Source: a virus | Strand: one strand, 5' to 3' | IMG/VR virus record: IMGVR_UViG_3300009788_000237 | Coordinates: 1 to 31,338 of that record | Length of the DNA stretch: 31,338 nucleotides | Part shown: positions 1-31,338 of the stretch, piece by piece | Layout of the letters: each line of letters begins with the position of its first letter | How positions within the stretch are numbered: the stretch's first letter is position 1 | Position numbers and translations under genes: made by a program | The notes under the pieces: model-generated | What the model was told of the DNA's origin: nothing | Databases searched by the model: none | The model's input: the letters and a program-made list of their open reading frames with translations, nothing else

Positions 1-168
1 AGCGCATATCCATCCTCCTGAACGGCAGCTAAACAAATCGCCTCCGTTTGAGCCTGGACATATTGAAGCGCACATCCATTCTTCTGAACGGCAGCTAAAC
101 AAATCGCCTCCGTTTGAGCCTGGACATATTGAAGCATATATCCATCCTCCTGAACGGCCGCTAAACAT
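1..168. repeat. 66-bp direct repeats, 2.5 copies visible
   Basis: Units run 1-66, 67-132 and a partial third from 133 to about 168. The first two are almost identical in DNA, differing at only a few positions. Each encodes one 22-residue unit of the DUF4116-like protein. Such high DNA identity implies recent expansion or repeat homogenisation, and it would also collapse in a short-read assembly. Confidence 0.9.
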
Positions 169-233
169 TCTTCGGGATCTTCCGTCCACGCGTATCCATT
201 TAATATCTCTTCTATTTTACTTTTATCCACCAT
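1..233 (-). CDS. DUF4116-like tandem-repeat protein, 3' end outside window
   Basis: This reading frame starts at an ATG at 231-233 on the minus strand and stays open for 77 codons to the left edge, so the C-terminus is missing. An AGGAG sits about 7 nt before the ATG. After a short leader (MVDKSKIEEILNGYAW) the protein is built of 22-residue repeats with the pattern ECLAAVQEDGY-LQYV-QAQTEAI. This matches the DUF4116 repeat as I remember it, with its conserved AV..(N/D)GYALQYV core. I associate that family with giant viruses and with bacteria living in amoebae; its function is unknown. The gene is the last of a three-ORF minus-strand unit with its own promoter. I see no signal peptide or membrane segment. 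The number of repeats cannot be judged because the window ends inside the array. Confidence 0.75.
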   Translation of the reverse strand, partial: MVDKSKIEEILNGYAWTEDPEECLAAVQEDGYMLQYVQAQTEAICLAAVQKNGCALQYVQAQTEAICLAAVQEDGYA

Positions 234-243
234 TTTCTTTCTC

Positions 244-297
244 CTATTCATATAAAATGCCCATTTCGTATACAAAATTAGAAATTTTATCATTCAT
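244..297 (-). CDS. 17-codon micro-ORF before the DUF4116-like gene
   Basis: An ATG at 295-297 opens a 17-residue frame (MNDKISNFVYEMGILYE) ending in TAG at 244-246. A GGAGGG lies about 5 nt before the ATG, overlapping the end of the preceding micro-ORF, and the stop falls just before the ribosome binding site of the DUF4116-like gene. The close spacing suggests a translationally coupled series. The peptide is too short to assign and may be a leader peptide rather than a functional product. Confidence 0.45.
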   Translation of the reverse strand: MNDKISNFVYEMGILYE

Positions 298-299
298 GT

Positions 300-374
300 T
301 TACCCTCCATACCAATACATTTCGTTCAAATCTTGATCATTTATTAAATCTATTTTGTCTAACCAGTCTAACAT
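300..374 (-). CDS. 24-codon micro-ORF, first in the DUF4116 unit
   Basis: This frame starts at the ATG at 372-374 and ends with TAA at 300-302, giving 24 residues that begin MLDWLDKIDLINDQDLNEMY. The ribosome binding site GGAGGA with a 6-nt spacer is among the best in the window, and the promoter at 409-437 lies directly upstream, so this is the first ORF of the transcript. Its stop is followed immediately by the start of the next micro-ORF. It is rich in D, L, I and N. I recognise no family; an upstream leader peptide is as likely as a stable protein. Confidence 0.5.
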   Translation of the reverse strand: MLDWLDKIDLINDQDLNEMYWYGG

Positions 375-408
375 TTTTAAATCCTCCGTATCAGATTAAT
401 TTAAATTC

Positions 409-437
409 ACTATAGTTTATTTGTCTTTTCTTGTCAA
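409..437 (-). promoter_or_regulatory. Consensus sigma70-type promoter for the leftward DUF4116 unit
   Basis: On the minus strand TTGACA (432-437) is separated by exactly 17 bp from TATAGT (409-414). Transcription would start around 400 and run through both micro-ORFs into the DUF4116-like gene. A 13-bp perfect palindrome (428-440, arms TTCTTG and CAAGAA around one base) covers the -35 box and could be an operator. Confidence 0.75.
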
Positions 438-489
438 GAACTATTTTTAAATAATCTTTATTTTTATTGAAACATTTTTTTTTACCCTG

Positions 490-552
490 TTTTCTTCACT
501 AAAAATTATTTTTTCTTCACTAAAAATTATTTTTTCTTCACCTTTTTTTCAC
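490..552 (-). repeat. Left iteron array (TTTTCTTCAC, leftward)
   Basis: Three perfect copies of TTTTCTTCAC lie at 490-499, 511-520 and 532-541, spaced exactly 21 bp apart, or two helical turns. A degenerate fourth copy ends in TTCAC at 552, 11 bp further on. Read on the minus strand the unit is GTGAAGAAAA. The array sits in non-coding, very AT-rich DNA and faces a similar array in the opposite orientation at 749-840. One further left-facing copy lies at 698-707. The phasing suggests binding sites for one protein lined up on one face of the helix. Confidence 0.85.
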
Positions 553-634
553 CTTTAGTGAAACATATGTGTTTGTTTTTCTTATTTATTCGTTTATTTA
601 GTGAATAAAATATAGAGTATAAAAGCAAATTATA

Positions 635-655
635 TAATTATACAGTGTATAATTA
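635..655. repeat. Perfect 9-bp-arm dyad in the AT-rich core
   Basis: TAATTATAC, a 3-base centre (AGT) and GTATAATTA form a perfect inverted repeat centred on 645. It lies close to the midpoint between the outer ends of the two iteron arrays, in the stretch with the lowest G+C of the window. It could be an operator, a hairpin recognised by an initiator, or an easily melted element. It is not followed by a T-run on either strand, so it does not look like a terminator. Confidence 0.7.
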
Positions 656-748
656 AAAATAGTATATATAAAAATAAAAGTACTTTTCAAAACCCCATTT
701 TCTTCACCTAAAATAGGGTGTTTTTTATATTAATCATAGGTTTATCGG

Positions 749-840
749 GTGAAGAAAATTGCAAAATCAGTGAAGAAAAGGTGAAGAAAACCTTCACTGG
801 CGGTGAAAATAGTGAAGAAAAGGTGAAAAACAGTGAAAAA
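749..840 (+). repeat. Right iteron array (GTGAAGAAAA, rightward)
   Basis: Perfect GTGAAGAAAA copies lie at 749-758, 770-779, 781-790 and 812-821. Start-to-start distances of 21, 11 and 31 bp are close to whole multiples of the 10.5-bp helical turn. Shortened copies (GTGAAAA) start near 803, 823 and 833. The array ends just before the late promoter at 859-887, so a bound protein could also control that promoter. It mirrors the left array at 490-552. Confidence 0.85.
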
Positions 841-858
841 AAGGTTTCACTGGCCGAA

Positions 859-887
859 TTGACAACATAAATGGGAATTTCTATACT
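859..887 (+). promoter_or_regulatory. Consensus sigma70-type promoter of the structural operon
   Basis: TTGACA (859-864) and TATACT (882-887) are exactly 17 bp apart. Transcription would start at about 894, only some 15 nt before the ATG at 909. This argues that the ATG at 894 is not the start of the first gene. The promoter directly abuts the right iteron array. Confidence 0.8.
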
Positions 888-908
888 CACATTATGGAGG
901 ATAAAGAC

Positions 909-1388
909 ATGTCACGAAAATTATTTCCTGAGCTAGAAGAAGAAGTACAAAAACTAGCAGATGAATATTTAACTGATCAAACAGTGGACAATTATAATCG
1001 TTATAAAAAAGCTAAATCACTTCTTGCCGAGAAAGTATTAACAAGAAGAGCGAATGAGGGGGTTGTAATGGCCGCTATAGCTTTAAATGAAAAAAATCAT
1101 ACGAGACCGCCCGTTAATGATTTTGAAGAGTTAGCGAGTGTTTCAGGGATGTCTAAGGATGAATTGCAAGTTGCTGCCGCGCAGCTTAAAATGAAATTGC
1201 GGAATGTTAATGTAAAAGAGCTTACCATTCGAGGAATTCAAGAGAGTTATCAAACGGGAATGTTGACGCATGAAGAAACGAATGAGGCATTAGACCTGTT
1301 GAAGAAAATGAAAGAAGCCACTATTCCTAAACAAATTAGTGGAGAGATTAACGTGTTTTTAGATACTGAGACGGATAATGCCCTTTAG
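909..1388 (+). CDS. Probable terminase small subunit
   Basis: The product has 159 residues starting MSRKLFPELEEE. I chose the ATG at 909 because GGAGG at 896-900 gives an 8-nt spacer, whereas the ATG at 894 coincides with the predicted transcription start and has no binding site. The protein is largely helical and charged, with no recognised catalytic motif. Its place directly before the large terminase, which it overlaps by 11 nt, is the main reason for the call: small terminases recognise phage DNA and regulate the large subunit. A helical middle part (about 75-125) could hold the DNA-binding helices. The sequence itself does not match a small-terminase family that I can name. Confidence 0.55.
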   Translation: MSRKLFPELEEEVQKLADEYLTDQTVDNYNRYKKAKSLLAEKVLTRRANEGVVMAAIALNEKNHTRPPVNDFEELASVSGMSKDELQVAAAQLKMKLRNVNVKELTIRGIQESYQTGMLTHEETNEALDLLKKMKEATIPKQISGEINVFLDTETDNAL

Positions 1389-2640
1389 ACCTACTCTACG
1401 TCAACGAGAAGCCATTCAACTCTTAAAACGTCCTGCACGTTATATTTTATTGCAAGGAGGTTCACGGTCGGGTAAGACTACTCTCATTGTGTATTGGTGT
1501 TTGCATGTATGCTTAAAATATCCTGGCGCGCGCGTTTTGATTGCGCGCTTACATCTTTCGGATTTAAAAATATCTATCATTAACGATACGTTGCCTAAAG
1601 TGGCTTATCTGATGAGTGAGAATTTAGGAAAATATGTAGAGAGTAATTATAATAAAAATGAGAATGTTTTAAAATTTCCTAACGGTTCTCAATTATGGTT
1701 AGGAGGGTTATCGGATAAACACCGTACGGAAAAAATATTAGGAACGGAATTTTGTTTTATATATCTTGCAGAAATTACTCAAATAGGGTATGAAAGTTTT
1801 GAAATGTTGTGTACACGTTTGGCGCAAAAAGTAGGAATGCGTAATAGATTCGCTGTCGATTGTAATCCAGCAGCTAAATCTCATTGGGGGTATTGGCTTT
1901 TTATGAAACATCAAGATCCCGTGGATAAAACGGATAAAAACGCTGATCAATATGCGACATTGATTATGAACCCTTATGACAATCCTCATTTACCCGAAGA
2001 TTATGTAGAGAGTATGAGTAATTATTCTCTACGTAATCAACAACGTTTTTTGCGCGGGGAATGGTTAGATGACATTGAGGGAGCGTTGTGGAAGCAGGAA
2101 TTGATTGATCGTAATCGAGTAAATGTAAAAGATGTGATTAATTTTGAGCGAATCGTGTTAGGGATTGACCCCGCAGTCACGGCCGATAAAAGATCGAGTA
2201 ATGAGACCGGTTTAATCGTAGTAGGGTTGACAAATAAAAAAGGATATGTTATAGCCGATGCAAGTGGGGTTTATACGCCCGATGGGTGGGGGCAAAAAGC
2301 TGTATATTTGTATAATTATTATAATATTGATATGATAATTTGTGAAACGAATCAAGGAGGCGACTTGGTAGTGTCTAATATTACGCATATTGATAAACGA
2401 GTAAGAATTAAAAAAATTCATGCAAAACGTGGAAAAGTATTACGTGCTGACCCTATTGTAGGTTTATATGAACGTGACGAAGTGAAACATTTGGGTCATT
2501 TTAAACAGTTAGAAGAGCAAATGTGCACATGGGTGCCAGATCAAGGAAAAGATTCTCCTGACCGTATTGACGCATTGGTTTATGCGCTCCAAGAATTAAT
2601 GGCTCCTCCTCAAATTCCTTCTATTCATAGGGTACGTTAA
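1378..2640 (+). CDS. terL: Terminase large subunit (packaging ATPase and nuclease)
   Basis: This 420-residue protein is the motor that cuts concatemeric DNA and pumps it into the prohead. The N-terminal ATPase has a Walker A GGSRSGKTT (27-35), a Walker B ending in the catalytic Glu of FCFIYLAE (125-132) and a coupling motif VDCNP (160-164). The C-terminal RNase-H-like nuclease shows its acidic residues in GIDPA (D264), ICETNQGG (E323) and DRIDAL (D395, D398). The length is normal for the family. The start overlaps the end of the preceding gene by 11 nt, and the stop codon shares bases with the portal start (TAATG). It resembles the Terminase_6-type group, which would suit a pac or cos phage equally. 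Confidence 0.95.
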   Translation: MPFRPTLRQREAIQLLKRPARYILLQGGSRSGKTTLIVYWCLHVCLKYPGARVLIARLHLSDLKISIINDTLPKVAYLMSENLGKYVESNYNKNENVLKFPNGSQLWLGGLSDKHRTEKILGTEFCFIYLAEITQIGYESFEMLCTRLAQKVGMRNRFAVDCNPAAKSHWGYWLFMKHQDPVDKTDKNADQYATLIMNPYDNPHLPEDYVESMSNYSLRNQQRFLRGEWLDDIEGALWKQELIDRNRVNVKDVINFERIVLGIDPAVTADKRSSNETGLIVVGLTNKKGYVIADASGVYTPDGWGQKAVYLYNYYNIDMIICETNQGGDLVVSNITHIDKRVRIKKIHAKRGKVLRADPIVGLYERDEVKHLGHFKQLEEQMCTWVPDQGKDSPDRIDALVYALQELMAPPQIPSIHRVR

Positions 2641-4031
2641 TGTTTCGACTTTTTAAAAAACCTCCTTCACCTACTACAGTAACTACTTTTGAAGGAAAAG
2701 CGGCGACTCTTTCTATTCAAAATGTTGAAACGGTTAATTGGAGTCATAAACCAGCTGTTCAAAAATCTTTTGTTCCTCAACGCGGATGTGAACGTGTCGA
2801 AGCGATTGATTTTCAATTAAAATTTGGTTCTCGTAATTTTAGTATTGCTGATTATATTGCATATTATGAATCTATTTCACCCTTAGCGGACGCTATCGAT
2901 TTATTAGCTTCACAATTTGCTTCTATTCGACCTAAAGTATGGGATAAAAAAAATAAAGAATTCATAGAAGATCACCCTATTTTGAACTTGTTTCAAAATC
3001 CTAATACGACAGTGGATTATTTAGAATTTGCTGAACAAGAAATGTCTTTTTTTGAATTGACTGGCAATTGTTTTTGGATTGTCACGTCTTCTCGATTGGA
3101 TGGAGAACCGATTTCTTTAGAATGTGTACCTCCCCAATGGATTAGTCCTACTATTGGCGCTGATGGGTATGTGGATAATTTTAATTATACACCGATCAAT
3201 TCAGGATTTTCTACACAATTTAAACGTGTAATAAAGCCTGGTGAAAAGATATTCCGTTATTTATCGTCCGATGGGAATCAAGAAATGTTTCAATTAAAAC
3301 GTTTCAACCCTAATAGTGGAGGTTTCCGTATTTTTGGCATTTCTAAATTACGATCTATGGCGTATCAATTGGAGCATTTTAGAAACGCATGTTTACATAA
3401 TATTGCATTACTTGAAAATAGCGCGATGCCTTCAGGAATGCTTACAGCTAGCGGGGATTTTCAATTAATGCCGGATCAATTAAACGATTTACGAGCAGAG
3501 ATGGATAATTTATTTTCTGGGGCTGCAAATGCTGGTCGGATTATGGTCACCGATCATTTGGAATGGAAACCGTTTGGTTTAACTAATAAAGATATGGATT
3601 ATATTGAGGCGCGAAGTCAATTAAAAGAGGAAATTTATAACCGTCTTAAAATTCCTCTCGCATTGATTAATTCGAACGCTTTGAGTTTAGCCAACATGAG
3701 TGTGGCAGAGCGTCAATTATATAATTTATCTATTTTACCCGCAGCGGATAAGATTTTTTCAGCTCTTACGATGCATTTGATGTTTCGGTACCCTGATGGA
3801 GAGAATTTATGTTTAACATATGATCCGTGCACTATTCCAGCATTGAAAGAGCAAGCCATTGATGAATTGACTAAAATGGCTAAATTAAATGTGATGAGTG
3901 ATGCGGAAATACGTTTACGTTTAGACTTACCAGAAGCTAATAATGCAGCTGCGGATGAAATATACAAACCGAGCAATAGTATACCGGCCTATGGGGTGGT
4001 AGATGAACAATCAGCAAGCCCAGCAGGATAA
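2640..4031 (+). CDS. Portal protein, HK97 type
   Basis: The 463-residue product matches the HK97/lambdoid portal pattern: a segment with YYESISPLADAIDLLASQ near residues 76-93 and HPILNLFQNPN around 117-127, followed by the long central clip and stem region and the LKEEIYNRLKIPLALIN segment near residues 328-344. Twelve copies form the ring at one capsid vertex, through which DNA enters and to which the connector binds. The ATG shares a base with the terL stop. The C-terminus (SIPAYGVVDE) overlaps the next gene by 29 nt, which suggests translational coupling. Confidence 0.92.
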   Translation: MFRLFKKPPSPTTVTTFEGKAATLSIQNVETVNWSHKPAVQKSFVPQRGCERVEAIDFQLKFGSRNFSIADYIAYYESISPLADAIDLLASQFASIRPKVWDKKNKEFIEDHPILNLFQNPNTTVDYLEFAEQEMSFFELTGNCFWIVTSSRLDGEPISLECVPPQWISPTIGADGYVDNFNYTPINSGFSTQFKRVIKPGEKIFRYLSSDGNQEMFQLKRFNPNSGGFRIFGISKLRSMAYQLEHFRNACLHNIALLENSAMPSGMLTASGDFQLMPDQLNDLRAEMDNLFSGAANAGRIMVTDHLEWKPFGLTNKDMDYIEARSQLKEEIYNRLKIPLALINSNALSLANMSVAERQLYNLSILPAADKIFSALTMHLMFRYPDGENLCLTYDPCTIPALKEQAIDELTKMAKLNVMSDAEIRLRLDLPEANNAAADEIYKPSNSIPAYGVVDEQSASPAG

Positions 4032-4710
4032 AAAACAAAAAATTAAATGGGAAAGCGCCTTATTAGGCACTCTTTTTTCTTTTTTAAATAAAACACTTCG
4101 TCGTATTAGATTGTATTATGGAGAGGTTCAACAACTTTATCATATACAAAATGACCGACAAGTGCTTCAAGATATTCTCACTAAACACTATATGAATGTC
4201 CAAGAAACGTTTATAAAAAGCGAATTAAATCGATTAAATATTACTTTAGAGAGAAGTGAATTAAATAATTTAAGACATATTTTAGATAATAAAGCATCTT
4301 TGAGAGCAACTGTCCAGTCAGGTTACATTATTCAAACTATGCAAAAAAAGTTAAATCAACAAGGGGTTGACAATTTAAAAATATGGCAACAAGAAATGAA
4401 GCGTCATTTTAAAGGAATAGTAGTTAATACAGAGACGCAAGGAGTAGCAGAAGACACAAAAAATGTTACTATAGGATTTGTTCAAAATATAGGAAAATTA
4501 AACGATGTGAAAAGGATAGAGAGAATTTGGCATGATGTAGGAGATAATAGAGTGAGATTAGCGCATATGGAGGCTCACGGTCAGATTCAACCTTTTGGTT
4601 CAAAATTTTTAGTAGGAGGGGAATTGTTGCGTTATCCTGGAGATCCTGTAGGGCGTCCTGATAATATCATTAATTGCCGTTGCACTTTATTGACCAGAGT
4701 GATAAAATAA
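4003..4710 (+). CDS. MuF/SPP1 gp7-like minor head protein
   Basis: The 235-residue protein ends in the hallmark of the Mu gpF/SPP1 gp7 family: W-D.GD.RVR.AH at about 178-190, then HGQIQPFGSKFLVGGELLRY and YPGDPVGRPDNIINCRCTL. Members bind the portal and travel inside the capsid. The N-terminal 150 residues are helical and poorly conserved, as is usual. The frame starts inside the end of the portal gene. No fused toxin or effector domain follows the MuF core here; it ends shortly after the INCRC motif. Confidence 0.88.
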   Translation: MNNQQAQQDKKQKIKWESALLGTLFSFLNKTLRRIRLYYGEVQQLYHIQNDRQVLQDILTKHYMNVQETFIKSELNRLNITLERSELNNLRHILDNKASLRATVQSGYIIQTMQKKLNQQGVDNLKIWQQEMKRHFKGIVVNTETQGVAEDTKNVTIGFVQNIGKLNDVKRIERIWHDVGDNRVRLAHMEAHGQIQPFGSKFLVGGELLRYPGDPVGRPDNIINCRCTLLTRVIK

Positions 4711-4776
4711 TCTTTGCTTATAATTAAGTCGTTCTTTCCAAACATTCTCAAGGATGAGATTATTTTAAATAAAATC

Positions 4777-4805
4777 TTGACATTTAGATAAAATGGCTTT
4801 TTAAT
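4777..4805 (+). promoter_or_regulatory. Possible internal promoter before the capsid genes
   Basis: A perfect TTGACA (4777-4782) lies 17 bp before TTTAAT (4800-4805) in the 101-bp gap between the MuF gene and the protease. This is one of the few non-coding gaps in the late operon. The -10 box lacks the important second-position A, so the call is weak. A short inverted repeat (TCTCA-AGGA-TGAGA, near 4745-4758) followed by T-rich DNA lies just upstream and may be a weak terminator. Confidence 0.35.
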
Positions 4806-4811
4806 AATAAA

Positions 4812-5774
4812 ATGAACAGAAAAAGTATTAAATTTCAAATAGAGAAAGCCGTCGAATCGGAAGATAGAAGTATCGGAACTATTCGGGGGCTTGCTTCTAC
4901 TTATTCAACCATTGATTTTAATGGGGATCAAGTTCTCCCTGGAGCTTTTAAAAAATCTATTCAAGCATTTAGAAAAAATAATCGAATGGTGCCGATGCTT
5001 TCCGGTCATTCAATGGATAAAGTTATTGGAGGGTTTGATCCTTCTCAAATGAAAGAAACGGAAGATGGATTGATAGTGGAAGGAAAAATAGATTTAGATA
5101 CACAACGAGGTCGTGAAGACTTTTCTTTAATGAAAAAAGGCTTTATGACCGGAATGTCTATTGGCGGAATGGTTTCTCCAGAAGATGTTGAGCTGACGTC
5201 GAAAGGGGTAAGACAGATTAAGAATTTTGAATTAATGGAAATATCGGTGACACCTATGCCAGCTAATCAAGATGCTCAAGTAACGGAAGTGAAAGGGGCT
5301 ACAAGTTTTAAAGATTACCCTTTAATGGATGAAGGAACAGAATGGGATAAATCTAAAGCTATTAGCGATATCCGAGCAAAAACTAAATCAGAAGATGGAC
5401 CGAGTGGGACTTATCGTAATGGTTTTATGTGGTTTGATAGTGATGATTCGGAAAGTTTTGGAGCTTATAAACTTCCTTTTACTTATGTAGTAGATGGAGA
5501 GTTTAAAGCCGTTCCACGGGCTATTTTTGCAATTGCGGCCGTTTTAAATGGTGCTAGAGGAGGGGTGGATATTCCCGCTTCGGACATCGCAAAAATTAAG
5601 TCAAATGTGGAAAAATATTATAAAAAAATGAGTCGTGATAGCCCTTTTACTACTTCAAATGATAAAAGTTTGAAGAAAGATAAAGAATGTGATACGGTTG
5701 TAAAAGCTACTGAGTTAGATGTTAAAATGACAATGATGAAATTAAACAATTTGATACGGAGGATTAAAAATTGA
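4812..5774 (+). CDS. Prohead protease (S78/HK97 gp4-like) with C-terminal extra domain
   Basis: This 320-residue protein matures the capsid by cutting scaffold segments from the major capsid protein. The protease domain covers about 1-155. His66 (SGHSMDKVIGG), Ser116 (GMSIGG) and Glu143 (LMEISVTPMPAN) fit the catalytic residues of the family. From about 160 to 275 follows a second domain with ISDIR, SGTYRNGFMWFD, AYKLPFTYVVDG, VPRAIFAIAAVLNGARGG and IKSNVEKYY, which I know as a separate module attached to some phage proteases and head proteins. The start is set by homology (KFQIEKAVESEDR); there is no strong ribosome binding site. The capsid gene follows after 25 bp. Confidence 0.9.
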   Translation: MNRKSIKFQIEKAVESEDRSIGTIRGLASTYSTIDFNGDQVLPGAFKKSIQAFRKNNRMVPMLSGHSMDKVIGGFDPSQMKETEDGLIVEGKIDLDTQRGREDFSLMKKGFMTGMSIGGMVSPEDVELTSKGVRQIKNFELMEISVTPMPANQDAQVTEVKGATSFKDYPLMDEGTEWDKSKAISDIRAKTKSEDGPSGTYRNGFMWFDSDDSESFGAYKLPFTYVVDGEFKAVPRAIFAIAAVLNGARGGVDIPASDIAKIKSNVEKYYKKMSRDSPFTTSNDKSLKKDKECDTVVKATELDVKMTMMKLNNLIRRIKN

Positions 5775-5799
5775 TTGTACAATTAAGGAGATAGAAATA

Positions 5800-7275
5800 A
5801 TGAGCGCATCGACTGACATGTCAACAGATGTTTTGAATAAAGTTAATGAATTGGCAACTATTATTCATGAGCATCAGAACACTTCTGAAAATTATCATGA
5901 AAAACTAGATCGTTTGTCTACTAAAAGTGCAGATTTGCTAGAAGAAATAGGATCTATAAAATCTCAAAACGATAAACAAAATGAAGTAATTAAATCGTTA
6001 GAGCTTCAACTTTCGCGCACTCCTAATGGTTCAATTAATAAATCTAATAAAGGATGTCCTCAAGATTATTATATCGCGATGGATAAAGCATTACGTCCTG
6101 CATTAGGCGCTTATCGAACTTCGCTAGATAGCAATATTCTTAAAGAAGTTCAAGAATGGGCTCTGAATGATGCTAAAATAACTCCTTATTTTGCCGATTC
6201 TTCGTTAAAAAAGAAGATAACCAAAGACGTTATTGAAGGAGTCAACCCTCAAGGCGGTTACTGGATTATACCCGAATATTCTGCTGAAGATGTTACACGG
6301 GAATTTGAAACTTCTCCTATGAGAGAAATTTGTAATGTTGCAACTACAGATTCTAACATTCTACGTTGGATCATTGATGATAATTTGAGTGAATCTGGTG
6401 GATGGGTTGGTGAAGTAGAAAGCCGTTCGGAAACCGAAACTGCTCGGATTGGACAATTAGATATTCCAATTCATGAACAATATGCACAACCGCGCGTTTC
6501 TCATTGGATGCTGGATGATACTATGTTTGATGTAGTAGGGTGGGTTTCTAATAAATCTGGTCAAACTATAACTTTGCAAGAAAATGCAGCTTTTCTAACG
6601 GGTAATGGTTCTAAAAAGCCTCGTGGCATTTTAGATTATCCTTCTTGGGGTGGGACACCTGTCGTATTCGGTAATGATAGCAATTATGAGATGGGAGCTC
6701 TTGAAACTATTTATTCTGGAGCTTCGGGCAATTTCACTTATGAGGGTTTAGTTAATACTCAATTAAGCTTGCTAGAAGCTTACCAGCCTCGGGCTATTTG
6801 GTTGACTACTCGTCAAGGTTGGGCGCAAATACTTCAATTGAAAGATAATCAAGGTAGACCTTTATTTCAGTTGCAAGATCTTTTAAAAACTGGGGCACAA
6901 GCTGTTTTGTTGGGTAAACCTGTAAGAATAGCGGCGCCTTCTACTGCTCCAACTGATCCTACTATTCCCGTTACTGGGGGGGGCATGCCTGTTCCTGGTG
7001 CGGATGCTAAAGCTATGATTTATGGCGATTTTAACAAAGGTTATACTATTGTGGACAGGGTTGGATTTTTCACTATTGTTGATATGGTTACTGACAAACA
7101 ATGGGTTAAATATTATGTTCGTAAGAGAGTTGGTGGAGCATTAACTAGTTATCAATCTTTAAAAGTTGTACAACAAACAGCCGTTCCTGGCCCTTTAGTA
7201 AACATTGACGTTGCTCCTACTAAAGAAGTAGTTAAAAAAGAAGTTAAATCTTCTGTTAAAAAAGGAGATAAATAA
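5800..7275 (+). CDS. Major capsid protein, HK97 fold
   Basis: The 491-residue protein has the two-part build of an HK97-type capsid precursor. Residues 5-75 form a heptad-rich coiled coil (VNELATIIHEHQN to SLELQLSR) that fits the delta scaffold removed by the neighbouring protease. The shell domain begins near residue 145 with GVNPQGGYWIIPEYS and continues with N-arm and spine-helix segments such as LTGNGSKKPRGILDYP. The tail is unusually basic (KEVVKKEVKSSVKKGDK). An AAGGAG lies 9 nt upstream of the ATG. The TAA overlaps the start of the next gene. Confidence 0.93.
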   Translation: MSASTDMSTDVLNKVNELATIIHEHQNTSENYHEKLDRLSTKSADLLEEIGSIKSQNDKQNEVIKSLELQLSRTPNGSINKSNKGCPQDYYIAMDKALRPALGAYRTSLDSNILKEVQEWALNDAKITPYFADSSLKKKITKDVIEGVNPQGGYWIIPEYSAEDVTREFETSPMREICNVATTDSNILRWIIDDNLSESGGWVGEVESRSETETARIGQLDIPIHEQYAQPRVSHWMLDDTMFDVVGWVSNKSGQTITLQENAAFLTGNGSKKPRGILDYPSWGGTPVVFGNDSNYEMGALETIYSGASGNFTYEGLVNTQLSLLEAYQPRAIWLTTRQGWAQILQLKDNQGRPLFQLQDLLKTGAQAVLLGKPVRIAAPSTAPTDPTIPVTGGGMPVPGADAKAMIYGDFNKGYTIVDRVGFFTIVDMVTDKQWVKYYVRKRVGGALTSYQSLKVVQQTAVPGPLVNIDVAPTKEVVKKEVKSSVKKGDK

Positions 7276-7700
7276 TGCCTATTAAAGATAATAAATCAAA
7301 CACTAATGTATATAGCCTTCAATCATTTGATGAAGCAGGTGGCGCGACTATTGTAACGACTGGTTTTGATACGGCTAATATTGACAATGGGGTTACTTTT
7401 TTTATTACAGTGACAAGTTCAGGAGATCCTGCTAATACAATTAGTTTAGATTCAGTAGAACAAAGTCCAGATAATGCTGTTTGGTCTGCCGTTCCTACGG
7501 AAAATCTAATAGGAGATATTACCAATCTTCAAAACGTCACCTTAGCGGATGTAACTGCAAGTGTGATAGGATCTTTAGGTGTATTTGGCGTTGAACGCTA
7601 TATCCGTTTTAATTTGAGTACCGATACTGCAAATACTGGCAATATGGCTGGGAATTTAAATCTAAATCTAGGAATTGAGATTAAACCTGGCGAAAAATAA
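7275..7700 (+). CDS. Possible capsid decoration protein, paralogue A
   Basis: This 141-residue beta-rich protein starts MPIKDNKSNTN and ends GIEIKPGEK. It shares its start (IKDN.SN), a middle pattern (NGVTF, then SVEQSPDN.VWSAVP..NLI) and its end (GIEIKP) with the gene at 8603, so the two are paralogues. Its position right after the major capsid gene suggests an abundant structural protein, such as a capsid decoration or head-fibre protein. I do not recognise a named family. Its start shares a base with the capsid stop (TAATG) and its stop does the same with the next micro-gene, so expression is probably coupled. Confidence 0.6.
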   Translation: MPIKDNKSNTNVYSLQSFDEAGGATIVTTGFDTANIDNGVTFFITVTSSGDPANTISLDSVEQSPDNAVWSAVPTENLIGDITNLQNVTLADVTASVIGSLGVFGVERYIRFNLSTDTANTGNMAGNLNLNLGIEIKPGEK

Positions 7701-7864
7701 TGGCGATTTCAGATATTAAATCTGATTTAACCACTATTTATTCTGATCTATTGGCAATATCTAGTGGATCAACAGTGTTTAGTTCGTCTATCAATATTAA
7801 AGATTATGATGATGGGGTTGAAACGATTAAATACTCTAAGTTGTGTAATTACTGCTGTTTTTGA
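7700..7864 (+). CDS. 54-codon gene of unknown function
   Basis: The ATG shares its first base with the stop of paralogue A (TAATG), as at several real junctions in this operon, and the frame runs to TGA at 7862-7864. The product begins MAISDIKSDLTTIYSDLLAI and ends with a Cys-rich tail (SKLCNYCCF). The N-terminal half looks like an amphipathic helix. There is no known homology. The base composition and codon use look like those of the flanking genes. It could also be the remains of a longer gene, because 30 bp of non-coding sequence follow before the connector. Confidence 0.5.
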   Translation: MAISDIKSDLTTIYSDLLAISSGSTVFSSSINIKDYDDGVETIKYSKLCNYCCF

Positions 7865-7894
7865 GATAAATGTTTAATTGTTTAAAGGTGAATT

Positions 7895-8587
7895 ATGTTA
7901 TCCAATATAGGATTTGTTACACAGGGGCGTCCTTTAGTTACTCCCAATGTAAGAGTAGCTCGCGTTGAACGTTATGAAGTTTTAATTCCTCCTTCTTTAG
8001 AGCCTTTAACATTAGATGAAGTTAAAGAATGGTTAAAAATCCCTGCTTCAGTTACTCAGGATGACAATATTTTAAGTTCTTTAATTATAGCGACCCGTAT
8101 ATTTTTTGAAAATTATACTAATCGTATATTAATAAATACTACTTTTCGTAATTTTAGTAATTGTTTTGCTCAAGCGTTTGAATTTTCTAGAGGTAAGTTG
8201 CAATCTTTAGAATCCTTTCAATACTTAGTAGATGGTTCATTTATTGATGTACCTATAGGGACTTATCAAGTTTTAAATGAAACATTTTATTGGCGTATCA
8301 TTTTTTCTCAATTTCAAAATTTACCTTCTAATAAAGATGATAATATTAACATCTATCAAGGGATAAGAACTGATTTTATAGCGGGTTTTGGACCTCTTCA
8401 AGCCGATATTCCTCAAGATATTAAGATAGGATTGTTAAATCATATTGCGGCGTTATACGAAAATAGAGGAGACTGTAATACTGGCGATTGTGTTTCATGT
8501 GCGGGAGCTTTGCCTCCCACTTCTAAGATGATATATAATAAATATCGCTATATGTCCGTATTTGGTGCTAAATATCGAGGTGTTTAA
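7895..8587 (+). CDS. Head-tail connector (HK97 gp6 / phiE125 gp8-like)
   Basis: The 230-residue protein carries the family signature of gp6-like adaptors: EPLTLDEVKEWLKI near residues 33-46, then DDNILSSLIIATRIFFENYTNR, and near the C-terminus FIAGFGPLQADIPQDIKIGLLNHIAALYE. These proteins form a ring below the portal and provide the platform for the head-closure protein. A GGTGAATT lies before the ATG. A Cys cluster (GDCNTGDCVSC) near the end is unusual and may be structural. Confidence 0.85.
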   Translation: MLSNIGFVTQGRPLVTPNVRVARVERYEVLIPPSLEPLTLDEVKEWLKIPASVTQDDNILSSLIIATRIFFENYTNRILINTTFRNFSNCFAQAFEFSRGKLQSLESFQYLVDGSFIDVPIGTYQVLNETFYWRIIFSQFQNLPSNKDDNINIYQGIRTDFIAGFGPLQADIPQDIKIGLLNHIAALYENRGDCNTGDCVSCAGALPPTSKMIYNKYRYMSVFGAKYRGV

Positions 8588-8602
8588 AATAAGGAGTAAA
8601 TA

Positions 8603-9058
8603 ATGGCTATTAAAGATAATCGTTCTAATTTAGAATTTATTCAATGGGGTTATCATGTTTATAATGATGTGCCCATCAGTACACCGGTAGTTTTTACTGA
8701 TATTGATACACGTTTATTTAATAATGGAATAACATTATGCCCTGTCATTAATTATAAAAGTTTTGGATCGCCTGTAGGCGTTACTATTACTTCATTTGAA
8801 CAAAGTGAAAATGCTGGAGGTCCTTATACTTCTATTCCTGATGATAATTTAATTTATGATGGGCCTGCCCCTTTTAGAAATACTTTACCTATTATTGGTA
8901 TTCCTTTAAAAACAACAGGTATTTTTGGGAATGCGCGATTTTTACAAATTACGATGTCTTTAAATGTACCTGTATCTGCAAGTAATTTTGTAGCAGTAGG
9001 ATTATGGGGAATAATGGGGATAGAAATTAAACCTTATGATAATAACCAATATTATTAA
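8603..9058 (+). CDS. Possible capsid decoration protein, paralogue B
   Basis: This 151-residue beta-rich protein starts MAIKDNRSNLEF and repeats the pattern of the gene at 7275: an NNGITL strand, then SFEQSENAGGPYTSIPDDNL, and GIEIKPYD near the C-terminus. It most likely arose by duplication, with the connector gene and a micro-gene now lying between the copies. The role is unknown; a decoration or head-fibre protein is inferred from position and fold type only. AAGGAG stands 8 nt before the ATG. Confidence 0.6.
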   Translation: MAIKDNRSNLEFIQWGYHVYNDVPISTPVVFTDIDTRLFNNGITLCPVINYKSFGSPVGVTITSFEQSENAGGPYTSIPDDNLIYDGPAPFRNTLPIIGIPLKTTGIFGNARFLQITMSLNVPVSASNFVAVGLWGIMGIEIKPYDNNQYY

Positions 9059-9070
9059 TAGAGGTACTTA

Positions 9071-9469
9071 ATGGCGAAATGTGTAAAATTACAAAGAACT
9101 AAAACTCAAGTATGTACGGGTAATTTAGATAAATTAATTGAGATTTATCAAAGAGATATAGAACCCCCTTTAAATTCTTTTATAGCAGATCCAGATTATA
9201 CCGAAACTTTTACTCTTCTTTATACGGTTTGGTCGATGATTCAGACGCCAAAAGGTAAAGTTATTTTTGATGATGTTGGTACGGAAAAACGTATCACTAA
9301 TGTATTTTATACTCGATATTTACCGGATATTACTTCTCAAAATTGGATCGTTTATAATGGGCAGCGGTATGATATTGAACGAGTAAAAAATTTAGAAGAA
9401 AATAACCTTTATTTAGAAATCGCCACTATCATTCGTGGTGATGATACAAAAGCAGCGAGTGAAGCATGA
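9071..9469 (+). CDS. Head-closure / head-tail joining protein
   Basis: The 132-residue product fits the small head-tail joining family (SPP1 gp16-like): GNLDKLIEIYQRD near residues 17-29, a central LYTVWSMIQTPKGKVIF, then the strand DITSQNWIVYNGQRYDIERV and a final beta segment YLEIATIIRG. Such proteins plug the connector after packaging and receive the tail. It lies between the gp6-like connector and the gp10-like tail-completion gene, as in HK97-like phages, and overlaps the latter by 4 nt (ATGA). Confidence 0.75.
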   Translation: MAKCVKLQRTKTQVCTGNLDKLIEIYQRDIEPPLNSFIADPDYTETFTLLYTVWSMIQTPKGKVIFDDVGTEKRITNVFYTRYLPDITSQNWIVYNGQRYDIERVKNLEENNLYLEIATIIRGDDTKAASEA

Positions 9470-9942
9470 TTGATATTATTTCTAATAAAAATAATGATAA
9501 AATATTTAAGCATTTAAGCGCTTTAGATCAACATTATAGGTCAGGCATTCATCAAGCTTATATTGTAATTGGTAAATATTTAGAGCGTACTAATCGGGAT
9601 GATTTTAGAGCTAAAAAGAATGGGCTTTTATATCGAATACGTATTAATGGGCGTATTATTAATCATCGAGCATCTGCACCTGGAGAACCTCCTGCACGTT
9701 TGACGGGTAATTTAGAAAAAACAATTAAGACTAAAACATCTGGGTTTACTCAAATGGAGTATAGTGCTGGTGGAGGAAGAGTTAATTATGCTCGTTATTT
9801 AGAAGAAGGGACGAAAAAGAATAATGAAGGAAAAAGAAAGATGGAACCTAGACCTTTTATGAGTAAGGCTATTCGAGATAATGAAGGAAAAAGTGTGATT
9901 ACTTTTTATCGTCAAATAGGGAGGAGGTTACGATGCGAATAG
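9466..9942 (+). CDS. HK97 gp10-like tail-completion protein
   Basis: The 158-residue protein contains the gp10-family signature: RASAPGEPPARLTGNLEKTI at about 68-87, followed by VNYARYLEEGTKKN and the C-terminal MEPRPFMSKAIRDNE. Members complete the head-tail interface. The N-terminal half is helical. The start overlaps the previous stop by 4 nt and the end overlaps the next gene by 10 nt, so the whole connector block appears translationally coupled. Confidence 0.85.
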   Translation: MIDIISNKNNDKIFKHLSALDQHYRSGIHQAYIVIGKYLERTNRDDFRAKKNGLLYRIRINGRIINHRASAPGEPPARLTGNLEKTIKTKTSGFTQMEYSAGGGRVNYARYLEEGTKKNNEGKRKMEPRPFMSKAIRDNEGKSVITFYRQIGRRLRCE

Positions 9943-11045
9943 CGCCTATTGTCAATCAATTAGCCGCGTATCTTCCTTTTTTTACGGATAAATTTACGGA
10001 TACTTTGGATATTATATCAGCTAGTCAGAGTGAAGGGATAGCGACTATTGAGACCTCTACTCCACACGGTTTAGTAGTAGGATCAACGTTTGTAGCAACA
10101 GGAATTGTTCCTTTAATACCTGTTAATAATTTGACATTGATTAATACTGATCAGGTTATTGTTAGAACTCTTTTAGATAATGGGTTGGTAAGCACCTATG
10201 ATTTTAAAACTAATAAACCTAAAAATGTAGCTCCTCCAAATTTATACATTCAAGATGTTATAGAACCAGCTTATAATGGTGAATTTCCTATCGTGGATGT
10301 CCCAAACCGTTTTGCCGCTATTTATCAATTACCTACGGCTCCTGTGTTACCGCCGACAGCAAGTGGTAATTTGCTTAGATATGCGGCAAATGGTTATGTA
10401 GGGTTAAAAACTGTGACAAACGTTATTGACACTACCACCTTTGAATATGCGATTGATAGTAATCAACCTGAAACAACTACTAATACTGGTTTGATTCATA
10501 CAAAAGCTCGTATTAGTGGAGTGGTAGATTTAACCCGAGCTGAAGATTCTTATACTCGCCAAGGAAGTGATCAATATTGGTTATTTGTTACTCAAAATGA
10601 TAGTTTTGCTTCAAAAGATCGTAATACATTGAATGATGGGCTGACTACTATTAAATCTACAGTTGATTATAGGCAACGTTTAATCGATAGTATTAATGTA
10701 TTTGTCTTTGTTCCTACGAGTGAACAACTTAGCGCTAGAGCTGCTATTGATGCGTTAGAAGATATTAAGATAGCCCTTTTTAAAACATTGGTACGTTTTA
10801 AGGCTCCCATTGAATATGACGCTCAAAGTTCATTTCAATTATTTTTTGATTCGGTTAATACGGTGGGTTATACTACTGCATATGTGGTTCAACAGTTTAT
10901 TTTTCAAGGGGATTATGATATCACGTATTATGATACTTTTGATTCTGGTTTATATTCTCCTTTTAGAGATATTACTGCAAGTAGTTTAATAAATGGAGAA
11001 AATTATTTATGGTCATCAAATTTGGACGTTGACCCTGACTTTTAA
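9933..11045 (+). CDS. Probable tail terminator (Mu gp37-like) with Ig-like insertion
   Basis: The 370-residue protein occupies the place of the tail terminator, between the gp10-like gene and the sheath. The N-terminus (MRIAPIVNQLAAYLPFFTD) and the C-terminal part (VVDLTRAEDSYTRQGSDQYW to FDITASS) look like a tail-end cap protein. Between about 30 and 185 lies a beta-rich insertion with IATIETSTPHGLVVGSTFVA, YNGEFPIVDV and TTFEYAIDS. The same pattern occurs in the baseplate J-like protein at 18559 and is typical of Ig-like phage surface modules. This explains its length, about twice that expected for the family. The call rests on order more than on sequence. Confidence 0.6.
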   Translation: MRIAPIVNQLAAYLPFFTDKFTDTLDIISASQSEGIATIETSTPHGLVVGSTFVATGIVPLIPVNNLTLINTDQVIVRTLLDNGLVSTYDFKTNKPKNVAPPNLYIQDVIEPAYNGEFPIVDVPNRFAAIYQLPTAPVLPPTASGNLLRYAANGYVGLKTVTNVIDTTTFEYAIDSNQPETTTNTGLIHTKARISGVVDLTRAEDSYTRQGSDQYWLFVTQNDSFASKDRNTLNDGLTTIKSTVDYRQRLIDSINVFVFVPTSEQLSARAAIDALEDIKIALFKTLVRFKAPIEYDAQSSFQLFFDSVNTVGYTTAYVVQQFIFQGDYDITYYDTFDSGLYSPFRDITASSLINGENYLWSSNLDVDPDF

Positions 11046-11084
11046 TTAAGGTAAGATGAATAAAGAATTTAGGAGGATTTTAAG

Positions 11085-12638
11085 ATGTCAATAGTGTCAT
11101 TACCCAAAACTACGTTTAATTTAACGGTTGCGCCTCAACCTATTGAAAATAGTCCTCAAAAAGTATTATTTTTAGGACAGCAAGTTACAGATACTAGCAC
11201 TGATCGAGAATTGATTACAAATATTCAACCTAATGGTCAAGAAGATACTCTCTTTGGACGTAAAAGCATGTTGGCTGCAATGATTCGAGCCTATCGGGAA
11301 TTGGATACTATTAATAGAGTTGATGCTATTCCTTTTAATGATGCAGTGGGGGCCGTAGCTGCCACCTCTACGGTCACATTTGTTGGAACTGCGACTGCTT
11401 CTGGTACTATTATATTTTATATTCAGTCTAAAGTTAAGTTTGTATTTAATGTCCCCGTTGCGGTGGGAGATACTGATTTAATTTTGGCAGCGGCTTTTGC
11501 ATCATTAGTGAATACTAATGATGAAATTTTAGTGAGCGCTACTGATAATTTGGATGGAACTGTAACTTTAACGGTAGCAAATGAAGGCACCGTTGGAAAT
11601 TTCATTACTATTGAGCAATCTGGAAGTGTAGGGGGGATTGTTTCTAGTATTACAGCTTTTGCAGGAGGAACAACAGATCCTACTATTACAGGCGCTATTT
11701 TTGATCAAGTAGGAGATACACGTTACAATACTATTGTTTATCCGGCTCAATATGATAAAAGTGTTATTGCGACCTTTTTAAATAATAGATTTAACCCTAC
11801 AAACGCAATAGAAGATGGAGTAGGAGTGACTAGTCAAACTGATACTCAAGTAAATTTAGAAACCGAAGCTGATAGTTTAAATAGTCAAAGTATGGTTTTA
11901 TTAGGGAATAAACCCGTTTCTTCTACAAATTATGAAGGAAGTGCTTTATTTGAGTATGATCCGGTTATTTCGTCTTATTGGGCAGCCATTAGAAGTTTAC
12001 GTTTAACTCTAGGTGTTAATATTCCTAATTTTTTAATAGGACCTCTTTTAGCTAATAATCCTGTTGGAGGGCCGAGAGTGGCTGCAATTCCTTATTTTAA
12101 TACTCCGATTTCTACTTTAGCTACTATTAATACGGCAAATGGATGGACGCGGGTGGAACAGAATTCTTTAAATGATAATGGTGTATCATTTGCGGGCAAT
12201 AATATTGCCAATAATGAAGTCATTGAAGGACAGATGGTAACTACCTATCTTAATAATACTCAAGGTCAACCAGATACTTCTTATAAATTTTTAAATACTG
12301 TAGATACAGGAAGTCAAATTAGAGAATTTTTCTTTAATAATAATAAAAATGAATATGCTCAAGCGGTTTTAACTGATGGCGATGTAGTGGCCTCTTATCA
12401 AGTTAATGTTGATTCATTTAACGCTTTTCAATTGTCATTATATAAATTATTAAGTGAAGACCCTTATAATTTGACCGTGGCGGGATCAGATTTTTATGAA
12501 TTCTTTAAAAACAATATTCAAACTACTTTCGATTTAGCTAGCGGTACTATCACTACCGTTATGATAGTTCCCATTGTATCTCAAGTACGAGCTATTAACG
12601 GAACAGTTGAAATAGCATTTAATGTAGTAACAGGATAA
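11085..12638 (+). CDS. Contractile tail sheath protein (Mu gpL-like)
   Basis: The 517-residue protein is of the size and in the position of a sheath subunit, directly before the tube gene. The N-terminal region (SPQKVLFLGQQ, LFGRKSMLAAMIRAYRELD) and the region around 230-290 (YNTIVYPAQYDKSVIATFLN and SQSMVLLGNK) fit Mu-type sheaths, and the C-terminal domain ends in a beta strand (VEIAFNVVTG) of the kind that links neighbouring sheath subunits. Residues 110-200 form an extra beta-rich domain (ATSTVTFVGTATASGTI, DNLDGTVTLTVANEGTVGN), probably exposed on the tail surface. A strong AGGAGGA precedes the ATG. It shows that the phage is a myovirus. Confidence 0.88.
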   Translation: MSIVSLPKTTFNLTVAPQPIENSPQKVLFLGQQVTDTSTDRELITNIQPNGQEDTLFGRKSMLAAMIRAYRELDTINRVDAIPFNDAVGAVAATSTVTFVGTATASGTIIFYIQSKVKFVFNVPVAVGDTDLILAAAFASLVNTNDEILVSATDNLDGTVTLTVANEGTVGNFITIEQSGSVGGIVSSITAFAGGTTDPTITGAIFDQVGDTRYNTIVYPAQYDKSVIATFLNNRFNPTNAIEDGVGVTSQTDTQVNLETEADSLNSQSMVLLGNKPVSSTNYEGSALFEYDPVISSYWAAIRSLRLTLGVNIPNFLIGPLLANNPVGGPRVAAIPYFNTPISTLATINTANGWTRVEQNSLNDNGVSFAGNNIANNEVIEGQMVTTYLNNTQGQPDTSYKFLNTVDTGSQIREFFFNNNKNEYAQAVLTDGDVVASYQVNVDSFNAFQLSLYKLLSEDPYNLTVAGSDFYEFFKNNIQTTFDLASGTITTVMIVPIVSQVRAINGTVEIAFNVVTG

Positions 12639-12651
12639 ATGAGGTAAAATT

Positions 12652-13035
12652 ATGGCTAATGCAATTACAATACCTTCGGTACAAGTAAATGGTCAATATT
12701 TAGGAATTGTTCCTAATTCTTTAAAAGTTATTAGAGGTAAAGGGACCACCGAAGTAAAAGCCCAATCATTTGGTTCGAGCGTCCAACCCGTTTTTGAGAC
12801 TAATCAGGAAGAAGCAATCGGACACATCACAGTGCAAGTTTATCCTACTGATACGACTATTAATCAAATTCGACAATTTCAAGATTTAGGATCTACATTG
12901 CGTGTAGATATTATAGATCCTGAAAGCGGCACTCCTCGCAGTATGCGGCCTGCGGTAGTGTGCAATGATCCTAATTTAGAATTAGGAGCAGATCAAACTA
13001 TTACAGTTGAATTTAAAGGATCTGCTGTAGTTTAA
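12652..13035 (+). CDS. Tail tube protein (Mu gpM-like)
   Basis: The 127-residue protein fits the Mu-type tube family in size, in beta-rich character and in motifs: VNGQYLGIVPNSLKV near residues 13-27, then GKGTTEVKAQSFGSS, and a C-terminal strand with DQTITVEFKG. Hexameric rings stack inside the sheath to form the channel for DNA. It follows the sheath after 13 bp and a GAGGTAAA binding site. Sheath and tube as neighbours confirm the contractile tail. Confidence 0.9.
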   Translation: MANAITIPSVQVNGQYLGIVPNSLKVIRGKGTTEVKAQSFGSSVQPVFETNQEEAIGHITVQVYPTDTTINQIRQFQDLGSTLRVDIIDPESGTPRSMRPAVVCNDPNLELGADQTITVEFKGSAVV

Positions 13036-13057
13036 TTTATTTAAAAAGAGGTAACAC

Positions 13058-13507
13058 ATGTATAAAGATTTTTTTGAATTTAAATTAACTCAACCAATTA
13101 ATCAAGAAATTAAAGAATTGGTACTCTATGCTCCGAGAAATATTCATCGTCCTTTAATGGGTAAGCTTGATTCAATGTTAATGAATGGAATGATGAGATT
13201 TCAACAGTCTCAAGTCGTTGATTCTTCTACAACGGTTTCTACTTCAGAAAGTGATAACCCTTTTGAAGATGTTGAACCTTTACAAATAGTAGCTATGTTG
13301 AAAGCTGTTCCTTCTGACACTTATGATTTTTTCCCAATTTTTTGTGAAGTTTTTAGAGATTTAATATTATCTGACGAAATATGTAAAGTAAAATCAGATA
13401 ACGCAAAAATCGCTCCTGGATATTTTGATAAAATGTCTTATCAAGACGCTGATAGATTAATGGGGGAATACATTAAGAATTTTTTTACCTTATCCGTTTC
13501 TTTATAA
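13058..13507 (+). CDS. Tail assembly chaperone (Mu gp41-like), 0-frame product
   Basis: The 149-residue protein lies between the tube and the tape-measure genes, where tailed phages encode the chaperone that coats the tape measure. It begins MYKDFFEFKLTQPINQE and is mostly helical after residue 70. Ribosomes that stay in frame end at TAA 13505-13507. A run of seven T (13480-13486) placed as T-TTT-TTT near the end of the frame allows a -1 shift into a further 62 codons; see the frameshift entries. The pairing is conserved in many phages (lambda G and GT). Confidence 0.78.
   Translation: MYKDFFEFKLTQPINQEIKELVLYAPRNIHRPLMGKLDSMLMNGMMRFQQSQVVDSSTTVSTSESDNPFEDVEPLQIVAMLKAVPSDTYDFFPIFCEVFRDLILSDEICKVKSDNAKIAPGYFDKMSYQDADRLMGEYIKNFFTLSVSL
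13462..13486 (+). promoter_or_regulatory. Programmed -1 frameshift signal
   Basis: The heptamer T-TTT-TTT occupies 13480-13486 exactly in the X-XXY-YYZ register of the chaperone frame, following AAT (13478-13480). A Shine-Dalgarno-like GGGGGA lies at 13462-13467, 12 nt upstream, a distance known to stimulate -1 shifting in bacteria (as in dnaX). After the shift the ribosome reads TAC and continues to the stop at 13672-13674, right before the tape-measure start. Confidence 0.75.
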
Positions 13508-13674
13508 ATTCGTATGATGATTTAATATGTTTTTTATTAAAATTTTATGAAGGAGGGGTAAGTTTTAACGAGGTAGAGAAAATGACGGTGCACCAAATAT
13601 TAATGTTAAAAAAATATGCGGATAAACATCTTGCACATGAACGTCAAGAGATGGCAAAAGCAAGGAAGAGATAA
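13486..13674 (+). CDS. Frameshift extension of the tail assembly chaperone
   Basis: After a -1 slip at 13480-13486, the frame stays open for 62 codons and ends at TAA 13672-13674. Joined to the first 143 residues this gives a protein of about 205 residues, equivalent to lambda gpGT. The extension begins YLIRFFINSYDDLICFLLKF and ends in a basic, helical segment (LMLKKYADKHLAHERQEMAK). The last base of its stop is followed at once by the tape-measure ATG. An internal ATG at 13582 with a weak GAGGTAGAG could also give a 30-residue free product, but the uninterrupted -1 frame favours the fusion. Confidence 0.75.
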   Translation, partial: YLIRFFINSYDDLICFLLKFYEGGVSFNEVEKMTVHQILMLKKYADKHLAHERQEMAKARKR

Positions 13675-15222
13675 ATGGCTACATCTAATAAAATAGTTTA
13701 TACTTTTGTCGCCATTGATAAATTTACTGAAACTGCTAATAAAATACGTAAATCTATCAAAGATTTAAATAAACAATTTAAATCTTCCTCTTCGTCTATT
13801 AATGAAAAGTTTTCTAAACCTTTAGAAAAAGCTAAAAAAGTTACTGAAGCAACTAATAATGTATTGAAAGATGTAGTTGCTACTTTTAATAAAGCTCCGG
13901 CACCAGTAGAACGTACAGGTAATATTGTTTCACGTTTTACAAATAAAATAAGCAATGCGACCAAACATATTAGTGGATTTTCTAAAAAATTTGATAAATG
14001 GGCTGATATGTTCGGAATGCAAGCATATTTTAAATATATGAATATTGCTTTACCTATGACAATTCTAGCGCATTTAGGGTTAAAGTATTCTCAATCTTTA
14101 GAATCAGCTAAAATATCTATGGATTCTTTATTTAGTAATGTTAAAGGGTATGCGAAATATCAAAAAATTATCTCTCAAGATGCAGCAAAATGGGCTTTAA
14201 AATCTCCTTTTTCTGAAGCTGAATATATGCAAGCCACGGCTGCAATTGCTCGAAGAACTGAGAATATTCAAGTGGCGGCTAAATTCATGCCGCAAGTAGT
14301 AGGATATGCTGCTGCTATGGGGCATTTTCAAAAAGGTCAATTAGTTCCTACTGCTACTAAACTAATGAGTCAGATTATTAGCGGCCAGATAGGAGAACTT
14401 CCTATTAGCACGGCTCAACAGGAATCCCTACGTCATATTTTAACTGGTCCGGCATATTCTAGAATGCAGCGAGCCATGCAATGGTTCCAAGCTCATCCAG
14501 AAATATTTAAGAAAGCTTTATCAAAAGAGCTTCATACGTCTTATGTTCAATCGGCTATTTTAACTACTCAATTAAATAAATTAAGTGGGGTTATCGTCCA
14601 AACGATGGAACCTGCTATTGAAAGTTTAACTAACTTTTTTGTTAAATATTTGCCAAAGATTGAAGGATGGATTAGAGCACATAAAAAGTTGATAGTAGTG
14701 ATGGGTAAAATCAGCATTATAGTGATGGGGTTATTAGGAGGATTGATCGCCATTGGGGCTGCATTAGGAGCTGTTGCTATCATTATGGCAGCTTTTGAAA
14801 CTATTCCTATTGTTGCAGTTTTTGCAGCTATTGGATTAGCTATTATGGGAATAGTAAGTGCCGTTGGAATATTTTATCCTCAATTAAAAAATTGGTTAAT
14901 TGAAGGTTTCACTAATCTACAAGCTGAAATTAGCGGAGCAACTAGCGCTTTAAAAGAATTTTATTATGAACTTTCCCATCCAGTTACAAGTGCTAAAGGA
15001 TTATTTCATAGTTTTAAAGATTTTGTTACTGGGAAATCTCAAAATCAAGATTTAAATCCTTCTTATATCTTAAATACTTTAGGAGTGACAAGTACACATG
15101 GGGTAGTTGATGTTTATGTAAGTTCAGATCATCCTAATACGGTCGTTGCTGGAAAGGGAGATGTTAAAATCCATCATCATGGAAGAACTGGACGTAATAC
15201 AGGGAGTTATAATCACGTATGA
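13675..15222 (+). CDS. Tail tape-measure protein
   Basis: The 515-residue protein has the features of a tape measure: a helical, coiled-coil N-terminus (TETANKIRKSIKDLNKQFK), a region similar to the tape measures of prophages (LPMTILAHLGLKYSQSLESA to FSEAEYMQATAAIARR), and two hydrophobic segments near 342-365 and 372-400 (MGLLGGLIAIGAALGAVAII and VFAAIGLAIMGIVSAVGIF). Such segments may enter the host membrane during DNA ejection. By the usual rule of about 0.15 nm per residue, the tail should be short, roughly 75-80 nm. It begins one base after the frameshift stop and overlaps the next gene by 4 nt. Confidence 0.85.
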   Translation: MATSNKIVYTFVAIDKFTETANKIRKSIKDLNKQFKSSSSSINEKFSKPLEKAKKVTEATNNVLKDVVATFNKAPAPVERTGNIVSRFTNKISNATKHISGFSKKFDKWADMFGMQAYFKYMNIALPMTILAHLGLKYSQSLESAKISMDSLFSNVKGYAKYQKIISQDAAKWALKSPFSEAEYMQATAAIARRTENIQVAAKFMPQVVGYAAAMGHFQKGQLVPTATKLMSQIISGQIGELPISTAQQESLRHILTGPAYSRMQRAMQWFQAHPEIFKKALSKELHTSYVQSAILTTQLNKLSGVIVQTMEPAIESLTNFFVKYLPKIEGWIRAHKKLIVVMGKISIIVMGLLGGLIAIGAALGAVAIIMAAFETIPIVAVFAAIGLAIMGIVSAVGIFYPQLKNWLIEGFTNLQAEISGATSALKEFYYELSHPVTSAKGLFHSFKDFVTGKSQNQDLNPSYILNTLGVTSTHGVVDVYVSSDHPNTVVAGKGDVKIHHHGRTGRNTGSYNHV

Positions 15223-16454
15223 GTAGTGAAGTATTAAACACTTTTCAGAAAGCTTCTTTTCGAGGAGTTCCATTTTTATTCACTTCCCAACGCCAAAATG
15301 GAGGTCGTAAATATAAAATATTTGAATATCCTAATCGTGATGCACGTTTTACGGAAGATTTAGGACAATTACAACGCACTTATCATTTAACAGCAACTAT
15401 TGCTGATAGTACAGTCAATTATAAAAATTCAAAACAACGATTAATTGATGCTTTAGAGAAAAAAGGAAAGGGTACTTTAGTTCACCCTACTGATGGTATT
15501 AAGGAAGTTTTTGCACTTCCTTACCGATTAAACGAAGGAATAGGGCATACGGGAACGGCTCAGTTTGAATTAACTTTTGTAGAAACTGGTGAACAAGAAT
15601 TTCCAAAAAATTCACCTTCAAATGTTTCTACTATTTTACAACAGCTTAATAACTTTATTAATTTAATTAATACTGATGTGGCAAATTATTGGGGGGCAAC
15701 GGCTTCCTTTCAAGGAAATATTGAATATTCTGCAAATTTAATATTTGGATTGGTAAATTTATTTGAAAATGCTGGTAATTTAATAACTGATGATGTGACA
15801 GCTTATTCTAGTTATATTCGGTCTTTAAATGAACTTAATGAAAATGCATATAGTTATCCTACAGATGCAGAAGGTTATAGTTTAAATGTTCAAGATTTAT
15901 TCAATTTTGCTGGTCAATTGGCTACTACCAATGATGACAGATTAGTTATTTTTAAATCATTTTTTGGATATGAAAGTGCTATTTCTTTTGATTCTATCAC
16001 CGTCGGGACTGATGAAAGAGAGAAAAATAGATTAATCACTACTCAATTAATTAATGCTCAAAGTTTAGTTTATTATTATTATTCTGTTGCGATTACTTCT
16101 TTTGATTCCGAAGAGGAGATAGAAGCCCAACATAAATTATTAAACGAACAATTTATTAATGTAGTGATTAATAATATCTTTACTGATATTTTAGGTAACA
16201 GCTCCCCAGTATTGAGTGATGAGACTTTATCTTTATTAGAAATTTTAAGATTTAATGCTCATCAATCCTTAAACCGGCAATTGACTACGGCAAGACGTAT
16301 AATTGATATTAATGTGAAAAACGATTCTCTTCTCCCATTAGTATTTAATTACTATGACAATTTAGATTTTTATGACACTATTTTCTTTCTTAATGATTTA
16401 ACCAGTGCTGCTAATATAGTAGGAGATTTAAAGGTGTTAAGTAATGAAAATTAG
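15219..16454 (+). CDS. Mu gp43 (gpN)-like tail/DNA-circularisation protein
   Basis: The first 130 residues match the DNA_circ_N family: KASFRGVPFLFTSQRQNGGR near residues 11-30, KIFEYPNRDARFTEDLGQ, LTATIADSTVNYKNSKQRL and KGKGTLVHPTDG, ending with ELTFVETGEQEFP. In Mu this protein is a baseplate component, and the circularisation name comes from early genetic work. The remaining 280 residues are helical and not recognisable. The ATG overlaps the tape-measure stop (ATGA). Its place between tape measure and hub is as in Mu. Confidence 0.82.
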   Translation: MSSEVLNTFQKASFRGVPFLFTSQRQNGGRKYKIFEYPNRDARFTEDLGQLQRTYHLTATIADSTVNYKNSKQRLIDALEKKGKGTLVHPTDGIKEVFALPYRLNEGIGHTGTAQFELTFVETGEQEFPKNSPSNVSTILQQLNNFINLINTDVANYWGATASFQGNIEYSANLIFGLVNLFENAGNLITDDVTAYSSYIRSLNELNENAYSYPTDAEGYSLNVQDLFNFAGQLATTNDDRLVIFKSFFGYESAISFDSITVGTDEREKNRLITTQLINAQSLVYYYYSVAITSFDSEEEIEAQHKLLNEQFINVVINNIFTDILGNSSPVLSDETLSLLEILRFNAHQSLNRQLTTARRIIDINVKNDSLLPLVFNYYDNLDFYDTIFFLNDLTSAANIVGDLKVLSNEN

Positions 16455-17583
16455 AGTTAATGGGGAAGATTTTGTAGGTTATGAGCGCGCCCAAGCTTCT
16501 CGTCATTTTTTAGATATTTGTGGGAATTTTTCTTTTACAGCTTCTCCTTTAAGATTAAATACGCAAGATTTTCCTATTCGTGTGCAAGATTCTTGTGAGA
16601 TTTTAATAGAAGACAAAACTTTTATTACAGGATTTATTGAAACTATTGACGTAACAAGCGATGCTAAAAATGTAAATGTAACGATAAGTGGTCGTGACCG
16701 TACTTGTGATTTAGTAGATTCTAGTATTGATAATAATTTTATTTCTCAATTTAGTGGAAAATCTACTCTTCAAGATATTTGTGAAAAAGCTTTAGAAGTA
16801 TTAAACATCCCTAATATTGATGTGATTGATACGGTTAAGCTACCTACTTTACCTCAAGGGACGTATGTCCTTCCGTTTGTAGGTGAAATGGCTTTTGAAT
16901 TTCTTCAGAGATATGCCAAATTAAGCCAAGTTTATCTTAATACTGATGGGTTAGGTAATTTATTAATTGTACGTTCAGCGAATGCTAATGGGAATGGAGT
17001 ATTATTGCCTACTATTCTTATTAATCAATTTGAAGGAAAAAATAATAATGTTATATCTGCTCATTACCACATTAGCACAGTCCATCAGTATAACCTTTAT
17101 CGCGATTATTCTCAGTTATCTGCTACTAATGTAGAGGGAGGAGTTGAAAGCTTAGGAGGAGCTCCAGTAGGAGTTGCGGGACAAGTTATCGATCCTACAA
17201 TTCGGACTGGGCGTCAATGGGTATTCATTGATGATATCCCAGTGGATGCTCAAAAAGCTGAACAACGGGCTATTTGGGAGCTTAATTATCGACGGGGTAA
17301 ATCACAATTTTATGAAGTTACAGTTCAATCCCATACTTATGACGGGGTTAATATTTGGCAGCCGAATGTATTAGTGGAAGTTTATGATGATTTTGCTGGT
17401 TTAAATGGTTTAATTTTACTTATTGATTCAGTCACTTTTTATGAATCGGTAGATGAAGGGAAAACAACCGTTTTGAATTGTGTGGACCCATTAGCTTATA
17501 CCCTTCAAACTAAAAAAGATTTTTATCAAGCACAAGCGGATACAGGGTCTACTAAATATTTTGATAATGCTGAAATATCATAG
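16444..17583 (+). CDS. Baseplate hub protein (Mu gp44/gpP-like)
   Basis: The 379-residue protein fits the Mu gp44 and P2 gpD hub family: an N-terminal barrel with DSCEILIEDKTFITGFIETI (about 54-73), the typical VTISGRDRTCDLVDSSID at 80-97, and a C-terminal part with DDFAGLNGLILLIDSVTF. A trimer forms the centre of the baseplate above the spike. It overlaps the preceding gene by 11 nt and is followed 6 bp later by the spike gene. Confidence 0.87.
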   Translation: MKIRVNGEDFVGYERAQASRHFLDICGNFSFTASPLRLNTQDFPIRVQDSCEILIEDKTFITGFIETIDVTSDAKNVNVTISGRDRTCDLVDSSIDNNFISQFSGKSTLQDICEKALEVLNIPNIDVIDTVKLPTLPQGTYVLPFVGEMAFEFLQRYAKLSQVYLNTDGLGNLLIVRSANANGNGVLLPTILINQFEGKNNNVISAHYHISTVHQYNLYRDYSQLSATNVEGGVESLGGAPVGVAGQVIDPTIRTGRQWVFIDDIPVDAQKAEQRAIWELNYRRGKSQFYEVTVQSHTYDGVNIWQPNVLVEVYDDFAGLNGLILLIDSVTFYESVDEGKTTVLNCVDPLAYTLQTKKDFYQAQADTGSTKYFDNAEIS

Positions 17584-17589
17584 GGGAAA

Positions 17590-18084
17590 ATGATGATTAT
17601 GGATTTAATGTGTAAATTGCGAAATTTGATTTTAAGAGGAAAAATGACCTCTCTCCAACAAGATGGAGATGCAGTTTACACTATTCAAAGTGAATCTTTA
17701 AATCAAAATTATTTAGGAGAGGCGTATTATCCTTATGGATACGCGGGATCTCCTCCTTTAAGTGGCGCATTGGTAATAAATTTAGCATTAAGTGCTCAGC
17801 CAGAGAATGTAGTATCATTACCTTATAATCCTACTTCTCGATGGAAAGGATTACAACCTGGAGAAGTTCAAATAGGTAATCAATTATTAGAAACATATAT
17901 TAAATTTGATGCAGCGGGTAATATTATTATTAAAGGAAATGTACAAGTAGAAGGGGATGTTAGTGCTACTGGTACAATTAGTGATGGTGTCACGAGCATG
18001 ACAGCGATGAGAAATGCTTATAATAATCATACTCATTCAGACCCTCAAGGAGGAGATACCGGTCCTCCCAGTATACCTATGTAG
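17590..18084 (+). CDS. Baseplate spike / puncturing protein (Mu gp45-like)
   Basis: The 164-residue protein has an OB-fold N-terminal part (RGKMTSLQQDGDAVYTIQS, YPYGYAGSPPLSGALVINL), a beta-helical stretch with AAGNIIIKGNVQVEGDVSAT, and a C-terminal tip with YNNHTHSDPQGG and TGPPSIPM. In P2 gpV and phi92 spikes, HxH at the tip of the trimer binds iron; HTH at residues 147-149 fits this. The protein pierces the outer membrane, which argues for a Gram-negative host. GGGG lies only 3 nt before the first of two adjacent ATGs, so translation may start at the second, at 17593. Confidence 0.85.
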   Translation: MMIMDLMCKLRNLILRGKMTSLQQDGDAVYTIQSESLNQNYLGEAYYPYGYAGSPPLSGALVINLALSAQPENVVSLPYNPTSRWKGLQPGEVQIGNQLLETYIKFDAAGNIIIKGNVQVEGDVSATGTISDGVTSMTAMRNAYNNHTHSDPQGGDTGPPSIPM

Positions 18085-18092
18085 GAGGAAAT

Positions 18093-18566
18093 ATGTTAAA
18101 TGAACAAGTAGATTTGAAATTGACTGATAATGGTGATTATTTTGATATTAGCTTTGCTGAAAATGGAGATTTTGCTACTACTTCTGGTTTAAACACTTCA
18201 TTAATAGTTACTTTTTTAACCGATAGGCGCGCTGATTCTAGTGAGATTAATAATCCTCGGTATCGACGTGGATGGTGGGGTAATTTATTTCAGCTTGACT
18301 CAACTTTTCCAGAAATTGGTTCTAAAGTGTGGTTGTTAGATCAAAGTGCTAATTTGCAAGATAGTGTAAATAACGCAATTGCTTATGTTCAAGATGCGTA
18401 CAGTTGGCTTCTTACGTTAGGATATGCTGATGAAGTTGAGGTGACAGCTACAAGTAATTTTGATACAATTAATATAAATATAAAAGTTATAAAAAACAAT
18501 GATGTAGTGAGTGAACAAGTTTATAATTTGTGGCAAAATACGGTAAAGGAGATAATTAGTGGCTGA
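18093..18566 (+). CDS. Baseplate wedge protein (Mu gp46-like)
   Basis: The 157-residue product carries the gp46-family pattern: VDLKLTDNGDYFDISFAENG at the N-terminus, then LIVTFLTDRRADSSEI, NPRYRRGWWGNLFQ and GSKVWLLDQ. This protein (gp25-like in T4 terms) links the hub to the wedges. AGGAGG precedes the ATG by 7 nt. The stop overlaps the following GTG start by 8 nt. Confidence 0.88.
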   Translation: MLNEQVDLKLTDNGDYFDISFAENGDFATTSGLNTSLIVTFLTDRRADSSEINNPRYRRGWWGNLFQLDSTFPEIGSKVWLLDQSANLQDSVNNAIAYVQDAYSWLLTLGYADEVEVTATSNFDTININIKVIKNNDVVSEQVYNLWQNTVKEIISG

Positions 18567-19863
18567 TTTAACCTTTCCTACTTTACAAGAAGTAGTACAA
18601 CGAATATTAATTGATGCTCAAAATGAATTTCCTGAGAGTAACCCTTACTTACCTAATTCTTATTTAAATGCATATTTGACTGCTAATGCTGGGCGTTATT
18701 ATGAAAATTTTAACCAAATGCAAGCTCTTTTTAATTTATTATTTTTAACTACTACCAGTGATGATTTTTTAGACGAGTGGGGTTCTATTTTTGGATTAAC
18801 TCGTTTTGCCGCATCTCCTGCAATTGGGGATGTAACTGCTCAAGGAGTATTGGGTACTCTTATTCCCAGTGGAACAGTTCTTATAAACAGTTCTGGCGAT
18901 CAGTATCAATCTGTTAACGATTCTAGTGTTCAGTTAGTAAACATTGGGATCACTTTATCTCGTGTTGGAAGTGTAGTAACGGCTGTTACAGCCAATACAC
19001 ATTCATTTGCTACGGGTAATAGCGTATCTATTATTAATTCGCCTATTTCTGATTATAACGGGACTTTTACTATTAGCGTTTTAGACAATTTAACTTTTAC
19101 TTATACTATTTCTACCACTCCTGCTACTCCTACTACGGGGGATGTTGAGGCGTTTATTGCTCCTTTTGAAATTCAATCAGAAGGGTTTGGAGTTGATAAA
19201 AATTTGGACAGTGGTGCAACAGTTTCTTTTCAAGGAATTATTCCTGGAATTACTAATAATAATGCAAAAGTTCAAATAGGAGGGGTAATAGGAGGTCAAG
19301 ATGATGAAACTAATGATGATTATCGGCAGCGTTTATTATTTAGATTGAGAAATCCAGTAGCTAATTTTAGTGTCAGTGACATTGAACAACAAGCATTTTT
19401 AGTGCAGGGTGTTACACGAGTATGGGTTTTGCCTGTCACTCCTAGTTTAGGAGCCGTAACAGTATATTTTGTTAGAGATAATCAAGCTGATATTATTCCT
19501 ACTCCTACCCAAGTGTTAGAAGTAAGAAATTCAATTTTAGAAATCTTGCCAGCAAATATGGATGAGTCTAATTTAATTGTAAGTGCGCCGATACCGGTTT
19601 TAATAGATTTTGTATTTTCTTCTTTATCGCCAGATGTGACTACTTTACAAACCGCCGTGGAAGCTAATTTGGTTCAATTTTTTAAAGATAATGCTGGAGT
19701 GGGGGATGATATTTTAAAATTAGCATATGATGCTGCTATTTTTAACACAATTGATCCTGAAACTGGTGATACGGTGACTAATTTTACTTTATCTTCTCCT
19801 ACAGGAGATATTACGATTAATAGTAATGAAATAGGAATATTAAACGATGTCACTTTCTCTTAA
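18559..19863 (+). CDS. Baseplate J-like protein (Mu gp47-like), GTG start, Ig-like insertion
   Basis: The 434-residue protein matches the baseplate J family: FPTLQEVVQRILIDAQNEFP at the N-terminus, DDFLDEWGSIFGLTR near residue 72, GGQDDETNDDYRQRLLFRLR near 250, and QQAFLVQGVTRVWVLP. It begins with GTG at 18559-18561, behind AAGGAG at 18546-18551; no ATG fits. Residues 115-210 hold an extra beta domain (ANTHSFATGNSVSIINSP, YNGTFTISVLDNLTFTYTI) of the same kind as in the tail terminator at 9933. The wedge protein J helps to trigger sheath contraction. Confidence 0.88.
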   Translation: MADLTFPTLQEVVQRILIDAQNEFPESNPYLPNSYLNAYLTANAGRYYENFNQMQALFNLLFLTTTSDDFLDEWGSIFGLTRFAASPAIGDVTAQGVLGTLIPSGTVLINSSGDQYQSVNDSSVQLVNIGITLSRVGSVVTAVTANTHSFATGNSVSIINSPISDYNGTFTISVLDNLTFTYTISTTPATPTTGDVEAFIAPFEIQSEGFGVDKNLDSGATVSFQGIIPGITNNNAKVQIGGVIGGQDDETNDDYRQRLLFRLRNPVANFSVSDIEQQAFLVQGVTRVWVLPVTPSLGAVTVYFVRDNQADIIPTPTQVLEVRNSILEILPANMDESNLIVSAPIPVLIDFVFSSLSPDVTTLQTAVEANLVQFFKDNAGVGDDILKLAYDAAIFNTIDPETGDTVTNFTLSSPTGDITINSNEIGILNDVTFS

Positions 19864-20497
19864 TCCTCAAGATTTCTTACCGAAATCAGAAGTAGATAAT
19901 ATTAAGTCTTTTTCTGATTTAATGCCTCTTAATAAGAGATTGTGGGTGGCTACTAGAATTGCAGAAGCAAACGCCTACCGTTTATTAAAAATATTAGCCC
20001 AAGAATTGGCACGTTTTCAATTATTAGAATATGAAATTGCTAATCAATACATTCCTAATTTTGATGATTCTTTTATTGAATCATGGGAACAAAATTTAGG
20101 AATTCCTGATAGTTGTTTTTCTATTGCAGTCGATGATGACGAACGTCGTAGGAATATTATTATAAAATTAGCATACATGAATTTTCAAACAGCAGAAGAT
20201 TATGAAAAATTAGGAGAATTATTGGGATTAAATGTTCAAGTCTTTCCCAATGTCCCTGCTACTCCTTATCAATGGACTATTAATATTGATTCCACAGATA
20301 CAAATGTTTTCACTTATACTTTTCCTATTACTTTTTCTAAAAATTTCATAGGATTATTTGAATGTATTGTAGAAAAACAAAAACCGGCACATACTCAAGT
20401 ATTATTTAGTTTTAGCGGGAATGCTTATACTACTAATAACGGAGATGTTTATACAACTAATGGCGGTGACGTCTATGTCACAGGAGGATCTTTCTAA
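19847..20497 (+). CDS. Baseplate/tail protein (Mu gp48-like, DUF2313)
   Basis: The 216-residue protein directly follows the J-like gene, with a 17-nt overlap, as gp48 follows gp47 in Mu. The middle part (SWEQNLGIPDSCFSIAVDDD, ERRRNIIIKLAYMNFQTAED, YEKLGELLGLNVQVFPNV) fits the family. The C-terminus ends in short repeats with TTNNGDVY, TTNGGDVY and VTGGSF, a Gly/Asn/Thr-rich tip that may hold the fibre. In Mu this protein connects the baseplate with the tail fibres, and fibre-like genes follow here too. Confidence 0.82.
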   Translation: MSLSLNPQDFLPKSEVDNIKSFSDLMPLNKRLWVATRIAEANAYRLLKILAQELARFQLLEYEIANQYIPNFDDSFIESWEQNLGIPDSCFSIAVDDDERRRNIIIKLAYMNFQTAEDYEKLGELLGLNVQVFPNVPATPYQWTINIDSTDTNVFTYTFPITFSKNFIGLFECIVEKQKPAHTQVLFSFSGNAYTTNNGDVYTTNGGDVYVTGGSF

Positions 20498-21186
20498 TGG
20501 CAGATGTTAAATTAAGTGAAACTACTTTAGTGTATGGAGATATTACAAATGATAATGGATTGGGAGGCATAGATATGAATTCTATGGTTTTGCCTAATAT
20601 GGGAACTCCTTCTGTTTCAACAGATTCAGCAAATAAAGATTATGTAGATGCTCAAGTATCTACGGTTCCATTTTATAATTTTACAAATGTTTTAACAAGC
20701 AGTTCAGCATTATCTTCTCAAGAACCAACAGCATTAAATACTCCTCAATTGGTTAGTTTTGGAGCAGAGATATTAAGTGGAGATGTTCAATTACAGAAAA
20801 ATCAACCTGCTGATCCTGAAGGGAATCAAATAGTATTCACTGTGGATGGGGTTTATAGCATTACTGCTATTTTCATATTAGCTAGAGCGGGAGGAGCCGG
20901 AAATGCAAATGTAGCTCTTCAAAGTTGTATTGATACAGTTCCTATTCCAAATGGGTTAATTATGGAAAGATTGGCTAATAATGACACTTTTATCACTACG
21001 GTTATTACAATTTCAGATTTAGTTATTAGTGGAGCCCCTAAAATATTAGAATTTATGTTAGCTCGGTCATCTCTTCCAGCACCTGCAACTAATGATGGTG
21101 GGTTATTTGAAGTAGATATTACATCTGTACTTCCAACCTTTACAATTAGACCATGTGCAACTATAATAGTAAATCGTTTATACTAA
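20497..21186 (+). CDS. Short tail fibre or receptor-binding protein, C1q-like head
   Basis: The 229-residue protein begins with a baseplate-attachment segment and the typical fibre motif IDMNSMVLPNMGTP followed by DSANKDYVDAQVS (about 25-55), the short coiled coil that trimerises many phage fibres. The C-terminal 140 residues look like a C1q/TNF-like jelly roll (FTVDGVYSITAIFILARAGG, LQSCIDTVPIPNGLI, TFTIRPCATIIVNRLY) and could contact the host receptor. The start shares a base with the previous stop (TAATG). Confidence 0.7.
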   Translation: MADVKLSETTLVYGDITNDNGLGGIDMNSMVLPNMGTPSVSTDSANKDYVDAQVSTVPFYNFTNVLTSSSALSSQEPTALNTPQLVSFGAEILSGDVQLQKNQPADPEGNQIVFTVDGVYSITAIFILARAGGAGNANVALQSCIDTVPIPNGLIMERLANNDTFITTVITISDLVISGAPKILEFMLARSSLPAPATNDGGLFEVDITSVLPTFTIRPCATIIVNRLY

Positions 21187-21200
21187 TGTAGGAGAACATT

Positions 21201-22055
21201 ATGAAAGAAGTACCAGTAAAAGTGACCGGTTCGGTATATACCGCCGAAGAATTTACAGAAGGAGTTTCACAAGAGTCTCAAAATTTAGTACTTAACAGTG
21301 GTCAGACATTAGATGAAACTAACTTACATCAAATGACTCAATCAGTTTGCCGTTTTGGATCATCTAAATTTCAATATCTCGATAATGGGTCGACCGTTAA
21401 TACTTATGTAGTGAGAAGTTACATTCAAATATTTGATTCTAATAGTTTTATTACTCAATATTTTAATGGAATGACCGTAACTTTTAAAGTTCCTATTACT
21501 AATACGGGCCCTTCTACTTTAAATGTTGACGGTCTTGGTGCAGTTCCTATTGTTAATGAAAGTAGTGGTCCATTAGATGCCGAAAGATTAAGTGTCCCTT
21601 TTTATGTGACGGTTGTTTATTCAAATAATACGTTTATCATTCAAAAAGAAGTAGGCGCTGATGTTATTTTAAGAAACATTTTACAAGGGACAGGGGGAGC
21701 GGCATATGTTAATAGCGCTACGGGAGCGAATGTAGAGGATCGTTTAAATGCTTTAGAAAATGAAATTAACACTATTAATTCTTTTCCGCGTGTGCAAGGT
21801 TATGGAGCTGTACAGAATGGTTCTATTATTAATCAATTAAACATTGCTACACTAGGAAGGAATGATGTAGGGGGGGCTCAACGATGGTTTTTACAAACTA
21901 CTACTCCTATACTAAATGTGATAGGTAACAATCTCATAGGGAGTAATGTTGGAAATCAATTTGTGAGTGAAATTATTAACACTACAGAAAGATGGATTTT
22001 TCCGGGATTAGCTAATACGTCCGGGGATGCGTCTTTTCAATTTATATGGGTATAG
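21201..22055 (+). CDS. Tail fibre protein
   Basis: The 284-residue protein shows fibre features: a FNGMTVTFKVPITNTGPSTL stretch followed by NVDGLGAVPIV (near 92-121), common in phage fibres and tail tips; a short coiled coil (VEDRLNALENEINTINSF) near residues 176-193; and a beta-rich C-terminus (GAQRWFLQTTTPILNV, TERWIFPGLANTSGD). No enzymatic motif is seen. An AGGAGAA binding site lies before the ATG. It probably forms a fibre together with the preceding gene product. Confidence 0.7.
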   Translation: MKEVPVKVTGSVYTAEEFTEGVSQESQNLVLNSGQTLDETNLHQMTQSVCRFGSSKFQYLDNGSTVNTYVVRSYIQIFDSNSFITQYFNGMTVTFKVPITNTGPSTLNVDGLGAVPIVNESSGPLDAERLSVPFYVTVVYSNNTFIIQKEVGADVILRNILQGTGGAAYVNSATGANVEDRLNALENEINTINSFPRVQGYGAVQNGSIINQLNIATLGRNDVGGAQRWFLQTTTPILNVIGNNLIGSNVGNQFVSEIINTTERWIFPGLANTSGDASFQFIWV

Positions 22056-22064
22056 GGGGTAATT

Positions 22065-22553
22065 ATGAGTCAGCATTTTATATATAATATCCCTATTAAT
22101 CGATTAAATGTTACACATGATGTTATGACCTTTTTTATTTATGCAGAAGGTTCTAACCGATATGTGAGCACATTGTCATGGGACCCCATGTATCATCAGT
22201 TATATATGCATGAAAAAGAAAGAGTTATAAAAATGGTATATTTAAGTTTTGACGGAGAAGTTAAGACGCCTAACATTTCTACTCAGTTTAGAATGCCTGA
22301 TGATTTTAAAGGTCCTATTCAGATGGAGAATGGTCCTTCTTATTATTTGACATCTGATTTGAAAGTTAATGCGGACTATGGGATAAAAGAGAATAATTCA
22401 TATATTCGTATAAATAATTGTTCTCTTTTATTTGAACAATTTAAAGATGGATTATGTTTTGATCTTAATTGTCAGTTTAATGGTGACTTTTCAAAAGGCG
22501 AAGGAGGGGTTATAATATTAGGAACTTATGACCAAATTAGTAACCATGGATAA
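22065..22553 (+). CDS. Unknown protein after the tail fibres
   Basis: I recognise no family for this 162-residue product. It has no signal peptide or membrane helix and looks beta-rich (MTFFIYAEGSNRYVSTLSWD, VIKMVYLSFDGEV), ending with GGVIILGTYDQISNHG. Position after the fibre genes and before the lysis-like genes would fit a fibre chaperone, a fibre tip or an accessory structural protein. It has no endolysin motif. The stop shares a base with the next ATG. Confidence 0.5.
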   Translation: MSQHFIYNIPINRLNVTHDVMTFFIYAEGSNRYVSTLSWDPMYHQLYMHEKERVIKMVYLSFDGEVKTPNISTQFRMPDDFKGPIQMENGPSYYLTSDLKVNADYGIKENNSYIRINNCSLLFEQFKDGLCFDLNCQFNGDFSKGEGGVIILGTYDQISNHG

Positions 22554-22957
22554 TGAAAGAAGCATTTAAATATGTTAAACTAGGAATAACTATAGGGTGG
22601 CCGTTACTGGCTGGGGCGGCTACTCTTATAGGAGCATATAAAGCATTTTTATATGAGAATATAAATGAAAATCATTTAATTCATGATAATTATGAAAAAA
22701 TTCAAAAATTAGAAAAAAATGATAATCGATTAATTTTAAATGATAAAGAAATAAAGGTTCAATTGTCCAATTTTAACTTTAAGATAGAACATATAGAAGA
22801 TGAAGTCAATGATTTGTTACAAAATTATAAACAAATTGCCAATTATCAACAGATCCTACGAGTGGAGGTAAAACAATTGGCTGAGGGGAAATTAAATATT
22901 TCTGAATTTTGGCATTATATTGATTTGGAGGAACATTATGTGGACAATTCTAAATGA
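22553..22957 (+). CDS. Membrane-anchored coiled-coil protein, possible inner spanin
   Basis: The 134-residue protein has one N-terminal hydrophobic segment (ITIGWPLLAGAATLIGAY, about 12-29) followed by a charged helical coiled coil (about 40-115). This is the layout of an Rz-type inner-membrane spanin, and the next gene looks like a holin. No outer spanin lipoprotein is obvious. Alternatively it could be a holin-associated or superinfection protein. The holin-like gene begins within its last codons (22938). Confidence 0.45.
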   Translation: MKEAFKYVKLGITIGWPLLAGAATLIGAYKAFLYENINENHLIHDNYEKIQKLEKNDNRLILNDKEIKVQLSNFNFKIEHIEDEVNDLLQNYKQIANYQQILRVEVKQLAEGKLNISEFWHYIDLEEHYVDNSK

Positions 22958-23348
22958 TGTAAATTTAATGAGTGGTATTGGGGGTTATATTGGAGGTTAC
23001 TTAAAAGCGGCCCAAATGAATCGACATGAATTGGATGTTTTGCATGTTCTGGGCCAATATGAAATGCAAGAAAGTGCTAGGCGAGATCAAACTTTAAGTA
23101 CCAAAATTGGACGTTTTTTATTAGTAGGAGGAATATTAGTAATGATTTTCTATATGATTATTATTACATTAGCTAAAGATATCCCTTTAACAATTGAAAC
23201 AGTGGAACATACAGGAGGGTTAACTCGTTTATTTTATGGACCTACGCGAGAAGTTTTTACCACCTTAAGAGGAGCGGTAATTCCTGATTGGATGCCTCAA
23301 ATTCTTATTGGAGCCATGACTTTTTGGTTTGGCGTGCAAAGAAAGTGA
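22938..23348 (+). CDS. Putative holin
   Basis: The 136-residue protein starts MWTILNDVNLMSGIGGYIGG. I chose the ATG at 22938, behind GGAGG at 22927-22931, over a longer TTG frame from 22920 whose extra codons cover the binding site. Residues 60-79 (LLVGGILVMIFYMIIITLAK) form a clear membrane helix, and a second hydrophobic segment lies at the C-terminus (PQILIGAMTFWFGVQ). Size, membrane segments and the neighbouring spanin-like gene suggest a holin, similar in layout to the 3TM/GTA type. It is the last gene of the rightward operon. Confidence 0.55.
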   Translation: MWTILNDVNLMSGIGGYIGGYLKAAQMNRHELDVLHVLGQYEMQESARRDQTLSTKIGRFLLVGGILVMIFYMIIITLAKDIPLTIETVEHTGGLTRLFYGPTREVFTTLRGAVIPDWMPQILIGAMTFWFGVQRK

Positions 23349-23370
23349 CGGTTTTATTAAACAGACCGTC
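23347..23370. terminator. Possible hairpin between convergent operons
   Basis: GACGGT (23347-23352) and ACCGTC (23365-23370) form a 6-bp stem around a 12-nt loop and fill almost exactly the space between the two convergent stop codons. There is no clean T-run on either side, so it may act only weakly or through another mechanism. Confidence 0.35.
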
Positions 23371-23696
23371 TAACTGTCCCCAATCATACTTTTAAACTTG
23401 CTTATAGCATCTAAAAAACCATAGGCTGTAATCCACACATATCCATAAGATTCTAAATGAGGTTTGAGTTCTTTTTGTTCTTTACTTAGTTTTCCTTTTA
23501 AAGTTTTAAACTCAATAAAACATTTATATTGTGGGATAAATAAATCAGGCACCCCTCTTTTTACTCCCATCTTTTTTAATTTAGCCCCCACAATATGGTT
23601 ACGTATTTCACCATTAGGAGTATGCCAATATATTAAATGAGGATAATGGTACTCTAACCAATTAATAAAATTAATCTGATGTTGCGTCTCGGTCAT
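23370..23696 (-). CDS. VRR-NUC (PD-(D/E)xK) nuclease
   Basis: From the ATG at 23696 the product has 108 residues and begins MTETQHQINFINWLEYHYPH. It shows the VRR-NUC fold signature: TPNGEIRNHIVGAKLKKMG (26-44), the active site GVPDLFIP (D51) and CFIEFKTLKGKLS (E62, K64). Stand-alone VRR-NUC proteins are common in phages and are thought to cut branched DNA or take part in recombination and repair. A longer GTG-start frame from 23723 has no binding site. The start lies inside the preceding micro-gene, with 26 nt overlap, so translation is probably coupled. Confidence 0.88.
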   Translation of the reverse strand: MTETQHQINFINWLEYHYPHLIYWHTPNGEIRNHIVGAKLKKMGVKRGVPDLFIPQYKCFIEFKTLKGKLSKEQKELKPHLESYGYVWITAYGFLDAISKFKSMIGDS

Positions 23697-23811
23697 CAGT
23701 TTCTTCTTTTTTATCTTCGGCACTTATATAAGCGAATTTGAAAGGAGACGCCGTCGGAAACATATTATCATTCATTAACATATCATCATTCATTAACATA
23801 TTATCATTCAT
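23671..23811 (-). CDS. 46-codon acidic micro-protein with MNDNML repeats
   Basis: The ATG at 23809-23811 overlaps the polymerase stop by 4 nt (ATGA), with GGAG 8 nt upstream, and the frame ends at TAA 23671-23673 inside the VRR-NUC gene. The N-terminus is made of three copies of a six-residue unit (MNDNML, MNDDML, MNDNMF) from an 18-bp DNA repeat. The rest (PTASPFKFAYISAEDKKEET) ends very acidic. No function can be named. An acidic tail could mimic DNA or bind SSB partners, but this is speculation. Confidence 0.55.
   Translation of the reverse strand: MNDNMLMNDDMLMNDNMFPTASPFKFAYISAEDKKEETDDRDATSD
23758..23811. repeat. 18-bp direct repeat, 3 copies
   Basis: Three 18-bp units with the minus-strand consensus ATGAATGATAATATGTTA lie end to end. 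They encode the MNDNML units of the micro-protein and offer several in-frame ATG codons. Confidence 0.85.
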
Positions 23812-25466
23812 TTTATCTTCTCCACTAATTCATATACTCTCTTAATATACCAATCATAATTGATATCGGTATTATTGTCAATAGGTAATAAATTCATAGC
23901 TAATTTTATAGGACTATCTTTACAGAGACGTGCTTTTTGTTTTGGAGTTTCACGTTCTAAAATATGACCTTCATTAGCAATGTAATAACGTACTTTTCGA
24001 TCGATTACTGGTTGACCGTCTAACAATAAACGTTTATCTCCTTTTTTTGGAACTTTAGTAAAAAAGCAAAAATCATAAAGAGAATTATGACTAAATACAA
24101 TATCATCAATACATTCATCATTTAATAAATACCGCAGTACCGCTTCTTGTATGATAGGAGCTTTTATATTATGAGTCCAAGTAGGAAGTAAAAATTCATT
24201 TTTTCTCTTTTCTTCACCATCTTGTGTAATGGCATAATAACTATTCACATCTTTTAATATTAAAGTTTTATAATGTGTACATTCTAATTTAAATCCTGTA
24301 CGTTCTTCCCATTCTTTAATAATAGGAGATGGGATAGGTTCTGTTACTATAATTCCATCCGTATTAGCGCAAATACATTGAGAAGGGTTTAATTTTTCTA
24401 TCAAATCTATTAAATAAAATTGCCCTAAGAGGCAAATAGTTAAAGCGATATTAGGTGCATAAATTTGTTTTTTGCTATATTTATCACTTAATTTCCCATA
24501 TAAGGAATTTAATACCAGTTTTAAGGCCGTCGCGCCTTCTTGATTATTCTTTTTTAAATACAATCGTTGATCATAAACACGTTTATAGATGGATCTAAAT
24601 TTTGGACTTCCTAATTTACAATTTAAAATGATGCTAGGATAATATGAGGAAACGTCATAATCATAAACCTCATGGTAAATTCCAGATTTTTTAAATCCGT
24701 GCAAGCCTCCAATTCCTAATTGTATATTACATCCATTAATATCATATTCTTGTTCCATAAAATCTGGCTTTTCTTCCTGGTAAGATTTTAGTGAAATGTT
24801 AAAAGCTTTATCATAAAGTTCTTGACTAAAAGTACTTAACTTTAAATTTGATTGTTTATAAAGTCGTCTTGATCTATCTACATATCCATCATCTATTTTA
24901 GAAAGGATGGCTTTTTGAGCTAAGTTAGGCGCTCCTCCAAATTCAGTTTTAATATCAAAGAATTTCTTTAAAGATTGACGTGCGTAATATTCTTCTTTAA
25001 GTTTTTCCCACAACATTTCAGTAATTTTGACATCATGAATACAGTATCTTTTTACTTCTTTCCATTCCTCATCATTTAAATCTTTATCATCAGGATAAGG
25101 AAGGTTTTGTAAGATAGGATATTTTAAACGATGACCAAATTCTTTTAATGAACATTTAGATATTTTAGGACATATTTCTAGTAAATCTACAATATTAGTA
25201 TTCCAACTAATACATTCATTATTTTTGTTAATAATTTGATCAGATAGCCAATACGCTCGTGTTGTCCACCCTCCATTTTGAATTTTTTGTAAAATCGGAT
25301 GGTCATAGCGTCTATTATTAAACCCTATCCATAAATAATTCGGATCATCTAAAGGTAATTTTTTAATACGTTGTTCCTCGTCAATAATAGTCATCTTCCC
25401 ATCTATTAATAAAGCAATACAAAACCGATTGGGATAGACTTCAATGTCATATATAATAGATTTCAT
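23808..25466 (-). CDS. DNA polymerase, family B, with 3'-5' exonuclease
   Basis: The 552-residue protein replicates phage DNA. I start it at the ATG at 25466 (MKSIIYDIEVYPNRF), with GGAGG 9 nt upstream; a longer frame runs back through the tRNA genes and is an artefact. Exonuclease motifs: YDIEVYPN (Exo I, D7 and E9), GFNNRRYDHPI (Exo II, 48-58) and YCIHDVK (Exo III, D145). Polymerase motifs: DYDVSSYYPSII (A, D271), KLVLNSLYGKLSDK (B, from 316) and CANTDGIIV (C, catalytic D370). Motif C has N where most family B enzymes have the first D of DTD. The length is close to the small phi29-like enzymes, but a D5-like helicase is encoded nearby and I see no terminal protein. Confidence 0.92.
   Translation of the reverse strand: MKSIIYDIEVYPNRFCIALLIDGKMTIIDEEQRIKKLPLDDPNYLWIGFNNRRYDHPILQKIQNGGWTTRAYWLSDQIINKNNECISWNTNIVDLLEICPKISKCSLKEFGHRLKYPILQNLPYPDDKDLNDEEWKEVKRYCIHDVKITEMLWEKLKEEYYARQSLKKFFDIKTEFGGAPNLAQKAILSKIDDGYVDRSRRLYKQSNLKLSTFSQELYDKAFNISLKSYQEEKPDFMEQEYDINGCNIQLGIGGLHGFKKSGIYHEVYDYDVSSYYPSIILNCKLGSPKFRSIYKRVYDQRLYLKKNNQEGATALKLVLNSLYGKLSDKYSKKQIYAPNIALTICLLGQFYLIDLIEKLNPSQCICANTDGIIVTEPIPSPIIKEWEERTGFKLECTHYKTLILKDVNSYYAITQDGEEKRKNEFLLPTWTHNIKAPIIQEAVLRYLLNDECIDDIVFSHNSLYDFCFFTKVPKKGDKRLLLDGQPVIDRKVRYYIANEGHILERETPKQKARLCKDSPIKLAMNLLPIDNNTDINYDWYIKRVYELVEKIK
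23853..23881 (-). promoter_or_regulatory. Possible internal promoter at the end of the polymerase gene
   Basis: On the minus strand TTGACA (23876-23881), 17 bp and TATGAT (23853-23858) match the promoters elsewhere in the window. It lies inside the 3' end of the polymerase gene and would supply the micro-protein and VRR-NUC with their own transcript, with a leader of about 35 nt. Because it is inside coding DNA it may be fortuitous. Confidence 0.45.
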
Positions 25467-25487
25467 CGTAACTTTCCTCCTTAAGAA

Positions 25488-25558
25488 TAGGACGAGATAG
25501 AATTGAACTATCATCTTTCGCTTATCGGGCGACTGCTCTACCTTTGAGCTACCGTCCC
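25488..25558 (-). tRNA. tRNA-Ile, anticodon GAU, atypical C33
   Basis: A 71-nt cloverleaf can be drawn: acceptor GGGACGG with TCGTCCT (G-U pairs at both ends), D-arm GCTC/GAGC, anticodon loop CCGATAA with anticodon GAT, T-arm GATAG/CTATC with loop TTCAATT, discriminator A. CCA is not encoded. Two oddities: position 33, before the anticodon, is C instead of the near-universal U, and the outermost anticodon-stem pair is a G-A mismatch. The A73 and GAU anticodon fit tRNA-Ile. It may be functional with reduced efficiency, or a decaying copy. It lies 21 nt before the polymerase start. Confidence 0.82.
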
Positions 25559-25562
25559 TTAA

Positions 25563-25634
25563 CGTTTCCACCGAGACTCGAACTCGGACCATTAGAGTGA
25601 AAGTCTAATATTCTAACCTTTAAACTATGGAAAC
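25563..25634 (-). tRNA. tRNA-Glu, anticodon UUC
   Basis: A 72-nt cloverleaf: acceptor GTTTCCA with TGGAAAC (7 Watson-Crick pairs), a weak D-arm (GTTT/GAAT), anticodon arm TTAGA/TCTAA with loop CTTTCAC and anticodon TTC, T-arm CCGAG/CTCGG with loop TTCGAGT, discriminator G. The loop is the standard bacterial tRNA-Glu loop. CCA is not encoded. It starts directly after the stop codon of the zinc-finger micro-gene and is followed after 4 nt by tRNA-Ile, so both are presumably processed from the replication-operon transcript. Confidence 0.92.
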
Positions 25635-25799
25635 TCAATGTAACTTTTCTATAAAATAAGTCTCTTCATATTGATTGTAAAGTTCATACATTTTGAAAAG
25701 AAAACATTTGTTATGGTAATATTTTTTATCTTCATACGTGAAACTATTTGAAAAATCAATTTCTTCTTCACAAAAAGAACAATTAATTAAACATTTCAA
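25635..25799 (-). CDS. 54-codon zinc-finger micro-protein (LIM-like CxxC...HxxC)
   Basis: The frame starts with TTG at 25797-25799, overlapping the preceding stop by 2 shared bases, with a GGGGAAG about 8 nt upstream, and ends at TGA 25635-25637, right next to tRNA-Glu. Cys7-x2-Cys10-x18-His29-x2-Cys32 (NCSFC, then YYHNKCF) gives a single zinc site with the spacing of the first half of a LIM domain. The C-terminal 20 residues are helical (LFKMYELYNQYEETYF). The codons are used normally. A small DNA- or protein-binding role in replication is possible but not shown. Confidence 0.6.
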   Translation of the reverse strand: MKCLINCSFCEEEIDFSNSFTYEDKKYYHNKCFLFKMYELYNQYEETYFIEKLH

Positions 25800-26017
25800 T
25801 TTAATTCTTCCCCACCATCAATAATAGCTTCTTCCCCACAGTGTTCTTTTATATAATCTAATGCTTTATTACCATAATACATTTTTCCATCTATCCGCAC
25901 ATGCGGGGCGTTTTCTATATATATTCGACCATCCTTCGGTGAACGAATTAACTTTTTTTCTACCAGAGAATATATTTTCCTCTGGTAGATTTTTTTAGTA
26001 TGCCGGTTTTCTTTCAT
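25796..26017 (-). CDS. Unknown 73-residue protein
   Basis: I start this gene at the ATG at 26017 (MKENRHTKKIYQRKIYSLVE), which shares a base with the upstream stop (TGATG) and has GGAG upstream; a GTG three codons earlier is less likely. The basic N-terminal half could be a DNA-binding helix pair, and the middle (SPKDGRIYIENAPHVRIDGK, YYGNKALDYIKEH) resembles a small beta-hairpin followed by a helix. The C-terminus is acidic. I know no family. The tight overlap on both sides places it in the replication operon. Confidence 0.5.
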   Translation of the reverse strand: MKENRHTKKIYQRKIYSLVEKKLIRSPKDGRIYIENAPHVRIDGKMYYGNKALDYIKEHCGEEAIIDGGEELN

Positions 26018-26568
26018 CACTCCCACTCCATTTTATCATTAGATGATATTTCAGAATCGCTATCAAAATCAGCCTTATAAGAATCTAAGCCGTCATAAAA
26101 GTCTTGATTGGCTTTTTCCGCGTCATATAAGTCAAAAACTTTTTCTTGAACTTTAGCGATTAGATTGATATACATAGTGATATATTTTTGTTTTCGATTT
26201 TCAGGATTTTCAGTTTCTCTTAAAACTCCCTTTACATACACTTTATCGCCACTTTGTAGACTATTTAAATCGATATCTTTTTTATAAAGATCAATACATT
26301 TTAAATATTCTAAACGCGCATTAATGTTATGCTGATAAATGTATTCTTTATCTAATATATTTAATACTCCAGGGCTTTCCTCTTCAATTTTTTTCAATTT
26401 ACAAGTAGCTTTTTTAAATTCTTTTTTAGCATCTTCAAAAGCTTCTTTTAAACTGTTATCAAAATCTGATTGTTTGAAATAGAGTAAACCTTCAAATTTC
26501 TCTTTATCAATTTTGACTTTAGGATAATTGATAATTGCTTCAGTTTTAAAATATATATTATCGCTCAT
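26017..26568 (-). CDS. Possible single-stranded DNA-binding protein (OB-fold-like)
   Basis: The 183-residue protein starts MSDNIYFKTEAIINYPKVKI. A stretch near 110-140 (SGDKVYVKGVLRETENPE, then KYITMYINLIAKV) has the beta-strand pattern of an SSB or other OB-fold, and the C-terminus is acidic (DFDSDSEISSNDKMEWE), as in SSBs that recruit partners. The middle part is a charged helix. The operon position fits. It lacks a clear N-terminal SSB strand set, so the call is tentative. Its start codons and leader are identical to those of the next gene upstream, and its NYPKVKIDKEK segment recurs in the truncated helicase. Confidence 0.4.
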   Translation of the reverse strand: MSDNIYFKTEAIINYPKVKIDKEKFEGLLYFKQSDFDNSLKEAFEDAKKEFKKATCKLKKIEEESPGVLNILDKEYIYQHNINARLEYLKCIDLYKKDIDLNSLQSGDKVYVKGVLRETENPENRKQKYITMYINLIAKVQEKVFDLYDAEKANQDFYDGLDSYKADFDSDSEISSNDKMEWE

Positions 26569-26588
26569 TAGTTTCTCCTAGTTTATTA
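26557..26588. repeat. Translation-initiation cassette, copy 1 (32 bp)
   Basis: This 32-bp stretch, with leader, AGGAGAAAC binding site, ATG and the first codons (MSDN), is identical to 26991-27022. It covers the start of the SSB-like gene. Confidence 0.9.
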
Positions 26589-26591
26589 AAG

Positions 26592-27002
26592 TTAATGCCG
26601 ATTCCGCGTAGCTTCAAGAATAGGTGAATTAGCTTCTGTAGGTACGTAGATCACTTGATTCCCTTTTTCTTTTAGATTTTCAATCCATAAATATTTTAAA
26701 TAAGATTTGTTTTTATTTAAAGATTGCCTTATAATTTTATTAGCTTTAGCGATTTCTTGTGCTCGAATTATTTCAGCTTGAGCTAGAAGTTTTGCACTTT
26801 CTTCTTTAGCTTTTGCTTCTTTAATAGCAATTTGGCGGTTCCAATCCGCTTTTGCCAATTCAGCTTGGTCCACTTTTCCTTGACTCCAAACTTGATATTG
26901 CGAATATAATGCACAAGTTCCCCATATAAGAGGAATGATTATTAAAACCACTCCTAATAATGAGAGGATACTCCCTATTGCATATTTAGTATTATCGCTC
27001 AT
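26592..27002 (-). CDS. SPFH/prohibitin-like membrane protein
   Basis: The 136-residue protein has an N-terminal membrane helix (IGSILSLLGVVLIIIPLIWG, about 9-28), followed by an Ala/Glu/Lys-rich coiled coil (VDQAELAKADWNRQIAIKEA and KAKEESAKLLAQAEIIRAQE). It ends with YLKYLWIENLKEKGNQ and VIYVPTEANSPILEATR. The coiled coil and end resemble the C-terminal half of prohibitin/HflK-type SPFH proteins. The SPFH core itself is absent or reduced. Such small proteins occur in other phages; their role is unknown, perhaps membrane attachment of replication or protection from FtsH. Its leader and first codons belong to a 32-bp repeat. Confidence 0.65.
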   Translation of the reverse strand: MSDNTKYAIGSILSLLGVVLIIIPLIWGTCALYSQYQVWSQGKVDQAELAKADWNRQIAIKEAKAKEESAKLLAQAEIIRAQEIAKANKIIRQSLNKNKSYLKYLWIENLKEKGNQVIYVPTEANSPILEATRNRH

Positions 27003-27022
27003 TAGTTTCTCCTAGTTTATTA
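26991..27022. repeat. Translation-initiation cassette, copy 2 (32 bp)
   Basis: Identical to 26557-26588. Here it is both the leader of the SPFH-like gene and, in another frame, the last codons of the truncated helicase (ANKLGETNER), which marks a recombination junction. Confidence 0.9.
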
Positions 27023-27852
27023 GCTTGACTATAATCGTTAAAACATTTTCGTTGATAGATTCTTTCATATCCTTCAAGAGCCCAATTTAATATACCAGAA
27101 GCTTCTTCAGTAAGTTTTTCTTTTAAATTAATATCCTCTTTTCCTACAAAAGATTTTACAAACTTTAAAGAGACCATTCTATTTTTTAATGCTGTATCAA
27201 TTTCAAAATTAGGAGGCAATTGATTGAATGCGATTACCATTTTAGGAACCTCATAAGTAATATAACGTTTATGGTGTAATTTTCGCATTTCCATACCTCC
27301 CGTTGAACTCATTCTTTTTAATTCATTAATAACATTTTTAGAAGTAAAATTTGGCATTTCATCAATGAATATCATTTTTTTATTTTCACATAGAGTAGAG
27401 CGTCTTTCGGGAATTAGTAAGTATTCCATTGAACAATCTCCTCCTCCTACTAAATATTGAAGAGTATGAATAATAGTGCTTTTCCCTCCTCTACTGGCAC
27501 CAAATAAAAAAAGTATTTTTTCTAAAGAACGATCATAAGTTAAACAATATCCAAAAAATTCTTGTAAAGTTTGAACTTGAGGACTCTCTATTATATTAAA
27601 ATAATCTTTTAAAGTGTGGAACCATAAAGGGCATTTTGCTTGTGGATTGTAATCATAAGGCAATTGCACTTTGCTTAGAATATGACGATCATGTGCTTGA
27701 AAATGGAATTTTCCTTTATCCGTATTAAAAATTAATAATCCATTTTGTAAGTTCATATGTTCTACTTTTTGAACGCTTTCATAATTATTTAACATGGATG
27801 CTTGTTTCTCTTTATCACTTTTAACGTTAGGGTAATTGATATTTTCGCTCAT
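26992..27852 (-). CDS. Truncated D5-like helicase paralogue with swapped ends
   Basis: The 286-residue product is about 90% identical (by eye) to the D5-like helicase at 30265 from MLNNY(E/D)SVQKVEHMNL to FNDYSQA. It keeps Walker A GASRGGKST (118-126), Walker B MIFIDE, the FNQLPPNF sensor region and the likely arginine finger in ALKNRMVSLKF. The first 19 residues (MSENINYPNVKSDKEKQAS) differ from the full copy and resemble the SSB-like protein's start. The last residues come from the leader of the next gene, so the C-terminal winged-helix-like part is gone. The ATPase core could still form mixed hexamers. It has AGGAGAAAC upstream and is not frameshifted. Confidence 0.82.
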   Translation of the reverse strand: MSENINYPNVKSDKEKQASMLNNYESVQKVEHMNLQNGLLIFNTDKGKFHFQAHDRHILSKVQLPYDYNPQAKCPLWFHTLKDYFNIIESPQVQTLQEFFGYCLTYDRSLEKILFLFGASRGGKSTIIHTLQYLVGGGDCSMEYLLIPERRSTLCENKKMIFIDEMPNFTSKNVINELKRMSSTGGMEMRKLHHKRYITYEVPKMVIAFNQLPPNFEIDTALKNRMVSLKFVKSFVGKEDINLKEKLTEEASGILNWALEGYERIYQRKCFNDYSQANKLGETNER

Positions 27853-27879
27853 TATAGTTTCTCCTGGTTTATTAAGTTT
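27850..27879. repeat. Translation-initiation cassette, copy 3 (30 bp)
   Basis: A 30-bp leader with AGGAGAAAC and the ATG of the truncated helicase, identical to 28105-28134 and closely related to copies 1 and 2 (two extra bases before the ATG). Confidence 0.9.
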
Positions 27880-27891
27880 TGTTCGATAATA

Positions 27892-28107
27892 TTAGTTTTT
27901 AAGATAACTTAAAACATGTTCATAATTTAAATTATCTATATAACGTTCACGTTTTATTATATTATTCATCGCATGATATACTATTATATAACGATTATCT
28001 CCTTTATTATCTATTTGTAAAAATATATCAATTTTACAAATAATGTAAGGTATTTCTTTTTCTTGTACAAAATCTACAAAGGGAAGCAATTCTTTAATTT
28101 TAACCAT
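27892..28107 (-). CDS. Unknown 71-residue protein
   Basis: The protein starts MVKIKELLPFVDFVQEKEIP and has alternating hydrophobic strands (YIICKIDIFLQID, NRYIIVYHAMNNIIK) and a C-terminal helix. I recognise no family. The start is supported by the AGGAGAAAC of initiation cassette 4 and by a promoter about 40 nt upstream, so it is the first gene of its transcript. A small regulatory or inhibitor protein would fit the position, but there is no direct evidence. Confidence 0.5.
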   Translation of the reverse strand: MVKIKELLPFVDFVQEKEIPYIICKIDIFLQIDNKGDNRYIIVYHAMNNIIKRERYIDNLNYEHVLSYLKN

Positions 28108-28134
28108 TATAGTTTCTCCTGGTTTATTAAGTTT
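28105..28134. repeat. Translation-initiation cassette, copy 4 (30 bp)
   Basis: Identical to copy 3 at 27850-27879. It contains the ATG, the AGGAGAAAC binding site and part of the leader of the 71-residue gene. Confidence 0.9.
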
Positions 28135-28142
28135 AAAATCTA

Positions 28143-28170
28143 ATCATACCTATTATTCAAGAATTGTCAA
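28143..28170 (-). promoter_or_regulatory. Promoter of the lower replication operon
   Basis: On the minus strand TTGACA (28165-28170), 16 bp and TATGAT (28143-28148). The -35 box overlaps the end of the gene at 28157. It would drive the genes from 28107 leftward to the VRR-NUC, including both tRNAs. Confidence 0.65.
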
Positions 28171-28867
28171 GGTTAATATTAAAATAATCACCATTTTTTC
28201 CTTTTTTTAAAATGGGCACATCATCTACTTCGTAAAATTGGTCTATGTTATACGTTTTTTTAGGGGAATTCCCTTTATAAGATGAAAAAGACACTATCCC
28301 TTTTTTTTTTAAAAACAATGCTAACGCGATAGGAGTTCCTATCAGATATTCTTTTTTTAAATTAAAGTCTTTAAAAATTTCTTCAACCGTCAATATGTCT
28401 TTTTTAAATAATTTTAATATTTCTTTTTTCCATGTTGAGTTATGAATGTCAAAATCACAAATGTTATATACGCTTATCTTTCTTACTTTTCTATCAAATG
28501 TAAAACTCTTTTTATAACATTTTATATTATATAAATTGGTAAGATGATGACCTAATACAATTGAGTTGTGTATGTACTCATTATTAAGAAGTTTTAATAA
28601 ATCTTCTACTGAAATATATCCTTCTTTATTCAATAATAAATTTTTAATATGATTAAATAAGTTATTAGGATTCACATAGGATTGTATTGAATATGCTCCC
28701 ATACTTTTATGGTTTATTTGCTTATTTTTCTTCAGCAATTTTAAATCTTTCCTCCAACGTAGAGGGAAATCTTTTGTTAATATATTTAAATCACGTGCGG
28801 TTATTACGGGAACGATCCAATCTTTTAATCTTTCTTTCAATTTGTCTTCCATCTCTTTTTCATTCAT
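28157..28867 (-). CDS. Unknown 236-residue protein, possible winged-helix repeats
   Basis: The protein starts MNEKEMEDKLKERLKDWIVP. It overlaps the helicase stop by 8 nt, so it is probably translated together with the SF2 helicase. It is basic. Three stretches look like winged-helix units: VITARDLNILTKDFPLRWRK, then GYISVEDLLKLLNNEYIHNS, and DILTVEEIFKDFNLKKEYLI, each with a helix-turn-helix-like pattern followed by strands. A DNA-binding accessory role next to the helicase is inferred. I recognise no specific family. Confidence 0.5.
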   Translation of the reverse strand: MNEKEMEDKLKERLKDWIVPVITARDLNILTKDFPLRWRKDLKLLKKNKQINHKSMGAYSIQSYVNPNNLFNHIKNLLLNKEGYISVEDLLKLLNNEYIHNSIVLGHHLTNLYNIKCYKKSFTFDRKVRKISVYNICDFDIHNSTWKKEILKLFKKDILTVEEIFKDFNLKKEYLIGTPIALALFLKKKGIVSFSSYKGNSPKKTYNIDQFYEVDDVPILKKGKNGDYFNINLDNS

Positions 28868-30209
28868 CTATTCTAATCTCCAATAACTTATTTGACTTAT
28901 TGTAATTATCCCATTTATAATAGAATTTGTATAAACAATTAAATTCTAAATTATTAGTTAAATTAGTCACGGCTTCTTTAGACGTTTTGAATTTTATTTC
29001 ACTCCCATTAGAACTAGAAATTTTTAAGCAGTTACCGTTAGGTATATACTTTAAATCATGCTTCATACATGTAATAAATTTAACATTAGCTTTAATAAAC
29101 CCTCCACATTCTTTACAATAAGTCGCGCAAGGGAAATTATCATGACCACATTGTTCACATTTTTTAGTTGGCGCTTCTCCTTTTACTAATTTTTTATGAC
29201 AATGCGAACAATTCTTAAGTCTATAATCCGTTAGTTTAAGGCAGAAAATACAATATTTTTTAAAATCAGTGGGTTTATTATTTTTAACTTCAAAACAAAA
29301 ACTATTAATAGTATAGTCCCATATATGATTATGTTGTTTTCCGTCCGCTATTCTATCTCCACGTCCAATGATTTGCTCATAGAGGGTGTAAGAATCGGTA
29401 GGACGTAAAATGACAATGTGTTCTAAAGCGGGATAATCAAACCCGGTAGTGAGGATTTCACAATTAATTAAATATTGCAATTGCCCACATTTAAATTCTT
29501 TAATAATTTGACACCGTTCTTTTTTAGGAAGTTTTCCATGAATAATTTTTGATCCTGGCAGATATTGTTGGGTAATTTCTGCGTGTTTAATGTCACATAC
29601 AAATATTAATGCTTGTTTATCCTTAGGTGCATTTTCTAAAAAATGATTAATACAATGTTCAGTTTGTGGACAACTATCATCAGATAATTTTTTTACACTT
29701 TGAAATGATTCATTCTTTACATTGATAAGACGATCATGAGGAATAAAAGGGAAAGTTCGGGCAGTAAGGAAACCCTTTTGAACTAATTCCTCACGATCAA
29801 TCTTATACAAACACTTTTTAAACACATGGGGTACTAAATGTCCACAATCTAAACGGAAGGGGGTTGCGGTAAACCCATAAACTTTTTTAGATAATCCCAT
29901 TAAGGTTTGATACATTCCATCAAATTGACGTACTAGATGACACTCGTCAATGATTAAAATATCCGATTCAATTAACTGGCGGTAGGCTTTATTTACCGTC
30001 ATACATAGAGCATTAGAATTGATTTTAGCGGCATTTTGTTTCATTAGTTCTAATCTGGGTGTCACCACTAATACCTTTTTATCATGATAATGATGACACA
30101 ATTCCGCTATAATATGACTTTTGCCTGAACCAGTAGGCGCAATAACACATCCCCCTGTTTCAGAGTTGATACAGCTTTGTAAGGCGTTTTGTTGGTAAGG
30201 TCTTAACAT
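28860..30209 (-). CDS. SF2 helicase, RadD-like, with C-terminal zinc ribbons
   Basis: The 449-residue protein has all main SF2 motifs: I APTGSGKS (24-31), Ia VVTPRLELM (48-56), II DECH (88-91), III TATPFR (114-119), V TTGFD (254-258) and VI QIIGRGDR (279-286). The order RecA1-RecA2 followed by zinc ribbons is that of RadD/YejH-type helicases. Cys pairs at 320/323, 334/337, 351/354 and 361-365/368 suggest two zinc sites. Phage relatives are thought to unwind branched DNA or replace RecG-type functions. GGAG precedes the ATG by 6 nt; its promoter is at 30228-30256. Confidence 0.9.
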   Translation of the reverse strand: MLRPYQQNALQSCINSETGGCVIAPTGSGKSHIIAELCHHYHDKKVLVVTPRLELMKQNAAKINSNALCMTVNKAYRQLIESDILIIDECHLVRQFDGMYQTLMGLSKKVYGFTATPFRLDCGHLVPHVFKKCLYKIDREELVQKGFLTARTFPFIPHDRLINVKNESFQSVKKLSDDSCPQTEHCINHFLENAPKDKQALIFVCDIKHAEITQQYLPGSKIIHGKLPKKERCQIIKEFKCGQLQYLINCEILTTGFDYPALEHIVILRPTDSYTLYEQIIGRGDRIADGKQHNHIWDYTINSFCFEVKNNKPTDFKKYCIFCLKLTDYRLKNCSHCHKKLVKGEAPTKKCEQCGHDNFPCATYCKECGGFIKANVKFITCMKHDLKYIPNGNCLKISSSNGSEIKFKTSKEAVTNLTNNLEFNCLYKFYYKWDNYNKSNKLLEIRIDE

Positions 30210-30227
30210 TTTTTCTCCATTTCCTCC

Positions 30228-30256
30228 ATATTAGCGTATGATTCTTTATTTGTCAA
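30228..30256 (-). promoter_or_regulatory. Promoter of the SF2 helicase gene
   Basis: On the minus strand TTGACA (30251-30256), exactly 17 bp, then TAATAT (30228-30233). It stands in the 55-bp gap after the D5-like gene. An inverted repeat (AAGAT-TG-ATCTT) touches the upstream side of the -35 box and may bind a regulator. Confidence 0.75.
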
Positions 30257-30264
30257 GATCAATC

Positions 30265-31338
30265 TTAAACTTTCTCTAAGTTGTAAAAATAATAACCATT
30301 TTTAACGGTGCGTGTGACACCTGTCCATTTAATAAGACGATAAAAACGTTGTTGAGTCATTTTAAAATCGCCGGTTGCTTCTTGATAATGTTCTAATAAT
30401 TCACTGGTCTTCCATATCATGTTTTCGCGCCCTTTTTCTCTTAAAAACACTGTGATTTCTCTCATTTCATCATTAGCTTGATTATAAAGTTCAATGGTCG
30501 CTTGACTATAATCATTAAAACGTTTGCGTTGATAAATTCTTTCATATCCTTCTAACGCCCAATTTAAGATTCCTGGCGCTTCTTCTATTAGTTTTTCTTT
30601 TAAATGGATATTTTCTTTTCCTACAAATGATTTCACAAACTTTAAAGAAACCATTCTATTTTTTAAAGCGGTATCAATTTCAAAATTAGGAGGCAATTGA
30701 TTAAACGCTATAACCATTTTAGGAATTTGATGAGTGATATAAGGTTGTTGGTGCAATTTTCGCATTTCCATACCTCCTGTAGAACTCATTCGTTTTAATT
30801 CATTAATAACGTTTTTAGAAGTAAAATTGGGAAGTTCGTCAACGAATATCATTTTTTTATTTTCACACAGACTCGAACGTCTTTCAGGGATCAATAAATA
30901 TTCCATAGAACAATCTCCACCTCCAACAAGATATTGAAGGGTATGCGTAATAGTTCCTTTTCCCCCTCGACTGGCGCCAAATAAAAAAAGTATCTTCTCT
31001 AAAGATCTATCATAGGTTAAACAATACCCGAAAAATTCTTGAAGAGTTTGAACTTGTGGGCTTTCTATCATGTTAAAGTAATCTTTTAAAGTTTGTAACC
31101 ATAAAGGGCATTTAGCTTTAGGATTGTACTCATAAGATAATTGAACTTTACTTAAAATGTGGCGGTCATGGGCTTGAAAATCAAATTTTCCTTTTTCTGT
31201 ATTAAAAATTAATAATCCATTTTTTAAATTCATATGTTCTACTTTTTGAACACTATCATAATTGTTCAACATACATGCTTGACTGTACCGTACTAAATCG
31301 TCAACATAAGGACGCGATCTTAAATGCTTTTTCCCCAT
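30265..31338 (-). CDS. D5-like (SF3) replicative helicase/primase C-terminal part, 5' end outside window
   Basis: The visible 357 residues hold a D5/DUF5906-type AAA+ helicase: Walker A GASRGGKGT (121-129), Walker B MIFVDE (163-168), VIAFNQLPPNFE (209-220) with the arginine finger candidate R228, GILNWALEGYERI, and a C-terminal winged-helix-like part (ENMIWKTSELLEHYQEATGD, RFYRLIKWTGVTR). In this family a primase (AEP-like or Toprim) domain usually precedes it, so the gene almost surely continues beyond 31338 and the ATG at the very edge is internal. It unwinds DNA at the replication fork. A truncated copy lies at 26992. Confidence 0.88.
   Translation of the reverse strand: MGKKHLRSRPYVDDLVRYSQACMLNNYDSVQKVEHMNLKNGLLIFNTEKGKFDFQAHDRHILSKVQLSYEYNPKAKCPLWLQTLKDYFNMIESPQVQTLQEFFGYCLTYDRSLEKILFLFGASRGGKGTITHTLQYLVGGGDCSMEYLLIPERRSSLCENKKMIFVDELPNFTSKNVINELKRMSSTGGMEMRKLHQQPYITHQIPKMVIAFNQLPPNFEIDTALKNRMVSLKFVKSFVGKENIHLKEKLIEEAPGILNWALEGYERIYQRKRFNDYSQATIELYNQANDEMREITVFLREKGRENMIWKTSELLEHYQEATGDFKMTQQRFYRLIKWTGVTRTVKNGYYFYNLEKV

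Follow-up and report, generated by a model that had tools for sequence, protein, structure and literature searches.

A probable replication origin of the P4/SaPI kind in an uncultured contractile-tailed phage, with a D5-family helicase as its likely initiator

Described origins and the locus under study

The closest described counterparts of the locus considered here are the origins of P4 and of the SaPI and PICI elements. PICI origins always comprise two iteron sets around an AT-rich region (PMC6092414). The iterons of SaPIs are recognized by the C-terminal domain of Rep, and the same is true of the D5-type SCCmec helicase Cch2, which requires AAGTG iterons (PMC7581432). In P4, the alpha protein binds the origin repeats through a winged helix (PMC4234260); at ori and crr, the P4 record marks "type 1" repeats, GGTGAACA, which occur in both orientations and are 10-11 bp apart in the ori clusters.

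The window, that is, the whole stretch of DNA analysed, is a linear contig of 31,338 bases from an IMG/VR phage. Rightward late genes start at ∼0.9 kb (terminase large subunit, portal, head protease, major head protein, tail sheath, tape measure, and baseplate hub), while leftward replication genes run from 31.3 to 23.4 kb (D5 helicase, DEAD-type helicase, a second D5 copy, and polymerase B). The region 440-858 is intergenic and separates divergent operons, the putative terS lying on one side and the early genes on the other. Within it, positions 490-842 are probably the replication origin of the phage, of the P4/SaPI kind, with its own D5-family helicase as initiator. An origin was one of two functions that the original prediction had offered for this region, and it is now supported by comparison: the layout recurs beside D5-family genes in unrelated phages, it resembles ori and crr of P4, and it has been published for the SaPI and PICI elements. 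The main features are the following.

3 to 233, minus strand: DUF4116-repeat gene of the leftward operon adjoining the array, truncated at the edge of the contig
409 to 437, minus strand: leftward sigma-70-like promoter, TTGACA-N17-TATAGT
490 to 552, minus strand: left iteron block, with perfect GTGAAGAAAA at 490-499, 511-520, and 532-541 and GTGAAAAAAA at 543-552; spacings 21, 21, and 11 bp
553 to 697, no strand: AT-rich core, the proposed melting site, with 18% GC over 559-697; within it lie the dyad 635-655 and two isolated GTGAA cores, at 558 and 601 (+)
698 to 707, minus strand: single left-facing iteron, GTGAAGAAAA
749 to 842, plus strand: right iteron block, with perfect copies at 749, 770, 781, and 812, GTGAA cores at 803, 823, and 833, and a reverse-facing GTGAA at 793-797
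859 to 887, plus strand: rightward sigma-70-like promoter, TTGACA-N17-TATACT, 16 bp past the last iteron
909 to 1388, plus strand: putative terS, named from its position before terL only and without a family match; GGAGG at 896-900, ATG at 909
1378 to 2640, plus strand: terminase large subunit, in the rightward late operon the first gene to be identified with confidence
30265 to 31338, minus strand: D5-family helicase, the proposed initiator, its N-terminus cut by the contig end; predicted C-terminal winged helix at residues 278-357

How does this locus compare with its counterparts? With P4 it has in common the iteron core GGTGAA, the 10-11 bp spacing found at ori, the use of both orientations, and an AT-rich neighbourhood; by analogy, the D5 protein would correspond to alpha, a multifunctional helicase with a winged helix for its repeats (PMC4234260). 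P4 differs in that its cis elements form two separate regions and its primase is of the TOPRIM type (PMC4234260); the mirroring of its iteron sets is also imperfect. The likeness to SaPI and PICI origins lies in the AT-rich region between two iteron sets and in the D5-type self-loading helicase, for which the SaPI5 Rep (7ola) is the best structural match. However, PICI origins sit directly behind rep, whereas the array of the contig occupies a divergent intergenic region before terS; because it is not directly 3' of the helicase gene, its assignment as a PICI/SaPI origin in the narrow sense was rejected. The element itself also differs, being a tailed phage with capsid, portal, tail sheath, baseplate, and terminase genes rather than a satellite island. 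Among phages, the top match to the D5 protein in the phage collection, at 32.5% identity, is from Alteromonas phage vB_AmaS-R9Y2. There, too, an array with AT-rich DNA inside has the terS side on one flank and a divergent D5 primase-helicase operon on the other, but its iterons are TGTAACG and less cleanly mirrored, and the late genes are different.

Other parts of the contig have peculiarities of their own. Positions 1-167, inside the DUF4116 gene and at the contig edge, consist of 66-bp tandem repeats, and two tiny ORFs on the minus strand (374-300 and 297-244), which encode 24 and 17 residues and both have a strong Shine-Dalgarno sequence, stand in tandem before the start of this gene at 233. 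The polymerase B gene, whose start is probably internal to the listed ORF, is flanked on its 5' side by tandem genes for tRNA-Ile and tRNA-Glu (25488-25634, minus strand). Three 18-bp tandem repeats (23759-23812) lie near the convergence of the operons, close to the peak of the cumulative GC skew.

The iteron array and its AT-rich core

All eight perfect copies of GTGAAGAAAA named in the original prediction were found in place, four on each strand. They span 490-821, and a dinucleotide shuffle of the region 440-858 yields 0.0035 of them. Degenerate copies occur at 543-552 (-), 601 (+), 803 (+), 823 (+), and 833 (+); when these are included, GTGAA cores number 16 in the same region against 0.71 expected from dinucleotide shuffles. 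Another reverse-facing GTGAA, at 846-850, is just beyond the right block. A count over the whole contig, suggested as a check, gave a single further perfect copy, which lies within the polymerase gene (24208, minus strand).

The array thus consists of multiple short iterons, and the copies keep to one face of the helix, as had been proposed: at ∼10.5 bp per turn the resultant is 0.995 in the left block and 0.955 in the right one (p ∼0.004 each). Their orientation is leftward on the left side and rightward on the right, so that two opposed sets enclose an AT-rich segment; one left-facing copy, at 698, stands apart between this core and the right block. The enclosed DNA is, as claimed, the most AT-rich of the window, positions 576-676 being its lowest-GC 100 bp (13%). 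The dyad at 635-655 fared less well. Its 9-bp arms are exact (TAATTATAC AGT GTATAATTA), but such a dyad turns up in 14% of shuffled versions of this AT-rich stretch; it therefore carries little weight, and its role as a special element of the core was rejected. The GC-skew minimum also falls at the array, where it is confounded by divergent transcription.

The outward promoters that had been noted on both sides are real matches to the consensus, each with 11 of 12 positions and a 17-bp spacing; the contig has nine sites of this type when both strands are counted. The right one would start the late operon and the left one probably the early operon.

The D5-family helicase as proposed initiator

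Which protein would act on this array? The statement that no initiator gene is adjacent holds for the linear fragment only, since the opposite contig end cuts through the gene of a D5 helicase of initiator type. Leftward of its end at 30265, the next gene begins at 30209. The contig is a linear fragment that ends inside D5, and a search for contigs crossing the right end, by which the distance between array and D5 could be measured, found none. Should only a short gap separate the contig ends in the closed genome, D5 would sit in the leftward operon driven from 437-409.

A profile made from the D5 protein and 40 relatives matches the SaPI5 primase-helicase 7ola with an E value of 8e-51, and an AlphaFold model of the remaining 357 residues, made with the same number of relatives, reached a pLDDT of 85.5 and a pTM of 0.84. 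For this model the best solved structure is again 7ola (Z 22.5, 288 aligned residues, 5.3 Å). A search specific to D5 that used just the contig protein recovered no relative, and structure prediction from the single sequence was poor apart from the winged helix. The replicon that carries the array also encodes a D5-class helicase, which in these models has a C-terminal winged helix. A second D5 copy (26992-27852, minus strand) has 86% DNA identity over 782 bp and is without the C-terminal winged helix; it is a recent duplication, and possibly a regulator or a decaying gene.

We infer that replication would begin with binding of the winged-helix end of D5 to the GTGAA iterons of both blocks. 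Facing D5 rings would then assemble on the left and right iteron sets and melt the AT-rich core between them, after which polymerase B and an associated primase would copy the DNA outward in both directions.

Another possibility is that the array is a phage origin at which a different initiator recruits D5, for example, the 236-residue early protein encoded at 28157-28867. The D5 copy in the contig is incomplete, and the same operon encodes uncharacterized early proteins. Still, P4 alpha and the Rep proteins of SaPI and SCC elements recognize their own iterons (PMC4234260, PMC7581432), and the D5 of the contig retains the predicted winged helix, so that a separate initiator appears unlikely.

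Related arrays in other phages and what they may serve

The original prediction had also asked for the same array in related phages, and here the answer is divided: the exact iteron array recurs only in one contig that is 99.8% identical, while the architecture is widespread with other iterons. The sister contig, of 8.5 kb, shows this identity across the array and beyond. Its left end falls within 33 bases of that of the window, in the 66-bp tandem repeat of the DUF4116 gene, and both assemblies therefore probably broke at this repeat. With so close a contig as the sole near relative, conservation of the iterons could not be followed. A near-identity search of the phage collection and a distant search of the plasmid collection returned nothing, and the exact iteron was not found among D5 relatives. 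A two-iteron pattern with a variable gap gave 91 matches in IMG/VR; in the part of these that was read, the clusters besides the sister contig and one unrelated contig (L012) look like coding repeats or chance and were set aside. L012 carries the 20-mer GTGAAGAAAAGGTGAAGAAA twice, in mirror orientation and ∼550 bp apart, before terS (5992-6575), and a group of three contigs (L287, L289, and L291), evidently one phage, has one iteron pair before terS. The 18-base GTGAARAAAAGGTGAARA is common to unrelated phages just before terS, mirrored over 550 bp in L012 and alone in L293 (5240-5257).

Distant relatives in terL (up to 46%) lack the GTGAA array, for which reason the search turned to helicases; some of them hold other mirrored arrays. 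These arrays, found upstream of terL and blind to helicases, proved to be directly behind genes of replicative ATPases, among them VapE (L144, L175) and D5 (L178). One lies directly behind a DUF3987 gene with a weak MarR-type winged-helix match (L160), and others directly behind AAA_25 genes (L112, with a winged helix, and L132); in L143 and L149 the array is inside a DUF1376 gene.

A broader survey covered 80 metagenomic D5 loci, gathered with a five-sequence D5 alignment. Under a single definition of an array (any 7-mer with five or more copies in 450 bp, two or more of them on each strand) and with few control genomes, mirrored arrays were present in 36 of the 80 loci against 4 in shuffled sequence; lambda gave one weak match and HK97 none. 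The remaining 44 loci are without a mirrored array by this 7-mer definition, including some of the nearest in D5 (L197, L200, L201). Over half of the arrays (19 of 36) fall within 0-500 bp past the D5 stop codon, where 2.0 were expected (binomial p 5e-15, an optimistic value given that some loci are near relatives). Another group lies ∼3 kb upstream of this stop and probably precedes the primase-helicase gene, as in R9Y2. Same-strand iteron spacings are mostly 8-12 bp and also 21 bp. In all 26 arrays examined, two weak ones (L268 and L270) having been left out, the lowest-GC 60 bp of the array belong to the lowest 2% of the locus. Iteron sequences vary between phages while the layout is kept, and similar D5 C-terminal sequences are paired with different iterons, so that iteron specificity is not predictable from the winged helix. 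Flyfo podovirus Tbat2_2 (L191) has two similar mirrored TGCAACA arrays ∼14 kb apart (25082-25390 and 39303-39730), possibly two copies of an origin.

Do these arrays serve replication, or could they be sites of DNA packaging (cos/pac) bound by the small terminase? The array of the window stands just before terS-terL, with the putative terS starting 67 bp rightward; such arrays most often lie directly behind D5, and its absence from that place counts against an origin. The same can be said of the GTGAARAAAAGGTGAARA pair right before terS in two unrelated phages, L012 and the L287/L289/L291 group, which a packaging role would also fit. In the D5 loci, however, the arrays follow the helicase gene and track helicase genes rather than terS; in Lactobacillus phage JNU_P5 an array is directly behind D5, with no terminase gene annotated in the 27 kb covered. 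Moreover, the GGTGAACA repeats serve replication in P4, and packaging offers no reason why 26 of 26 arrays should enclose AT-minimum DNA. A packaging site is, on these grounds, quite improbable.

The two-way switch, in which one regulator on phased sites would govern the outward promoters as an early/late operator, is a comparably poor prospect: the flanking promoters stand, one of them just 16 bp from the last iteron, and upstream phased A-tracts could stimulate transcription too, but no other positive evidence emerged, no regulator gene was recognized (the 236- and 71-residue products gave no family match), the left block lies ∼52 bp upstream of its -35 box against 16 bp on the right, an asymmetry about the promoters in an arrangement that is roughly symmetric about the AT core, and the helicase-linked recurrence is left unexplained. 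Operator and origin functions may coexist. Taken together, the AT core and the linkage to helicases are not both explained by either packaging or an operator, and an origin served by the D5 helicase is the reading we prefer.

This reading locates where replication starts in an uncultured phage with a contractile tail and names its likely initiator. The D5 survey suggests that the SaPI/P4 design of origins is common in ordinary phages; a mirrored array close to the gene of a winged-helix helicase would therefore serve to locate origins in phage genomes from metagenomes. Metagenomes could then directly yield pairs of initiator and origin, and the recognition code of the winged helix could be solved by comparison.
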